Origin: Nostoc sp. T09
GTDB taxonomy: Bacteria; Cyanobacteriota; Cyanobacteriia; Cyanobacteriales; Nostocaceae
Assembly (NCBI RefSeq): GCF_002154695.1
Contig: NZ_MTAV01000089.1
Span: 1-64,000, forward strand
DNA: 64,000 bases
Direction: 5' to 3'
Position 1 is the stretch's first letter. Each line of letters opens with the position of its first letter. Below, piece by piece: positions 1-64,000 of the stretch. The notes under the pieces were generated by a model. It did no database searches. It saw only the letters and a program-made list of their open reading frames with translations, and was not told where the DNA came from. Made by a program: the position numbers and the translations under genes.

Positions 1-908
1 TGCTTGGCGCTCGGCGCGGTGTAGCCGCGCCATTGCTTGTGACAGTTGCGTAAGTCCTGAGCTTGATTAAGTAAGTCGGTGGGAAAAAACCAATCTATGT
101 TAAGAAAGGTAAATTAGGCTAAAACTCTCTTTCCTTCTGCCTCCTGCCCTTCGGGTTCGCAGTCGCTCATGGGGGAGACCCCCAAGACCGCGCTGTCTCA
201 CCTCCTGACTTGTAAGTAGGGAACAGGGAACAGGGAACGGGGAACATGTAAGAACTACTTACATGCTTGGCGATGAAAATTTTTTCATGGGGACTGCCTT
301 CTGCCTTATCCCAACGACAAATATTTACGCCGTTCTACTTACAACTATTTAGGACGGGTTGCAGGATTCCCGACTTCTTAAGGGAAGTTAGGAGTCTGAC
401 TACAGTTATTCTTGTCAGCGGTTTGGCTCAAAAACACTACAGCAGAATTCAGGAGTCAGAATTTAGAAGTAACACAGGCTTATGCCTAGATTTTAAGACT
501 GAGGGTCTGTACTTCACCAAAATGAAATCCGCTGTAAATAAAATTGTAAATATTCGTATAAAATATTACAATTTATTGGTAAGAAAGTATTTTATCTGTA
601 ATCTTGCTATTCTGGAAACATCCTTTTAGAACAAAATGTCAATCAATTGTTAATCACTTGATACAATACTTAACGTTCATCTAGGTTGTGTAATTTAGAT
701 TAACAATTTAGAGAAACTCTCTCACAATGAGTAGAATGACAAATACAAACTAAGTCACAACTACCTTATGGATTAGCTAAGCTAGAACTGTAAGGCTCAT
801 TTTTTAAGTCCTCAGCTATTTTGCTACTTTTCCCTGAGGCTTAATAATCAAAAACTCAGCCAATCAAGACCAAGCCAAATTCTTAATAAAGAGCTCCCAC
901 GAATCATA
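1..908. other. Repeat-rich non-coding leader upstream of infC
   Basis: I see no convincing gene here. The only longish reading frame, about 120 codons from 267, runs through repeat-like sequence (for example the GAATTCAGGAGTCAGAATTT stretch near 446) and has no recognisable protein features. The first 260 bases hold a GC-rich palindromic element around 160-205 (GGGGGAGACCCCC core) and a heptamer tandem repeat. From about 500 to 780 the DNA is AT-rich. A short inverted repeat, CCTCAG at 810-815 and CTGAGG at 834-839, lies 70 bases before infC and could be part of its leader. Any promoter for infC must lie in this stretch, but none is close to consensus. Confidence 0.6.
219..246. repeat. Heptamer tandem repeat (STRR type), four units
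   Basis: Four consecutive seven-base units are seen: GGGAACA, GGGAACA, GGGAACG, GGGAACA. Heptanucleotide short tandemly repeated repetitive (STRR) sequences are a known hallmark of heterocystous cyanobacterial genomes. The array sits between inverted copies of TGTAAGTAG (211-219) and CTACTTACA (255-263). A second perfect inverted repeat, CATGTAAG (245-252) and CTTACATG (258-265), overlaps its end. Confidence 0.8.
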
Positions 909-1442
909 ATGCCTGTGATTGAGAAAAAAAGAACTCGCGATCTGCCCCAAATTAACGAACGTATTCGCTTCCCGAAAATTCGGGTTATTGACACTGATGG
1001 GGCCCAATTAGGAATTATGCCCCCCCAAGAAGCACTACAACTAGCTGAAGAAAAAGAGTTGGATTTAGTGCTGCTCAGTGACAAAGCTGACCCGCCGGTT
1101 TGTCGGATTATGGATTATGGGAAATATAAGTTTGAGCAAGAGAAGAAGGCGCGGGAAGCCCGGAAAAAGCAGCACACGGCTGATGTCAAAGAAGTAAAGA
1201 TGCGCTACAAAATAGAAGAACACGACTACAACGTGCGTGTCAAGCAAGCAGAGCGCTTTCTCAAAGACGGTGATAAAGTCAAAGCGACAGTGATGTTCCG
1301 GGGTCGAGAGATTCAACACAGTGACTTAGCAGAAGATTTGCTCAAGCGAATGGCAACTGATTTGGAGCCATTTGGCGAAGTGCAGCAAGCACCGAAAAAA
1401 GAAGGAAGAAATATGATGATGCTGATCTCTCCCAAAAAGTAA
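909..1442 (+). CDS. infC: Translation initiation factor IF-3
   Basis: Binds the 30S subunit, keeps it apart from 50S and checks start-codon and initiator-tRNA pairing during initiation. The 177-residue product has the normal IF-3 length and architecture. An N-terminal domain contains [17 protein letters not shown] near residues 15-32. A lysine-rich linker covers about residues 78-95, and the C-terminal domain includes [12 protein letters not shown]. It stands alone, followed by a strong terminator, so it is probably monocistronic. No clear Shine-Dalgarno sequence precedes the ATG, and the start is supported by the family length. The ATG rather than the AUU start seen in enterobacteria suggests the classic start-codon autoregulation is absent. 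That last point is inference. Confidence 0.97.
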
Positions 1443-1530
1443 TCTTCCAACTGTTCTAGGCAAGAAGTATAAACCAGAACTAAAGATTTAAAACCATTAC
1501 CGAATTCGGTAAAATTTATCGAAAAATGAT

Positions 1531-1580
1531 AGTCCTGAACGCTGAGTGGGAAAAATAATACTCAGTTGTTCAGGACTTTT
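1531..1580 (+). terminator. Rho-independent terminator after infC
   Basis: A long interrupted hairpin: AGTCCTGAAC (1531-1540) pairs perfectly with GTTCAGGACT (1568-1577). An inner CTGAG/CTCAG pair (1542-1546, 1561-1565) extends the stem, and TTTT follows. It lies about 90 bases after the infC stop codon. A 12-bp palindrome, ACCGAATTCGGT (1499-1510), just upstream is unexplained. Confidence 0.85.
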
Positions 1581-1885
1581 GCCATTTTGGTAAAGGCTGT
1601 TAAAACTCCCCTTTGTTTAGGAGACACAAACAGCAAATAGCCCTGCGCGTCCGGGTTTCCCTACGCGATACGCTAGTCCGTGGAAAGAATTAATCTCCCC
1701 GCATCTGGCTCAACTTTTCAAAATAGCAGTGTAAATTTTGCTACTGCTTAGTTGCTTTGGCCTAGCCTTAAATCCTTGCTCTTAAACAAGCCGCTTTGAA
1801 GCTGCAAAATATACTCCTCCTATTAGTACTCATTATCGAAATTACTTGCCTTTTGCACGGTAAAGATACCAGAAAGAAAAACTGA
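1581..1885. other. Intergenic region with a dispersed-repeat fragment
   Basis: No gene is visible. A GC-rich stretch around 1645-1685 (GCGCGTCCGGG, CTACGCGATACGCTAG) stands out from the AT-rich surroundings. It resembles the small dispersed repeats scattered through Nostoc-type genomes. The remainder is the presumed promoter region of the following transporter-like gene. Confidence 0.5.
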
Positions 1886-4800
1886 ATGGAACTGAAAAAT
1901 AACTGGTTGGCTGCAAATAGAGGCACTCTGGCACGGCTGCTACAGTGGTTAAATCTCCGACCTGAGGAGAGCGAACGGACGTGGATGATGTTTGCCTTTT
2001 ATACTACTGTGTCTGTAGGGTTACGGTGGGCAGAAGACAGTACAGTAGCGCTGTTTTTAGATGAATATGGGGCCGATCCACTGCCTTTAATGTATATCGC
2101 CAGTGCAGCCATCGGTTTTGGACTAGTTGTTTTATATTCTTGGCTACAAAAGATTTTTCCTTTGCGCTGGGTAATTGTGGCGATCGCACCTTGCATGGTG
2201 ATGCCATTAGTTTTATTAGTGTTCTTACATTGGGGGATACATATTTCCTACTTGACGGTTGTTATTGTATTTTTGATGCGGCTATGGGTAGACGCACTTT
2301 ATGTGGTCAATGACCTCAACACTTCCATCGTCGCTAATCAACTATTTAATATTCGCGAGATTAAGCGCACCTATCCACTGGTGAGTAGCGGGTTATTGGT
2401 AGCAGATGTGATCAGCGGCTTTAGTTTGCCCTGGCTGCTAGCATTCGCCAAGCTGAATAAGGTAATTGTTATCGCTTGCGTAGTGATTATTTTAGGAACA
2501 GCAATTCTCTTTTATCTAAGTCATCACTATCGAAAAGCATTTCCCGACGCGCCACAACGACTAAATTCTCCAGAACAAGCGTCCCGACACCGCCGCCTTG
2601 AAGAACCACTCAGCCGTTATAAGTGGCAGCTATTTGCCTTTGTTGGTCTTTTACAAGTGATTGGATTATTAATAGATTTCCAATATCTGCGGGAATTAAA
2701 GTCCAATTTCAATGACCGAGACCTCGCTAGCTTCTTGGGACTATTTGGTGGCATGGTAGGGCTGTGTGAGTTAATGACCCAGTGGTTTATCTCCAGCCGT
2801 TTGATCGAACGTGTGGGAGTGTTTTTTGCGGCAGCGTTACTACCAATTACTGTAGGCTGTATAGTCCCATCTGGGATTGCCATATTTAATTTATTTCCTG
2901 GAATGCAATTGCCCAGCTTTTTTTGGGGGTTAATAATTCTCAAATTCTGCGATGAACTTTTGCGCTACACCTTTATCATGAGTAGCGGACCAGCACTCTA
3001 CCAACCAATTCCCGAAAGAATTCGTAGCCGGATGCAGATATTATCGGGAGGAACGGCAGAAGCGATCGCTACAGGTTTAGCTGGAGTGGTGATTTTTATA
3101 ACTTTATTGGTTTGCGGGAGGTTTGTCTCTGAAGGGCTACAAAAGTGGGTATTTATTGCAGAAACAGTAGTAGTAGCTGGTATCTGTTTAAAAGTAGTTT
3201 TAATGCTGCGATCGCGCTATGTTGACTTATTAGTTTTGAGTGCAGATCGGGGTGAATTAAGCGCCGCAAACGTGGGTCTGCGAGCTTTCCAGCAAGGAGT
3301 AGTCAAGGCTTTAGCAGAAAAGGGCAGTTTAGCGGATAAACGCTCTTGTATTGAACTTTTAGCCCAAATAGATCTCCAAGGTGCGGTGGAAATTTTAGCA
3401 CCTTTGCTAGTGAAGTTACCCCCAGATTTGCAATGCCAAAGCCTGGAAGTCATGCTGATGGCTGAGGCCAATCCGATTTATTTGCCAAATGTCCGCCCTT
3501 TGTTGGAACAACTTCAAGGAGCAATAACTCCAGAGGTGTTTGCTCTTGCCTTGCGCTACGTATGGCTGGCTGAACCACATCCCAATTTAAGTTTATTAGA
3601 AGAGTATCTCCACCCAAGGCAACACTCACTCATCCGCGCCACCGCCGCCGCCTTACTTCTGCGTCAGGGAACGCCAATGCAAAAGGTAGCAGCTACCAAA
3701 GCCATGCGCCGGATGCTGACTCATAAGCAAGAACGGGAACGAGTCAATGGAGTCAAAGCTTTGAGAGAAGCCGTTTATTTACAAGCTTTGCGCATTCACA
3801 TCCCGAATTTGTTGCAAGATGAGTCCTTACGGGTGCGCTGTGCTGTATTAGAAATGATTGCGTCCACCCGTTTGGAGGAATACTATTCAGCATTGCTGGC
3901 GGCATTATATTATAAGTCCACCCGCAGCACAGCAATGCGTGCCTTAGTGCAACTAGAAAATGAAGCTCTAGAAATGCTGTTGCGCCTAGCTACCAACATT
4001 TACAAGCCTGAAGTAGTACGAATGTACGCTTGGCGTAGTATTGGTCAAATAGGGTCTTTGGAAGCTGTAGATTGTTTATGGCAAAACTTGGAACAATCTT
4101 GGGGTTCTACCAGATATCATATCCTCCGCAGCCTATTAAAAATACACAAACAACCAGAAATTAGAAGCTTAGAAGATCAATTTTACGAAGGTAGGGTAGA
4201 AACTTTAATTAAGCAGGAATTAAAGTTTTTAGGAGAGATTTATGCAGCTCATATAGACTTTACACTACAGCAGAATCTCGAGAATCAGCAATCAATAGTA
4301 GTTTTTGAGTTACTACAACGCGCTCTCTTAGACTTAGAAATAGATGTGAAAGAAAGATTGTTGCTGTTACTGAAGTTGCTTTATTCTCCAGAAAATATGC
4401 AAGCAGCGGCTTTTAATCTTCGGTCTGAGTCAGGAGCCAACTTAGCGCGAGGTTTAGAAATTTTAGACCATACTGTGAATCTGTCTTGCAAATCTTTGTT
4501 GTTGAATATTTTAGATCGGCGATCGCATGAAGAAAAACTCTATCTGCTTACAGCAGCAGGGTTAGGAGAATATCAACAGTTGTCAGTCAGCGAGAGGCTA
4601 CGTAGATTGTTGATGCTATCTAACTTCCTGTCAGACTGGTGTTTAGCTTGCTGTTTTCATTTTGCACAAGTTAGCCACATCCGATTAACAACTCCAGAAA
4701 TTATGATTTCTCTGCGCCATCCCACAGGTTTTGTTAGAGAAGCCGCGATCGCGTATCTTAGTGTGGTGTCACGCCGTGTTATTTTAGAACTCCTTCCTCA

Positions 4801-4897
4801 ACTGCAAAAAGATAAACACCCCCTGGTGGCAGCTCAAGTTAAAAAGTTGATGGCAAAATATCAAGTCCAAAATTACAGAGTAGAGCAGGAAGTCTAG
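1886..4897 (+). CDS. Multi-spanning transporter-like protein with C-terminal HEAT repeats
   Basis: A 1003-residue protein in two halves. Residues about 30-440 form roughly a dozen hydrophobic helices resembling an MFS or nucleotide-transporter (NTT)-type permease, for example FAFYTTVSVGLRWAEDS near residue 37. Residues about 480-990 are soluble and helical, with alternating Leu/Ala-rich pairs typical of HEAT repeats, for example LRVRCAVLEMIA near 645. Such fusions occur in cyanobacteria, but I know of no assigned substrate. The HEAT part probably faces the cytoplasm and could bind a partner or regulate transport, which is inference. It ends in a shared terminator facing dxr. The start is the first ATG of the frame, with only a weak ribosome-binding site (GAAAGAAA). 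Identification as a transporter is moderately sure, and the cargo is unknown. Confidence 0.75.
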   Translation: MELKNNWLAANRGTLARLLQWLNLRPEESERTWMMFAFYTTVSVGLRWAEDSTVALFLDEYGADPLPLMYIASAAIGFGLVVLYSWLQKIFPLRWVIVAIAPCMVMPLVLLVFLHWGIHISYLTVVIVFLMRLWVDALYVVNDLNTSIVANQLFNIREIKRTYPLVSSGLLVADVISGFSLPWLLAFAKLNKVIVIACVVIILGTAILFYLSHHYRKAFPDAPQRLNSPEQASRHRRLEEPLSRYKWQLFAFVGLLQVIGLLIDFQYLRELKSNFNDRDLASFLGLFGGMVGLCELMTQWFISSRLIERVGVFFAAALLPITVGCIVPSGIAIFNLFPGMQLPSFFWGLIILKFCDELLRYTFIMSSGPALYQPIPERIRSRMQILSGGTAEAIATGLAGVVIFITLLVCGRFVSEGLQKWVFIAETVVVAGICLKVVLMLRSRYVDLLVLSADRGELSAANVGLRAFQQGVVKALAEKGSLADKRSCIELLAQIDLQGAVEILAPLLVKLPPDLQCQSLEVMLMAEANPIYLPNVRPLLEQLQGAITPEVFALALRYVWLAEPHPNLSLLEEYLHPRQHSLIRATAAALLLRQGTPMQKVAATKAMRRMLTHKQERERVNGVKALREAVYLQALRIHIPNLLQDESLRVRCAVLEMIASTRLEEYYSALLAALYYKSTRSTAMRALVQLENEALEMLLRLATNIYKPEVVRMYAWRSIGQIGSLEAVDCLWQNLEQSWGSTRYHILRSLLKIHKQPEIRSLEDQFYEGRVETLIKQELKFLGEIYAAHIDFTLQQNLENQQSIVVFELLQRALLDLEIDVKERLLLLLKLLYSPENMQAAAFNLRSESGANLARGLEILDHTVNLSCKSLLLNILDRRSHEEKLYLLTAAGLGEYQQLSVSERLRRLLMLSNFLSDWCLACCFHFAQVSHIRLTTPEIMISLRHPTGFVREAAIAYLSVVSRRVILELLPQLQKDKHPLVAAQVKKLMAKYQVQNYRVEQEV

Positions 4898-4975
4898 GTT
4901 GAAAATTGGATATGGAGCATGGGGGATTGGTTATTTGTCTACCTCATCTTTGGATTTCTTAGTCCCCAACAAAGT

Positions 4976-5008
4976 AAAACCCAACAAATTCTTGGTTTTG
5001 TTGGGTTT
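4976..5008. terminator. Bidirectional terminator between the transporter gene and dxr
   Basis: AAACCCAACAAA (4977-4988) pairs with TTTGTTGGGTTT (4997-5008) around a short loop, with A-rich and T-rich sequence on the two sides. It sits between two convergent genes, so it can serve both strands. Confidence 0.8.
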
Positions 5009-5014
5009 CGTTAC

Positions 5015-6211
5015 CTATCGTAGTGAAATTACCCGCGAGTTGCTTGCTAAATTTTCAGTTGCTGTTAAAACTTCTTGTCTTGCCCATTTATCTGCTGCCA
5101 AAATGTCATCTAAAGAGGGATTTTTACAGTTATCATTTTGATGGCGATCGCACACCCATTCGATACAACGAGGAATATCTAAAAAGCGAATTTTTTCTTC
5201 TAAAAATAAAGCCACAGCTTGTTCATTGGCAGCATTCAATACAGCCGGCATGGAGCCACCAGCCCGACCGACAGCATAAGCTATTTGCATACAAGGATAC
5301 TTTTGATGGTCTGGTTCACGGAAGGTTAAGTTTCCAGCTTTCACCAAATCTAGTCGTTCCCAGTCAGTGTAGATGCGATCGGGCCAAGATAAAGCATACA
5401 GTAAGGGTAAACGCATATCCGGCCAGCCGAGTTGGGCTAAAACTGAAGTATCTTGCAGTTCAATTAGCGAGTGAATAATGCTTTGGGGATGGATGACAAT
5501 CTCAATTTGGTCATAATCTAAACCAAAGAGAAAATGCGCCTCAATTACCTCTAACCCTTTATTCATCAAAGTAGCAGAGTCTACTGTGATTTTACGTCCC
5601 ATCGACCAGTTAGGATGCTTAAGAGCATCAGCAACCGTGACTTCTGCTAACTTTTCTACCTCCCAATCCCGGAAAGCTCCACCAGAAGCAGTAAGCAAAA
5701 TCTTCCGTAAACCGCCGTTTGGCACACCTTGGAGGCATTGAAATATTGCGGAATGCTCTGAGTCAGCTGGTAGTAATTTTACACCGTATTTCTCTACTAA
5801 AGGTAGAACCACAGGAGCACCAGCAATCAAAGTTTCTTTGTTCGCCAAAGCGATATCTTTACCAGCTTCAATAGCAGCGATGGTGGGGAGTAATCCCGCA
5901 CAACCAACGATACCAGTGACGACTGTTTCAGCATCGCCGTAGCGAGCAACTTCTATAACTCCAGCCTCGCCAGCAAGAAGAATTGGTTGAGGATCGAGGT
6001 CTTTGATTGCTTCTTGCAGCGTCGGCAATTTATCTTCTAAACAAATGGCTGCTATCTGCGGTCGAAACTGCCGAATCTGAGCAGCCAACATTTCTACATT
6101 GCTCCCCGCTGCCAATCCTACAATCCGAAACTGATCTGGGTACTGGGCAACAATATCTAAAGTCTGAGTACCAATAGAGCCAGTTGAACCAACAAGAGTA
6201 ATAGCTTTCAC
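5015..6211 (-). CDS. dxr: 1-deoxy-D-xylulose 5-phosphate reductoisomerase
   Basis: Second step of the MEP isoprenoid pathway: NADPH-dependent rearrangement and reduction of DXP to 2-C-methyl-D-erythritol 4-phosphate, in the cytosol. The 398-residue product has the normal length. The NADPH-binding [14 protein letters not shown] lies at residues 8-21. [11 protein letters not shown] and the metal-binding [11 protein letters not shown] follow, and then [24 protein letters not shown] is split over the catalytic loop. The gene is transcribed away from the DUF2079 cluster, with about 290 bp of shared upstream DNA. Isoprenoid precursors feed carotenoids, chlorophyll phytyl chains, quinones and the polyprenyl-phosphate sugar carriers that GT-C enzymes use. 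Any functional link to the neighbouring cluster is only suggestive. Confidence 0.97.
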
Positions 6212-6503
6212 AATTGTTTAAGATTTACAGACAACTCTCACTATAAATTGCTGAGGACTCCTTCATCAAAGCGATCGCTAGAATCGTTGCAGCTTGGGAT
6301 TAAAGCAAAACGTCAATATTTATTCTAGGGTTTGATATCCGAAATCTTTATTTATACAAAGATTATATGAACTCTAGTCGCTAAAGAACTGGCGTTCCTT
6401 TTCCATCTCATCTGCTGCGCTACCTTTTCGAGTAATATATCTAAATTGCAACTTGGTAAGCATAGTTTTTTCCACTTTAAATTTTTAATCGCTTCTTGAT
6501 GGC

Positions 6504-7904
6504 ATGGGAAAAAAACTGAATCAGCTTGCTCCAGTTCGTTGGATGATTGGCGTTAGCACCTTAATATTGTTTGCTTGTAGCAGTTTACGACACGAGCTAT
6601 TTCAGTCAGGCGCTTGGGATTTAGGGTTTTTTGACCAGGCGGTTTATTTAATTAGTCAGGGAAAACCACCGATTTCTTCTTTTGTTGGCTTTCACGTTCT
6701 AGCCGACCATGCTGCTTTGATCTTGTATCCTTTAGCTTTGCTGTACAAAATTTACCCCACTGTCTACTGGTTATTTGCCGTGCAGGCAGTTGCTTTGGCA
6801 TTAGGTACTTTGCCTACTTGGTATTTAGCTCGTCAAGCTGGATTGAAGGAAAGTCAAGCAATTGCTCTAGCAACTACTTACTTACTGTATCCATTAATTT
6901 TTAATATCAATTTGTTTGATTTCCATCCGGATGTGATAGCTGTACCAGCAATATTGGCAGCAGTTTTAGCTGCGAGAAGCGGCAATATTTGGTGGTTTTG
7001 TGGCAGTATTTTCATAGTATTGGGATGTAAAGCAGTATTTGCTCTCAGCATCGCCGCAATGGGAGTCTGGCTGCTGGTATTTGAGAAGCGAAGGTTATAC
7101 GGTGCGATCGCTCTTATTATTGGTCTTGCTTGGTTTGCGATCTCTACCAAAGGAATCATTCCTTATTTTGGTGGCTCTGCGGCATCAGTAGAACGTCATA
7201 TTTATCGTTATAGCTATCTGGGAAAATCCTTTCCAGAAATGGCTCAAACTTTTCTTTTTAAACCAGGCATTGTATTAGAAAAGGTACTGTCATTTGATAA
7301 CCTTTCCTATTTGCTTTTGCTGTTTGTGCCTGTTATTTGGGGGCTTTCTCTGCCAGCTATGACACCTTTGGTAGCGGCTATCCCACCTTTAGCAATCAAT
7401 TTGATAGCTGACTATCAACATCAAAAAGATTTAGTGTTTCAATATTCTTTACCAATTTTGCCGTTTCTGTTACTAGCAGCGATAAAAAGTCTAGCAGCAG
7501 GCAAGGGATTGCTGCAAAATAAACGAGCAATTATTTTGTGGTCATTAATCGCATTTTTAAGCTTAGGTAAATATGGTTTTTTTTGGACAAAATATTTGAG
7601 TTACCTCGATACTTGGCAAGCGACAAGAGATGCGATCGCCCAAATTAAAACAATAGGAAGTATTTACACTACAGATATAATTGCCCCTCATGTAACTCAT
7701 CGCCAATCAATCAAGCTGATAGATGCTAATTCTCCAATTAAGGATTTAACAGAGTTTGATTATGTTTTGCTGAATGTTCGCCACACTGGACTTTGGTCTT
7801 ATCAGCCAGAATTTTCTGCCAGCTTGGTACAAAAATTAAAAAATCGCTCCGAATTTAAGTTGAGTTATCAGCGTGATGATGTGTATTTATTTATTAAAAC
7901 TTAA
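6504..7904 (+). CDS. DUF2079 membrane protein, GT-C-like (copy 1 of 4)
   Basis: A 466-residue multi-spanning membrane protein of the DUF2079 family, which I recall as belonging to the GT-C glycosyltransferase fold. Helix 1 covers about residues 12-27. The first extracytoplasmic loop carries WDLGFFDQAVYLISQ with Asp39 and Asp44, then ADHA with Asp68. GT-C enzymes place catalytic or metal-binding acids in this loop. FDFHPD lies near residue 137. About ten helices follow to residue 350, and a soluble tail of about 100 residues ends in SYQRDDVYLF. The reaction is not established for the family; a lipid-linked sugar transferase is the likely class. It is first in a co-oriented run of six GT-C-like genes. 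The start ATG aligns with copies 3 and 4. Confidence 0.82.
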   Translation: MGKKLNQLAPVRWMIGVSTLILFACSSLRHELFQSGAWDLGFFDQAVYLISQGKPPISSFVGFHVLADHAALILYPLALLYKIYPTVYWLFAVQAVALALGTLPTWYLARQAGLKESQAIALATTYLLYPLIFNINLFDFHPDVIAVPAILAAVLAARSGNIWWFCGSIFIVLGCKAVFALSIAAMGVWLLVFEKRRLYGAIALIIGLAWFAISTKGIIPYFGGSAASVERHIYRYSYLGKSFPEMAQTFLFKPGIVLEKVLSFDNLSYLLLLFVPVIWGLSLPAMTPLVAAIPPLAINLIADYQHQKDLVFQYSLPILPFLLLAAIKSLAAGKGLLQNKRAIILWSLIAFLSLGKYGFFWTKYLSYLDTWQATRDAIAQIKTIGSIYTTDIIAPHVTHRQSIKLIDANSPIKDLTEFDYVLLNVRHTGLWSYQPEFSASLVQKLKNRSEFKLSYQRDDVYLFIKT

Positions 7905-7944
7905 TTCAATAACACTTATAAATCATTTACTAAAACTCTCTTAA

Positions 7945-7982
7945 TTCTTATCTTTGTGACCTCTGTGTCTCTGTGGTTCGTT
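7945..7982. repeat. Short dispersed CTCTGTG-rich repeat between DUF2079 copies 1 and 2
   Basis: The stretch with GTGACCTCTGTGTCTCTGTG between the stop of copy 1 and the start of copy 2 reads like a small dispersed repeat. A weaker relative lies between copies 3 and 4 (about 10931-10955), and another precedes the DUF4079 gene (about 50230-50292, CCTCTGTGCT). It provides an in-frame GTG (7973) that would artificially lengthen copy 2. Confidence 0.4.
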
Positions 7983-8035
7983 TAAAAAATAATTTTATTA
8001 ACCAATTTATAATTCTATTTATTACTTCAAAATTG

Positions 8036-9463
8036 ATGAACAATCAAGTAAAAGAAATTAATTATATATCATCAAAGTTACTCGTAACTCCTATAGTTTC
8101 GATGATAAGCATTAGTACCTTATTCTTATTTATCTCCAGCATCTTTAGACATGAAAAATTTGATTCAGGCGCTTGGGACTTAGGAATTTTTGACCAGGCA
8201 GTTTACTTAATTAGTCAGGCACAACCGCCAATTTCTTCTTTTTTAAATTTTCATATCCTAGCCGATCATGCTGCTTGGATATTGTATCCCTTGGCTTTGC
8301 TGTACAAAATTTACCCTAGTGTTTATTGGTTGTTTACTGTTCAGTCAATTGCTTTAGCTGTAGGTGCTTTACCTATATGGTATCTAGCACGTCAGGCTGG
8401 ACTGAAAAACAGTCAAAGAGTTGTAATGGTAGTAGTTTATCTACTCTATCCATTAGTGTATAACGCCAATTTATTTGATTTTCATCCAGATACGATCGCT
8501 GTTCCAGCGCTGTTATGGGCAGTTTTAGCCGCAAGGTTAGGAAAAATCGGTTGGTTTTGTTTCAGCGTTATTGTAGTTTTGGGATGTAAGGCGGTATTCT
8601 CTCTGACAATTGCGGCGATGGGAGTTTGGTTACTTTGTTTTGAAAAAAAGCGTTTATGTGGTGCGATCGCTATTTTTGCAGGTATTGCCTGGTTTGCGAT
8701 CGCTAACAAATTCATCATTCCTGTATTTGGTGGTGAAGCAGCATTACTAGAGCGTCATTTCTATCGATATAGTTATCTAGGAAACTCTTTTCCAGAAATG
8801 GTTAAAATTCTGCTGATGCAACCAGGAATTATTTTAGAAAAAATTTTTTCTTTAACTAATTTAGGATATTTACTGCTACTAGTAGTACCTGTAATTTGGG
8901 GACTTGCACCTCAAGGTTTAACACCTTTAATTAGTGCTATTCCTTGCTTATTACTCAATATTCTTGCCGATCATCCATCGCAAAAAGATTTAATTCGTCA
9001 TTATTCCCTACCTGTTTTACCATTTTTGATGTTAACTGTAATTGCTAACTTGGCAGCAGGTAGAGTATGGTTACAACAAAAAAAAATCATTATTCTTTGG
9101 TCGCTAGTAGGGTTTTTAGCTTTAGCGAAAATTCCTTTTATTAGCTCAAAACAAATGTGGTATGCGGACACTTTGCAAGCTACAAAAGAAGCGATCGCCT
9201 TAGTTCAAGCTCAAGGCAGTGTGCTGACTACATATAATATTGCTCCTCATTTAGCCCATCGACCATTAATCAAGTTAACAGATACATCTGCCTCACCAGT
9301 AGATTTCAATGTATTTGATTACGTCTTACTAAATCTTCGTCATCATTTTAGTACTCAAGAATTTGCTAATGGTTTGGCTAATCAATTAAAAAATAATCAA
9401 AAATTTCAGTTAAAATATCAGCGCGATGAAGTTTATTTATTTGAGAAAAATAAGCAGAAATAG
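8036..9463 (+). CDS. DUF2079 membrane protein, GT-C-like (copy 2 of 4)
   Basis: A paralogue of the preceding gene, 475 residues from the ATG at 8036. An upstream in-frame GTG at 7973 would add 21 residues encoded partly by a dispersed repeat. The ATG start gives a length matching the other copies (461-466), so I prefer it. It keeps the loop motifs WDLGIFDQAVYLISQ and ADHAAW, the helix-2 block LALLYKIYPSVYWLF, the FDFHPD motif, and the tail ending KYQRDEVYLF. It is the most diverged copy, with a shortened loop before the last motif and many substitutions in the N-terminal helix. It has no separate promoter that I can see. The function is inferred only at the level of a GT-C-like transferase. 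Confidence 0.8.
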   Translation: MNNQVKEINYISSKLLVTPIVSMISISTLFLFISSIFRHEKFDSGAWDLGIFDQAVYLISQAQPPISSFLNFHILADHAAWILYPLALLYKIYPSVYWLFTVQSIALAVGALPIWYLARQAGLKNSQRVVMVVVYLLYPLVYNANLFDFHPDTIAVPALLWAVLAARLGKIGWFCFSVIVVLGCKAVFSLTIAAMGVWLLCFEKKRLCGAIAIFAGIAWFAIANKFIIPVFGGEAALLERHFYRYSYLGNSFPEMVKILLMQPGIILEKIFSLTNLGYLLLLVVPVIWGLAPQGLTPLISAIPCLLLNILADHPSQKDLIRHYSLPVLPFLMLTVIANLAAGRVWLQQKKIIILWSLVGFLALAKIPFISSKQMWYADTLQATKEAIALVQAQGSVLTTYNIAPHLAHRPLIKLTDTSASPVDFNVFDYVLLNLRHHFSTQEFANGLANQLKNNQKFQLKYQRDEVYLFEKNKQK

Positions 9464-9501
9464 AATTTTTTTCATAAAAATTGTTAATTGTTCTAACTGG
9501 C

Positions 9502-10896
9502 ATGGAGAAAAAATTGGAATTTGGCGGTGTGGGTTGGATGATAGGCATCAGTGCCTTAATTTTATTTGCGTGCAGCAGTTTACGACATGAGTTATTTCAA
9601 TCGCTTGCTTGGGATTTAGGAATTTTTGACCAAGCAGTTTATTTAATTAGTCAGGGAAAACCACCTATTTCTTCTTTTATTGGCTTTCACATTCTTGGCG
9701 ATCATGCTGCTTGGATTCTCTATCCTTTGGCTTTACTGTACAAAATTTATCCTAGTGTTTATTGGTTGTTTGCTGTACAGGCGATTGCTTTAGCATTAGG
9801 TGCTTTGCCAACATGGTATCTAGCACATCAAGCTGGATTGAAGGATAGCCAAGCCCTAGCAATGGCAGTTGTCTACTTACTTTATCCACTAATTTTTAAT
9901 GTCAACCTTTTTGATTTCCATCCAGAAGTTATGGCTGTTCCAGCACTTTTAGGGGCAGTTTTGGCAGCTAGATGTGGAAAAATTTGGTGCTTTTGTGCCA
10001 GCATCCTTCTAATTTTGGGTTGTAAGGCTGTTTTGTCTTTAACAGTTGCGGCTATGGGAATTTGGCTGCTGGTATTTGAAAAGCGGCGTTTATATGGTGC
10101 GATCGCTATTATTAGCGGTATTACTTGGTTTGCGATCGCTACTAAAGCCATAATCCCTTTTTTTGGAACTGAAGCAGCTTCAGTAGAACGTCATATTGGG
10201 CGCTATAGCTATTTAGGTAAATCTTTCTCAGAGATACCTCAAAACTTTTTAAATCAACCAGGAATTATATTCGGAAATTTGTTTTCATCCGAAAATCTAG
10301 GATACTTAATTTTGCTGCTAACACCTGTAATTTGGGGTTTTTCACTTCAAGGTGTAACGCCTTTAGTTAGCGCTATTCCTTCTCTGGCTATCAACCTGTT
10401 AGCTGACTACCAGCCTCAAAAAGAATTACTGCACCAATACTCTCTACCAGTTTTACCATTCTTATTATTAGCTGTAATTAATACTCTAGCCGCAGGTCGG
10501 GGATGGTTACAAAATAAACGAACTATTATTTTGTGGTCGTTAGTTGCTTTTTTAAGTTTAACGAAATTTACTTATTTTACCGGAAAATATCTGAAAAATC
10601 TCGATAATTGGCAAGCTACAAGAGAAGCGATCGCCCTAGTTACAACTCAAGGTACTGTCTTAACTACAGATGAACTTGCCCCTCATTTAAGCCACAGACA
10701 ATTTATTTATTTGATTAATCGTGATACTCTACCAGCCAATTTTAGTACATTTGATTATATATTAATTAATACTCGCCAACCTGGTCTATCTATATCTCAA
10801 GAATTAGCCATTAGCTTAGTGAAAGAGCTACAAAATCAACCAAAAATTAAATTGAAATATCAACGCGATGAAGTTTATTTATTTACCAAAAATTAG
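9502..10896 (+). CDS. DUF2079 membrane protein, GT-C-like (copy 3 of 4)
   Basis: The third tandem paralogue. It has 464 residues from the ATG at 9502; a TTG at 9481 would add seven residues, and alignment with copy 1 (ATGG followed by AAAAAA) supports the ATG. The loop motif is WDLGIFDQAVYLISQ, followed by GDHAAW, where copies 1 and 2 have ADHA. VNLFDFHPE replaces the D of copies 1 and 2 with E, as in copy 4. About ten helices precede a soluble C-terminal region with HLSHRQFI and KYQRDEVYLF. It follows copy 2 by only 38 bases, so co-transcription is likely. Copies 3 and 4 share long identical stretches such as LYKIYPSVYWLFAVQAIAL, which points to a recent duplication or gene conversion. Confidence 0.82.
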   Translation: MEKKLEFGGVGWMIGISALILFACSSLRHELFQSLAWDLGIFDQAVYLISQGKPPISSFIGFHILGDHAAWILYPLALLYKIYPSVYWLFAVQAIALALGALPTWYLAHQAGLKDSQALAMAVVYLLYPLIFNVNLFDFHPEVMAVPALLGAVLAARCGKIWCFCASILLILGCKAVLSLTVAAMGIWLLVFEKRRLYGAIAIISGITWFAIATKAIIPFFGTEAASVERHIGRYSYLGKSFSEIPQNFLNQPGIIFGNLFSSENLGYLILLLTPVIWGFSLQGVTPLVSAIPSLAINLLADYQPQKELLHQYSLPVLPFLLLAVINTLAAGRGWLQNKRTIILWSLVAFLSLTKFTYFTGKYLKNLDNWQATREAIALVTTQGTVLTTDELAPHLSHRQFIYLINRDTLPANFSTFDYILINTRQPGLSISQELAISLVKELQNQPKIKLKYQRDEVYLFTKN

Positions 10897-11016
10897 CATT
10901 TATAAATAAATTGTAATAATCACTAATTAATTTCCTGTGTTCTCTATGGTTCTGTATTAAATTCATTCTTATAAATGGTTTATAACTGCCATATATACTT
11001 ATTGAACTGTAACTTT

Positions 11017-12402
11017 ATGAAAGAAAAACTTAAGTTTGGTAGTTTGTGGTGGATGATAGGCATCAGTGCCTTAATTCTATTTTTGTCTAGCAGCTTACGA
11101 CATGAATTATTTCAATCAACTGCGTATGATTTAGGAATTTTTGACCAGGGAGTTTATTTAATTAGCCAAGGAAAATCGCCTATTTCTTCTTTCATGGGTT
11201 TTCACATTCTTGGCGATCATGCTGCTTGGATATGGTATCCCTTAGCTTTACTGTACAAAATCTACCCCAGTGTTTACTGGTTATTTGCTGTGCAGGCAAT
11301 TGCTTTGTCCTTTGGTGCTTTACCGACATGGCATCTAGCGCGTCAAGCTGGATTGAAGGACAGCCAAGCCTCAGCAATGGCGGCTGTATACCTGATGTAT
11401 CCATTAGTATTTAATGTAAATTTATTTGATTTTCATCCTGAAGTCATAGCCATCCCAGCGCTATTGGGGGCAGTTTTGGCAGCAAGAGGCGGACAGATTT
11501 GGTGGTTTTGTGCCAGCATTCTCCTCGTATTAGGATGTAAAGCTGTCTTATCGCTTACGGTTGCGGCTATGGGAGTTTGGCTACTGATATTTGAGAAGCG
11601 GCGTTTATGTGGTGCGATCGCTATTTTTGCAGGTATTGTTTGGTTTGCGATCGCTACTCAACTGATTATTCCTTTTTTCAGTGGCGCAGAAGCAGCAGCA
11701 GTGGGACGTTACAGCTATTTAGGTAACTCAGTTCTAGATATAGCGAAAAATTTAGTAACTCGGCCAGGAACAATTTTGGCAAAGGTTTTTTCTCTAGATA
11801 ATTTAGGTTACTTAATCCTACTAGTCGCACCCGTGATTTGGGGGCTATCTCCTCAAAGTATGCAGCCATTAATTGGTGCTATTCCCTGTGTAGCGCTCAA
11901 TATTCTTGCAGATTATCAACCTCAAAAAGATTTAGTACACCAGTACTCTGTACCAGCACTACCATTCCTGATATTAGCTGTAATTTCCAGCCTTGCTCAA
12001 GGTAGGGGATGGCTGCAAAACAAACGGGGAATTATTTTATGGTCATTACTAGCCTTTTTCAGTTTGGCAAAGTTTACTCATTTTGGTGGAAAATATTTAG
12101 AGTCTGTGGATAATTTACAAGCCACAAGACAAGCAATCTCTCAAGTTCCAACTCAAGGAAATGTTTATACTACAGCACAAATTGCCCCGCATTTAAGCAC
12201 ACGAGAATTCATTCAGTTTACAAATAGTGATTCACCACCAGTAGATTTTAATAGCTTTGATTATGTATTATTGAATGTTCGCCATCCAGGCTGGGCAAGT
12301 AATCGAGAGTTTGCTATTAGTTTAGTAAATAGATTACAAGCTAACTCTAGATTTAAGCTGCAATATCAACGTGATGATATATATTTATTTATTAAAAATT
12401 AG
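11017..12402 (+). CDS. DUF2079 membrane protein, GT-C-like (copy 4 of 4)
   Basis: The fourth tandem paralogue, 461 residues from the ATG at 11017. An in-frame ATG at 10975 would add 14 residues with no counterpart in the other copies. The motifs YDLGIFDQGVYLISQ, GDHAAW, VNLFDFHPE and the terminal QYQRDDIYLF are kept. The Trp before the loop Asp is replaced by Tyr, so WDLG becomes YDLG. A two-residue shift near SGAEAAAVGRYSYLGN removes the ERH motif (VERHI/LERHF) seen in the other three. These changes suggest it acts on a different acceptor or donor, which is inference. It is followed 60 bases later by the first of two other GT-C-like genes. Confidence 0.82.
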   Translation: MKEKLKFGSLWWMIGISALILFLSSSLRHELFQSTAYDLGIFDQGVYLISQGKSPISSFMGFHILGDHAAWIWYPLALLYKIYPSVYWLFAVQAIALSFGALPTWHLARQAGLKDSQASAMAAVYLMYPLVFNVNLFDFHPEVIAIPALLGAVLAARGGQIWWFCASILLVLGCKAVLSLTVAAMGVWLLIFEKRRLCGAIAIFAGIVWFAIATQLIIPFFSGAEAAAVGRYSYLGNSVLDIAKNLVTRPGTILAKVFSLDNLGYLILLVAPVIWGLSPQSMQPLIGAIPCVALNILADYQPQKDLVHQYSVPALPFLILAVISSLAQGRGWLQNKRGIILWSLLAFFSLAKFTHFGGKYLESVDNLQATRQAISQVPTQGNVYTTAQIAPHLSTREFIQFTNSDSPPVDFNSFDYVLLNVRHPGWASNREFAISLVNRLQANSRFKLQYQRDDIYLFIKN

Positions 12403-12462
12403 TTATTATTTCTAAGTTTATTTACTAGTTAGTAAAATTCCCAATGGGGGAGACATATATAA

Positions 12463-13839
12463 GTGGCTAAGAAAAAAACTATTATTAGCTGGGTCTTACC
12501 TTCAATTATCTGTATTATCTTTATTCTTTGTGCTGCTGTGGGGATGTTAATTTACCCAGAAGCTTTTCATAAATTCTTTTCTGTATCTAGGTTGTTTCGC
12601 GAAATTCCCCCAGTTGCACCCCATAAAAGTTACTATTGGGACGTAGAAGCTTATGCTGAAATGGCTATAAATCCTACGTGTAAAGCTTTTTATCCCCTGT
12701 GGCCGTTCCTGATTCGTAATATCTTTCATCCTCAGACAATAGAACAAGCTGCACATTGTTTTTTAGTAAGTGCAACTTTTTTATTTTTTATTTCAACTTT
12801 TTTATTTTTCTGGCTTTTACAGATAGCTTTGCAAAGTTTTTATTTAGCATTTTTATTAGGTTTAGCTTATGCTATCAATCCTATGGCAATATTTCGCGTT
12901 ATAGGTTATACAGAAAGTTTATTCACATTTTTTAGCATTTTTTTTATTTGGATATGTTTGTCGCAGTTAAAAATTAACGAAAATTTAAAACTATCTTTTT
13001 TGTTTTTTATAACATTTTTAATGTCTTTAACTCGACCAATACTAATCCAAATATTTTTCTCAACCACGGCAGCAATGTTCACAATTAGTATATGGGAAAG
13101 TTACTCATCAAAAAAAAATTATACAAGCAATATATTAACTAATCTTCAAAAATTTCAACACGAGCTAAAACTTAGTCTCACCATATGGATATCAGCCTTA
13201 TTAGGATATGCTGCTTATGGAAGTTTCTGTTTGAAAAATAGAGGCGATTTTTTTGCACCTTTTCACGATCAGAGTCACTGGGGAAAAAGTTTTGGCTTGC
13301 ATCTAGAACTTTTATTTTTCCCTAAAACCTTGCTAATTGACTTATTAGGCCTTTATTTACCATTAATTATTTTATGTTTATCACTTACATTTGTTTATCT
13401 AAAACTAATTCAGCCTGAGCTACATATATTTGTTCCTAAATTTAGGCTCTGGTGGAATATATTATTTTTGTATCCTCCTTTATTACTTTTTTGGTATTTG
13501 TTTAATTATCTTAGAGTCAATAAAAATAAATTACACAACAGTTTTAAAGCTCTAACTCTATCAAACCATTCACAAAACTTAGCTAAAAGCTATATATTTT
13601 GGGTTTGTATATATTTTACTGTTGCACATTCTGCCATAATATTTTTAACACAAGGTAGCCTGTTTAGCTTGGGAAGATATGTTTTTGCAATGCCTTTTTT
13701 ATTCGTAGCTATAGGATATTTATATCGCTGTATTCCTGGGAAAACAAAATATAACAATCTGTTTTGTTTAATTTTGATTTCAGCAATTATGCTAATACAA
13801 CAATGGGTACGCTATGGACAAGATAAGTGGCTGGGTTAA
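12463..13839 (+). CDS. Multi-spanning membrane protein, probable GT-C (PIG-V/Gpi18-like) glycosyltransferase
   Basis: A 458-residue, very hydrophobic protein starting with GTG, preceded by GGGGGAG seven bases upstream of a short AT spacer. After the first helix (about residues 9-30), the outer loop carries YYWDVEAYAEMA with Asp60 and then FYPLWPFLIR. This arrangement (W-D followed by an aromatic-Pro-Leu-x-Pro) is that of the Gpi18/PIG-V mannosyltransferase family, although overall similarity looks weak. The codons are more AT-rich than in the neighbours, with many Phe and Ile residues and poly-Lys stretches, which may indicate faster evolution or transfer. It lies between the DUF2079 set and a clearer PIG-V-like gene. 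A polyprenyl-phosphate-sugar-dependent transferase is the best guess. Confidence 0.65.
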   Translation: MAKKKTIISWVLPSIICIIFILCAAVGMLIYPEAFHKFFSVSRLFREIPPVAPHKSYYWDVEAYAEMAINPTCKAFYPLWPFLIRNIFHPQTIEQAAHCFLVSATFLFFISTFLFFWLLQIALQSFYLAFLLGLAYAINPMAIFRVIGYTESLFTFFSIFFIWICLSQLKINENLKLSFLFFITFLMSLTRPILIQIFFSTTAAMFTISIWESYSSKKNYTSNILTNLQKFQHELKLSLTIWISALLGYAAYGSFCLKNRGDFFAPFHDQSHWGKSFGLHLELLFFPKTLLIDLLGLYLPLIILCLSLTFVYLKLIQPELHIFVPKFRLWWNILFLYPPLLLFWYLFNYLRVNKNKLHNSFKALTLSNHSQNLAKSYIFWVCIYFTVAHSAIIFLTQGSLFSLGRYVFAMPFLFVAIGYLYRCIPGKTKYNNLFCLILISAIMLIQQWVRYGQDKWLG

Positions 13840-13881
13840 ATGTATTTATTTAAATAATTAATATATAAATGATCTATTTCA

Positions 13882-15141
13882 ATGATAAAAACTAAAGAAT
13901 TACTGAAAAATAGTTTATTTTTTGCCATAGCAATGTGGCTATCTAGCCGCTTGGTAATCGTTATTGCGATGTTATTGATTGCTCCTTTACTGCCAACTCC
14001 ACCAAATGGTATTGCTGCCACATTTAGTTGGAATGTTTTCTCTGCTTGGGATAGTATTTGGTATCAGATAATTGCCACTTTTGGTTATGGATATACCAAT
14101 GAATATGGGCAAAGTGCTGTTGCTTTCTTCCCACTTTTCCCTTTATTAGTACATCTCATTATGAGCCTCGGCTTGCCTTTTGAAGTGGCGGGTGTGCTTT
14201 TGAATAATTTGGCATTTTTAGCTGCTCTGATCGTGCTGTATTTTTGGGTAGAAGAGAATTATGGTACACATGCAGCACGGTGGGCTACAGCAACTTTAGC
14301 ATGGTGCCCTTACTCTGTTTATGGAACGGTTATTTACACTGAAGGGTTATTTTTATTATTTACCACAGCAGCCTTACGAGCCTTTGAGAAACAGCAGTAT
14401 CTCTCAGTAGCTTTCTGGGGCGCATTATCCACCGCAACAAGATCCCCTGGAATGGCTCTGATACCTGCGTTTTTGTTTGCCTCTTTGAAAGAACGCAGAG
14501 GTATGAAGGCTTATATTTCTAGTTTAGCCGTGGGGTTAGGTGTGTTGATTTATAGCTTGTACTGCCAAATTAAATTTAGTGATGCTTTAGCTTTTGTACA
14601 TGCACAAAAAGGATGGCGTTCGTCAGCAGGGTTTGATTTGCAAGGTTGGTGGTATAACCTGATGTTAACTGTAATAGGCCCAGGTAATGCACAGTCTGGC
14701 CACATTCAAGACCCATTACATCCTATACTCTTCACATTCTCTATCGTTAGCGGTTGTTTATTATGGTACTTCCGCTCTAAATTGAGTTCTACCAAGCTGA
14801 TATTAGGATTTTATTTGTTAAATTTAATACTGTGGTTATTAGGAGGCGATCCATATATTAAAATTCTGTTGGTTTTTGGTGGTATTTATTTTTTATGGCT
14901 CTCAAGGAATAAAATTCCTCTAGCTGCTGTTGTCTACGGCTTCTGTTCTTTTTTATTAATCCTCAATATTGGAAATACCTTGTCTGTCGAGCGTTACGCT
15001 TACGGTATCGTCTCACTTTCAGTAGGATTTGGGCTGCTACTTGCTCGTTACCCTCGCTGGGGATATGCAATTATGAGTTTCTTTGCCATCCTCATAGCAA
15101 CCTTTGCTATCAGATTTTCTCAGGATTTATGGTTAGCTTAG
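13882..15141 (+). CDS. PIG-V/Gpi18-like mannosyltransferase family protein
   Basis: A 419-residue membrane protein with about ten helices. The first outer loop has FSAWDSIWYQIIATFGY with Asp57, then AVAFFPLFPLL. These are the usual W-D-S and FFPL(Y/F)P signatures of Gpi18-like GT-C mannosyltransferases (COG5542). The eukaryotic relatives add mannose from dolichyl-phosphate-mannose to GPI. In bacteria the acceptor is generally unknown. It is the last of six co-oriented GT-C-like genes, 42 bases after the previous one, and is followed by a long non-coding gap. The start ATG sits at the first hydrophobic helix, with no strong ribosome-binding site. Fold-level assignment is fairly sure, the specific sugar is not. 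Confidence 0.8.
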   Translation: MIKTKELLKNSLFFAIAMWLSSRLVIVIAMLLIAPLLPTPPNGIAATFSWNVFSAWDSIWYQIIATFGYGYTNEYGQSAVAFFPLFPLLVHLIMSLGLPFEVAGVLLNNLAFLAALIVLYFWVEENYGTHAARWATATLAWCPYSVYGTVIYTEGLFLLFTTAALRAFEKQQYLSVAFWGALSTATRSPGMALIPAFLFASLKERRGMKAYISSLAVGLGVLIYSLYCQIKFSDALAFVHAQKGWRSSAGFDLQGWWYNLMLTVIGPGNAQSGHIQDPLHPILFTFSIVSGCLLWYFRSKLSSTKLILGFYLLNLILWLLGGDPYIKILLVFGGIYFLWLSRNKIPLAAVVYGFCSFLLILNIGNTLSVERYAYGIVSLSVGFGLLLARYPRWGYAIMSFFAILIATFAIRFSQDLWLA

Positions 15142-16206
15142 ACGGAGATGCGATCGCGTAGGTTTTACTTTACTGGGTATAAATTGAAACTATTTAATTA
15201 AATAAAAATACTACGTCACAACTTCTGGCAGTTAATCAACTAGAATTTATATTTAATTTTTTTCTCATTTATGATAAGATTACAGCCGACAAAATAAATT
15301 TCTAAGTAATTTTGCTGTACCATTGGATATTTTTATTAGTAGAAAGCCAAGCTGAATATTTAGATTAATTAAGTAATAAACCACAATCAATAGTGGATAA
15401 TCTAACTATTTGCCACTCACATAAACTTTTATTACTTAACAGTTTATGTATCATGTCATATTATTGCCACAATATAGAAACTTAGACGATAACAAAATTT
15501 TTGTTGATGAATCAGTAAAGAGTATCTAGGTTAACGACTAATCGAACTTGGGTAATGGGAAACTATATTTTACTGGAGTCGTCTCTTTGCTTAAGGGAAG
15601 GTAAGGATAATAGTCAGAAATCTAAAAATTTAACTTTTTCTTAAAAAAGAAAAAATAACTATCAGCAGTACAATATACTCTGTCACCGATGAAACTGAAT
15701 AACTTGTTAAATGCATTTTGGGTAGATACCACCCCCCAATACGCTAATTAAATAGCTTACCTCTTGAATAGAAGCAGGATATTTAGACGCCTAAGTAATA
15801 AGGGGTAAATATTTTCCAAATTAATTAACTGATAGGCAATAAGTCTGAGTAAATTCATTACTCTTACTAACATAACTTTTAAAGGAGCAGTAAATCGCCT
15901 AATTTTTCTGTTTCCTTGTTTTAGCTATTGATAGGTACAAATTCAATATCCAATCCCTGCGGATGGTCTATTTGAAATTAAACAGTACCAAATATCGTAT
16001 GGATAGCGGTTCCTAATAAACCAGATAATCTGGTTTTCAGTTGAACTTTTTATATCTATATGACTGATTGCTAAATTTCTGTTAATCTTGATTCAATTTT
16101 TCAAGATTACCAGACAGTCTCTGTGTATCTAAGTGTGTAAAAAAATATGTTATAACGTACCCGTCAGATACGTATCTGATGGTTTAACCCTTCAAGGAGC
16201 TATTAG
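15142..16206. other. AT-rich intergenic region, about 1 kb
   Basis: No reading frame with protein character is visible on either strand. The sequence is strongly AT-rich with scattered short GC islands (around 15570-15600 and 15950-15970). It could hold a degraded gene, a small RNA or long leaders, but I see no definite structure apart from the palindrome at its right end. Confidence 0.5.
16164..16179. promoter_or_regulatory. 16-bp perfect palindrome before the polysaccharide deacetylase gene
   Basis: TCAGATACGTATCTGA is a perfect inverted repeat with no spacer. It ends 27 bases before the GTG start and is preceded by an AT-rich stretch (TATGTTATAAC, 16147-16157) that could be a -10 region. 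The position suits an operator or a transcript-leader hairpin. I do not recognise the binding protein. Confidence 0.5.
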
Positions 16207-17115
16207 GTGGAAAACAATAAGTCGTTTTTTTGGCCGCAAGGATTATTAATTGCATTAGTTGTCTTAGTTGGTAGCTTCAGTCTTGGCTTGATGATGCTTG
16301 TCAAACCAAATGCTTCTGAGGCTCAGAGTCAGCAAACTATAAATGAAACCGCTATTTCTGCTAAAGTAGGGACTCAAGAGCGGATTGAAAGCTTAAAGGC
16401 GACAATGCTCACAACTTGGCAGCAACAAGCTAAAGCTAAGGGGTTCGCTTATGCTATCCCACCAAGTTTTCTAGGGGTAACTATTGAGGCTGCAAAAATA
16501 AGTCCAGGAAAGAAAGTAATTGCACTTACCTTTGATGATGGTCCTTGGCCTGAAAGCACTGCAAAAGTGCTGGATATTCTTAAACAAAATGATATCAAAG
16601 CAACATTTTTTGTCGTTGGGCAGAACGTAAAAAATTTTCCAGATCTTTTGAAGCGGGTAGTAGCTGAAGGACATACTGTTGCCAATCATACCTGGCATCA
16701 TTGGTATCATTTCATGAATCCACAAACAGCTGCCTATGAAATCGACAACACAACAAATTTAATTTTTCAACTTACAGGTGTAAAAACAAATATGTTTCGA
16801 CCACCAGGAGGAATGATGCATAATGGAGTTGCTGCTTACGCTAAAAATAGCAAGTACGCCGTTATTATGTGGTCTTCTGACTCTATGGATTACTCGCGCC
16901 CCAGTGTGCCACGGTTAATTAATAATGTATTTAGGGAAGCCAAACCAGGTGGTATCGTGCTTATGCATGATGGAGGCGGTAATCGTTCCCAAACTGTAGA
17001 AGCTTTACCAACAATTATTGCTAACTTTCGCAAGCAGGGCTATAGCTTTGTTACTGTTCCAGAACTTTTAGAAATGCAAGATAAAGACCAAAAATTAATT
17101 GCAAATAAAAAGTAA
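16207..17115 (+). CDS. Polysaccharide deacetylase (NodB homology domain), membrane-anchored
   Basis: A carbohydrate esterase family 4 protein that removes acetyl groups from an amino-sugar polymer such as peptidoglycan or an exopolysaccharide, outside the cytoplasm. The 302-residue product begins with an uncleaved-looking hydrophobic anchor (about residues 11-31). The NodB domain starts near 103: TFDDGPWPEST with Asp110 and Asp111, then HTWHH with His161 and His165 as metal ligands. RPPGG (198-202), WSSDSMDY (222-229) and the catalytic-His motif LMHDGG (His254) follow. All the usual catalytic residues are present. The GTG start is supported by AAGGAG (16194-16199) at good spacing. It may modify a glycan built by the upstream GT-C cluster, but a 1-kb gap separates them. 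Confidence 0.92.
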   Translation: MENNKSFFWPQGLLIALVVLVGSFSLGLMMLVKPNASEAQSQQTINETAISAKVGTQERIESLKATMLTTWQQQAKAKGFAYAIPPSFLGVTIEAAKISPGKKVIALTFDDGPWPESTAKVLDILKQNDIKATFFVVGQNVKNFPDLLKRVVAEGHTVANHTWHHWYHFMNPQTAAYEIDNTTNLIFQLTGVKTNMFRPPGGMMHNGVAAYAKNSKYAVIMWSSDSMDYSRPSVPRLINNVFREAKPGGIVLMHDGGGNRSQTVEALPTIIANFRKQGYSFVTVPELLEMQDKDQKLIANKK

Positions 17116-17313
17116 TAGTAAATTAGTAATATCTAATACCAATTCTCCAAAAAAATGAACTTAATATTTATTAAATAAACCGTAACGTAGGCAAAGAAAT
17201 ATATAGATAGTCTAATAGCGGTAGAGAAGTAATTATTAATTACAAATTAAAAGAAATTTGGTATACAAATTGACTAAATAATTCAGTTAATTTAAGTTGA
17301 TAAAAGTAAAATA

Positions 17314-17365
17314 CCCCACTTTGCCTTCAGGTATTGGCGTTAGCCTTCCCGAAGATGAAGTGGGG
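17314..17365 (+). terminator. Terminator-like hairpin with repeat-like loop
   Basis: CCCCACTT (17314-17321) pairs with AAGTGGGG (17358-17365), followed by CTTTAACTTTT. An inner GCCTTC/GAAG pairing is separated by a 20-odd-base stretch containing GGCGTTAGCC and CTTCCCGAAG. That stretch resembles a small dispersed repeat dropped into the loop. It lies 200 bases after the deacetylase gene. Confidence 0.6.
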
Positions 17366-17504
17366 CTTTAACTTTTCTGGGAGAATTATCGACCTAGGAC
17401 GGGTGAGAGGCTTATACAATCCAATTTTGTTGAATAGGAAAGAGAACCACTCTAGTCATTAGCCATATCTGATTTATTAATGACTAATGACTAGCGTCAA
17501 TATA

Positions 17505-20500
17505 CTAAACTGTGCTCAACTGTTTGATTTGGGGATTTGCTTCTGGACTGTCAGCCTCAGAAGGCGGTACTAATTGCCAGAACTTCGGTAAAAATTCCTG
17601 CCAGTTTTGCAGAATCATTTTTGCTTTTGGCGAACCAGTGCGATCGCAATGGGTTTGAATTAATTCTTGCAATTGTTTCTCACCAGCTTCTGTACTTACC
17701 TGCTGAATTTTGACAATGTCCTTGTTAACTAAGTCCGGGAAGGAACCGTCTTCATCCAAGAAGTATGCCAGTCCGCCAGTCATCCCAGCCGCTACGTTGC
17801 GTCCTACTTTACCGAGGACGACAATCACGCCACCAGTCATATATTCACAGCAGTGATCCCCAGCACCTTCAATGACTGCTAACCCTTTGGAGTTGCGTAC
17901 AGCAAAGCGTTCTCCCGCTAAGCCATTGGCAAATAACACCCCACCAGTAGCACCGTAGAGGCAGGGATTGCCAACTATCACATTTTGTGCAGGGTTATAG
18001 GTGGCACTAGCTGGAGGTTTGATGATGATTTCACCACCGTGCATTCCTTTGCCTACATAGTCGTTGGCTTCTCCTTCCAGCCGGAGAATCATCCCAGGAA
18101 GGTTGAATGCACCAAAACTCTGCCCTACACTACCTTGGAAGTTGAGATGAATTTGTCCTGCAAAGCCGTTATCGCCATATTTAGAAGCGATCGCTCCTGC
18201 TAATCTAGCACCTACTGTTCTGTCGGTGTTGACGATTTTTAAGGTTTTGGCGATCGTAGACTGGTGACTAATGGCAGCTTGAATATCTGGATCGGCAAGC
18301 AATTGGTCATCTACAACTACACCGTTGCTATGAACTTCTTCATGCACCAACCAGCTACGGTTATCTTTGGTATCTGGTAGCTGAAGTAAGCAGTTGAGAT
18401 TGAGTGATTGGGTTTTGGTGAGTTTGACATCCTCACGCAATTTCAACAAATCTGCACGTCCAACTACTTCTGATAGCGAACGGTAGCCTAGTTTCGCCAA
18501 GAGACTACGCACTTCTTCAGCAACAAAGTAGAAGAAGTTAACCACATGTTCTGGCATTCCGGAGAACCGTTTCCGCAGTTCTTCTTTTTGGGAAGCGACA
18601 CCTACAGGGCAGTTATTTGTATGGCAGATCCGCGCCATAATACAGCCTTCGGCAATCATAGCGATGGAGCCAAAACCGAATTCTTCACCGCCCATCAAGG
18701 CACCAATTATCACATCCCAGCCACTCTTGAGACCGCCATCTACACGCAAAATCACGCGATCGCGCAGGCTGTTTTGCATTAGCACACGATGTACTTCGCT
18801 TAAACCGAGTTCCCAAGGTGAACCAGCGTGTTTAATCGAACTCAGTGGTGACGCACCTGTACCACCATCATGCCCAGAAATCTGAATGATATCGGCGTTA
18901 GCTTTGGCTACCCCAGCTGCGATCGTCCCAATCCCAATTTCTGCTACTAGCTTCACTGATACTTGAGCTTTGGGATTGATTTGATGCAAGTCAAAAATTA
19001 GCTGCGCTAAGTCTTCAATCGAGTAAATATCATGGTGTGGCGGTGGAGAAATCAAAGTTACACCAGGCTTTGAGCGCCTTAACATCGCAATATAAGGGCT
19101 TACCTTCGGACCAGGTAGTTGTCCACCTTCCCCCGGCTTGGCACCTTGAGCGATTTTGATTTCAATTTGCTTGGCGCTGGCCAAGTAACCTGGTGTGACA
19201 CCAAACCGTCCCGATGCAACTTGTTTAATCGCACTAGAAGCAGTGTCACCATTCCGCAATCCTTTTAAGTGCGGGAGGGTGGGTGAGTGACCAGATTCGT
19301 CTACATCATCTAAAACTTTGTAACGTACAGGATCTTCGCCACCTTCACCAGAGTTGGATTTACCGCCAATTCTGTTCATGGCGATCGCTAAAGTTTCATG
19401 GGCTTCTCTTGACAAAGCACCCAAAGACATACCACCAGTGCAGAAGCGTTCCACAATCTTGCTGATTGATTCAACTTCTTCTAAGGGGATTGGTGAGCGA
19501 TCGCTTTGGAAGTCTAGCAAGTCGCGTAAGGCGGTGACTGGTCTACCTTGGAGGTGCTGTTTGTAAACCTCGTAGTGGTCGTATTGTTTCCCATCTACAG
19601 CTTTATGTAGTGCTTTTGCTAGTTCGGGGCTATTCATGTGGTACTCGCCGCCGCGACGGTACTGGACAAAGCCTAAGTTTTCTAACTTTTTAGTTGTTAG
19701 TTCTGGGAAAGCTTTGTGATGGAAGGAAAGTATTTCAGTGGCTAGTTCGCTCACACTCAAGCCACCGATACGGGAGGCTGTACCCTGGAATCCCAGTTCT
19801 AACAAATCTCCACCAATCCCAATGGCTTCAAAGATTTGTGCTGCTTGATAGCTAGAGAGTAAAGAAATTCCCATTTTGGAGAGAATCTTCAGCAAACCAG
19901 ATTCTACTGCTTTGCGATAGTTGGCTAAAGCTTGCTCTAGGGTGATGCTGGAAATCTGTCCCCTAGTCATAAACTGTTGGGTTTTGGGATCAGACCACCA
20001 ATCTCTTACACTGTCCAAAGCCATATAGGGGCAAACTGCACCCGCACCATAGCCAATCAGACAAGCAAAATGATGAGTACTCCAACACTGGGCAGTATTG
20101 ACAATGAGGGATGCTTTCATCCGCAACCCTTCACGGATTAGGTGATGGTGTACAGCACCTACCGCCAACAGCGGAGGAATGTAGCTGTATTCGGTTCCCA
20201 AGGTCGAGCGATCGCTCAATATCAAAATCTTCGCACCTGCCCGCACCGATTCAGCCGCTTTAGCTTGCAAAGACTTAACTGCTGCTTTCAAGCCTTCTGG
20301 GCCTGTGGCAATTTCAAATAGAGTTGACAATTCAGCAGTGGCAAATCCTGAAAGTTTAATCGCCTCTAATTCTGTCTCGGTCAGTACTGGCGACTCTAGT
20401 TTGATTCTGCGAGCATACTCTGGCTTGGCTTCTAATAAGTTACCTCGTTCACCCAGTTCCACCTTCAGCGACATAACTAGCTTTTCCCGTAAGGGATCAA

Positions 20501-22232
20501 TGGCTGGGTTTGTCACCTGTGCAAAGCGCTGTTTGAAATAGTCATAAAGCAAGTGGGGTTTTTCTGACAACACTGCTAGGGGAATATCATCTCCCATACA
20601 GAAAGTTGGCTCTGAACCTTGCATAGCCATTGGCTGAATCACCATTTCTACATCTTCTGTGGTGTAGCCAAAGGCAACTTGATGTTGCAGCAAGTTTTGT
20701 CTATCAATTTTTCCAGTTGTTAGATGTCCGTTGTCAGTTGCAGAATGGCCGTTACCATTGTTGTTATTTGCCCTATTTCCATTCCCATTGGTAGCTGAAG
20801 TATGATTATTAACCAATTCTTTTAGTTCTTGGCGATGCTGTCGCAACCATTCTCCATAAGGGTGCTGTTTAGCAATGCGCTGTTTAATTTCCCAATTCTT
20901 CAGTACTTCATTGGTGGTTAAATCCACGGCAATCATCTGTCCAGGTCCCAGCCTGCCTTTTTCAATAATGTTAGCTTCTGGGAAATCTACTACGCCTGCT
21001 TCCGAAGCCACAACGATGTAGTCGTCCTTGGTGATGGCATAGCGAGCTGGTCTTAAGCCATTGCGATCTAATGTCGCACCCACTTTTTGCCCATCGCTAA
21101 AGACTAAAAGTGCTGGACCATCCCACGCTTCTTGCAAGCCGCTGTAATATTCGTAGAAATCGGTAATCTCTGGATAGTTCTGTAAAGAAGGCTGATTTTG
21201 GTAAGCCTCTGGAACCAACATCATCAAGGCTTCCAAGGGACTGCGTCCAGAACGCACCAATAATTCAAATACGTTATCTAAGGTGGCAGAGTCACTATTG
21301 TCAATGTGAACTAATGGCTTGAGTTCGTTAATGCGAGTCTCCTCTGGAGAGGCTGCGCCAACGCCCCATACTGGATGATCTAAACTAGCTTCCCGTGCCA
21401 TCATCCAGTTGATATTGCCTAACAAAGTGTTGATTTCGCCGTTATGACCCAACAACCGCATTGGTTGGGCTAAAGGCCACTTAGGCATGGTGTTGGTACT
21501 AAAACGCCGATGATAGACAGCAAAGGCACTTTTGTAAGCTGGATTTTTTAAATCTTGATAAAAATCTCCTAACACCGCAGAACGTACCATGCCTTTATAG
21601 ACAATTGTGCGGTTTGACAAGGAGCAAATGTAAAAGTCCTCGGAGATGTTTTTTGCAGCTTTAAAAATGCGACGTCGGGTAATATACAATTGCCTTTCTA
21701 GTTCTTCACCACTGTTGTTTGCAGAAGATAGAAAAACTTGTTCGATTTCGGGTTGATTTTCTTTTGCTTGTATCCCTAATGAATTTGGCTGCACAGGTAC
21801 TACTCGCCAGCCCAGTACAGTTAATTTCTCCTCAGCCGCAATTTGCTCAACCATTGCTCGGGATTTTTGCGCTGCTTCATGGTCTTGCGGTAAGAAGATC
21901 ATTCCCACAGCTAAATTGCTAGTGGATACAGCTTTTATCCCTGTTTGGATATAGTCTTCTTGGAACAACTCCCAAGGTATCGCTGTCAATATGCCTGCAC
22001 CATCACCTGAGTCTCGATCGGCACTGCAACCACCCCGGTGTTCTAGGCAAGTCAAAGCAGCTAAAGCTTTGTCCACAATTTCATGGCTGGCAAAATTCTG
22101 GCGATGGGCGATAAACCCTACACCACAAGCATCTCGTTCCTCAACTAACCATCTTTGCCCCTGGTAACTATCCCTTGAGTCAGTATCTGAAAATGTCATT
22201 TTCTGCACTTGATTCATTGGTTTATTATGCAT
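17505..22232 (-). CDS. gltS: Ferredoxin-dependent glutamate synthase (Fd-GOGAT)
   Basis: Forms two glutamates from glutamine and 2-oxoglutarate using reduced ferredoxin; together with glutamine synthetase this is the main ammonium assimilation route. The 1575-residue product has a 35-residue propeptide before the nucleophile Cys36 (DACGVGF). After the glutaminase domain comes the central domain. The FMN-domain signature [13 protein letters not shown] lies in the C-terminal half, and [15 protein letters not shown] near 1195-1210 binds the 3Fe-4S cluster. A glutamate-synthase alpha-barrel with GEIIIKPP ends the protein. No small subunit is nearby, as expected for the ferredoxin type. Two oddities are seen: an in-frame octapeptide VGAASPEE (291-298) from a mobile-repeat-like element, and an Asn/Gly-rich linker at about 468-509. 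The gene is also called glsF. Confidence 0.97.
21339..21362 (-). repeat. 24-bp dispersed repeat inserted in frame in gltS
   Basis: On the plus strand this reads CTCCTCTGGAGA then GGCTGCGCCAAC. On the coding strand it encodes Val-Gly-Ala-Ala-Ser-Pro-Glu-Glu between Gly290 and Thr299-Arg300. The same 24 bases, with two differences, occur in ribD at 58419-58442. It looks like one of the very small dispersed repeats described in Nostoc genomes. Confidence 0.75.
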
Positions 22233-22963
22233 AGCCTGTTCCTGAAATGCTGAGTTACGAATTTTGCCGCTGCTTGTGAGAAAAATTTCTCAGATTGCGC
22301 AATGGAGAAAAATAGAATCACCGAAATTTAAGGAAAAAAAAATTTTAACTTCGGTTTTACGTTTTGATTCACCCGTGTTAAAATAATCGCGTTATTTTTT
22401 TATGTGTTTACGCTGAGTTAGACAAATTACCTTTGCCCTAATAGCTTTTTATTTATATCGTGAAGCTAAGTTTTTTCTCAATTCTTGACCAGGTGACACC
22501 TATTTTTCAGGTAAAGCTATTTATAACTAACCCTGAAACCAAAGTTGCCGAAATTACCCCGATCAGGTAATAAAGTTCAGACTATTACACTATATGCCCA
22601 TTTGACAATTCCTAAATATCTCTGTTGTTATCTAGATTTTTGTTGATTTTTATTGATTGCCACTTGCGTTACTACTAGCTATACCTCACTTAAGTAGCAA
22701 CAGTAGCAAACATCAGTGAGGAGGGAATATTTTAATCCAGCCTTGATTACCAAGACTACCATCCTGGGCTGCTGGAAGTGCCAGTTAAAACACTGAGTTG
22801 CAGTGCTTTTATGAAGAAACGCTTGTTTGTTTCTACAAGAGATAACAAGCCACTCTATATAATATCACGTTTCTCCAAAGCTCAGATCATTATTTTTTAA
22901 GAATTCTGAATCATGAGTCAATCTAGATTCTGGGTAACAGCTTTCCAAAATACCTAGCAAATA
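22233..22963. other. Divergent intergenic region between gltS and the phosphodiester glycosidase gene
   Basis: About 730 bases with no convincing gene. It must contain the gltS promoter and the promoter of the rightward gene. I searched by eye for an NtcA-type GTA-N8-TAC site and did not find a clear one. A small hairpin, AAAACACTG (22787-22795) with CAGTG and TTTT (22801-22810), resembles a weak terminator without an obvious upstream gene. It could mark the end of an unannotated short transcript. Confidence 0.45.
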
Positions 22964-24979
22964 ATGTTGAAAATGCCCAACTGTGAGCGACCAAAATCCC
23001 GCAATCATCCTGTCAATCAAGGTCATTGCCGAGTCTTTTGGACTAATATCTCGCCAATCATTGCTACAGCACTGTGTTTATATACTACCAGTGCTACTAG
23101 CGCTCAGCAGTTACCCACGCTTACCATACCATCACCAACCCTAACGTCCCAAACGCCGAAAGTTCCTATCCCTAAGGTATTGGCCTCTGGTAATCAAATT
23201 TCGCTCAATGGTCGGATTTTGCCAGGAGCTTGGTTGCAGCGACCTGGAAGTGGCGATCGCTTGACAACTCATCTTAGTGACGGAGCACTCAGGCAATTAA
23301 TCGGAGTAGATTTATTAAATACCAACAATCCTGCTAGACAACCAGTAGAGTGGTTTTCGCCAAGTACAACGCCACAGGTTTTATCCGCTTCGCTGCAAAG
23401 AGGATATCGCTATCTAGATATTACAAATTTTACCCAAGCAGCAGGATGGCAGATCCAAGCCAATGGCAACATTTTGGCGATTGCGACTCCAGCAGCAATA
23501 GTCAAAGATATCCTTCAGAGCCAACAACCTGTGGGCAATCGCATCTTTGTAGATTTAGATCGCCCAACACCCTGGCAAGTGTCACAAGAGTTACCGATCA
23601 AAAGTCCCCCTGACCCTGATACGCCAACTCCTAAACCCTCTGGACCTCCGAATAGAGAGTGGAAAATTACCCTAGATGGAATAGCCGACCCCAGCTTGAT
23701 ACAACGGTATACTCCTCTCCCGGCTGCACCGTTACCGACAACGCCACTACTAAATCCACTCAAACAATTATTGCCAGATCCAGTTTCACCAGCACCCACT
23801 CCAGAACCTTTAATTAAGCAAGTGGAGGTAGTCAACAACCAAACCGTGATTCGCCTCAGCGTACCTTTTGGTATGGCTCCCCGGATTACTACTCTTGCTA
23901 ACCCCAATCGTTTAATCATCGATATTCGTCCTGATGCATTGGTAGAGAAGAATATTGCTTGGGCTAAAGGATTGCAATGGCGACAGCAGTTTTTCAATTT
24001 AGGCACAGAACGTTTTCCCATCGTCTGGCTAGAAATTAATCCCCGCGCCTTTGGATTAAGACTAAAACCGATTAGAAGTAACCTCGATACCCTGGCTGGT
24101 ACTGCTCCCTTAATGCAAACAGCACCAAAGTACTCAGCAGCAGCAGCAATTAATGGCGGTTATTTTAATCGCAATAATCGCTTACCTTTGGGTGCAATTC
24201 GTCAGGATGCTCAGTGGGTGTCAGGTCCAATACTCAACCGCGGAGCGATCGCTTGGAATGATTCAGGGCAATTTTACTTCGGCCGTCTCACTTTAGAAGA
24301 AACTTTAATTGCTCCTAATAACCTGCGATTGCCAATTCTTTATCTCAACAGTGCTTACGTTCAAAGTGGTATTGCCCGTTACACCCCAGTTTGGGGACCA
24401 GCTTATACTCCCCTAACAGATAACGAAATCATCCTTACCATCCAGAAAGGCCAAGTTATCAATCAGTTAACAGGTGGTAAAGCAGGCCAAACCAGCCTTC
24501 CTATTCCCCAGGATGGCTACCTACTAACTTTACGCGGTAATGCAGTGAATGCTGCTGCGCAATTACCTATTGGTACTGCACTTAGCATTACCAGCACTAC
24601 TGCTCCTAATGACTTTAGTCGTTATCCCAATATCATTGGTGCAGGGCCATTACTGGTCAAAAATCGTCAAATTGTCCTTGATGCTAAAGACGAAAAATTC
24701 AGTGATGCATTTATTGCAGAAAAAGCAATTCGCAGCGGTATTTGCACAAATACCACAGGTAATTTGATGATTGCTGCCGTGCATAATCGTGCTGGCGGTC
24801 CTGGCCCTACTTTGGCGGAACATGCCCAACTAATGAAACTTCTAGGTTGTGTAGATGCTCTCAATTTAGACGGTGGTAGTTCTACCAGTCTTTACCTGGG
24901 AGGACAACTGATTGATCGTTCCCCTAGTACTGCTGCACGTGTCCATAACGGCATTGGTATTTTTTTGGAACAAAAGTGA
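22964..24979 (+). CDS. Exported phosphodiester glycosidase (NAGPA) domain protein
   Basis: A 671-residue protein with an N-terminal signal or anchor (about residues 27-47, ending in SATSAQQ), so it probably acts in the periplasm or at the surface. Residues about 60-200 form a soluble domain. A Pro-rich linker (about 205-275) and a beta-rich region with VVNNQTVIRLSVPFG follow. The C-terminal phosphodiester glycosidase domain (about 380-670) carries AAINGGYFNRNN and the ending NLDGGSSTSLYL. The family hydrolyses N-acetylglucosamine phosphodiesters in animals; the bacterial substrates are mostly unknown, with cell-wall or glycan phosphodiesters plausible. An ATG three codons later (22973) could be the true start. 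It is divergent from gltS. Confidence 0.85.
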   Translation: MLKMPNCERPKSRNHPVNQGHCRVFWTNISPIIATALCLYTTSATSAQQLPTLTIPSPTLTSQTPKVPIPKVLASGNQISLNGRILPGAWLQRPGSGDRLTTHLSDGALRQLIGVDLLNTNNPARQPVEWFSPSTTPQVLSASLQRGYRYLDITNFTQAAGWQIQANGNILAIATPAAIVKDILQSQQPVGNRIFVDLDRPTPWQVSQELPIKSPPDPDTPTPKPSGPPNREWKITLDGIADPSLIQRYTPLPAAPLPTTPLLNPLKQLLPDPVSPAPTPEPLIKQVEVVNNQTVIRLSVPFGMAPRITTLANPNRLIIDIRPDALVEKNIAWAKGLQWRQQFFNLGTERFPIVWLEINPRAFGLRLKPIRSNLDTLAGTAPLMQTAPKYSAAAAINGGYFNRNNRLPLGAIRQDAQWVSGPILNRGAIAWNDSGQFYFGRLTLEETLIAPNNLRLPILYLNSAYVQSGIARYTPVWGPAYTPLTDNEIILTIQKGQVINQLTGGKAGQTSLPIPQDGYLLTLRGNAVNAAAQLPIGTALSITSTTAPNDFSRYPNIIGAGPLLVKNRQIVLDAKDEKFSDAFIAEKAIRSGICTNTTGNLMIAAVHNRAGGPGPTLAEHAQLMKLLGCVDALNLDGGSSTSLYLGGQLIDRSPSTAARVHNGIGIFLEQK

Positions 24980-25244
24980 TCAGCAATTAGATCTTGGGCA
25001 TGGGGCATTTGTGATTATTTTTGTTGTCTCTCCTTTTGCCCCAGTTCGTTTTTAAAGTTGAGAATAAGCTGGCTTTTGGTTGATGAAGAATTGGTATAGA
25101 GGCAGTGGTTTTATCAGTGGTCTTTTACACCATAGAGGTTGATTTTGCTATGTTTGGCAAAGTGCGACTCAAGTACTCATTTTCGCTACTGCACGATAAC
25201 GCCAGATTTTTGATCAATGGTTCATAAAGTACAGACGGTTTGTT

Positions 25245-25694
25245 ATGTCTTCAAATGAGGTCACTATGGTTCAATTTTCAGAAACAACACAAACTAATAC
25301 TCTGCCCTTGCATTCAGCCATTACTTCCCGAGGCGTTGCTGCAACTGAGTTACGCCCTTGGGGTTCTTTTACAGTTTTAGAAGAAGGGCGCGGATACAAA
25401 ATTAAACGCATCGAAGTTAAGCCCGGACACCGCCTCAGCTTACAAATGCATCATCATCGTAGCGAACACTGGATTGTTGTTTCTGGTACAGCTAGGGTAG
25501 TTTGCGGCGAAAGAGAAGTCTTGTTGAGCAATAATCAGTCTACTTATGTACCTCAGTGTACAACTCATCGTTTAGAGAATCCTGGTGTAATTCCCTTAGT
25601 GTTGATTGAAGTCCAGAATGGCGAATACTTAGGAGAAGACGATATTATCCGCTATCAAGATGATTATGCTCGTACTGGCGATCAAAGCCGTTAA
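25245..25694 (+). CDS. Cupin, mannose-6-phosphate isomerase type II C-terminal-like
   Basis: A 149-residue single-domain cupin. RPWGSFTVLEEGRGYKIKRI (about residues 36-56) and the metal-binding MHHHRSEHWIVVSGTA (about 67-82) match the C-terminal isomerase domain of bifunctional ManC/AlgA proteins. The second cupin motif, YVPQCTTHRLENPG, follows. Stand-alone versions interconvert mannose-6-phosphate and fructose-6-phosphate, or serve as related sugar-phosphate cupins; the latter is not excluded. GDP-mannose supply would fit the mannosyltransferase-like genes upstream, but they are 10 kb away. A second in-frame ATG at 25266 (MVQFSETTQ) is an alternative start. Confidence 0.85.
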   Translation: MSSNEVTMVQFSETTQTNTLPLHSAITSRGVAATELRPWGSFTVLEEGRGYKIKRIEVKPGHRLSLQMHHHRSEHWIVVSGTARVVCGEREVLLSNNQSTYVPQCTTHRLENPGVIPLVLIEVQNGEYLGEDDIIRYQDDYARTGDQSR

Positions 25695-25924
25695 GTCGGA
25701 ATTGAATATTTAGCAGTATTCTGGTGTCATAAGTTTTTTTCAGATCATCCCATCCTTGAAAAGGGGTGGGATTTCGCGTCAATGGTCATTTGGCATTGGT
25801 CAATAATAAAGTACATGTCTAAAGTTTTCATTTTGAATTGTTTGTCTTTCTTGTCCCCATTACCCTTGATGCCAAGGCATCTGTAATACTGGAAGATGGG
25901 TTTGAAATTTTTAAAATAAATTCT

Positions 25925-26272
25925 ATGATTCAATTAAGTCCAGCAGCTACAAGTGAAATTCAGCGATTAAAGTTAAAGCAGCCGCAAAAGGTCTTGTTTC
26001 GATTAGCAATTAGACAAGGTGGTTGTTCTGGCTGGTTTTATGATATGTCTTTTGATCAGACAGTAAAAACTGGCGATCGCGTTTTTGACTTGAGTGCTAT
26101 CCAATTAGTCGTAGATGCAGAAAGTTTAAAATACATTAATGGGTTAACAGTGGATTATTCAGAAGATCTCATGGGTGGAGGCTTTCGTTTCCACAATCCC
26201 CAAGCGATCGCTACCTGTGGCTGTGGTAATTCTTTCGACTTTAGTCAAGCATCAGGGGTGAATAATCAGTAG
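25925..26272 (+). CDS. Iron-sulfur cluster assembly accessory protein, HesB/IscA family
   Basis: An A-type carrier that binds Fe-S clusters or iron and passes them to target proteins. From the ATG at 25925 the protein has 115 residues, the usual family size. It starts MIQLSPAATSEIQ as family members do, so I prefer this to the longer frame beginning at 25838. The three conserved cysteines are Cys34 (GGCSGW), Cys98 and Cys100 (TCGCG). A conserved DYSEDLMGGGFRFHNP segment precedes the last pair. It lies 120 bases before rpsL and is probably not part of that operon, because a consensus promoter intervenes. Confidence 0.9.
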   Translation: MIQLSPAATSEIQRLKLKQPQKVLFRLAIRQGGCSGWFYDMSFDQTVKTGDRVFDLSAIQLVVDAESLKYINGLTVDYSEDLMGGGFRFHNPQAIATCGCGNSFDFSQASGVNNQ

Positions 26273-26317
26273 TAAAAATAGCTTTTCAATCGTAACTGAG
26301 CAAATGACAAATAATAA

Positions 26318-26347
26318 TTGACATGAAACCTTAAAAAAAGTTATAAT
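26318..26347 (+). promoter_or_regulatory. Consensus sigma-70-type promoter of the str operon
   Basis: A perfect -35 TTGACA (26318-26323) and a perfect -10 TATAAT (26342-26347) are separated by 18 bases. They lie about 50 bases before the rpsL ATG. It is the best promoter match in the window and fits a highly expressed ribosomal operon. Confidence 0.8.
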
Positions 26348-26395
26348 TAGGATTTGTTAAAACTTAGACACTAAGCAGCTTACGCGCTGTAACTC

Positions 26396-26779
26396 ATGCC
26401 AACAATACAGCAGCTCATCCGTAATGAACGCGAAAAAGCGCGTCAGAAAACCAAATCTCCAGCTCTGAAGCAATGCCCCCAACGTCGGGGGGTTTGTACC
26501 AGAGTATACACAACTACGCCTAAAAAGCCTAACTCAGCACTACGTAAAGTGGCAAGGGTAAGGCTTACTTCTGGATTTGAAGTTACAGCTTACATTCCAG
26601 GCATTGGTCACAACCTGCAAGAACACTCAGTTGTGATGATTCGTGGTGGTCGGGTTAAAGACCTACCAGGCGTGAGATACCACATCATCCGTGGAACCTT
26701 AGATACAGCCGGAGTCAAAGACCGTAAGCAAGGTCGCTCCAAGTATGGAACCAAGCGTCCAAAAGAAGCGAAAAAATAG
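26396..26779 (+). CDS. rpsL: 30S ribosomal protein S12
   Basis: An essential decoding-centre protein of the small subunit. The 127-residue product has [15 protein letters not shown], with the conserved lysine that is altered in streptomycin-resistant mutants, and [13 protein letters not shown], which carries the second such lysine. Both have the ordinary sensitive form. It is the first gene of the str operon and sits directly behind a consensus promoter. The start is the ATG that begins the invariant MPTIQQLIR. Confidence 0.98.
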
Positions 26780-27165
26780 GAGCTAGGCGGTTAATCGCAT
26801 CAAAGTACGATTAATCGTCTAACCTAAAAGCGCTCAGGGACAAAAAAACTGGCATTTGCGATCGCCGCATTAGTTATAGTTCTTGTGTCTGTGTCAACAA
26901 ATCAAGATCCTGCACTAAGCGAGCAAGTGTAGGAACTTTTAATCCGAATCGTATTTAAGTGACAGCAACACTTTAATGTAGATATTAAGGTTTATTATTG
27001 TTGTCGCCTTGTTTATCTGGTAGCAGGTAACAAGTGAATTAGGTTTACCTGGCTGCATCTGTAAAAGAAAAATTGAGGAAGTCTGAGCGGCGGTTCGTAC
27101 CGCTTTTAGTTTCCGGTGTCTGATAGCATATAATTTCGTTGCCAAAACCGAATTAAGGGTGAAGT
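26780..27165. other. rpsL-rpsG intergenic region with possible internal promoter
   Basis: The 386-base gap is long for a str operon. A small hairpin, GCGGT (27090-27094) with ACCGC (27099-27103), is followed by TTTT. A perfect TATAAT (27129-27134) lies about 30 bases before rpsG without a good -35. Together these suggest partial termination after rpsL and a second promoter for rpsG. A palindromic CGATTAATCG lies at about 26809-26818. Confidence 0.4.
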
Positions 27166-27636
27166 ATGTCTCGTCGTGGTGTTAGTCAAAGGCGCCCAGT
27201 TCCGCCTGACTCAGTTTATAATAGCCGCTTAGTTAGCATGATCATGCGGCGAATAATGCGTAGTGGTAAGAAATCTCTGGCCGCACGCATTGTTTATGAT
27301 GCCTTAAAAACAATTGAGGAACGCACTGGTAATCCTGCGTTAGAAACCTTTGAAAGAGCGGTGCGGAATGCAACGCCTTTAGTAGAAGTTAAAGCTCGCC
27401 GAGTTGGTGGAGCCACTTACCAAGTACCAATGGAAGTGCGTTCAGAACGGGGTACTACCCTAGCACTACGTTGGCTGGTACAATTTTCTCGTTCTAGACC
27501 CGGACGCACAATGGCCGGCAAATTAGCTAATGAGTTAATGGATGCTGCCAACGAAACCGGAAATGCCATTCGGAAGCGGGAAGAAACACACCGTATGGCA
27601 GAAGCCAACAAAGCCTTTGCTCACTATCGTTACTAA
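27166..27636 (+). CDS. rpsG: 30S ribosomal protein S7
   Basis: A primary 16S rRNA-binding protein that nucleates head assembly and contacts the E-site tRNA. The 156-residue length is standard. [20 protein letters not shown] begins the protein, and [33 protein letters not shown] and the ending AFAHYRY are invariant-type blocks. It is second in the str operon, with large gaps before and after it, and may have its own promoter. Confidence 0.98.
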
Positions 27637-27645
27637 GTCTAGAAG

Positions 27646-27677
27646 CGATATATCGTCTACATTACAGCGATATATCG
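27646..27677. promoter_or_regulatory. Duplicated palindrome between rpsG and fusA
   Basis: The 10-bp palindrome CGATATATCG occurs twice, at 27646-27655 and 27668-27677, each preceded by G and followed by T. The centres are 22 bp apart, about two helical turns, so two bound dimers would lie on the same face of the DNA. It is about 100 bases before fusA. The cognate factor is unknown. Confidence 0.5.
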
Positions 27678-27775
27678 TGGATTTTCAAAAAACAGACGGT
27701 TTTCCGTAAAAGTATAGAATCTTAACAAAGAGTAATATACAAGATATCATGAGGCAAAAACTATAGGAGGCTACT

Positions 27776-29854
27776 GTGGCACGTACGATCCCGCTAGAGA
27801 GAGTACGCAATATCGGTATTGCGGCGCATATAGATGCGGGCAAGACAACAACAACAGAGAGAATATTGTTTTACTCTGGGATAATTCATAAGATTGGCGA
27901 AGTTCATGAAGGAACCGCCGTCACAGACTGGATGGAACAGGAGCGGGAGAGAGGGATTACCATCACTGCTGCTGCTATTAGTACCAGCTGGAAAGATCAT
28001 CAAATAAACATTATCGATACTCCAGGTCACGTTGACTTCACAATTGAAGTTGAACGTTCCATGCGCGTGTTGGATGGTGTAATCGCCGTATTTTGTTCTG
28101 TAGGTGGTGTACAACCCCAGTCAGAAACAGTATGGCGACAAGCAGACCGCTATAAAGTGCCGCGGATAGCCTTTATCAACAAAATGGATCGCACAGGAGC
28201 GAACTTCTACAGAGTTCATGAGCAAATGCGCGATCGCCTGCGAGCTAATGCTATTGCCATTCAACTGCCAATTGGTAGTGAAACCGAATTTAAGGGCATC
28301 GTTGACCTGGTACGGATGCGTGCCTATATTTACAACAACGATCAGGGAACAGATATTCAGGAAACTGATATCCCCGCTGAATTGCAAGAGCAGTCAGCAG
28401 AATACCGCACCAAACTCATAGAAGCGGTAGCAGAAACAGATGACAATCTGATGACTAAGTACTTCGAGGGCGAAGAACTTACAGAAGCGGAAATTCAGAC
28501 TGCTCTGCGGAAAGGAACAGTCGCAGGTACAATTGTACCAGTGCTTTGTGGCTCGGCATTTAAAAATAAGGGCGTACAGCTGATGCTGGATGCGGTAGTA
28601 GATTACCTGCCAGCACCAATTGATGTCCCCCCAATTCAAGGCACATTGCCCAACGGTGATACAGTTGAACGTCGGGCCGATGATAACGAACCCTTATCTG
28701 CTCTGGCATTCAAGATTATGGCTGACCCATATGGTCGCCTAACCTTTGTTCGGGTTTATTCTGGTGTCCTGAAGAAGGGTAGCTACGTTCTCAACGCTAC
28801 TAAGAATAAGAAAGAACGGATCTCCCGCCTAGTTATTTTGAAAGCAGATGAACGACAAGATGTCGAAGAAATGCGAGCTGGTGATCTAGGCGCAGCGTTG
28901 GGTTTGAAAGATACCTTAACAGGTGACACCATTACTGATGAAGGAGCGCCAGTAATTCTGGAATCTCTATTCATCCCTGAGCCTGTAATCTCGGTGGCGG
29001 TTGAACCCAAAACCAAGAACGACATGGATAAACTATCCAAGGCTCTGCAATCCCTCTCAGAAGAAGACCCAACCTTTCGCGTCCACGTCGATCCGGAAAC
29101 TAACCAAACTGTGATTGCAGGGATGGGAGAGCTACACCTGGAAATTCTGGTAGACCGGATGTTACGTGAATTTAAAGTGGAAGCGAATGTTGGTGCGCCG
29201 CAAGTAGCTTACCGCGAAACAATTCGTAAACGAGTCTCCAGAGTAGAAGGTAAATTTATCCGCCAAAGTGGTGGTAAGGGTCAATACGGTCACGTTGTGA
29301 TCGATTTGGAGCCAGGAGAAGCAGGCAGTGGCTTTGAATTTGTTTCTAAGATTGTTGGTGGTGTCGTACCTAAAGAGTACATTGGCCCCGCAGAACAGGG
29401 AATGAAGGAATGCTGCGAATCTGGCATTTTAGCAGGCTATCCGTTAATTGATGTCAAAGCGACTTTGGTTGATGGGTCTTACCATGATGTAGACTCTTCA
29501 GAAATGGCTTTCAAAATCGCCGGCTCTATGGCGTTGAAAGAGGCGGTATCGAAAGCAGCGCCCGTCCTTTTAGAGCCTATGATGAAAGTCGAGGTTGAAG
29601 TTCCAGAAAACTACCTTGGCGATGTCATGGGTGACCTCAATTCCCGTCGTGGGCAAATTGAGGGTATGGGGTCTGAGCAGGGTCTTGCTAAAGTGACTGC
29701 TAAAGTACCATTGGCAGAAATGTTTGGCTACGCCACCGATATCCGGTCTAAGACCCAGGGTCGGGGCATCTTCTCAATGGAGTTTAGCCACTACGAAGAA
29801 GTGCCTCGCAACGTGGCTGAGGCAATCATTGCAAAAAGCAAAGGGAACGCTTAA
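27776..29854 (+). CDS. fusA: Elongation factor G
   Basis: The GTPase that drives ribosomal translocation and, with RRF, recycling. The 692-residue product has the P-loop [15 protein letters not shown] near residue 17. RGITITAAA in switch II's approach, DTPGHVDF, and NKMDRTGA for guanine recognition follow, and then the domain IV and V regions. The GTG start is fixed by a strong AGGAGG (27765-27770) at ideal spacing. It is co-transcribed with tuf only 22 bases downstream. Nothing unusual is seen in the catalytic motifs. Confidence 0.98.
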
Positions 29855-29876
29855 TTAAAAAAGGAAACAAGCATTC

Positions 29877-31106
29877 ATGGCACGCGCAAAGTTTGAAAGG
29901 AATAAACCCCACGTTAACATCGGTACTGTTGGCCACGTTGACCACGGTAAAACCACATTAACAGCTGCTATCACCATGACCTTGGCAGCAATGGGCCAAG
30001 CTGTAGCTAAAGGCTACGACCAAATCGACAACGCCCCAGAAGAAAAGGCGCGGGGTATTACCATCAATACTGCTCACGTTGAGTACGAAACCCAAAATCG
30101 CCACTATGCTCACGTAGACTGTCCAGGACACGCTGACTACGTGAAAAACATGATCACTGGTGCAGCCCAAATGGATGGAGCCATTTTGGTAGTGGCTGCT
30201 ACTGATGGTCCTATGCCCCAAACCCGCGAACACATCCTGCTAGCAAAACAGGTAGGCGTTCCCAGCTTGGTTGTCTTCTTGAACAAAGAAGACCTGATGG
30301 ATGACCCAGAACTCCTAGAGTTAGTAGAACTAGAACTGCGAGAGCTGCTTTCCAGTTACGATTTCCCTGGTGACGACATCCCCATTATCAAAGGATCGGG
30401 TCTACAAGCTTTAGAAGCAATGACCAAGAATCCTAAGACTCAGCGTGGTGAAAATCAGTGGGTAGATAAAATCTACGAACTGATGGACGCTGTAGACTCC
30501 TACATCCCTACTCCAGAACGGGCTGTTGACCAACCCTTCCTAATGGCGGTAGAAGACGTGTTCTCCATCACAGGTCGTGGTACTGTTGCTACAGGTCGGA
30601 TTGAACGCGGTAAAGTGAAGGTCGGTGATGTTGTAGAGCTGGTGGGCATTAGAGACACCCGGAACACCACCGTAACCGGGATTGAAATGTTCAAGAAGAG
30701 CCTCGAAGAAGGTATGGCTGGGGATAACGCAGGTGTACTACTGCGCGGTATCCAAAAAACAGATATTGAACGGGGTATGGTATTAGCTAAACCTGGTTCG
30801 ATTACACCTCATACTCAATTTGAAGGTGAAGTATACGTTCTGACAGAAAAAGAAGGTGGTCGGAAAACCCCATTTTTCTCTGGCTATCGTCCCCAGTTCT
30901 ACGTACGAACAACAGATGTAACCGGCACTATCAAAGCTTTTACCTCCGATGATGGCAGTGAAGCAGAAATGGTCATGCCCGGCGATCGCATCAAGATGAC
31001 TGTAGAATTGATCAACCCGATCGCAATTGAGCAAGGAATGCGCTTTGCCATTCGTGAAGGTGGTCGTACTATCGGTGCTGGTGTTGTTTCTAAGATCCTC
31101 AAATAG
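29877..31106 (+). CDS. tuf: Elongation factor Tu
   Basis: The GTPase that delivers aminoacyl-tRNA to the ribosomal A site. The 409-residue product has [14 protein letters not shown] near residue 19, the switch region [36 protein letters not shown] and NKEDLMDD. The beta-barrel domains contain [13 protein letters not shown]. The length, slightly above the 394 of E. coli, is usual for cyanobacteria and plastids because of a short insertion near residues 185-195. The start ATG has AAAGGA upstream. A long hairpin terminator follows. Confidence 0.98.
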
Positions 31107-31125
31107 CACTTTTTAGTCCTAATAA

Positions 31126-31163
31126 AAAGGAGCAGAGATGGCACAATAAGTCTCTGCTCCTTT
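31126..31163 (+). terminator. Terminator between tuf and rpsJ
   Basis: A perfect 13-bp stem, AAAGGAGCAGAGA (31126-31138) and TCTCTGCTCCTTT (31151-31163), encloses a 12-base loop, and a pyrimidine-rich stretch follows. It lies 20 bases after the tuf stop. It probably lowers expression of rpsJ relative to tuf, or separates the two transcripts. Confidence 0.85.
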
Positions 31164-31239
31164 CTCTTCCCTTTCTTGAAGAAATATCTATTCTTCAATA
31201 TCCATTCTCTTAAATTAATCAGAACCTAGAAAACTAAAG

Positions 31240-31557
31240 ATGGCAACTCTACAGCAGCAGAAAATTAGAATTCGCTTACAAGCTTTTGACCGTCGCTTAT
31301 TGGATACATCTTGCGAGAAGATTGTAGACACAGCTAACCGCACTAACGCCACAGCTATAGGGCCGATTCCTTTACCAACAAAACGTAAGATTTATTGTGT
31401 GCTGCGATCGCCTCACGTAGATAAAGATTCCCGAGAACACTTTGAAACTCGCACCCATCGCCGGATTATTGACATTTATCAACCTTCTTCTAAAACTATT
31501 GATGCGCTAATGAAGTTGGATCTCCCATCAGGTGTAGACATCGAAGTTAAACTTTAA
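31240..31557 (+). CDS. rpsJ: 30S ribosomal protein S10 (NusE)
   Basis: A small-subunit head protein that also acts as NusE in transcription antitermination. The 105-residue product has [14 protein letters not shown], the exposed-loop block [29 protein letters not shown], and [12 protein letters not shown]. In cyanobacteria this gene ends the str operon instead of opening the S10 operon, which matches the position here. A hairpin terminator separates it from tuf, so read-through or a weak own promoter must supply expression. Confidence 0.97.
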
Positions 31558-31642
31558 AGCCATTAGTCATTAGTTATTAGTACCTAAACAGATGACTAGT
31601 GGCAATGGGCAGATGCCTTTTATTAGTATCAAGATTTACATT

Positions 31643-31671
31643 GCCCTGAAGAATCTATCTCAGGGCTTTTT
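31643..31671 (+). terminator. Rho-independent terminator at the end of the str operon
   Basis: GCCCTGA (31643-31649) pairs with TCAGGGC (31660-31666), followed by TTTTT. It lies about 85 bases after rpsJ. Confidence 0.85.
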
Positions 31672-31763
31672 ATTAGCTAGAAAACAAATGATAGAATGTA
31701 AACAAATTACGGGAGAAGCAGAGAATTTTAAATCTTAAAGATTATATTTATACCTAAGTAACT

Positions 31764-32414
31764 ATGACATCCTCTTCTAGAATTGCTGTTCGCGAACTAC
31801 CTCTGTTCCCGTTACCTGATGTAGTTCTTTTTCCTAGCAGACCATTACCCCTGCACATATTTGAATTTCGCTACCGAATCATGATGAACACGATTCTAGA
31901 AAGCGATCGCCGATTTGGTGTTTTGATGGTCGATCCAGTCAAAGGTACTATTGCAAACGTTGGTTGTTGTGCAGAGATTATTCATTACCAGCGGTTGCCA
32001 GATGATCGGTTGAAGATGTTAACTTTAGGACAACAAAGATTCCGTGTTTTAGAGTACATTCGCGAAAAACCGTATCGAGTAGCTCTAGTTGAGTGGATTG
32101 AAGATCAGCCACCAGCAAAAGATTTGCGGCCTTTAGCTTCTGAGGTAGAACAACTGTTGCGAGATGTTGTGCGTCTTTCAGCTAAGTTAACTGAACAAAA
32201 TATTGAATTGCCAGAAGATGTACCTGATTTACCTACAGAGCTATCTTATTGGGTAGCAAGTAACCTTTATGGTGTTGCCGCAGAGCAGCAGTCATTATTG
32301 GAAATGCGAGATACTGCTGCTCGTTTAGAACGGGAATCAGAAATCTTGACTTCTACTCGGAATCACTTGGCAGCGCGTACCGTTCTTAAAGACACATTTA
32401 ACCAGAAATTATAA
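31764..32414 (+). CDS. Lon protease substrate-binding (LON) domain protein
   Basis: A 216-residue protein consisting of the LON N-terminal substrate-binding domain alone. RELPLFPLPDVVLFPSRPLPLHIFEFRYR (residues about 10-38, in the usual order) and RFGVLMVDP are diagnostic, and a helical tail covers about residues 115-216. There is no ATPase or protease domain, so it is not a Lon protease. Such stand-alone proteins are conserved in cyanobacteria and plants and may present or bind protein substrates. The true role is unknown. It stands alone between the str operon and pheA, which faces it. Confidence 0.88.
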   Translation: MTSSSRIAVRELPLFPLPDVVLFPSRPLPLHIFEFRYRIMMNTILESDRRFGVLMVDPVKGTIANVGCCAEIIHYQRLPDDRLKMLTLGQQRFRVLEYIREKPYRVALVEWIEDQPPAKDLRPLASEVEQLLRDVVRLSAKLTEQNIELPEDVPDLPTELSYWVASNLYGVAAEQQSLLEMRDTAARLERESEILTSTRNHLAARTVLKDTFNQKL

Positions 32415-32434
32415 GTTATCTAGTCAACTGACTG

Positions 32435-33304
32435 TTAAATTGTGATCGGTAGAATATTATAGCTGCCAAAAATTTTTAATATTTCTGTGTAAGTTTTTAG
32501 TTCTGCCAAAGCAGATTGCATTTTTATCGTAGTGGCATCTGCTTCTAGATCGATGAAAAATAAATATTCTCCTAGAGAGCGCTTTGTCGGGCGAGATTCA
32601 ATTCGACTGAGGTTCATTTCTAGTTGTGCAAATATCTGCAAGGCTTTGACAAGTGCTCCAGGTAGATTAGCAGGCAAACTAAAAGCTAGCGAGGTATGAG
32701 TACTGGTTGTCGAAGATCTGTGCTGTGAATTATCTGTCTGAGCTTGACTTACCACCCAAAAGCGGGTGCAGTTTTCTGGATGATCGTTTATACCAATAGC
32801 AAGTGTAGGTAGGTTGTAGAGTTCAGCTCCTCTAATAGATGCGATCGCAGCAGATGTGATGTCTTGCTTGAGTAGCTGCAATGCTTCGGTTGTAGAATTA
32901 TTAGGAATCAGCTGTACAGTGGGGAGATACTGCTCTAACCATCCTTGACATTGTGCCAAAGCTTGTGGATGTGAATAAACAGTTTTAATGCTATCTAAAC
33001 TCGTCGCGCAGGAAATTAAGGTATGGGAAATGGGCAAGACCAAAGCTAACTGAATTCGCAAACTATCTAACAACCACAGCGTATCCATTGTCATGGTCAC
33101 ACTGCCTTCAAGAGAATTTTCCACTGGCACAACCGCTAACTGGGTCTTTCCTTGAGCAACGGCTTGGAGTGATTGGGCAATGCTGGGATAAGGGCATAAA
33201 GTAGCTTCAATTCCTGTTGTTTGCTTTAGCCAGTTAACATAAAAAACGGCTGCTTGCTCTGTGTAAGTTCCAGGAGGACCCAAATGTGCGATCGATAATG
33301 TCAT
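32435..33304 (-). CDS. pheA: Prephenate dehydratase
   Basis: Converts prephenate to phenylpyruvate, the committed step to phenylalanine. The 289-residue monofunctional enzyme begins with IAHLGPPGTYTEQAA. It has VVPVENSLEGSV and the catalytic Thr-Arg-Phe (NCTRFWVV) near residue 182. A C-terminal ACT domain with LVKALQIFAQLEMNLSRIES, whose ESRPT motif takes part in phenylalanine feedback binding, ends the protein. No chorismate mutase domain is fused. It converges with the LON-domain gene, with only 20 bases between the stops. The upstream region (33305-33699) is AT-rich. Confidence 0.95.
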   Translation of the reverse strand: MTLSIAHLGPPGTYTEQAAVFYVNWLKQTTGIEATLCPYPSIAQSLQAVAQGKTQLAVVPVENSLEGSVTMTMDTLWLLDSLRIQLALVLPISHTLISCATSLDSIKTVYSHPQALAQCQGWLEQYLPTVQLIPNNSTTEALQLLKQDITSAAIASIRGAELYNLPTLAIGINDHPENCTRFWVVSQAQTDNSQHRSSTTSTHTSLAFSLPANLPGALVKALQIFAQLEMNLSRIESRPTKRSLGEYLFFIDLEADATTIKMQSALAELKTYTEILKIFGSYNILPITI

Positions 33305-33699
33305 GTTTTTAGCTTTTAGGTACGATTTTGATTTGGAAAGAAAAGTTACAGAGTTATGATTTTTGCTTTGGGCAAATTACGCGCTGCCAAAAGCAGTTTT
33401 CTGCATATAGATTGCTTGTAAACTGTTGCTAAATCTTTCGCAGGATTGATGAATCATTTTACTATTTGGCAGTACCTATTTGTGTACATATTATTTATCT
33501 CTTGTCAATAAATAGTTTTAATTAGTAATTAAAAATTTTTCTAACTAAAGATAGTAATGAGATTATCAAGTTTTTGCTCATAAACTATCGCTAATGAGCA
33601 AAAATAATTTTTATAATTCAAAAAATTTAAACTTTTATGCAAGTAAATTTAATTTATTAAAAAATATTAAAATTAAACAACATACATATTTATTTACTC
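33305..33699. other. AT-rich divergent intergenic region
   Basis: Contains the upstream regions of pheA (leftward) and the DUF1997 gene (rightward). It is very AT-rich from 33480 on. I see no gene, no clear hairpin and no recognisable operator. Confidence 0.5.
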
Positions 33700-34287
33700 A
33701 TGCCTATCCGGTTTACGGCCTCTCAATCGGTGGAAATAGCTGTTCCTAAACAGCCTATTCCCATTCAGCACTACTTGCGTCAGCCTCAACGTCTAGTTAA
33801 TGCTTTGGTTGATACTAATCGCATTCAGCAACTTTCTGAGGAAGTATTTCGATTGAAAATGCGTCCTCTAAGTTTTATGTCACTGAGTATTCAACCAACT
33901 GTAGACATGAGAGTTTGGGCAGAATCTAATGGAACTATAAATTTGCAATCTGTAGGTTGTGAAATTTTAGGTTTCGAGTATATCAATCAACGTTTTGCTC
34001 TAAATTTAAAAGGGAATTTATCACCATCTCAACACAGCACAGGGACTCGCCTGCAGGGTAAAGCCGATTTAGAAGTACAAGTGGAGCTACCACCGCCATT
34101 TTCCTTCACTCCCAAACCAATTTTAGAGGCTACTGGTAATGGTTTACTCAAGAGTGTACTATTGACAGTCAAGCAACGACTGTTACATCAACTCCTAGCA
34201 GATTATCGCCGTTGGGTGATCATCCAAACAACAGAACAAGGGCTTAATGATGACAGTGTAGAGTTGCCAATCTTGAATATAGAGTAA
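33700..34287 (+). CDS. DUF1997 family protein
   Basis: A 195-residue soluble protein of the DUF1997 family, which occurs in cyanobacteria and plant plastids. Typical features are the early IQHYLRQPQRLVNAL, the conserved FRLKMRPLSFM near residue 50, a beta-rich middle, and a helical end LLTVKQRLLHQLLADYRRWV. No signal peptide or membrane segment is evident. The molecular role is unknown. It stands alone on its strand, with an unremarkable neighbourhood (pheA upstream, rnhB facing it). Confidence 0.85.
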   Translation: MPIRFTASQSVEIAVPKQPIPIQHYLRQPQRLVNALVDTNRIQQLSEEVFRLKMRPLSFMSLSIQPTVDMRVWAESNGTINLQSVGCEILGFEYINQRFALNLKGNLSPSQHSTGTRLQGKADLEVQVELPPPFSFTPKPILEATGNGLLKSVLLTVKQRLLHQLLADYRRWVIIQTTEQGLNDDSVELPILNIE

Positions 34288-34478
34288 TTCTTTGATGGTT
34301 TAGCATCAAGTAATACCAATGTAAAAAATGATAGCAACGGATACAATCTCAATCTAAAATCCAAAATTACATAACACGGTTGGGACTCTTACCTTTTAAT
34401 AGCTAACCAAGGCTTGGCGTAACGAAAGCTCCCTTAGACAATTTCTAAGCCATGAAAGCCGAAGAACTCAGTGGCTCT

Positions 34479-35147
34479 TCAGCATTTAATTTGGCAAGGA
34501 CGAAAAGACTTGCGGTGCAGGGGTGAGGGTCCGTATTCTTGCAGCGCTAGTAAATGCTTTTGGCTACCATAACCCTTGTTACGTGTAAGATCGTACATTG
34601 GGTACTTTGATGCTAGGCGCAGCACTAGCTCATCCCGCCAAACCTTAGCCACAATACTAGCTGAGGCAATATTTAGCGATCGCTCGTCTCCTTTGACTAT
34701 TGTTTGTTGCGGTAGTAACAAGTCTTTTATCGACTGATTACCATCAATTAAGCAGAGTGCAGGCTGTACGTTCAGTTTTAGCACAGCCCGCTTCATTGCC
34801 AACAGTGTTGCTTGCAAAATGTTTATTCGATCGATTTCAGCAGTGGAAGCGAAGCCAATCTTCCAATCTACTGCTAATGCACAAATTTGTTGTGCTAGTT
34901 GTGTTCTGCGAGAACTAGACAGCTTTTTACTATCTTTAATTTTAGCCGCTACCAGTTCTGTCCAAGCACGATCTGGTAGTATGACTGCTGCCGCAACCAC
35001 AGGGCCAAACAGAGCACCTCGTCCCACTTCATCTACACCCGCCATCCCTGAAGTCCCTGATAAGGCAGACAACTCCAGCCAATTGAGTTCGCTTTGGGGT
35101 TGAAACGACCAAATATCTGCGGCAGTTTGCTCTGTCTCCATCATCAT
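34479..35147 (-). CDS. rnhB: Ribonuclease HII
   Basis: Cleaves the RNA strand of RNA-DNA hybrids and removes single ribonucleotides from DNA. The 222-residue product has the signature GVDEVGRGALFGPVVAAAV (about residues 37-55) with the Asp-Glu catalytic pair. CLIDGN supplies another catalytic Asp, and SIVAKVWRDE supplies a further conserved segment. It follows rne by only 5 bases on the same strand, so the two are translated from one transcript. The nearby N-terminal Met residues (MMMETEQ) leave the exact start uncertain by one or two codons. Confidence 0.96.
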   Translation of the reverse strand: MMMETEQTAADIWSFQPQSELNWLELSALSGTSGMAGVDEVGRGALFGPVVAAAVILPDRAWTELVAAKIKDSKKLSSSRRTQLAQQICALAVDWKIGFASTAEIDRINILQATLLAMKRAVLKLNVQPALCLIDGNQSIKDLLLPQQTIVKGDERSLNIASASIVAKVWRDELVLRLASKYPMYDLTRNKGYGSQKHLLALQEYGPSPLHRKSFRPCQIKC

Positions 35148-35152
35148 TAAAG

Positions 35153-37279
35153 TTAACTATCTTCTATGGTAGAGGTGCTTTCGTCTACCGCAGAAGAGCG
35201 CCGACGACGGCGACGACTAGCAGAAGAAGCGCTATTGGCTTCACTTTCATCCGCGATCACGGTGAATCCTGATGGTTCAATTACTGGTTGAGGTGAAGAT
35301 ACTGGTTGAGGTGAAGATTTCTGTTCTAGATCAAGTTGTGGTGTAGGTAGTTTGACCACACTAACTTCGCTGCTGGTTCTCTCAAAGCTAGTTGCATCTA
35401 AAGCCGATTCACTAGACGGAGTTGGAAGCTGCCCAGGTTGAATAATATTAATAATCACAGACTTGGGATTTTTTACTTCTCGTTCTAGCTTCACTAAGGG
35501 AGAAACTCCCATTAAAGCAAAAACATCCTGCTCCTCTAGCGTCATTTCTACAGTCCTAATCTCCGGTGGTTCTACCACTGGTTTGACTGGTTCTGCTTTG
35601 GTAACTTTAGTTCGCTCTACTCTTTCACTCCACCCTTGTTTGCTCAGGCTCGGTGCAGGTATTTCTGGTGTTGTAGCTAGTTCACTATCAGCATCAATAT
35701 CCAAATCTGGCTCGTTGCCAAACGTTAGTGGATTGTTAACAACCCGAGATTCATCTTTGCCATTCGGTCCACCAATGCCAATCCGACTACGACGGGTACG
35801 GGTACGGCGCTTGTTATGATCGCTAAGTTCTTGATAACTGGGATGATTCATGAGATTCAGGGCACCCAAGTCAGACTCGGTATCGAATGATTCCCCAAAT
35901 CCATCGTAAGTTTCCCGTGGCTCCGAAGTGCGGGCGGCTGGCAGACGTGGTTCTCGTGGTTCTCGTGTTTCTCGTGTTTCCCTATGAGGCAGAGATACAA
36001 AACGCTCAGGAATTTCTGTTGGTGTTGGCAATCTGCTTTCAGTTTCTCCAGGCAGACGCACTGTATGTCCTAAACCACCACAAGTAGGGCAAGTGTCACC
36101 AAATAATTCGTAAATATTTTGACCTTGACGCTTACGGGTTAGTTCTACTAAACCCAGCTCGGTGAGTTGAGCAATTTGAGGACGAGCTTTGTCCGCTTTC
36201 AGTGCTTTGTTAAAGTGCTCTAGAACTTGCAGTTGATCGCGACGCGATTCCATATCAATGAAATCTACAACGATCACCCCAGCGATATTCCGTAGACGCA
36301 TCTGACGGGCAATTTCTGTAGCAGCTTCACAGTTTGTCCACAGTACTGTTTCTCTCGCTGTTGCCGAACGTGTAAATGAGCCAGAGTTAACATCTATGAC
36401 CGTTAATGCTTCAGTAGGCTCAATAATGATGTAGCCTCCAGAAGGTAAGTCTACCCTTGGTTTTAGGGCTTCTCGAATGGCGGCATTGATGCGGAAGTAT
36501 TCTAAAATTGGAGAGCGATCACGATGATGGTCAATTAACAATCCCTGCGGTGTTTGACCTCCACTCCAGTTTTGCAAATACTGTTTTACCCGTTTCAAAC
36601 CAGTACTTGAATCGACAACAATTCGATTTACATCCGCGCCGTACATATCTCGCAACACGCGCTGAATAAAATCATCATCCCGATTGAGCAATGCTGGGGC
36701 ACGGGTGGAGTGGGCTTCCTGTTGAATTGCTTCCCATTGCCTTTGCAATACTTCTAAATCTTCAATAATTGCTTCTTCTGGCTTACCTTCCGCTTCCGTG
36801 CGCACTAGTAAACCCATCCCTGCGGGTTTAATCAAAATTGCCAGTGCCCGCAAGCGATTACGTTCACTTTCACTTTTAATTCGCCGAGACAAATTCACAC
36901 CCCTGCCATAGGGCATGAGTACTACATAGCGTCCTGGCATAGTAATGTTACCTGTGAGCCTTGGTCCTTTTGTCCCCGTTGGCTCTTTCATCACTTGCAC
37001 CAAAACTTTTTGCTGTGGTGCTAATAATTCTGTAATTGCTGCTGCTGTGCGTTTGAGCTTTAAGGGTCCTAAGTCAGTCACATGAATAAAACCGTTGCGC
37101 TCTGGGTCGCCAATATTTACAAAAGCTGCATCTATACCAGGTAATACATTTTCTACTACACCTAAGTAGATATCACCAATCTGGTGATGACCTGTGGCTA
37201 CAACAAGTTCTTGTATTTGATCTTCAGAAAATACAGCAGCAATCTGATGCTGTTCCGCGATGATAATTTGCTTTGGCAT
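35153..37279 (-). CDS. rne: Ribonuclease E/G
   Basis: The main single-strand-specific endoribonuclease for mRNA decay and RNA maturation. The 708-residue product has an S1 RNA-binding domain (about residues 35-120) and a catalytic DNase I-like part with Asp296 (VIDVNSG) and Asp339 (VVDFIDME). The Zn-link CPTC is at 397-400. The C-terminal 300 residues are low-complexity and probably unstructured, ending in six consecutive arginines plus SSA near residue 697. In Anabaena an Arg-rich nonapeptide at this place is known to recruit PNPase, so a degradosome-like complex is expected here. The 550-base upstream region may hold a long regulatory 5' leader. It is followed directly by rnhB. Confidence 0.96.
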   Translation of the reverse strand: MPKQIIIAEQHQIAAVFSEDQIQELVVATGHHQIGDIYLGVVENVLPGIDAAFVNIGDPERNGFIHVTDLGPLKLKRTAAAITELLAPQQKVLVQVMKEPTGTKGPRLTGNITMPGRYVVLMPYGRGVNLSRRIKSESERNRLRALAILIKPAGMGLLVRTEAEGKPEEAIIEDLEVLQRQWEAIQQEAHSTRAPALLNRDDDFIQRVLRDMYGADVNRIVVDSSTGLKRVKQYLQNWSGGQTPQGLLIDHHRDRSPILEYFRINAAIREALKPRVDLPSGGYIIIEPTEALTVIDVNSGSFTRSATARETVLWTNCEAATEIARQMRLRNIAGVIVVDFIDMESRRDQLQVLEHFNKALKADKARPQIAQLTELGLVELTRKRQGQNIYELFGDTCPTCGGLGHTVRLPGETESRLPTPTEIPERFVSLPHRETRETREPREPRLPAARTSEPRETYDGFGESFDTESDLGALNLMNHPSYQELSDHNKRRTRTRRSRIGIGGPNGKDESRVVNNPLTFGNEPDLDIDADSELATTPEIPAPSLSKQGWSERVERTKVTKAEPVKPVVEPPEIRTVEMTLEEQDVFALMGVSPLVKLEREVKNPKSVIINIIQPGQLPTPSSESALDATSFERTSSEVSVVKLPTPQLDLEQKSSPQPVSSPQPVIEPSGFTVIADESEANSASSASRRRRRRSSAVDESTSTIEDS

Positions 37280-37792
37280 TCAATTCCCTCAAAAATTGGC
37301 GGCACCGATGGGTAAAGGAGGTTTATTGTGCCTGTCTCCCCTGCAAACCCCAAAAGGTGCGGCTGGTAATAATAATTGTGAATCTAAGCTCAGAGTTAAA
37401 GAGCTATTGATACGGAAAAAAGCGTTTAAACGCCTGATTATTTCACAAAGGCTGCATATGTTTAAGCAATTGAACCAACCATCTATGGTTGATTTTTGAT
37501 GCTATACCCTCACCATATAGGGATTAGGTATTCAGCAGTTGTTTTAAAAGCATAGAGGAAGAGTTGCCGACGGAGCCTGTTGTAAGTTACTAATTCACTA
37601 GGTAGCTACAGAGAGAGTGTGTTCTTTAACCTGCCTCAGTTTATCTGGGATAAAATCCTAGAAGTTGCACTCAAATATCTTTGCTTTTCCCCCTGACAGG
37701 GTAGTGAACCAGCTGAATCAATGCAGCGCCAGAAAATTTCTCTTCATCTCATTCTAACGCAACCTTACCAAAAATCAATTCCCACGATGTGT
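37280..37792. other. Upstream region of rne, about 0.5 kb
   Basis: No gene is visible. On the minus strand this is the promoter and 5' leader of rne. Long 5' leaders that autoregulate rne are known in other bacteria, but I cannot identify a specific structure. A purine-rich AAAGGAGG stretch at 37314-37321 on the plus strand is not followed by a plausible gene. Confidence 0.45.
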
Positions 37793-37830
37793 TCCATCAA
37801 GGCAACTACTAGCAAGCTGCCCTTGATGGA
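37793..37830 (-). terminator. Inverted repeat directly after the B12-radical SAM gene
   Basis: TCCATCAAGG (37793-37802) and CCTTGATGGA (37821-37830) form a perfect 10-bp stem with an 18-base loop, touching the stop codon at 37831. No U-run follows on the minus strand. It may stabilise the mRNA 3' end or act as a weak terminator that still allows read-through toward rne. Confidence 0.5.
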
Positions 37831-40494
37831 TTATATACCCAAAACTAGCCGATTGCGCTGGATATGCGAGAGATTAAACTCTAAGCCAGCTACTATTTCT
37901 AGCATAAACAGAATTTGTTCAGGACGCAATAGTACACCATCAGGACGACAGCTACCCACATAACGCAGGATAGCTGTTGAATCGGCTTGAGTATCGTTGG
38001 TTGTGACTAATTCAAGTTCAAACAAGCGATCGCGCAGATTTACCAATTGGCTTTTACCTGACTTGGTGATTTGTTCCCATCTAAATTCGTCTTTAGCTTG
38101 AATTTGCTCGATCCAGTTTTGCCATTGTGCAGGTGTTGCTGCCCCAATTGCTGACACAGTAATTAAATATTCTGCTGCCACAATCGCTTGGCTAGCTGCT
38201 GGAGCTTTCAAATCCAATTCAACGACATTATATATAGGGATGTCTGTGGGCAACTCCCGAACTAGATGTCCTCGGAAAGTTTCCATATCCACTGGCTGAG
38301 TTAACTCAAAATCAACTATTTCACCCCTGCTAGTAGCGCCCAAAGCTAATGCATTAGCTACGGAAATACGCGGAGTAGGATGAAACCCACCAGTAAAAGC
38401 CACTGGCAAGCCTGCTCGGCGCATCACTCTGTCAAATAAGCGAAGCAAATCTAAATGGCTGACCAAAGCCATGTCTCCCTGTTTGCCAAACCAGACACGC
38501 AAGCGTTGCACTTTGTTTGTATTAGGGACAAATTCACCAGCAAATTTTGGAACAGTAGGCGGCTCGATGACGATATTATGTCCAAAATCTACACCACAGA
38601 CACCACAATGAGAACAACCATCAAAAGAACAGTCTGGTACTATTGCGGCTTCTAGGGCACGTTGTAAATCTTGCTTCAGCCAGTTTTTGTCAATTCCCGT
38701 ATCAATGTGGTCCCAAGGTAAGGAAGTATCAAGGGCGGTGTCAGGAGATAAAGATACGGAAAGATGCGGGGACGCAGGGATATAGCTCTCCGTGTCTGTG
38801 TGTTCCTCTCTCCCCGTGTTTTCTTTGTGAAACAGATTCCATTTACCCTTTTCTACTTGACGGTATTTCCAATCTAAACCGGCTTCAGCGATGGCAGACC
38901 CCCAAGCTGCAAACGCTTTATCTACACTTTCATACCAAGAATCCATGCCTGCACCCAACTCCCAAGCACGGCGTACTACCTTCCCTAAACTGCGATCGCC
39001 TCTACCTATAAAGTCTTCCATTGCTGAAATGCGGATATCAGTAAAATTCAGCTTTACTCCTTTTATCCGCCGAAATTCTTGCCTGAGCAGCTTTTGCTTC
39101 CGCTCAAATTCAGATGTAGAAACCGAGTGCCATTGGAAGGGTGTGTGGGGCTTGGGAGTAAAGTTAGAAATTGTCAAATTAAAGTTTAGAGGCCTTCTGC
39201 CTTTTGTCTGACACTCTCGCTGTAACCAGCTTACCGTTTCTGCAATGCCTACTACATCGGCATCTGTCTCACCAGGTAAGCCAATCATAAAATACAACTT
39301 GATTTTATCCCAACCTTTCTCCCAGGCTGTTTTTACACCCCGTAGCAGTTCTTCATTAGTGAGTCCTTTATTGACAATGTCCCGCATTCGCTGGGTTCCA
39401 GCTTCTGGGGCAAAAGTCAGCCCTCCTTGCCTTGTACCACCAAGGATGTTAGCAATATTTTCATCAAATCTGTCTACCCGTTGGCTAGGGAGAGACAGGG
39501 TAATATTTTCATTTTTTAAACGATTTTTAATTTCCATCCCTACTGCTGGGAGGGATAAATAATCCGAACAACTCAGGGACAGCAAAGAAAACTCATTGTA
39601 ACCAGTCGCTCGCATTCCCGCTTCAATTGCTTCTACTACCTTTTCTGGAGCTACATCCCTTGCTGGCCGAGTCAGCATTCCTGGTTGACAGAAGCGACAA
39701 CCACGAGTACAACCACGCCGAATTTCAATTGTCAAGCGATCGTGTACTGTTTCTACATAGGGAACTAGGCCAATGGAATAAGCTGGGATGGGTATAGCTA
39801 CTCGGCGCAGAATTCGTTTCGGTACATCTGACACTAAAGGATGAACTGAACCATCCTCTACCATTTGATAAAACTGGGGAACATATACCCCAGGTATCTG
39901 TGCCAAGTCCAGCAGCAATTGTTTCCGGTTAAATCCTGCTTGTTTGCCTTCTTCCAAAACCAAGCCAATTTCTGGCAATAGTTCTTCACCATCTCCCAAG
40001 GCTACAAAGTCGAAGAAGTCAGCGTAAGGTTCAGGATTTGAGGTTGCCGTTTGTCCTCCAGCAAAAATTAAGGGGTAATTCCCCTGTGTCCGTTCTTGCC
40101 ATGTTAAGGGTATACCTGCCAAATCCAACATTTCTAGAATATTGGTTGCTCCCAGTTCATAACTGAGACTAAAGCCTAAAATATCGAATTCTCTTAGCCA
40201 GCGTTTAGATTCTACTGCAAACAAAGGTGTATTTGTTTGGCGTAGTTTAGCTGACAAGTCTGGTCCAGGTAGGTAAGCGCGATCGCATAACTGCCGCGGC
40301 TGGGCGTTCAGAATGTTATAGAGAATGATATGCCCTAGGTTGGATGATCCAACTTCATATACTTCTGGATAGGTTAATACCCAGCGTATTGTTGCTGTTT
40401 CCCAAGGTTTGTGTACTGCTAAGCGCTCATTACCTAGGTAACGCGCTGGCTTTAAAATATCCGATGTGATTAATTTTTCAACTGCAACAGCCAC
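37831..40494 (-). CDS. B12-binding radical SAM protein with C-terminal DUF2344 domain (TIGR03960/TIGR03936 type)
   Basis: An 887-residue fusion. An N-terminal cobalamin-binding-like domain covers about residues 100-240. The radical SAM core has RRGCTRGCRFCQPG, with Cys262, Cys266 and Cys269 binding the 4Fe-4S cluster. The C-terminal DUF2344 part (from about 655, VQRLRVWFGKQGDMALVSHLD) is a separate protein in many bacteria. The substrate is unknown. In Firmicutes, as I recall, the two domains are encoded next to RNase G; here rne lies downstream on the same strand, so the association is kept. Residues about 556-586 (TGREEHTDTESYI and following) are a low-complexity stretch that looks like an inserted repeat. 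The start ATG is the first of the frame. Confidence 0.88.
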   Translation of the reverse strand: MAVAVEKLITSDILKPARYLGNERLAVHKPWETATIRWVLTYPEVYEVGSSNLGHIILYNILNAQPRQLCDRAYLPGPDLSAKLRQTNTPLFAVESKRWLREFDILGFSLSYELGATNILEMLDLAGIPLTWQERTQGNYPLIFAGGQTATSNPEPYADFFDFVALGDGEELLPEIGLVLEEGKQAGFNRKQLLLDLAQIPGVYVPQFYQMVEDGSVHPLVSDVPKRILRRVAIPIPAYSIGLVPYVETVHDRLTIEIRRGCTRGCRFCQPGMLTRPARDVAPEKVVEAIEAGMRATGYNEFSLLSLSCSDYLSLPAVGMEIKNRLKNENITLSLPSQRVDRFDENIANILGGTRQGGLTFAPEAGTQRMRDIVNKGLTNEELLRGVKTAWEKGWDKIKLYFMIGLPGETDADVVGIAETVSWLQRECQTKGRRPLNFNLTISNFTPKPHTPFQWHSVSTSEFERKQKLLRQEFRRIKGVKLNFTDIRISAMEDFIGRGDRSLGKVVRRAWELGAGMDSWYESVDKAFAAWGSAIAEAGLDWKYRQVEKGKWNLFHKENTGREEHTDTESYIPASPHLSVSLSPDTALDTSLPWDHIDTGIDKNWLKQDLQRALEAAIVPDCSFDGCSHCGVCGVDFGHNIVIEPPTVPKFAGEFVPNTNKVQRLRVWFGKQGDMALVSHLDLLRLFDRVMRRAGLPVAFTGGFHPTPRISVANALALGATSRGEIVDFELTQPVDMETFRGHLVRELPTDIPIYNVVELDLKAPAASQAIVAAEYLITVSAIGAATPAQWQNWIEQIQAKDEFRWEQITKSGKSQLVNLRDRLFELELVTTNDTQADSTAILRYVGSCRPDGVLLRPEQILFMLEIVAGLEFNLSHIQRNRLVLGI

Positions 40495-40669
40495 TGTGCT
40501 ATCTTCTAGCTCACTTAATTACAGCTACTCACCTCCAACCATAGCATTGATTAGGTCTTTCCACAGAATTGTTTGCGGCAACTTACCATTCTGTTACATA
40601 TTTGTTCCAACCCTAATATATAGCAGCATTCCTCGCCTGCATCAGTTTATGCTGCTACTCCGGGTTACC

Positions 40670-40972
40670 TTAAACAATCTCAAATACCTTATCGAGTTGT
40701 GTCAATTCAAAAATAATTCTAATTGACGCAGAAACAGAGCACAGCCGCAAACTTCGTCCTAAACTCCCAGCTAGCTTGAGTGCAGATACTAATGCCATTA
40801 AACCTGCGCTGTCTAAGGATTCTATTGCCGCTAAATCCACTAACAAGATAGAAGTATCATCTTGTGCCAACGCTGTAGTTAGATCCCGTTCAAATTCCAA
40901 AGCGTTGGCGGCATTTAGGCAACCTTGGGGACGAATAACTGTAATTTTTGGACATTTAAGTACCGCTTGCAT
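40670..40972 (-). CDS. STAS domain protein (anti-sigma factor antagonist-like)
   Basis: A 100-residue single STAS domain. LLVDLAAIESLDSAGLMALVSALKLA in the middle holds the DSAG motif, whose Ser is phosphorylated by an anti-sigma kinase in the SpoIIAA family. This suggests a partner-switching regulator. No kinase or phosphatase gene is adjacent. It sits 175 bases upstream of the B12-radical SAM gene on the same strand, and 370 bases from a CRP-type site on its other side. The product is cytoplasmic. Confidence 0.88.
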   Translation of the reverse strand: MQAVLKCPKITVIRPQGCLNAANALEFERDLTTALAQDDTSILLVDLAAIESLDSAGLMALVSALKLAGSLGRSLRLCSVSASIRIIFELTQLDKVFEIV

Positions 40973-41442
40973 AATGAAATCCTAATTAAAGTTATTGAAC
41001 CGTAAAGCTTAGATTTATTTGAACATAAACTTTTTTTCATAACATCGACCATTTGTCTGAGGTTTCTTTGCTGAATCTTTATCGCTTTTGTACCTCTGTT
41101 TAAAGATTGTCATAAATACCGTTTAAAATGTATGTATATATACATTTTTTTTCGAGCAGTTAAAAAACAATCAACATAGCAAGCCAAAGAGCAAAATCAA
41201 CATCCGTAGCTATGCGGAGAGAGCTACTTTATCTAAAGTTCAGTCTGATTTAAACTAAGCTCAGCTATTAGGTAATATTCCCTAGATTATACCTGTGACA
41301 GCGGCAAATGTTGAGTTTTTTAGGGAATAATCATTTAAACATACTTGTGATCTAAATCACAAGTATATGAGTGTTTGGATCACTTTTTATACCAAACTAT
41401 ATCTTGGATAATTAATAGCAAATACAAATTGGCTGATCTTTT
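40973..41442. other. Regulatory intergenic region between STAS gene and small gene
   Basis: Apart from the CRP-type palindrome (described separately), it contains an AT-rich hairpin, AAATGTAT (41126-41133) with ATACATTT (41140-41147), followed by T residues. That hairpin could terminate a short rightward transcript. No gene is visible. Confidence 0.5.
41341..41366. promoter_or_regulatory. Perfect CRP-type (cAMP receptor protein) binding site
   Basis: TGTGA-N6-TCACA is matched exactly by TGTGATCTAAATCACA (41346-41361). The dyad extends to 11-bp arms, ATACTTGTGAT and ATCACAAGTAT, around CTAA. This is the consensus recognised by cyanobacterial CRP homologues (SYCRP1, AnCrpA) and by E. coli CRP. 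Possible -10 boxes TATACC (41388-41393) and TATATC (41398-41403) would put the site centre about 45-60 bases upstream of transcription start. That is a usual activator position for the small gene at 41443. Confidence 0.75.
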
Positions 41443-41640
41443 ATGAGAACTAGACACGCTATTCGTCAATTGGTAGAAAAAGCGCTTGATATTAAAAAAT
41501 TAACCCCTGAAATTGAAAATGAAATCAATTCAGAATTGACACAATTAGGCTACATATCTGATGTTGATTATGAAGCTCTGGAATTATTAATGGCAGAGAT
41601 GGATGCTGGCCGAATTAAGTTAGTTCCAAGCTTAGGATAG
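41443..41640 (+). CDS. Small conserved-looking protein of unknown function
   Basis: A 65-residue, charged, mostly helical protein (RTRHAIRQLVEKALDIKKLT near the start; YEALELLMAEMDAGRIKLVP near the end). It has no Cys and no membrane segment. The composition and codon use look genuine. I do not recognise a named family, though similar small proteins are common in Nostocales. It lies behind a perfect CRP-type site, which suggests expression responding to cAMP. The following aminotransferase gene is 207 bases away and may or may not share the transcript. It could be a small regulator or adaptor, which is speculation. Confidence 0.7.
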   Translation: MRTRHAIRQLVEKALDIKKLTPEIENEINSELTQLGYISDVDYEALELLMAEMDAGRIKLVPSLG

Positions 41641-41847
41641 TAATAAACTATCACTCAACATAGCAACTTTTATCTCTACCTAGAGTTATATAACTTAAGG
41701 ATTATTAACATAATCTTGGCAAGATTTCAGTACTAATAACTAGGCTGAGCCATCGTAGGTATTTTTCTACAAGTTGAATATTTCGTTCCCTCCTGTGGCG
41801 TAAACTGTGCTAATGAGCATCAACATTTGCATTAGTAACAATTCACC

Positions 41848-43020
41848 ATGCAGTTCGCTAAACGCCTAGACAAAATTCCTCCCTATCTGTTCGCTGAGAT
41901 TAACCGCAAAGGGAATGAACTTGTAGCCAAGGGAGTTGATATTATCAATTTGGCGGTGGGCGATCCAGATAAACCGACTCCAACTCATATACTCCAGGTA
42001 ATGCACGAGGCGATAAATGACGCTTCCACCCACAACTATCCACCTTATCAAGGTACTCAAGAATTCCGAGAGGCAGCAGCGAAGTGGATGGAACGTCGGT
42101 TTGGAGTAGCTGGGTTGAATCCGAATACAGAGGTTGTTTCTTCTATTGGTTCTAAGGAAGCGATTCACAATACTTTCTTAGCCTTTGTAGAAACTGGAGA
42201 TTATACGCTCATACCAGATCCTGGTTACCCCGTTTATCGGACTTCGACGTTATTTGCTGGTGGTGAGCCTTTTACCATGCCTCTAAAGGCAGAAAATCAA
42301 TTTTTACCTAACCTGAATGCAATTCCTGAAGAGGTTGCCCGGAAAGCAAAACTGTTGTGGATTAACTATCCTAATAATCCTACAGGGGCACTGGCGACAC
42401 TAGAATTTTTTGAGGAATTGGTAGCTTTCTGCAAGCAGTACAATATTTTGCTGTGTCATGACAATGCTTACTCAGAAATGGCATACGACGGCTATAAACC
42501 GCCTAGTGTACTACAGGTTCCAGGTGCTAAGGATGTGGCGATTGAGTTTCACAGTCTGTCAAAGTCGTACAATATGACGGGCTGGCGAATTGGTTTTGTA
42601 GTGGGAAATGCCATTGGTATTAAAGGTTTAGTACAGGTCAAAAGTAATGTCGATTCTGGGGTATTTAAGGCAATTCAAGCATGTGCGATCGCAGCTTATT
42701 CTACTGATGATGCAGAACTGCAATCTGTAATTTCGGTGTACCAAAATCGCCGGGACATTATTGTCAAAGGGCTGCAATCTCTGGGTTGGCCAATTCAGCC
42801 TCCGCAAGCGACTCTTTACGTCTGGGTACCTGTTCCTCCAGGGTATACCTCAACAGAATTTGTGACACTGCTACTTGACAAATGTGGCATTCTTGTGCCT
42901 CCAGGTAACGGTTATGGTGCAGCTGGAGAAGGCTTTTTTCGGATTGCCCTCACTATTCCTGATGAGCGAATGCACGAAGCAATTCAACGCCTCAAGGATG
43001 CCAACATTCGCTACAGCTAA
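41848..43020 (+). CDS. Class I/II aminotransferase, LL-diaminopimelate aminotransferase-like
   Basis: A PLP-dependent fold-type I aminotransferase of 390 residues. NLAVGDPDKPTP (about residue 34), YPPYQGTQEFREA, the WINYPNNPTG block near 171 and the PLP-lysine motif SLSKSYNMTGWRIGF (Lys239) are seen. The length and the N-terminal MQFAKRLDKIPPYLFAEI fit the DapL2-type LL-diaminopimelate aminotransferases that make lysine and peptidoglycan precursors directly from tetrahydrodipicolinate. Cyanobacteria usually also carry a plant-type DapL elsewhere, so this copy may act on another substrate. The assignment of substrate is therefore tentative. Confidence 0.8.
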   Translation: MQFAKRLDKIPPYLFAEINRKGNELVAKGVDIINLAVGDPDKPTPTHILQVMHEAINDASTHNYPPYQGTQEFREAAAKWMERRFGVAGLNPNTEVVSSIGSKEAIHNTFLAFVETGDYTLIPDPGYPVYRTSTLFAGGEPFTMPLKAENQFLPNLNAIPEEVARKAKLLWINYPNNPTGALATLEFFEELVAFCKQYNILLCHDNAYSEMAYDGYKPPSVLQVPGAKDVAIEFHSLSKSYNMTGWRIGFVVGNAIGIKGLVQVKSNVDSGVFKAIQACAIAAYSTDDAELQSVISVYQNRRDIIVKGLQSLGWPIQPPQATLYVWVPVPPGYTSTEFVTLLLDKCGILVPPGNGYGAAGEGFFRIALTIPDERMHEAIQRLKDANIRYS

Positions 43021-43066
43021 AATCTCGGCTTTTATCTAAGTGTATTTGCCATAGCAGTAAATTTAT

Positions 43067-43447
43067 TTATGTACCATAAATCGTATTCGGATCATTAGTA
43101 TCTTGGTATGCTTGCCAGACCAAGTTAATAAACTGATGGAGTTGCTGCTTAGTAGCTGAGTCAGGTTCAGTTTTTGGTTCTTTCACTAAAACCTGACTCA
43201 AGATCGTAATAACTTCTGTATCTAGGGCTGGACAAAATAAATTTATCGGCCATAGTAAATCAGACGCATCTCGCAGGTCAGTTATATTTGGTGCTTCTGG
43301 GATGAAATTGACCAGCACTAAAGGACGTACCCAGCATAACTGGCGCGAAACCACGACTTGAATGACTTCTGCATATAAATTCATGTCGCCATGCTTTAAA
43401 GACACAATTTGTCCTGGTTGAAAGTTTAGGCTCATGTCCATAATCAC
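43067..43447 (-). CDS. Hypothetical protein, probably conserved in cyanobacteria
   Basis: A 126-residue soluble protein. The N-terminal part is beta-rich and resembles a small barrel (FQPGQIVSLKHGDMNLYAEVIQVV, then QLCWVRPLVLV). The C-terminal part is helical (TKQQLHQFINLVWQAYQD). I do not recognise a characterised family. It converges with the aminotransferase, with only 46 bases between the stops. The true start may be Met1, Met3 or Met5. Confidence 0.65.
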   Translation of the reverse strand: MIMDMSLNFQPGQIVSLKHGDMNLYAEVIQVVVSRQLCWVRPLVLVNFIPEAPNITDLRDASDLLWPINLFCPALDTEVITILSQVLVKEPKTEPDSATKQQLHQFINLVWQAYQDTNDPNTIYGT

Positions 43448-43739
43448 GCAGCTTAGGGCGGCAATGATAATATTGTAGTTTTCTTAATGTTAAAACTGAG
43501 AGTGCGCTATGCTGAGAGAAAACTGCGGCAACATTAAGCTATCACTATTAAACCTGTGATGTTTTAGACATAAATTTCTCAAGCATTTACTTCGTATTGT
43601 CCCAATCAACCCCAGGCAGGAAAAAATTTTGCTGCCACAGCATCTGTATGTAAATGCTATAGAATAGGTGAATAACTGTTAAGCGATCGCTGGACAGAGG
43701 CTTCGTTGTAGTAAATAAACGAAAAAAGAGCAAAGAGCA

Positions 43740-44021
43740 GTGTCAGTCGAAACCATTGAGAAGCGTTCCACAACCCGTAAGCTCGCGCCTCGGTATCGCG
43801 TTTTGCTCCATAATGACGACTACAACCCTATGGAGTACGTGGTACAGGTACTAATGACCACAGTGCCGAGCATTACCCAGCCCCAGGCTGTTAGCATTAT
43901 GATGGAAGCCCATACTAACGGGCTAGCTTTAGTTATTACTTGTGCTCAGGAACATGCTGAGTTCTACTGTGAAACTTTGAAAAGTCATGGTTTGAGTAGC
44001 ACAATTGAACCTGATGAATAG
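43740..44021 (+). CDS. clpS: ATP-dependent Clp protease adaptor ClpS
   Basis: Recognises N-degron substrates and hands them to ClpA/ClpC-type unfoldases. The 93-residue product has the core YRVLLHNDDYNPMEYVVQVL (about residues 19-38), which holds the N-end-recognising Asn-Asp-Asp. ITQPQAVSIMMEAHTNGLALV and the ending CAQEHAEFYCETLKSHGL follow. The GTG start gives the standard length. Cyanobacteria often carry two ClpS paralogues with different specificity; the hydrophobic-pocket Met of this copy looks ordinary. It is followed 66 bases later by a CPBP protease gene, possibly in the same transcript. Confidence 0.93.
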   Translation: MSVETIEKRSTTRKLAPRYRVLLHNDDYNPMEYVVQVLMTTVPSITQPQAVSIMMEAHTNGLALVITCAQEHAEFYCETLKSHGLSSTIEPDE

Positions 44022-44087
44022 TCAGCCGTCATTAGTTATAAGTCTCAATCTAGAATATTGACTTGTAACTATTGACTTACATTTTGC

Positions 44088-44915
44088 ATGAAACTAAATC
44101 TTGTCCATCTAGCTCAACGCCCTGCCCCTATTAGGCTGGGTTGTTTCATTTTGACTTTGTTATTGTTATGGTTGCCCTTTACTTTCCCAATTTACTTACT
44201 GGTACATGATTCTAACTTAGTAAGTATTGTGACTATGGTATTGCTATATGTAGAGTTTATTTTTCTATTGAAGTTATGGGGTAAGTACGTCTATCAGGAA
44301 CCTCACATACTACGGCATTATGGTTTAGAAATTTCTAGGCAAAACGGCGTCGATTTACTGCGTGGCTTGGCTATTGGGCTAATTAGTGTGTTGACGTTAT
44401 TTGGATTACAAGGTTCTCTAGGTTTGTTAGTGTGGCAACAACCTCATAGTTTTCTACTAAAAGTAGTTTTAGAGGGTTTAATCGTAGGTTCAGGTGTAGG
44501 TTTCGCTGAGGAATTGTTATTCCGAGGCTGGTTGTTGAATGAATTACAACGGAATTACAGCCCACGTGTGGCATTATGGACAGATGGGATTTTATTTGCA
44601 GGATTGCATTTTATTAAACCACTCGAGGCAATTATTCACACACTGCCGCAATTCCCAGCTTTAGTACTATTAGGGTTAACGCAGGTATGGGGAAAGTTCT
44701 GGCGTAGAGGACGCCTTGGTTTACCCATTGGTTTGCATGGTGGTTTAGTTTGGGGCTACTACATTATTAATATTGGAGAATTAATCAAATATTCTGGTCG
44801 AGTTCCTGATTGGGTGACCGGAGTGAATAATAATCCCTTGCAAGGTGTGATGGGGGTATTGTTTATGAGTCTACTCGCTTTCTGGATGCGGGGGCGAACA
44901 ATTAAAGATGGGTAA
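44088..44915 (+). CDS. CPBP-family intramembrane glutamic endopeptidase
   Basis: A 275-residue integral membrane protein with about seven helices, of the CAAX-processing/bacteriocin-processing (Abi) family. Motif 1 is EELLFRGWLL with Glu141, Glu142 and Arg146. Motif 2 is FAGLHF with His174, and motif 3 is GLHGGLVWGYY with His217. All the residues expected for an active glutamic protease are present. In bacteria these enzymes process peptides or act in stress responses, and the substrate here is unknown. It lies directly after clpS and ends in a hairpin that includes its stop codon. Confidence 0.9.
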   Translation: MKLNLVHLAQRPAPIRLGCFILTLLLLWLPFTFPIYLLVHDSNLVSIVTMVLLYVEFIFLLKLWGKYVYQEPHILRHYGLEISRQNGVDLLRGLAIGLISVLTLFGLQGSLGLLVWQQPHSFLLKVVLEGLIVGSGVGFAEELLFRGWLLNELQRNYSPRVALWTDGILFAGLHFIKPLEAIIHTLPQFPALVLLGLTQVWGKFWRRGRLGLPIGLHGGLVWGYYIINIGELIKYSGRVPDWVTGVNNNPLQGVMGVLFMSLLAFWMRGRTIKDG

Positions 44916-44937
44916 TTGGAAAAACCAGTTACCCATC
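44908..44937. terminator. Hairpin between the convergent CPBP and pentapeptide genes
   Basis: GATGGGTAA (44908-44916 region) pairs with TTACCCATC (44929-44937), and TGG/CCA extends the stem inward around five A residues. The stem includes the TAA of the CPBP gene. There is no long U-run, so its strength as a terminator is uncertain. Confidence 0.6.
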
Positions 44938-44981
44938 TCAAATTAACAGCGTTCAAAACACTGTGCTTTTTCTACTTCTCA

Positions 44982-45617
44982 TCAAACTCTCTCCACCACT
45001 GTTCCTACCACACAGGCTCTATCCAAATTAACGCCATTCAAATTCGCACCTTCCAATTCTGCACACAATAAATTTGCACCACTAAAATTCGCTCCTGCCA
45101 AGTTTGCCCCGCGTAAGTCTGCTTCTTCAAGGTTTGCCTCACTTAACAACGCCCCTTGCAAATCAGCACGTGTCAAGTCTGCACCTTTGAGATTTGCTCC
45201 CGTCAGGTTAGCACCGCGCAAGTCAGCACTCCGCAAATCAACACCTTGCAAATTTACGTTCATCAAATTGGCACCACTCAAGAAAGCACCCGCCAAAGCC
45301 ACATCGCTGAGTGTCGCACCCATAAAGTTAGCACCGCGCAAGTTGCTACCGCGCAAGTCAGCACCTGTTAAATCTGCTTGCATCAGGTTTGCTCCCATGA
45401 GGTTCGCCCGCAAGTCAGTTGCTTGGAGATTGGCCCCCATCAAATTCGCACCTTCTAAATGCCCACCTTCGAGTTTAGAACCAGTGAAATTGGTGCCGAC
45501 AAGGGTAGCGCCGGCAAGATTGATACGGCTTAAATCAAGTTGGCAGAGTTCCTCGTCTTCTAAATCTGCTCCTGGGAGTTGTTTGATGTTTCCTAATCTA
45601 ATGGCTTCGATATTCAT
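44982..45617 (-). CDS. Pentapeptide-repeat protein
   Basis: A 211-residue protein built almost wholly of A(D/N)LxX repeats from about residue 27 to 205 (for example ADLRGANLTGANLKGADLTR). Such repeats fold as a right-handed quadrilateral beta-helix. It has no signal peptide or membrane helix. These proteins are abundant in cyanobacteria and mostly of unknown function. Its ATG overlaps the stop of the upstream DICT-domain gene (ATGA), so the two are translationally coupled and may work together. Confidence 0.92.
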   Translation of the reverse strand: MNIEAIRLGNIKQLPGADLEDEELCQLDLSRINLAGATLVGTNFTGSKLEGGHLEGANLMGANLQATDLRANLMGANLMQADLTGADLRGSNLRGANFMGATLSDVALAGAFLSGANLMNVNLQGVDLRSADLRGANLTGANLKGADLTRADLQGALLSEANLEEADLRGANLAGANFSGANLLCAELEGANLNGVNLDRACVVGTVVERV

Positions 45618-47011
45618 TGTGGGTAAGTACCAATCTCCTCACTAGTCTTGCTTTGACTATCCCATCGGGAATCAATTAGCCACATGCCAGCACTGACTTT
45701 GGCTTCTATTAAGGGTAAGTCGAGTCCTTGTTGCAAACCCATGACTAACAAAGTCAGGATATCTACCAGTTTAGGGTCAAAGCGGGTTGATTGTTGTAGT
45801 CTGCACTCATCCAAAGCTTGAGTAAAAATTTCTTCCCGACTTATTGGAGATGATTTTTTCTGATTTACTCGCCACTGAAAATCTGCGGCTAAGGCCAAAA
45901 TTCTGGACTCTAAAGGAATTTCATCTCCTGCTAAACCTGCTGGTTCTCCTGTACCGTTCCACCACTCGGTTTGATGAGTAATAATTTGAGCAACTGCTCG
46001 CAACCTTGGCATGGTTCGCAGTACTTGTGCTCCCCTGACTAAGGGACAGCTTAAGGGAGAACTGGGAGCATCTGCTTGGTAACGGGTAGAAGTACCAGGT
46101 ATGAGTACGCTTTCTGCTTTCTGTAGGGGATCTATGCGGTGCAGCAAGGCGGCAAGGCGCAATCTTTTAATCTGCCATGCAGGGAGATTTAACAGCTGCC
46201 CCATCGTTTCTGCTAAGGCTACGACTTCTGCTGCTGCCATTGGGTTGTTAATATCCGCCAGATCCATTAACTGCGCCATCCGCAAGAATGCCTGGATTTC
46301 GTTGGAAATTAGGTTGCGGTCTAGTACTTGTTGACGCAGTGCTGTGGGAAGAGATAAATTGTCCTGGCCAGTCTGGAGGTAATCTACCACAAGGGAGACA
46401 ACTGCACTCAAGTCTTCTGGTGTAACAAGACTAGGCTGAATCGAATCTTTATGGGCGGTCAGCTGGTTCGCTAGTTCTGGATTGTATGGTCTAATATGGG
46501 CGATCGCTAATTCTGCTGTTTCTCGAACTAACTCTGGCTCAAATGTCCATAAGCCATAAAATTTACGCTCTAAGTCTGATCCAGGTATTCCGGCGCTGCC
46601 ATAATCAGCTTCTGATAATTCTTGACAAATCACCATTGCTGTGTAATTGGATGAGAGAATAATTAAATGCCACTCCTGAGCCACTGGGTCGCCTGGATCT
46701 AAAGCTACTAAGTCTACATTGGGTAGTAAGCTTGTAGGATGTTCGGCAAAGCCAGCATCAGCGGCAGCCATAATTACAATCTCATCGCTGTGCTGGGCGA
46801 TGTCTGCATATCGTTCTGCTTCTTGGAGATACCATTTACCCTGTTGGAAGGCAGTGATCACTAAGGGTTTACTATCGTCTTTGAGAATGTGGTCTTCCAA
46901 GGCATGACACAAGGCAACTAGGGTATTTTTGTAGTACACCCCGAATCGAACTGGTCTAGCACTATGGCGATGAATACTTTCTAACTGTTGGAGTATAGAG
47001 CCTTCTAACAT
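45614..47011 (-). CDS. DICT-domain protein with degenerate HD-GYP-like region
   Basis: A 465-residue protein. The first 175 residues match the DICT sensory domain found with cyclic-di-GMP and two-component proteins in cyanobacteria (ARPVRFGVYYKNTLVALCHALED near 18). A helical linker follows, then an HD-GYP-like region from about 225. The usual His-Asp of the metal site is LLHRID here (His291-Arg292), and the GYP loop reads HQTEWWNGTGEPAGLAGDEIPL from 346, with Glu-Pro in place of Tyr-Pro. It is therefore probably a sensor or a reduced phosphodiesterase rather than a full enzyme, which is inference. It overlaps the pentapeptide gene by 4 bases. Confidence 0.82.
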   Translation of the reverse strand: MLEGSILQQLESIHRHSARPVRFGVYYKNTLVALCHALEDHILKDDSKPLVITAFQQGKWYLQEAERYADIAQHSDEIVIMAAADAGFAEHPTSLLPNVDLVALDPGDPVAQEWHLIILSSNYTAMVICQELSEADYGSAGIPGSDLERKFYGLWTFEPELVRETAELAIAHIRPYNPELANQLTAHKDSIQPSLVTPEDLSAVVSLVVDYLQTGQDNLSLPTALRQQVLDRNLISNEIQAFLRMAQLMDLADINNPMAAAEVVALAETMGQLLNLPAWQIKRLRLAALLHRIDPLQKAESVLIPGTSTRYQADAPSSPLSCPLVRGAQVLRTMPRLRAVAQIITHQTEWWNGTGEPAGLAGDEIPLESRILALAADFQWRVNQKKSSPISREEIFTQALDECRLQQSTRFDPKLVDILTLLVMGLQQGLDLPLIEAKVSAGMWLIDSRWDSQSKTSEEIGTYPQ

Positions 47012-47588
47012 GGGATTTAATTAAATGCACCGCAGAAGCGGAGGAGAAGATGAAGAATCTTAAATCTGTGTCTATAACTCTTTTAAGTTTACTTTTTGAG
47101 GTACGAATTACGCTACAGACCACAAGTACTGATATTTATTAATTAGTGTATCAATTTGCCGGAATGGGGAAAGAAAAACTGTATTCACCGCAATTGGCAA
47201 AATTTGCCTCTTGAGCAAAGGAGGTTTTCGTGAAATCGCGTCAAAAGCTTAAGTCGTTATTTTACTTGGGTTACGAGAACAATTTAATTGCTCAACATCC
47301 GAATCAGCCCTTGATAACCGAAAGTAAGCGATCGCTATTCAGCCAGATTATATGGAAGAGTAGTATCCCCATCTGGACTACACAAAATTAAACTCGGATG
47401 CGGTAGAGTGTGATGATCATTATTTTGAGCAAGCGATCGCAATTGCTCTTGAGAACTGTGATAAGTGATTTGAGCGATCGCGCAAGTTTACTAAGGGTGA
47501 GGGTGTTTCTGAGAAACTTTGCTTAAATTTAGGTTCGTTTTTACCTATCTTCACAGGAGTAAGCAAGAAGCTTACCCCATATGAGTTA
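47012..47588. other. Intergenic region with HIP1 sites and possible gene remnants
   Basis: It contains at least three GCGATCGC/GCGATCG sites within 250 bases and one small reading frame with a strong ribosome-binding site (listed separately). A second stretch in another frame, ending ECDDHYFEQAIAIALENCDK at about 47409-47468, also looks protein-like. It lacks a start and is cut by a stop upstream. These may be fragments of one decayed gene. Confidence 0.4.
47230..47391 (+). CDS. Possible small ORF with a strong ribosome-binding site
   Basis: A GTG-started frame of 53 codons beginning MKSRQKLKSLFYLGYEN. It is preceded at five bases by AAGGAGG (47218-47224), one of the best Shine-Dalgarno matches in the window. 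The product is basic and polar with no recognisable domain. The frame ends at a TAA, after which a protein-like stretch continues in a different frame. It is therefore either a genuine small protein or the intact start of a frameshifted gene. Confidence 0.35.
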   Translation: MKSRQKLKSLFYLGYENNLIAQHPNQPLITESKRSLFSQIIWKSSIPIWTTQN

Positions 47589-49178
47589 TCAAACACCTAG
47601 CAGCTGTTTCTCGTTTTTCTCCATTGGTGCAGAAAGTGCTTCTTCTAAATCAGCACATCCTAATTTCTCTTCTAATATTTTCATGACTTCACGGCCAAAG
47701 TCATTGGGGTTCTGTTGCCAAGCTTGCAAGCAAACTTCCCCAAAAAATGAACCCAAAGGTTCGGGGTTCCAGAGAAGTTTTTTGGCTGTCCACGGCATCA
47801 AGCTCATGGGATTGTACCCTGGTTTGAGGATGCCTTGTTTGAAGGCATATTCTTCTAAGTGGGTATGGGGTTGTAGTCCAATAAAAAATATGGCAGGTTC
47901 GACTTTATCTGCGCCAAATATCCGTTCTAGTTCGCGGTGGTAGGCGATGGTTTGGCGTATAGTTTCGGGACGTTCGTCAATTACGTTAAAGGAATAATTG
48001 ACGGAAACTAAGTCATTGAAACCAGCTGCTTTTAAATCACGACAGTTTTGCAAGACGTTTCGTAGGTTATACCCCATCCGCATTTTCCGCACAAGTTCCT
48101 GAGAACCACTGGTAATACCGATTTCAAAGTAGTTCATCCCGGTTTTTGCCATCAAATCGCATAACTGGGGTGTCAGGTTGTCGGCTCTGATGTATGCTGC
48201 CCAGTGGATGTCTGTCATGCCGGAATCAACGATTTTTTGTAAAAGTTCTACTGCATCGTCAATAAATTTCCTAGCGGGGATGAATTGAGCATCGGTAAAC
48301 CAGAAATTGCGAATGCCGCGATCGTACAATTGACGCATCTCAGCGACAACTTCATCTGCTGGGTTAATGCGTACTTGTTTGCCTTCAACCACAGTGTAAA
48401 CACAATAACAGCAGTTATGAGGACATCCGCGTTTAGTTTGAACGCCAATGTAGAAGTCTTGCCCTTGCAGATAGTAGTTAAATTCTGGCCAGATGGTTTC
48501 AATATAGTCGTACTTACAGGCAGCTTTTTCTAAGGGAGTGGGTTGTTCGTGAATTAACCGTTGTCGTGGTTGAGTCTCTCCAACTACATAGCAGCGTTCA
48601 TCGCGAAACTCTTTGCCACTTAAAAATTTTTCTAACAGGGTTTCTCCTTCACCTACAGAGATAATTGTCCCTTGAGGTAAGCTTTTACCCAACTGTTCGT
48701 AAAATACACTAACTGCACCCCCACCTACAACTGCACGGGCAGCTTTTTCATACTTTTGGGCGCGCTTCAAACCGCGTTTAATTAATCCTAGATTACGCCA
48801 TAATTCCACGTAGTAAGCAATAAAAATTCGCAAACCACCTAAGGCTCCACGTAATTTTACTAGCGGATTCTTCGCATAGTAAAATTCAAAAGCGTTTTGT
48901 AAAGGGTTTCCGCCTCGACCACCAACGGGGGCATATATTTGGATATCTCGCCAAGAAAATACCAGTAGTGTTGGTTTAAATTCATCTATACAGTGTTCTA
49001 AAGCCTGGGCATAATCTAGAGGTGGTACACAGCCCAAATCAAAGATGCGTTGTTCGATATGAGGAAACTGTTTGTGTACGTGATCGCTTAGGTAGACAAC
49101 CCCAATAGGAAAGATGGGGTTACAGGGAAGGCGAACGTAAAGAATTCGATTTTCCATTGTGCTTGCTTTAACTGCCAT
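47589..49178 (-). CDS. B12-binding-type radical SAM protein (cyanobacterial high-light acclimation family)
   Basis: A 529-residue radical SAM enzyme. The N-terminal half (about residues 10-200) resembles a cobalamin-binding domain with conserved SWRDIQIYAPVGGRGGNP. The cluster motif TKRGCPHNCCYC follows, with Cys252, Cys256 and Cys259. I recognise it as the cyanobacterial family that databases annotate as a photosystem II high-light acclimation radical SAM protein, but the reaction is unknown to me. The second Met (MENRILYVRLPCN, start at 49157) is the more likely start, because homologues I recall begin there. It is followed by a 600-base gap to the DICT gene on the same strand. Confidence 0.8.
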   Translation of the reverse strand: MAVKASTMENRILYVRLPCNPIFPIGVVYLSDHVHKQFPHIEQRIFDLGCVPPLDYAQALEHCIDEFKPTLLVFSWRDIQIYAPVGGRGGNPLQNAFEFYYAKNPLVKLRGALGGLRIFIAYYVELWRNLGLIKRGLKRAQKYEKAARAVVGGGAVSVFYEQLGKSLPQGTIISVGEGETLLEKFLSGKEFRDERCYVVGETQPRQRLIHEQPTPLEKAACKYDYIETIWPEFNYYLQGQDFYIGVQTKRGCPHNCCYCVYTVVEGKQVRINPADEVVAEMRQLYDRGIRNFWFTDAQFIPARKFIDDAVELLQKIVDSGMTDIHWAAYIRADNLTPQLCDLMAKTGMNYFEIGITSGSQELVRKMRMGYNLRNVLQNCRDLKAAGFNDLVSVNYSFNVIDERPETIRQTIAYHRELERIFGADKVEPAIFFIGLQPHTHLEEYAFKQGILKPGYNPMSLMPWTAKKLLWNPEPLGSFFGEVCLQAWQQNPNDFGREVMKILEEKLGCADLEEALSAPMEKNEKQLLGV

Positions 49179-49284
49179 CTTGCCGTTCTTCTGAGGAAAG
49201 AAAGTGAAATAAACAGTCAGTGTTTAACTGTATGTATTGATTTTGGTTGCTCTCCTTGATCGCGCTTGTCATTTAAGCTCAGTC

Positions 49285-49476
49285 TCAAGTAAAGTCAACC
49301 TCCTCGTAGTAACCCCTGGACATAGCTAAAATTGCTTTGCCTACCATAGGTATGGCAGCCATCAGAGCGGTTTTATGAAGATATTTTTCATATAGCTTTA
49401 CCATAACATTGAGCTTATTCATTAAGCGATGATTCTCATCTGTTACTCCTTTGAACAGATAAGACAAAAACCTCAC
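49285..49476 (-). CDS. Possible small protein, 63 residues
   Basis: A GTG-started frame with plausible protein character: a charged N-terminal helix, VMVKLYEKYLHKTALMAAIPMVGKAIL in the middle, and an acidic end GYYEEVDFT. No good ribosome-binding site is seen and I know no family. It lies upstream of the radical SAM gene on the same strand, about 100 bases away, and could be its leader gene. It may equally be a chance frame. Confidence 0.35.
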   Translation of the reverse strand: MRFLSYLFKGVTDENHRLMNKLNVMVKLYEKYLHKTALMAAIPMVGKAILAMSRGYYEEVDFT

Positions 49477-49767
49477 TTCTACTGTAAAGAATGGCTGAGG
49501 GGATCATCGCCATCCCATACCCTTAATTATTTTGATTCAGGAAGTTGCAAGATGTTTATCAAAAAATCAACATAAAAAATTTCCTATATAGTGTATAATT
49601 ATGTAAAAAGCATATATATTTACAAAAATTTTATATTGGATACCTATCTTTAGATAGAAATAATGCAGAAATGCGCAGTTGGTAGTCGGAGTTACAGCTT
49701 GTGGGATCGCCCAATGTTACTTTTGCTGGTGTAATGTAAAATTGTGGCGTAAAGCTCCTCAGCAGTT

Positions 49768-50163
49768 ATGGCTCAAATACTAGATCCTCTACCACCTGAG
49801 CAATCGGGGAAAATTCTCTGCTGCTACATGAATGCCACGAGCAAAATCCAGGTTGCCCGCATCACCAATATTTCTAATTGGTACTTTGAAAGGGTTGTCT
49901 TTCCTGGACAGCGCCTCGTGTTTGAAGCCCCTCAAGAAGCTCAAATGGAGATTCATACGGGGATGATGGCGAGTGCAATTTTATCGGATACAATTCCGTG
50001 CGTTCGTCTTGCAATCAACGAGCCTGGTACTTACGAGTTGGGTAGCAACTCAGAAGTAGCAATAGACTCCATTAATAAAAAACCAATGGTGCAGCCAATT
50101 AATACAAAAACTGAAGATACAACAAAACCTTTAACAATAGCTGGTTTAGCATCCGTTGATTAG
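49768..50163 (+). CDS. DUF1830 domain protein
   Basis: A 131-residue protein with the DUF1830 core GKILCCYMNATSKIQVARITN, then WYFERVVFPGQRLVFEAP and IHTGMMASAILSDTIPC. The family is small and essentially cyanobacterial, and has no assigned function. The C-terminal 35 residues are polar and low-complexity, rich in Asn, Ile, Lys and Thr. It is soluble and predicted cytoplasmic. A T-rich stretch about 40 bases after the stop (ACCCTTTTTGTTG) follows a GTTGCTGAATTCAGCAAC palindrome (about 50188-50205) and may be its terminator. Confidence 0.85.
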   Translation: MAQILDPLPPEQSGKILCCYMNATSKIQVARITNISNWYFERVVFPGQRLVFEAPQEAQMEIHTGMMASAILSDTIPCVRLAINEPGTYELGSNSEVAIDSINKKPMVQPINTKTEDTTKPLTIAGLASVD

Positions 50164-50187
50164 AAAAAATTTTTCTCAAAATGAAAG

Positions 50188-50215
50188 GTTGCTGAATTCA
50201 GCAACCCTTTTTGTT
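50188..50215 (+). terminator. Palindromic terminator after the DUF1830 gene
   Basis: GTTGCTGAATTCAGCAAC is a perfect palindrome followed directly by CCTTTTTG. The stem is nine base pairs with a minimal loop, so the hairpin loses the central pairs. The position, about 25 bases after the stop, suits a terminator. Confidence 0.65.
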
Positions 50216-50300
50216 GATTAGTTTAAGTTGTTATTTGTCCTCTGTGCTTCGATCACCCCTTAATTTTCCCTAGTGCCCTCTGTGCTCTACAATCATTGAT

Positions 50301-50762
50301 ATGAATTTGCCTTCTTTTCTTTGGTTGTGGAAAATAGCTGCTTGGTCGATGGGGTTATCCATACTGGCATATCTAATGTTAGCGACCACCGGCTTTTGGA
50401 TGTTTAAAGCCAGAACTTCGCAACATGCTCCTAGTTTCCCCTTGTTGAATAGAGGACATGGCGGGATGCGATCGCTCCACTATACGATTGGCATCAGCAT
50501 GGTCAGTTTAGTGCTCCTACTACTGGCAATTGGTATTATTGGCACGTTGGGCCATTTTGGTTCCTTGGGACAATCGTCACACTTGGTTGCTGGACTAGTA
50601 GTAGTAGTGTTAGTGTTGCTCTCTGCTATCAGTGCTACGCAAATTAGTGCTAACCGACCTTGGGCTAGAGCTTTACATCTCGGTATCAATATTATTTTGT
50701 TTATGGGCTTTGCTTGGGTATCACTCACTGGTTGGAGTGTAGTGCAAAAGTATTTGCCTTAA
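50301..50762 (+). CDS. DUF4079 membrane protein
   Basis: A 153-residue protein with four to five hydrophobic helices: about residues 10-33, 60-85, 90-112 and 121-145. Histidines in LHYTIGI, LGHFG, SSHLVAG and LHLGINI are spaced as in small cytochrome-b561-like membrane proteins, although haem binding is not shown. DUF4079 proteins are typical of cyanobacteria and of unknown role. It is preceded by a repeat-like CCTCTGTGCT stretch and followed after 146 bases by another small membrane-protein gene. Confidence 0.8.
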   Translation: MNLPSFLWLWKIAAWSMGLSILAYLMLATTGFWMFKARTSQHAPSFPLLNRGHGGMRSLHYTIGISMVSLVLLLLAIGIIGTLGHFGSLGQSSHLVAGLVVVVLVLLSAISATQISANRPWARALHLGINIILFMGFAWVSLTGWSVVQKYLP

Positions 50763-50908
50763 TTTTCTTTGGGGTACTCTTGGCTATGCGATCGCCAATT
50801 TTATCAACAGCAGAGTTAGGAAGCCTTCTTGACAGATTAGCATCAATGACTGAATGCTCCCCAGTTCCTAGTTAAGATCAACTTAAACTAAAGGATCGTG
50901 ATTGAGCC

Positions 50909-51463
50909 GTGACAGCAAACTTAGTTAATACCTCAGCTTCTGTTTTTCGCCTCTCGCCGTTGATTCGGATAACGCTGTTGAGTTTATATTTAGCACTCAC
51001 AGTCCCATTACCTTTTTTGGCTCAAGTAACAGATGCAGCCATACCACCAGCATTATTGTGGTTAGGAATTAGCATCGGTTTAGTCGCTTTGTATGCGGTG
51101 TTGACTGAACGAGTTATTTTAAATGACCAGGGAATTCAGGTGACTTACCCTGCTTGGGTACCGCGTTTTTTTCGTAAAGGTTGGTCTTTGGACTGGTCTG
51201 AGGTGAAAGAGTTAAAACCTCGCACTACTGGTCAAGGAGGTATAGTATATTATTTCCTCAGTCAGGAAGGAAAAGCTTATTTATTGCCGATGCGTGTAGT
51301 TGGATTTGCTCAACTAGTAAGGCAAGTACAGGCAAAGACAGGTATTGATACTACAGATGTTCGCCCTTTAGCACAGCCTTGGATGTATCTGATTTTGCTA
51401 GGTTGCACGTTATTGTTACTATTGATAGATGGTTGGACGATCTCAACGGCCTTGTATCAGTGA
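50909..51463 (+). CDS. Small membrane protein with PH-like middle domain, unknown function
   Basis: A 184-residue protein starting with GTG. Two hydrophobic helices lie at about residues 17-39 and 45-66. A soluble beta-rich stretch (VILNDQGIQVTYPAWVPRF, then WSLDWSEVKELKPRT) resembles bacterial PH-like domains, and a C-terminal helix covers about 158-178. Conserved relatives exist in cyanobacteria as far as I recall, without a role. It is only 16 bases before the ABC ATPase frame, so the two are probably co-transcribed. Confidence 0.7.
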   Translation: MTANLVNTSASVFRLSPLIRITLLSLYLALTVPLPFLAQVTDAAIPPALLWLGISIGLVALYAVLTERVILNDQGIQVTYPAWVPRFFRKGWSLDWSEVKELKPRTTGQGGIVYYFLSQEGKAYLLPMRVVGFAQLVRQVQAKTGIDTTDVRPLAQPWMYLILLGCTLLLLLIDGWTISTALYQ

Positions 51464-51479
51464 ACAATAAATCTAATAC

Positions 51480-52301
51480 TTGCTCATTTGCATAAAGTTA
51501 AGTAAATCAAAGTTGAACTTGGATAATGTCACCCCGAAAGCCATACTCCGGCTAGAGCAAATCAATCTGTTTACGAAGCTCAAAACCCAAATTTCTGGGA
51601 ACCACAAAGGTTACCCAATATTGCAGGATATTGCTTTTGAGGTATTCCCAGCCGAACGCATTGCCATTATCGGTCCAGCAGGCGCGGGGAAAACAGCGTT
51701 ATTTAAGCTGATCAACCGATTGATTGAACCTAGCAGTGGCAAAATATTTCTAGAGCATCAGGAATATCGCCAAATTCCTGTAGTCCAGTTGCGTCAGGTA
51801 GTGACACTGGTATTGCAAGAGTCTAAGCTTTTGGGGATGACAGTTGAGCAAGCTTTGGCTTATCCACTGGTTTTGCGTGGGTTACCCAAACAGACAATTC
51901 AGCAGCGAGTTAGTCATTGGATAGAACAACTGCATATCCCCAGTGATTGGTTAGGACGTACTGAAGTGCAACTTTCGGCTGGACAGCGACAGCTAGTAGC
52001 GATCGCACGTGCTTTAGTCATCCAACCAAAAATTTTACTATTAGACGAGCCTACCTCTGCCTTAGATGCTGGTACAGCTACCCATCTAATGGAAGTCTTA
52101 ACTCAACTGGCTCCCACCTATCACACCACGATTTTGATGGTAAATCACCAGCTAGAGCTAGCACAGTTATTTTGTACGCGACTGTTGCACCTAGAGCAAG
52201 GTCGGTTGTTGGCAGATCAAACAGCCTCTGAGATAGACTGGTTTAACTTACGAGCAAGCTTAACGCGCGCAGAAGCTCAAGCCTCTGAGGAGTGGGGCTA
52301 A
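51480..52301 (+). CDS. ABC transporter ATP-binding protein
   Basis: A single nucleotide-binding domain. Walker A is GPAGAGKTA (residues 65-73), the Q-loop is LVLQES, and the signature is a variant LSAGQRQ. Walker B is KILLLDEPTSALD, and the switch His is in VNHQ. All catalytic residues are present. No permease gene is adjacent, so the partner must be elsewhere; YbbL/FetA-like and PstB-like ATPases are possible relatives. The start is uncertain: TTG at 51480 gives 273 residues, and TTG at 51513 starts closer to the first conserved residues. It probably shares a transcript with the preceding membrane-protein gene. Confidence 0.88.
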   Translation: MLICIKLSKSKLNLDNVTPKAILRLEQINLFTKLKTQISGNHKGYPILQDIAFEVFPAERIAIIGPAGAGKTALFKLINRLIEPSSGKIFLEHQEYRQIPVVQLRQVVTLVLQESKLLGMTVEQALAYPLVLRGLPKQTIQQRVSHWIEQLHIPSDWLGRTEVQLSAGQRQLVAIARALVIQPKILLLDEPTSALDAGTATHLMEVLTQLAPTYHTTILMVNHQLELAQLFCTRLLHLEQGRLLADQTASEIDWFNLRASLTRAEAQASEEWG

Positions 52302-52312
52302 TCGCTACGCTC

Positions 52313-52363
52313 CAATTAAAAATTCAAAATGCAAACACTAGATTCTTCTTTTGAATTTTTAAT
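52313..52363. terminator. Bidirectional terminator between the ABC ATPase and response regulator genes
   Basis: Perfect 16-bp arms, AATTAAAAATTCAAAA (52313-52328) and TTTTGAATTTTTAATT (52348-52363), enclose a 19-base loop between convergent genes. It is AT-only apart from one GC pair per arm, and resembles a repeated element common in Nostoc intergenic DNA. Confidence 0.75.
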
Positions 52364-52383
52364 TATAAATTGATTTATTTACG

Positions 52384-53154
52384 CTATACCCGTTGCGTAC
52401 TGAGAGTTGAGCGTTGATTGCTAAATCTTTCTTTAGCTAACTTTGTTGGTGATTGAGGAATATTGGAATTCAAAATTTCCATGTTAAATCTGTATCCCAC
52501 ATTACGGATAGTTTGAATTAAACTAGGTTGCCTAGGATCGAGTTCAACTTTTTTCCGCAACGATAAAACATGAGTATCAATAGTGCGTGGATTATCAATA
52601 GCGTCAGGCCAAGCTCGTCGTAGCAATTCTGACCTAGACAGAGGTACTCCTCCAGCTTGAGCCAAAACGTATAATAAACTAAATTCCTGAGGCGTTAAGT
52701 CAATAAACTCCCCTTGAAATCTCACTCGACGCTGTACTAAATCAATTTGCAGGGCACCATAATCTAAATAAGCTGGTGCAACAGGTGTCCGGTTGCGACG
52801 AATTAGTGCTTCTACCCTTGCTAAAAACTCTTGCATCCCAAAAGGTTTGCTCAAGTAGTCATCTGCTCCCGCCTTTAAACCTGCGACAATATCAGCTTCA
52901 TTAGTACGAGCGGAAAGCATAAGAATTAAAGGCTGTTGCTGACGATGCAACCAACGACAAAACTCAATGCCATCACCATCAGGTAAATCAGCATCAAGAA
53001 TTACCAGTGTTGGTTGCTGGCTCAAAAACACTTCCCTTGCTTGATATATGCTAGCTGCTTGGTGTACCCGGTATTCCAACTGTTGTAAGTGCCAACCTAG
53101 CAACGACCTCAGATGAGGATTGCCCTCAACGATTTCAATACAAACCGAACCCAC
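52384..53154 (-). CDS. OmpR-family response regulator with altered receiver pocket
   Basis: A 256-residue regulator. The receiver domain (residues about 1-122) has the phospho-acceptor Asp54 in LVILDADLPDGDG, the Ser of LMLSART and the Lys of LSKPFG. A winged-helix DNA-binding domain (about 130-230) with RRVRFQGEFIDLTPQEFSLL and TIDTHVLSLRKKVE follows. The usual acidic pair of the pocket reads Glu10-Gly11 (IVEGN), so one Mg-binding acid is missing. No histidine kinase is adjacent. Some 20 residues after the DNA-binding domain look unstructured. It is probably an orphan regulator; the target genes are unknown. Confidence 0.88.
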   Translation of the reverse strand: MGSVCIEIVEGNPHLRSLLGWHLQQLEYRVHQAASIYQAREVFLSQQPTLVILDADLPDGDGIEFCRWLHRQQQPLILMLSARTNEADIVAGLKAGADDYLSKPFGMQEFLARVEALIRRNRTPVAPAYLDYGALQIDLVQRRVRFQGEFIDLTPQEFSLLYVLAQAGGVPLSRSELLRRAWPDAIDNPRTIDTHVLSLRKKVELDPRQPSLIQTIRNVGYRFNMEILNSNIPQSPTKLAKERFSNQRSTLSTQRV

Positions 53155-53708
53155 GGTGGCAAGACCCCTTAGCGTTGATGACTTTCAAAGTAACAAGCCC
53201 ATGCCCAAGGTTTTGTAGCCTTTGTTACTCCAATTACTATTAGCTTTACATTTCCTGATAGCAATATTGGCTAGAAGTTTAACTTATGCTTTGCCCCAAG
53301 CCGATTAGTAATATTCTTAAATTTTTGTTAGACTTATTGAAATTAGTTCTGCTTAAACATCCTAGCGTCTACAAACGGGTAATGTACCAAAAGACTATTA
53401 CCAAAAAAGCTCATTATTACCAAAGCTATATTCCAGCTTTATGGTAAAAGCCGATTGCATCTTGCAGAAGTTCTTTTTGCCATACCCCAGGAAAGCTGGG
53501 ATGTTGACGGACGAAATTATAAAAATAGCTTACCAAATAATCTTATTCCATGCTTTCTGGAATAGGATCAAAATACTTTGTAGCTGCTGGAGGGTAATGC
53601 CCAAAATAGAGATATTGATTTTGACTCAATGCCGAGGGGAAAGTGACACTTCACATTTCCGCGTGAATCATTTACAATTCTCATTCCAAAGAGATTAATT
53701 CAGCAGTT
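53155..53708. other. Divergent intergenic region, about 550 bases
   Basis: Holds the upstream regions of the response regulator and the DUF6761 gene. A frame of 85 codons starting near 53441 has unlikely composition and I do not accept it. No terminator, operator or RNA gene is recognisable. Confidence 0.45.
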
Positions 53709-53963
53709 ATGCTCCAAGACACACAAACCATCCGCTATTACCAAAGAATTACCGACGCCTTCGTCGAGTTATGGAATCGCGGTTATCGTATGGACGATAT
53801 GCGGATGTATTTGGATGGATATTTAGCCGCGCTGCGACACGGGAACGCCATTGAGCCTTATCTGATTCATCGTCTAGAAGAGGAAGCCAGCCGCTACTTG
53901 TACGATGCATCAAATTTTGCGATGACGCAACCAGAACCAGAACCACAACACGATTACTATTAA
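53709..53963 (+). CDS. DUF6761 family small protein
   Basis: An 84-residue, mostly helical soluble protein with the characteristic IRYYQRITDAFVELWNRGYR and MYLDGYLAALRHGNAIEPYLIHRLEEEA blocks, and an acidic Pro/Glu-rich tail. I recognise it as the cyanobacterial DUF6761 family of unknown function. It stands alone behind a 550-base intergenic region and is followed by a strong terminator. Confidence 0.82.
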   Translation: MLQDTQTIRYYQRITDAFVELWNRGYRMDDMRMYLDGYLAALRHGNAIEPYLIHRLEEEASRYLYDASNFAMTQPEPEPQHDYY

Positions 53964-54088
53964 CCAATTTCCCTTCTGGGATCATGGTTAGTAACCGCTA
54001 ATCAACGCAGATAATTATAACATATTATTTGCATTGATCAAGAGGTAGAGTGGTGTGAAATTTTGGAGATATTTCTTTGATAAAAACT

Positions 54089-54136
54089 ATCCTCTCAGTG
54101 ATGTTTTGGTTTTTCTGATGCACTGAGGGGATTTTT
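54089..54136 (+). terminator. Rho-independent terminator after the DUF6761 gene
   Basis: ATCCTCTCAGTG (54089-54100) pairs with CACTGAGGGGAT (54121-54132), one T-G wobble included, and TTTT follows. It lies about 125 bases after the stop codon. Confidence 0.8.
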
Positions 54137-54526
54137 AGCTTTGCAGCCTCTACATTATTTCAGCGTCTTCAGTGATTCCCAATTGCGTGCAATCAACTTG
54201 GTAAGGCAAAGGGTAATAGGCTAGCACTGCTGCGTAAAAGTCAAAATACTTTGATGCGATTACTTTATATTACTATTGGGCTTTCAGGTTGCATCAAATC
54301 ATCAGTAGAGGAGTTTTGGTGAAGCTAGAAGGAACTCTATTTCTAATAATTGTCTTGATCGGGGCCAGGCATAGCGTGATGCCTGCCATACGAGAAGAAA
54401 AAATGCCATGAAATAAAAACTTCTAACTTAGCTGCATAAAATTTTGATCAACCTCCGATAGATTTATGTAGCTTTGAGGTAGGAACATTTTATGGGGGAG
54501 TCATAGAATTAACTTTTGAGCAAGCA
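54137..54526. other. Upstream region of the NB-ARC gene
   Basis: About 390 bases without a gene. A GC-rich palindromic patch, CAGGCATAGCGTGATGCCTG (about 54367-54386), could form a hairpin. Nothing else stands out. Confidence 0.4.
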
Positions 54527-55858
54527 ATGGTGGTCTTAGATAAAGTGTTGCAGAAAAAGCATTTAAGTAATATCCAAGAGTTAGTACTTAAATTGTGTTG
54601 GAAAGGCTACACCTATGCAGAGATTGCCGAAAACTCAGGTTATGACGATGATTACATCCGAGACGTAGGCTTCCGCTTATGGCAGACCCTCTCAAAAGCA
54701 CTGGGAGAAAATATAGCTAAAAGTAACGTCAAAACAGTTTTGCGACGTTATTATTCCAATCTCGCGCCAGCAGAATCACAACTATCTACCACCACAGCAT
54801 TTCAAATCCCTAGCTCTCAGCAACAGCAAGACTGGGGAGAAGCAATTGATGTTTCTATGTTCTATGGACGTACAGTAGAACAAGCATTGCTGCGACAGTG
54901 GATTGTCGATGAAAAATGCCGCTTGGTGATGCTGCTAGGGATGGGTGGGATTGGCAAAACAGCTTTGTCTGTGAAGGTTGCAGAGCAGTTGCAGAGCCAG
55001 TTTGATTTTGTAATTTGGCGTAGTATCCGAAATAGACCACCAATTGTTGACCTCATGCGGGAGTTAATTTTGTTTTTCTCCCAGCAAACAGAAGCGAATT
55101 GCCCAGAAACTATAGACGGTCAAATTTCCTGTCTAATTAAGTACTTGCGCTCCCAACGCTGCCTGATCCTATTGGATAATATCGAATCAATATTGCAAAG
55201 TGGGGAAACCGCAGGGCACTATTGCGCTGGATATGAAGGATATGGTCAACTTCTCAGACGAGTGGGAGATGAAGTTCATCAAAGTTGCCTAGTATTTACT
55301 AGTCGAGAGACACCAAGTGGGTTTACAGCTAGGGAAGGTGAAACTCTGCCAGTGCGATCGCTGCAACTAACTGGGTTGTCCCAAGTAGAATCACAGCAAA
55401 TTCTGGCCACTAAGGGATTAGTGGATTCAACAGTTGAATGCGACAAGCTAATTCAGCGCTATACAGGTAATCCTTTAGCTTTGAAAATTGTCGCAACGGC
55501 AATTCAATGCCTATTTGATGGCAATATTTCCCAATTTTTACAGCAAAGTCCAGTTGTTTTTGGCGATCTCTGGGAAATATTAGAGCAACAGTTTCATCGC
55601 CTGTCTGCTAACGAGAAGCAAGTGATGTACTCGCTAGCAGTCAAACAAGATTGGGTAACACTCAAGGAATTGCAACAGTATCTCATCCCGCAAATCTCTG
55701 AGCGAGAATTACTAGAGGCGCTTTTGTCTTTGCAAAGGCGATCGCTCATTGAACAGCAATCAGGTAACTATACTCAACAGACTGTGGTAATGGAGTACGT
55801 CACTGACAAACTTATGGGTCAGGTATGCTCCAAAATACCTGTTGGGGAAATTCAATAA
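54527..55858 (+). CDS. HTH-NB-ARC (STAND) ATPase lacking the usual WD40 part
   Basis: A 443-residue protein. The first 80 residues form the helical HTH-like domain typical of cyanobacterial NB-ARC-WD40 proteins (LVLKLCWKGYTYAEIAENSGY). The NB-ARC follows: P-loop GMGGIGKTAL (138-147), Walker B CLILLDNIES with Asp217, FTSRE at 257-261 and the GLPL-like GNPLALKI near 316, then a winged-helix part to VVMEYVTDKL. In relatives I recall, this point leads through a linker into many WD40 repeats. Here the frame stops 14 residues later. It is either a truncated sensor or a natural short form. STAND proteins act as switches in signalling or defence. Confidence 0.85.
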   Translation: MVVLDKVLQKKHLSNIQELVLKLCWKGYTYAEIAENSGYDDDYIRDVGFRLWQTLSKALGENIAKSNVKTVLRRYYSNLAPAESQLSTTTAFQIPSSQQQQDWGEAIDVSMFYGRTVEQALLRQWIVDEKCRLVMLLGMGGIGKTALSVKVAEQLQSQFDFVIWRSIRNRPPIVDLMRELILFFSQQTEANCPETIDGQISCLIKYLRSQRCLILLDNIESILQSGETAGHYCAGYEGYGQLLRRVGDEVHQSCLVFTSRETPSGFTAREGETLPVRSLQLTGLSQVESQQILATKGLVDSTVECDKLIQRYTGNPLALKIVATAIQCLFDGNISQFLQQSPVVFGDLWEILEQQFHRLSANEKQVMYSLAVKQDWVTLKELQQYLIPQISERELLEALLSLQRRSLIEQQSGNYTQQTVVMEYVTDKLMGQVCSKIPVGEIQ

Positions 55859-56272
55859 TTACATTCGGATCTACTACTAATCCAGACCATTGAATAAATT
55901 TAGGCTTTGAAGAAGAGACAAGCCCATCATTCTAGAAGCAGTAGCGCCATGTCTGACGACAAGCCCTACCCTACCTTTCGGGAAAGCTTTCAGCCAACGG
56001 GAACGACTTCATCGAACGGGTTTGGGGGTGAGGCTTCTACGTCGCTACCGCTGTCAGCGAAGCTTTTACGCTAACGAAATCGACAAGAACCGTCAAGACT
56101 GCGACCTCCTCACCCCTACGCGTCTACGCACTCTGCGATAATTTGTCTAGAAAACCGCCTTATGGTCATGCAAACAAGAATTAAGCAATACTTGTAAATA
56201 TCTGGTTGGGGTTGTTAATCAGATAAGGTGACATGAGTATTTATTCGTCATAGACTACGCGGTGATGCCAAA
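55859..56272. other. Intergenic region made of composite GC-rich repeats
   Basis: From about 55965 to 56145 the DNA is GC-richer than its surroundings and full of short imperfect palindromes. Examples are TTTCGGGAAAGCTTTC, GCTGTCAGCGAAGC and CTACGCGTCTACGCACTCTGCG. This is the look of clustered small dispersed repeats. No WD40-like coding remnant was recognised in any frame. Confidence 0.5.
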
Positions 56273-56659
56273 ATGCCCGAATGGAAATTAACAACAGAAT
56301 TTACCTTTGATAGCGCTCACTACATCAAAGATTACGATGGTCCTTGTGGTCGGATGCACGGGCATACTTATAAAGTTAGAGTTGAGGCAAAATCATCACA
56401 GTTGCACTCTTCAGAGTACTGTCCACACCCAGTCATGGTAGCTGACTTTAGAACCTTACGTTGGGCTAAACAAGATGTAACGAAAGGAGGACTCGACCAT
56501 TGCGTTCTCAACGAAGTCTTACCTCCTGAATACGAAACAACTGCGGAGATGATTGCTAAGTATATTTATGATCAAACTAAGAAGCGTTTACCACTAGATG
56601 TGCAATTGAAAGTCCGAGTTTCTGAAACACCTAGTAGCTGGGTAGAGTACAAAGATTAA
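56273..56659 (+). CDS. queD: 6-carboxy-5,6,7,8-tetrahydropterin synthase
   Basis: Converts 7,8-dihydroneopterin triphosphate to 6-carboxytetrahydropterin, the second step toward queuosine. The 128-residue product has the zinc ligands in FDSAHYIKDY (His17) and GRMHGHTYKV (His29 and His31), with the catalytic Cys region GPCGR just before. LDHCVLNE and a C-terminal Glu (VSETPSSWVEY) complete the site. It belongs to the pyruvoyltetrahydropterin-synthase fold, and a pterin role other than queuosine is possible. No other queuosine gene is adjacent. The preceding ATG in frame is the first residue of the conserved start MPEWKLTTEF. Confidence 0.92.
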   Translation: MPEWKLTTEFTFDSAHYIKDYDGPCGRMHGHTYKVRVEAKSSQLHSSEYCPHPVMVADFRTLRWAKQDVTKGGLDHCVLNEVLPPEYETTAEMIAKYIYDQTKKRLPLDVQLKVRVSETPSSWVEYKD

Positions 56660-57238
56660 AAAGGATGTGAGGTTGAGAAATACTAGTAAATTTTGGTGTT
56701 ATTGATAACTGATAACTAAATATTGCAAAATTTAAACGTAATTTGTTATACTGCTCATCACGCACACAAAATATTTTTATTTCTCTTCCTCCCAAAGGCA
56801 TAAAAAGTATTTTTATAATTTAAGTTAATTTCAGTAATAATTCTTCTTATTTAATTTTGGACAGATATAAATCTCTAATGTTTGTTTTTACATACTTTCC
56901 TAACCAAGTCAGTGAAATAAAGCAATGGCAAAGTTTTTCGTAATTATTGCGGCGAGCCTTTGCTTTCTGAAGTTCTGAGTGGACAGAATAATATTATTTT
57001 TTCTTCCAATTAAAACAGTAAGATCTAGGATAATTTAAGTATATATACCCTAAATTTTGGGTTAACTCATCAGATAAATCTGCCGATTGTGATTACTAAT
57101 TCTTAATCTTCATAAAGTTATAAATCGGTTTATTAACCTATTGATAATACTTGTCTCAGCTTCTACATTCATGCCGCAATCTGTTGTCAGAATTGTGTAA
57201 TCTGAAAACAGGTAAGCTAATACTTAAGTTGAGGTCTG
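56660..57238. other. AT-rich intergenic region
   Basis: About 580 bases with no coding signal on either strand and no clear hairpin. It is very AT-rich around 56700-56900. The right end is the presumed promoter and leader of the small gene at 57239. Confidence 0.45.
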
Positions 57239-57454
57239 ATGACTCCTACGATTATGCGTCAGCTTTGGTCTGTGGTTGAAACCGCTCATACCAAGACCCT
57301 ATTGCAGCTAGACGATGCTAACTTGGTGCAATGGTTGGTAAAACAGACAAATACCCAAGCATTCTTAGAACCTAATGAAACGGATTTTCTGTGTGATTAT
57401 ATTCAATCTCGGCTCTCCCTAATTCGCGATTTGGCTTATGAGCGACAGTGTTAA
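57239..57454 (+). CDS. Small conserved-looking protein of unknown function
   Basis: A 71-residue soluble helical protein: RQLWSVVETAHTKTLLQLDDANLVQWLV, then LEPNETDFLCDYIQSRLSLIRDLAYERQC. The composition looks genuine, and similar proteins occur, as I recall, across filamentous cyanobacteria without a role. The start ATG directly follows a TCTG stretch with a weak GAGG (57231-57234) as a possible ribosome-binding site. It converges with ribD. Confidence 0.7.
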   Translation: MTPTIMRQLWSVVETAHTKTLLQLDDANLVQWLVKQTNTQAFLEPNETDFLCDYIQSRLSLIRDLAYERQC

Positions 57455-57515
57455 TGGTAATTAGTCACAATGCATTAGTCCGTAGTTAAGAGCGATCGCT
57501 CTCAGCTGTTGACGG

Positions 57516-58745
57516 CTAACTTTGTCGGGGCAAATAACCTTCTACCAAGCAATCAGAACCCACTACACGCCAACGAACATTTTCTAGGGGCAAAGCTTCG
57601 GTCATAGTGGTAAAACCCAAATCGCCTACTGGCGTGGGAGCATTACTGCCACCAATGATTTTAGGAGCAATAAAGGCAAGAATTTTTTGCACCGCTCTCC
57701 CCGCGATCGCACTAGCAGCTAAAGTCCCACCACATTCCCACAACACGCTACAAAAACCCCGTTCATATAAGTGCGCCATGACATTATCTGGTGTGAGTGA
57801 CGTGAACTCCACCACTTCCACTCCCTGTTGCCGTAACAATTCTTGAAAATTGGGGTTAGCGCCTACCTCTGTCAACACCAAAGTAGGAGCCGCAGATGTT
57901 TGCCATAGGTGAGCATGTTCTGGCAAGTTGAGATGGCGACTCATCACCACTCGCAAGGGATTATGGGACCCTACCTGATGGCTGGTTAAGTAAGGATTAT
58001 CCTGCCGCACTGTATTACCACCAACAATTACTGCATCGCAAGACGCCCGCAGTTGATGTACTTCACTGCGGGCGTGTTGGTTTGTCACCCAAGCACTATG
58101 GCCAGAAGTAGTAGCAATTTTGCCATCTAAAGTCATGGCATATTTCAAAATGCCTAAAGGTCGCTTGTAAAGAATGCGATGGACAAAAGCTTCGTTGAGT
58201 TGCTGACAGGCTGCTTCTTCCACTCCTACTAAGACTTCTATACCTGCTGCACGTAAACGAGCAATGCCGCCTCCAGCTACTAGTGGATTGGGGTCTACCA
58301 TACCCACTACCACTTTTGCCACTCCAGCTGCGATCAAACCTTCCGAACAAGGCGGAGTGCGTCCGTAGTGGTTGCAAGGTTCGAGATTGACATAAACAGT
58401 AGCACCACGAGCGCGATTTTCCTCTGGAGAAGCTGCGCCAACGCCTGCTGCTTTCAAAGCAAAAACTTCTGCATGAGGTTCACCCACACGGGGATGAAAC
58501 CCCTCTCCCACAATCTCCCCATCTTTAACAACTACTGCTCCCACTAACGGATTTGGTGAAGTACGTCCCAATGCGCGACGGGCGAGTTCCAAACACCGTC
58601 GCATCATGCGAGAATCGAAGTCACTGCCTATCCTTTTCCCAGTCGAATCCACTGGCAACGTATTTTCTGGAGTGTAGTTAGGTAGAGATGCATCTGCTTG
58701 AGCGACCACAGGGGAATTATCCATAATTTTGGGCAACACTCTCAA
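57516..58745 (-). CDS. ribD: Bifunctional riboflavin biosynthesis deaminase/reductase RibD
   Basis: Deaminates 2,5-diamino-6-ribosylamino-pyrimidinone 5'-phosphate and reduces the ribose, giving the ribityl intermediate of riboflavin. The 409-residue product has the zinc deaminase domain with HAEVFAL (His91, Glu93) and PCNHYGRTPPC (Cys124 and Cys133). The reductase domain from about 190 has KYAMTLDGKIA and DAVIVGGNTVRQDNP. The N-terminal 40 residues are extra, and Met8 (MDNSPVV) may be the true start. An octapeptide VGAASPEE (102-109), encoded by a dispersed repeat, is inserted next to the zinc site between the helix with the His and the Cys loop. Confidence 0.95.
   Translation of the reverse strand: MRVLPKIMDNSPVVAQADASLPNYTPENTLPVDSTGKRIGSDFDSRMMRRCLELARRALGRTSPNPLVGAVVVKDGEIVGEGFHPRVGEPHAEVFALKAAGVGAASPEENRARGATVYVNLEPCNHYGRTPPCSEGLIAAGVAKVVVGMVDPNPLVAGGGIARLRAAGIEVLVGVEEAACQQLNEAFVHRILYKRPLGILKYAMTLDGKIATTSGHSAWVTNQHARSEVHQLRASCDAVIVGGNTVRQDNPYLTSHQVGSHNPLRVVMSRHLNLPEHAHLWQTSAAPTLVLTEVGANPNFQELLRQQGVEVVEFTSLTPDNVMAHLYERGFCSVLWECGGTLAASAIAGRAVQKILAFIAPKIIGGSNAPTPVGDLGFTTMTEALPLENVRWRVVGSDCLVEGYLPRQS
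58419..58442 (-). repeat. 24-bp dispersed repeat inserted in frame in ribD
   Basis: Plus strand TTCCTCTGGAGA then AGCTGCGCCAAC; 22 of 24 bases are identical to the copy in gltS (21339-21362), in the same reading frame. Both differences are at third codon positions, so both genes gain the same peptide Val-Gly-Ala-Ala-Ser-Pro-Glu-Glu after a Gly and two residues before an Arg. Confidence 0.75.
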
Positions 58746-58852
58746 TATTTTCCACGCTAGCTGCTCTTTTGCGCGATCTTTTAACAGTAATATTCAGCTT
58801 TTACTTTTGGTGATCTTAACTTACAGCGATTTTACGATGCGTGGAATACAAG

Positions 58853-58880
58853 AAGGGGCACAAACATTATTGTGCCCCTT
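58853..58880 (-). terminator. Terminator of the mreBCD operon
   Basis: A perfect 11-bp stem, AAGGGGCACAA (58853-58863) and TTGTGCCCCTT (58870-58880), has a six-base loop. It lies 75 bases beyond the mreD stop on the minus strand, and a T-rich stretch follows on that strand. It may also serve as part of the ribD upstream region. Confidence 0.8.
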
Positions 58881-58955
58881 GGTTGGTCTATTCAACTGCA
58901 AATTGGTGTTTTCCTTAATCCCAGCTACACCAGAAAACTCGTTGGCGAAGTAATT

Positions 58956-59573
58956 TTAAGATTGCTCGAACAATTTCATTTCCTGCCACCAACGATTCAG
59001 GGGATAATAAACCACAGGTGCCCAAAGACTACTGAGAATGGCAGAAGCCAAAGCTACGCGTTGATAATATGTCCAGATATATTCCGTTTTGCGATCGCCC
59101 ATCAAAGTCAATTCCAAACCAAAAATAGTCTCTGCGACTAACGCCATTGCGAAGACAATTAACGCAATAGAAATAAAGTCTTCCTCGATAAAACGTTGCT
59201 TCTGAATCAGACCAGTCAACATCCCCACTATTCCCAGCGACAAGGCATGAGTGGGACTAGGTGATGTCATAGCATCCTGAAGTAGACCCAGAACTATACC
59301 TGCAAATGCCCCAGACCAAACTGTGCGTTTCACACTCCAAGCCACCACCCAAATTAACAACCAGTTCGGCCCAATTCCTAATAATTCCATACCTGGTAAG
59401 CGGGATGGCAACATCAGCAAACATAACAACACAGATCCTACTGTTACTGTCCAATCCACAAACTGACGTGTACGCGGATGCCAACGCGCAATAGGTGGGA
59501 TTTGGATTTTGGATTTCCGCGCTGGTGATTTTGACTTTTTTTGACGGCGACCAGTAAAAGCAGGAATCTTCAT
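58956..59573 (-). CDS. mreD: Rod shape-determining protein MreD
   Basis: A membrane component of the elongasome that links MreB and MreC to peptidoglycan synthesis. The 205-residue product has a basic N-terminal tail (about residues 1-35, RRQKKSKSPARKSKIQ) and five to six hydrophobic helices. The conserved GIGPNWLLIWVVAWSVKRT near residue 76 and GLLQDAMTSPSP near 107 are typical of cyanobacterial MreD. It is third in the mreB-mreC-mreD order, 24 bases after mreC. A hairpin terminator follows. Confidence 0.9.
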   Translation of the reverse strand: MKIPAFTGRRQKKSKSPARKSKIQIPPIARWHPRTRQFVDWTVTVGSVLLCLLMLPSRLPGMELLGIGPNWLLIWVVAWSVKRTVWSGAFAGIVLGLLQDAMTSPSPTHALSLGIVGMLTGLIQKQRFIEEDFISIALIVFAMALVAETIFGLELTLMGDRKTEYIWTYYQRVALASAILSSLWAPVVYYPLNRWWQEMKLFEQS

Positions 59574-59597
59574 GGTGTTGCAAGAGTTGTGGGGAAT

Positions 59598-60413
59598 TTA
59601 GTTAGACTTTTGCGGTTGTGGGTTTGTCGGCTGGGGATTTTCCACCTCTGGGATTGGGTTTTCTGGTTTTGGGTATACACCCACCCAATCTAATGACCGA
59701 ATTGGTGGGAATAATTCCACTTTCGCAACGGATGCAGGAAGCTTCTTTAAATCTAGAGATTTAATTCTGCCTACTGCTAAACCAGAAGGAAACTTCTGAC
59801 TGTAAGTTGATGTCGTGACAAAATCACCAACCTTCACATTGGGCACTTTTTCATAAAATTCCAACACAGCTTCAGCCGAAGAATCTCCTCGTAAAACGCC
59901 TTTGGCTGATGTGCGACTAATTGTTACACCCACTTGACTCTTAAGGTCACTGATGAGTAACACGCGGCTAGTATTAGGAGTTACACTCTCTACTAAACCC
60001 ACTAATCCGCCTTCTGCCTTGACTATAAAGCCTTCTTTAATTCCTGAATTCGCACCACGATCTAAGGTGATTTGCTGCCACCAGTGGTCAGCACTACGTC
60101 CCAGTACCCGTGCTGGAAGTGGACGCGATGAAATTGGCTCTTTTTCTACATAGCCTAATAAGTTTTGTAACTTTTGATTTTGACTTTGCAGGTCTACTAT
60201 ACGCGCTTGCAACTCTAATGTTCGAGCATCTCTAAGCCGTTCTTCAGGTGTTGGTCCTGCTTGCAAAATTTGCAATGGACGAGTAACTCCTTGGTACATC
60301 TCCAGCAGCAGTGTACCTTGGGTTTCTCGCAGTACCCAAGCACTACCTAATAATAGTGCTATTAATCCAATTTGTAGGCTTTTCCGATCCCACCAACGAC
60401 GTAATAAAACCAT
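59598..60413 (-). CDS. mreC: Rod shape-determining protein MreC
   Basis: A bitopic inner-membrane protein whose periplasmic domain scaffolds the elongation machinery. The 271-residue product has a short cytoplasmic start, one helix (about residues 14-30) and a coiled coil (about 60-92, LELQARIVDLQSQNQKLQNLL). The beta-barrel MreC domain with ARVLGRSADHWWQQITLDRG and SDLKSQVGVTI follows, and the tail is Pro/Asn/Gln-rich. The length and motifs are normal for cyanobacteria. It is transcribed with mreD. A hairpin in the 119-base gap after mreB may lower its expression relative to mreB. Confidence 0.93.
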   Translation of the reverse strand: MVLLRRWWDRKSLQIGLIALLLGSAWVLRETQGTLLLEMYQGVTRPLQILQAGPTPEERLRDARTLELQARIVDLQSQNQKLQNLLGYVEKEPISSRPLPARVLGRSADHWWQQITLDRGANSGIKEGFIVKAEGGLVGLVESVTPNTSRVLLISDLKSQVGVTISRTSAKGVLRGDSSAEAVLEFYEKVPNVKVGDFVTTSTYSQKFPSGLAVGRIKSLDLKKLPASVAKVELFPPIRSLDWVGVYPKPENPIPEVENPQPTNPQPQKSN

Positions 60414-60480
60414 GTATCCATACCTTAATTTTTATATCTTTATAATTTGAAAAATTTAGGGTTCTATTTATATAAAACCC

Positions 60481-60528
60481 AATATCAGATAGCGAATTCT
60501 CAGTGTACGCAATTCTCTATCTGATATT
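60481..60528 (-). terminator. Attenuator-like hairpin between mreB and mreC
   Basis: AATATCAGATAG (60481-60492) and CTATCTGATATT (60517-60528) form a perfect 12-bp stem starting 5 bases after the mreB stop. On the minus strand it is followed by GGGTTTTATATA, which is only moderately U-rich. It probably lets part of the transcripts continue to mreCD. Confidence 0.65.
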
Positions 60529-60532
60529 TTTG

Positions 60533-61576
60533 CTACATATTCCGAGAACGACCGCTGAATACACGTTCCAGTTGTTTGAAGTTTTCCAACACACGACCTG
60601 TTCCCAACACCACACAACTTAAAGGATCGGCAGCAATATGGGTAACGATGCCTGTCTCATGACTAATTAAAGTATCTATTCCTTTAAGCAAAGCACCACC
60701 ACCAGCGAGCATAATTCCTCTATCAATAATGTCTGCTGCTAGTTCAGGAGGTGTGCGTTCTAGTGTCCGCTTCACCGCTTCTATAATCACTGATAGCGGC
60801 TCTATCATACTTTCACGAATTTCGGGACCTTTGATAGTAACAGTTCGTGGCAACCCAGAAAGCAGATGCAAGCCTCGAACTTCCATAATTGCGTCACTAT
60901 CATCATTAGTGGGATAGGCAGAGCCAATCCGAATCTTGATATCCTCAGCAGTACGTTCGCCAATTACCAAGTTATGAACTTTCTTCATGTATTGCAGGAT
61001 TGCTTCGGTAAGTTCATCGCCGGCAATGCGTACTGATTCGCTGATTACCGTACCTTGAAGACTGAGTACTGCAACTTCTGTTGTACCGCCACCAATATCG
61101 ATAATCATGTTGCCAGTCGGTTCGGCAACTGGCAGCCCTGCACCAATTGCCGCAGCTACTGGTTCATCAATTAAATAAACCTCTCTGGCTCCCGCTTGGG
61201 TAGCCGCATCCATTACTGCCCGTCTTTCTACCCCTGTAACGCCGCTGGGAATACCAATGACAATTCGGGGTAGAATTAGAGATCTGCCCTCATTGACACG
61301 TTGAATAAAGCTTTTTAACATCAGCTCAGCTGTATCAAAGTCAGCGATTACCCCATCACGCAAAGGACGGACAGCAACCACATTTCCAGGTGTACGGCCG
61401 AGCATTTTTTTGGCCTCTTCTCCTACTGCCAGTGCGATCTTTTCGTTTTGATCGATGGCAACTACCGAAGGTTCTTGGAGTACAATACCTTTACCAGATA
61501 CATAAACGAGGGTATTAGCAGTACCGAGATCGATACCCATATCCCACGATGAGCGAAAGTTCTTGAAAAAACCCAC
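60533..61576 (-). CDS. mreB: Actin-like rod shape-determining protein MreB
   Basis: A bacterial actin homologue that polymerises under the membrane and directs lateral wall growth; in Anabaena it sets cell shape. The 347-residue product has the phosphate-1 motif MGIDLGTANTLVYV near residue 13. PRIVIGIPSGVTGVERRAV, IDEPVAAAIGAGLPV, the phosphate-2 motif IIDIGGGTTEVAVLS and the adenosine motif IMLAGGGALLKGID follow. All ATP-binding motifs are intact. It is first in mreBCD and divergent from ssb, with 333 bases between the start codons. Confidence 0.98.
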   Translation of the reverse strand: MGFFKNFRSSWDMGIDLGTANTLVYVSGKGIVLQEPSVVAIDQNEKIALAVGEEAKKMLGRTPGNVVAVRPLRDGVIADFDTAELMLKSFIQRVNEGRSLILPRIVIGIPSGVTGVERRAVMDAATQAGAREVYLIDEPVAAAIGAGLPVAEPTGNMIIDIGGGTTEVAVLSLQGTVISESVRIAGDELTEAILQYMKKVHNLVIGERTAEDIKIRIGSAYPTNDDSDAIMEVRGLHLLSGLPRTVTIKGPEIRESMIEPLSVIIEAVKRTLERTPPELAADIIDRGIMLAGGGALLKGIDTLISHETGIVTHIAADPLSCVVLGTGRVLENFKQLERVFSGRSRNM

Positions 61577-61909
61577 GCGTCCTACGCCCCCTATTTGCGA
61601 TATTTGATGACTACAACGGTAAGAGTTAATCGTGCTGGATTCTATTACGTTTTTGATCCTGAGTCCAGTAAAGCAGGCTATTTTTTTAGATAACTTTTGA
61701 GAATCTTTACTACATCTCAGTCCACTAATTTCTAATCTTCTCTAACTAACTCAGTATATCCGTATAGTTTTCTACTTTATCCCAAGTAATTTGTATCATT
61801 TTTAATTGCAAGTATATTGCTCAATCTTTAACATATTTTCAACAGTTCCACAATTCGCTATGATGGAATTCGGGATAAATGAGTACGTATGTACTGAAAG
61901 GTAACGCAC
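61577..61909. other. mreB-ssb divergent promoter region
   Basis: AT-rich, with no gene. Its right end carries the LexA-type box in front of ssb. The mreB promoter must also be here, but none is close to consensus. Confidence 0.5.
61882..61895. promoter_or_regulatory. LexA (SOS) box upstream of ssb
   Basis: AGTACGTATGTACT fits the cyanobacterial LexA consensus RGTACNNNDGTWCB at every position; the consensus is from memory of published Anabaena work. It ends 14 bases before the ssb start and is followed by the ribosome-binding site GAAAGG (61896-61901), so bound LexA would overlap the transcription start or early leader. Confidence 0.7.
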
Positions 61910-62272
61910 ATGAGCATCAATGTTGTCACCCTTGTTGGTCGTGTAGGCAGCGACCCAGATATTAAATATTTTGAATCGGGTAGTGTTAAGTGTAGATTGA
62001 CACTAGCAGTTAATAGGCGATCGCGAAACAAAGATGAACCTGATTGGTTCACTTTAGAACTATGGGATAAGACGGCGGAGGTCGCAGGTAATTATGTGCG
62101 TAAGGGCAGCTTAATTGGCATCAAAGGCTCCTTAAAGTTTGACACATGGAGCGATCGCCAAACAGGAGCAAGCCGATCTGCACCCGTTATTAGAGTAGAC
62201 CAACTGGAGTTGTTAGGTTCTAAGCGTGATGGAGAAGGAGGATCTGGGGATTTCTCGCCAGAAAATTTCTAA
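61910..62272 (+). CDS. ssb: Single-stranded DNA-binding protein, short form
   Basis: Binds single-stranded DNA in replication, repair and recombination. The 120-residue product is an OB-fold (residues about 1-105) beginning MSINVVTLVGRVGSDPDIKYF, with CRLTLAVNR and GIKGSLKFDTWSDRQTG. The tail is very short and ends SPENF, and lacks the acidic DDDIPF-type tip that recruits partner proteins in E. coli. Short SSBs of this kind are known from Anabaena. The GAAAGG ribosome-binding site is at ideal spacing. A LexA-type box immediately upstream suggests DNA-damage control. Confidence 0.95.
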   Translation: MSINVVTLVGRVGSDPDIKYFESGSVKCRLTLAVNRRSRNKDEPDWFTLELWDKTAEVAGNYVRKGSLIGIKGSLKFDTWSDRQTGASRSAPVIRVDQLELLGSKRDGEGGSGDFSPENF

Positions 62273-62279
62273 AGGTATG

Positions 62280-62316
62280 GTCAATAGTCCATAGTCTAAT
62301 GCTATGGACTATTGAC
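62280..62316. terminator. Bidirectional hairpin between ssb and the SIMPL gene
   Basis: Perfect 15-bp arms, GTCAATAGTCCATAG (62280-62294) and CTATGGACTATTGAC (62302-62316), have a seven-base loop. Convergent genes flank it. A direct repeat of ATTGACTA follows. The motif also resembles a common Nostoc intergenic repeat. Confidence 0.75.
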
Positions 62317-62322
62317 TATTGA

Positions 62323-63105
62323 CTAATAACTAATCTGCAACGTCACTGATGCTTCTACTTGCTGTTCACCGCCAACAACAGGGGTAGACACATCCGCATT
62401 GCTCACCTTCATAGCTTCAGTACGCATTAATACAGGTGGTGGTGGTGGAGCGCTAGCAGCATTAACTTGAATATTCACCACTTCTTTAGACTTCAAACCC
62501 AAAGCACTAAAAACAGCTTCTGCTTGTGCTTGGGCATCTTGAGTAGCTTCTTTCAGTGCTAGTTTTTGCGCGGCTGCGATCGCTTCATCGCTAGCCACAA
62601 AACTAATACCGTTAATTTGTGTTGCACCAGCTTTCACAGCTTCATCCAAAAGCGTACCAGCTTTCTCTGTGGCGATGCGAAAACTAACGGTGTTACTAGC
62701 AGCATACCCAGTAATTCGCTGCACATTATTGGTATAGCTATAAACGGGGTTGAGACGGATACCTGTGGTTTGTAACTTCTCTACATTACGGCTTTTTAGT
62801 AGAGCAACCACAGCTGATGACCTGCGAGCCGCTTCTTGCTGTACCTCCTGTGCTGTTTTACCTTGAATTTCCACCCCTAAATTAACTAGAGACAGAGTAG
62901 TAGGAATTGTTTCCATACCACGACCACTGACGGTAAGTGTATGCGACAATTTTTCTTTTTCTTGTGCCAAGCTAGGCTGAATAAAAGTCACGCATACCAG
63001 CAAGGCTAAGGGCAAAGTGTGCCAAAATTTGCCAATACGAAACTGAGAACCAGATAAAGCGGCTCTAGACATAAGATTTGCACTCCTCGGACAATTATCT
63101 ACCAA
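62323..63105 (-). CDS. Exported SIMPL-domain protein
   Basis: A 260-residue protein with an N-terminal signal peptide (hydrophobic residues about 29-44, followed by PSLAQEKEK). It then has a SIMPL (DUF541) domain, recognised by LTVSGRGMETIPTTLSLVNLGVEIQGKTAQEVQQ and IRLNPVYSY. The middle has the conserved GYAASNTVSFRI, and the C-terminal part has a poly-Pro stretch (PPPPPV) and ends in VEASVTLQISY. SIMPL proteins are periplasmic or cell-surface and mostly uncharacterised; one bacterial relative forms ring-like oligomers. It converges with ssb. The first ATG follows a Cys-rich region, and Met12 (MSRAALSG) is an alternative start. Confidence 0.88.
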   Translation of the reverse strand: MVDNCPRSANLMSRAALSGSQFRIGKFWHTLPLALLVCVTFIQPSLAQEKEKLSHTLTVSGRGMETIPTTLSLVNLGVEIQGKTAQEVQQEAARRSSAVVALLKSRNVEKLQTTGIRLNPVYSYTNNVQRITGYAASNTVSFRIATEKAGTLLDEAVKAGATQINGISFVASDEAIAAAQKLALKEATQDAQAQAEAVFSALGLKSKEVVNIQVNAASAPPPPPVLMRTEAMKVSNADVSTPVVGGEQQVEASVTLQISY

Positions 63106-63527
63106 TGTTCGTCATAAAGCATATCTAAGAATCCACATTTAACGGTCAACTGTTAATCGTTAACCGTTACCAAGAGATTTGTACAAATCTCATGATTGAA
63201 TTGAATAGATACGTTTTGTGTATTTCCACTGTGACACTGCTATTCTCAAAAGCTGGAATGGTTACATTTTTTGAAACTTAAAATAGTACCTCAAAATCTG
63301 TGGAGATTCTGGATGGCAGATTGGCTACTGAAAATTGAACCCGATATTATTCCAACTCTGATTTAGAAAGGAATAGTAATTGAAATTTTCAATTCCTTAA
63401 TTGCTTTTTGGAAAAGGGTGAAGTACCGATCGCCAAGTATTTCTCACCGTTGCGTTAATCTTGCAGAATGCTAGGAGTCTTCTGTGAGAAAAAGGTAAAA
63501 ATAAAGAGATGGATTTTCGCAGAACCA
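63106..63527. other. Divergent intergenic region before the antiporter gene
   Basis: No gene is visible. An inverted repeat, TAACGGT (63140-63146) and ACCGTTA (63163-63169), surrounds a GTTAA-rich loop and looks like a dispersed intergenic repeat. The rest contains the upstream regions of the SIMPL gene and the antiporter. Confidence 0.45.
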
Positions 63528-64000
63528 ATGCAGTTTATAGATGCAATCAACTTCTCTTTTCCTCTGCTGGCAAGCACAACAGACACCGCAGATAGCTCAA
63601 TGGTAGTAGCAGCAGTGCTGCTGAGCTTAGTGGTAGTTTACCTCGCTAGCAAAGTTGGTGGAGAGTTATCAAATCGAGTGGGTTTGCCGCCTGTCTTAGG
63701 CGAACTCGTAGGTGGCGTAATTATCGGTATTTCTGTTTTGCACCTTTTGGTGTTTCCAGAAGGTGGCACGGATAGTTCTAGCTCTTTGATTATTTCATTC
63801 TTGCAAAATACTGCCGGGTTAAGTCCACAAGCTGCTGATGGCGTTTTTAGAACGCAATCAGAGGTCATTTCTGTTTTATCAGAACTGGGAGTAATTATCC
63901 TGTTGTTTGAAATCGGTTTGGAGTCGAACTTAAAAGACTTAATGGCAGTCGGCATCCAAGCCACTATCGTGGCAGTAGTGGGGGTAGTGGCACCCTTTGC
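63528..64000 (+). CDS. Cation:proton antiporter, CPA2 family (5' part)
   Basis: The gene continues beyond the window. From the ATG at 63528 the frame reads MQFIDAINFSFPLLASTTDT. A first helix MVVAAVLLSLVVVYLASKVG is followed by the hallmark ELSNRVGLPPVLGELVGGVIIG, where the GELVGGVIIG block is typical of KefB/NapA-like CPA2 exchangers. SELGVIILLFEIGLESNLKDL, then the start of the third or fourth helix, follows at the window end. It probably exchanges Na+ or K+ for H+ across the cytoplasmic or thylakoid membrane. The ion-binding Asp residues lie outside the window. An upstream ATG at 63509 is in another frame. Confidence 0.85.
   Translation, partial: MQFIDAINFSFPLLASTTDTADSSMVVAAVLLSLVVVYLASKVGGELSNRVGLPPVLGELVGGVIIGISVLHLLVFPEGGTDSSSSLIISFLQNTAGLSPQAADGVFRTQSEVISVLSELGVIILLFEIGLESNLKDLMAVGIQATIVAVVGVVAPF

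Follow-up and report, generated by a model that had tools for sequence, protein, structure and literature searches.

CRP sites of the TGTGA-N6-TCACA consensus are known, and the same sequence was predicted earlier as the cyanobacterial CRP consensus in a study that listed predicted sites in 2009 (PMC2633013). According to that source, predicted cyanobacterial CRP regulons are lineage-specific, even the most widely shared targets being limited to five genomes, the binding pattern of AnCrpA has been disputed, and there is little regulon overlap between species (PMC2633013). CRP-family regulators have also been connected to CdgR/ComFB (8HJA; Slr1970, Alr3277), a receptor of c-di-GMP/c-di-AMP. The Anabaena CdgR has DevH, a member of the CRP family, as an interaction partner and governs the size and viability of the cells (PMC13075795), and Synechocystis ComFB, a homologue of CdgR, forms complexes with SyCRP1 and SyCRP2, whose DNA binding or stability it is said to modulate (reviewed in PMC13249358). 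Little is known about the targets of CRP in heterocyst-forming cyanobacteria.

The locus described here lies in a 64 kb window of the Nostoc sp. T09 genome, that is, the whole stretch of DNA analysed (64,000 nucleotides; Table 1). It has the core TGTGA-N6-TCACA in common with the operators of E. coli CRP and of the cyanobacterial SyCRP1 and AnCrpA, together with the R-E-x-x-x-R residues of the regulator's recognition helix and a site placed 5' of the -10 element. In contrast to known CRP operators, its second site, at 23 bp, has only one conserved half, and, unlike the lineage-specific predicted regulons, the operator is conserved across many genera; the gene that follows may be among the targets predicted in 2009 (PMC2633013). 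This gene encodes a 65-aa protein, to the whole of which residues 1-62 of CdgR/ComFB align gap-free and which is predicted to have the three-helix fold of the CdgR/ComFB N-terminal domain. It differs from CdgR in lacking the ComFB domain (PF10719) and in several residues of the N-terminal domain that are invariant in CdgR; moreover, it is a separate gene with a predicted CRP site, whereas only background scores were obtained for a CRP site before cdgR.

Table 1. Features of the locus, in coordinates of the 64 kb window
Feature	Position	Strand	Basis
Divergent STAS-domain gene (anti-sigma antagonist type)	40670-40972	-	Pfam STAS, 5.5e-17
Predicted CRP-operator dyad, ATACTTGTGAT-CTAA-ATCACAAGTAT	41341-41366	n/a	Direct reading; arms 11 bp, perfect; centre 4 bp
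Operator core GTGAT-N4-ATCAC (predicted CRP site 1)	41347-41360	+	Conserved; centre 41353.5
Second half-site GATCAC (putative CRP site 2)	41378-41383	+	Conserved; site centre about 41376.5
Probable -10, GATAAT	41407-41412	+	Conserved block in orthologues
65-aa protein, predicted stand-alone paralogue of the CdgR/ComFB N-terminal domain	41443-41640	+	hhalign, AlphaFold2, Foldseek

Conservation of the operator and promoter anatomy

The exact TGTGA-N6-TCACA motif occurs once in the window. A preliminary description of this DNA had pointed to a perfect dyad with 11-bp arms situated 80 bases before the small gene; direct reading confirms the dyad, and the gap between its end and the ATG measures 76 nt. 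Across the 8.25 Mb genome the strict motif is not enriched over reversed control patterns: TGTGA-N6-TCACA was counted four times (control, three) and GTGAT-N4-ATCAC eight times (control, five), so that a single genome does not demonstrate significance. Six of the eight GTGAT-N4-ATCAC sites are within ORFs and two, including the operator core of Table 1, are intergenic.

Comparison of orthologous loci places the dyad before the small gene beyond chance. Among 100 CRP-encoding genomes, 78 carry GTGA-N6-TCAC at <=140 bp 5' of the orthologous start codon, compared with 0.1% of shuffled upstream regions, and most occurrences fall between -97 and -92 relative to the ATG (~95 bp); TGTGATCTAGATCACA is present at the operator in many relatives. 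Thus, the dyad, the loss of which from orthologous upstream regions had been proposed as a refutation of the operator, is retained at a fixed distance. In the orthologue alignment, the ten core columns carry 1.4-2.0 bits and the columns just outside about 0.1-0.3 bits. The outer 6 bp of the 11-bp arms pair in only ~35% of orthologues, so there is no selection for pairing there, and the perfection of the arms in Nostoc sp. T09 is mostly a local accident. The extended operator of the preliminary description therefore stands as far as its core is concerned, but not in its outer arms.

In 22 of the 100 CRP-encoding genomes, the strict dyad is absent within 140 bp. The site is located farther upstream in two cases (at -208 in L042 and -241 in L165) and is degenerate in some others. 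Both CRP and the small gene are present, with no nearby dyad, in the g62 group, g61, G203 and G055; in the g62 lineage (L158, L159, L162, L163 and L164), which has kept CRP, control of the small gene is lost or replaced. These exceptions indicate that control has been lost or has moved in some lineages.

Two conserved elements downstream of the dyad, the GATCAC half-site and the GATAAT -10, were both missed in the preliminary description. The half-site (0.7-1.3 bits per column, 68-87% conserved per base) lies 23 bp 3' of its counterpart in site 1; within site 2 it is the downstream half that is conserved and not the upstream one. From the 6-7 nt expected after the conserved -10, we infer a transcription start at ~41418-41419, which would put the centre of site 2 near -42, a class II distance, and site 1 at -64.5 or -65.5, a spacing that, with this start, would differ from the classical class I position. 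The promoter looks like an activator array, in which a strong dimer site is followed by a half-strength site adjoining RNA polymerase; the promoter logic as a whole is well supported. The conserved -10 escaped a generic sigma-70 scan, presumably for want of a TTGACA-like -35 ahead of it. In the CRP-less genomes G020 and G273, a -10-like TAATAAT persists although the operator is gone.

CRP as the likely reader of the dyad

The genome encodes a CRP orthologue of the SyCRP1/AnCrpA type (C219:19017-19715). It carries the PRS motif of the cAMP pocket, and the R-E-x-x-x-R residues with which E. coli CRP makes its contacts are retained in its recognition helix (LARETVTRVL). Such an orthologue was found in 54 of 59 relatives (55 matches at E<=1e-30, one of which is a 35% paralogue only) and in 86 of the 292 genomes of a phylum sample (E<=1e-50). 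The 65-aa ORF, in turn, is present in 50 of the 59 relatives, which identifies it as a real gene, and in about 71 of the 292 genomes, three matches that represent CdgR itself having been left out. Within the phylum sample, CRP is encoded by 65 of the 71 carriers of the small gene and by 21 of the 221 non-carriers.

The fate of the dyad follows that of crp. CRP-less genomes were identified independently of the state of the dyad, which is broken in six of the seven, being absent from G020, G273, G150 and G049 and decayed in G193 and G199; two genomes from a blind test add to this number. In G148 the dyad is intact and crp is a truncated pseudogene corresponding to residues 138-233, roughly the last two-fifths of the protein, a combination that fits a recent loss of crp. 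The association between dyad loss and crp loss is significant when shared ancestry is left uncorrected (Fisher's exact p = 0.0012). For the blind test, the three weakest dyads among 80 named genomes (L239, L274 and L279) were taken together with one intact dyad (L258). The two genomes with broken dyads, L239 (Anabaenopsis elenkinii) and L274 (a Nodularia MAG), are both without CRP, and both L279, where the site is degenerate yet recognisable, and L258 encode it. L239 and L274 share the decayed sequence, and probably reflect a single loss event. The attribution of the dyad to CRP in the preliminary description is borne out by this co-loss, blind prediction included, and CRP is the likely reader predicted from the aligned sequences, in which the operator, its conservation and its disappearance together with crp are directly visible. 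The small gene would then be a predicted CRP target with conservation that spans an order and evolutionary support from co-loss.

The reduction of crp to its C-terminal part (G148:C1:2550404-2550688; L173) was seen in one species of a genus; crp is intact in other members, and a further two have lost the gene, pointing to repeated loss within that genus.

The 65-residue protein and the N-terminal domain of CdgR

The small gene had been described as encoding an unknown protein, and searches of Pfam, NCBIfam and PHROGs gave no match over the cut-off, the ComFB domain PF10719 included, nor did a viral fold search yield any match. Its relationship to CdgR surfaced only via a sequence search of the PDB; in a profile search of the PDB, the best match was 8hja, residues 2-56. 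Direct comparison of the small family with the CdgR N-terminal domain using hhalign gave 96% probability, an E-value of 1.4e-9 and a score of 47.1 over 62 columns at 32% identity, compared with a best score of 19.8 in 200 column shuffles; no match was obtained to the C-terminal part of CdgR. AlphaFold2 predicts three helices (pLDDT 87), and 8HJA is the best PDB match of this model in Foldseek (probability 1.00, TM 0.71 by query length, rmsd 1.8), with a weak E-value of 0.078 that is presumably due to the very short query. The protein ends at the point where CdgR continues into the ComFB domain. Hence the 65-aa protein is no orphan; by profile and predicted fold, it is a stand-alone paralogue of the CdgR N-terminal domain, not a CdgR. 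The literature searched, of which the primary CdgR/ComFB papers were not part, makes no mention of such a stand-alone protein. The link to nitrogen or light responses that had been suggested for it finds no support here.

A possible meeting point of cAMP and c-di-GMP signalling

The presence of a predicted CRP site before a gene for a relative of CdgR suggests that cAMP and c-di-GMP signalling may meet at this small gene. In the proposed circuit, the cAMP-bound SyCRP1/AnCrpA orthologue would bind the dyad and activate, rather than repress, the small gene, leading to the production of a three-helix protein equivalent to a free copy of the CdgR N-terminal domain. The most likely action of this mini-CdgR would be to occupy or modify CdgR, or the contact between CRP and CdgR, thereby conveying cAMP status to the c-di-GMP arm or, by feedback, to CRP. 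Given the reported contacts of CdgR/ComFB with CRP-family proteins, a CRP-induced free N-terminal domain would be well placed to compete or to feed back. We consider it probable that the CRP operator, the homology to the CdgR N-terminal domain and the activation of the small gene hold jointly. The identity of the molecular target, CdgR or the CRP-CdgR contact, is a separate matter on which we are doubtful, and the more specific proposal of a cAMP-to-c-di-GMP switch, whereby the induced domain binds CdgR in the manner of a partial subunit, or binds CRP itself in competition with CdgR, is put forward tentatively, as an unlikely one. If true, it would mean that c-di-GMP control of CRP-family regulators, motility and cell size is reset, and would define a new class of small-protein modulators of second-messenger crosstalk. 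The product of the small gene would tie cAMP control to a CdgR paralogue, making messenger crosstalk testable via one small gene.

The main alternative accepts that the operator is read by CRP and holds that the small protein acts apart from the CdgR/CRP circuit, as an adaptor for another partner built on a shared ancient helical domain. We regard this as quite possible, if somewhat less than probable. The small gene is kept in genomes G020, G031 and G050, in which CdgR was not found, and also in CRP-less genomes, so its function is not wholly dependent on either; furthermore, residues G18, Y19, G29, C32 and D33, which are invariant in CdgR, have diverged in the small protein, which has an invariant set of its own. 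On the other hand, the co-occurrence of the small gene with CRP makes a link to the circuit economical, and CdgR/ComFB has been reported to bind CRP-family proteins (PMC13249358, PMC13075795).

The remaining alternatives concern the operator itself. The dyad could serve the divergent STAS gene instead of, or besides, the small gene, and the STAS gene is indeed a frequent neighbour, adjoining the small gene in 143 of 189 loci. However, the distance between dyad and small gene is fixed, ~370 bp separate the dyad from the STAS start and the dyad occurs in loci with no STAS match; it also persists at loci, such as L033 and L039, that gave no match for either flanking gene. Taken together, these observations render service to the STAS gene very unlikely. 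Recognition of the dyad by another CRP/FNR-family regulator, such as NtcA, DevH or a paralogue, might be entertained given that the sites of this family are alike and that Anabaena possesses both DevH and NtcA (PMC13075795), but we find it highly improbable. Among the CRP-family recognition helices read in this genome, RETVTR is found only in CRP and the others have RVTVTR; CRP-less genomes with a broken dyad still encode other CRP-family proteins; and no CRP2-type paralogue was detected in the dyad-keeping G012, G018, G031 and G034. NtcA half-sites are GTA/TAC, as opposed to GTGA/TCAC here, and an NtcA box, GTA-N8-TAC, was rejected on the grounds that the half-sites read GTG/CAC in the window as well as in almost every orthologue. 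Finally, although the perfect 11-bp arms of Nostoc sp. T09 could fold, an RNA hairpin in the 5' leader (an attenuator) in place of a protein site is scarcely credible, given that outer-arm pairing in orthologues is at chance level, that the repeat lies 5' of the conserved -10, and that neither an Rfam match nor a terminator-like site was found near the dyad; a structured RNA element was likewise discarded, stem pairing beyond the core not being conserved in relatives.

Elsewhere in the genome, a further exact TGTGA-N6-TCACA (L053; G000:C71:66851-66866) lies 69 bp 5' of a nuclease-like ORF, a candidate second CRP target, and an intergenic GTGAT-N4-ATCAC (L316; G000:C138:108116-108129) is located 143 bp 5' of the gene for a 220-aa, probably exported protein.
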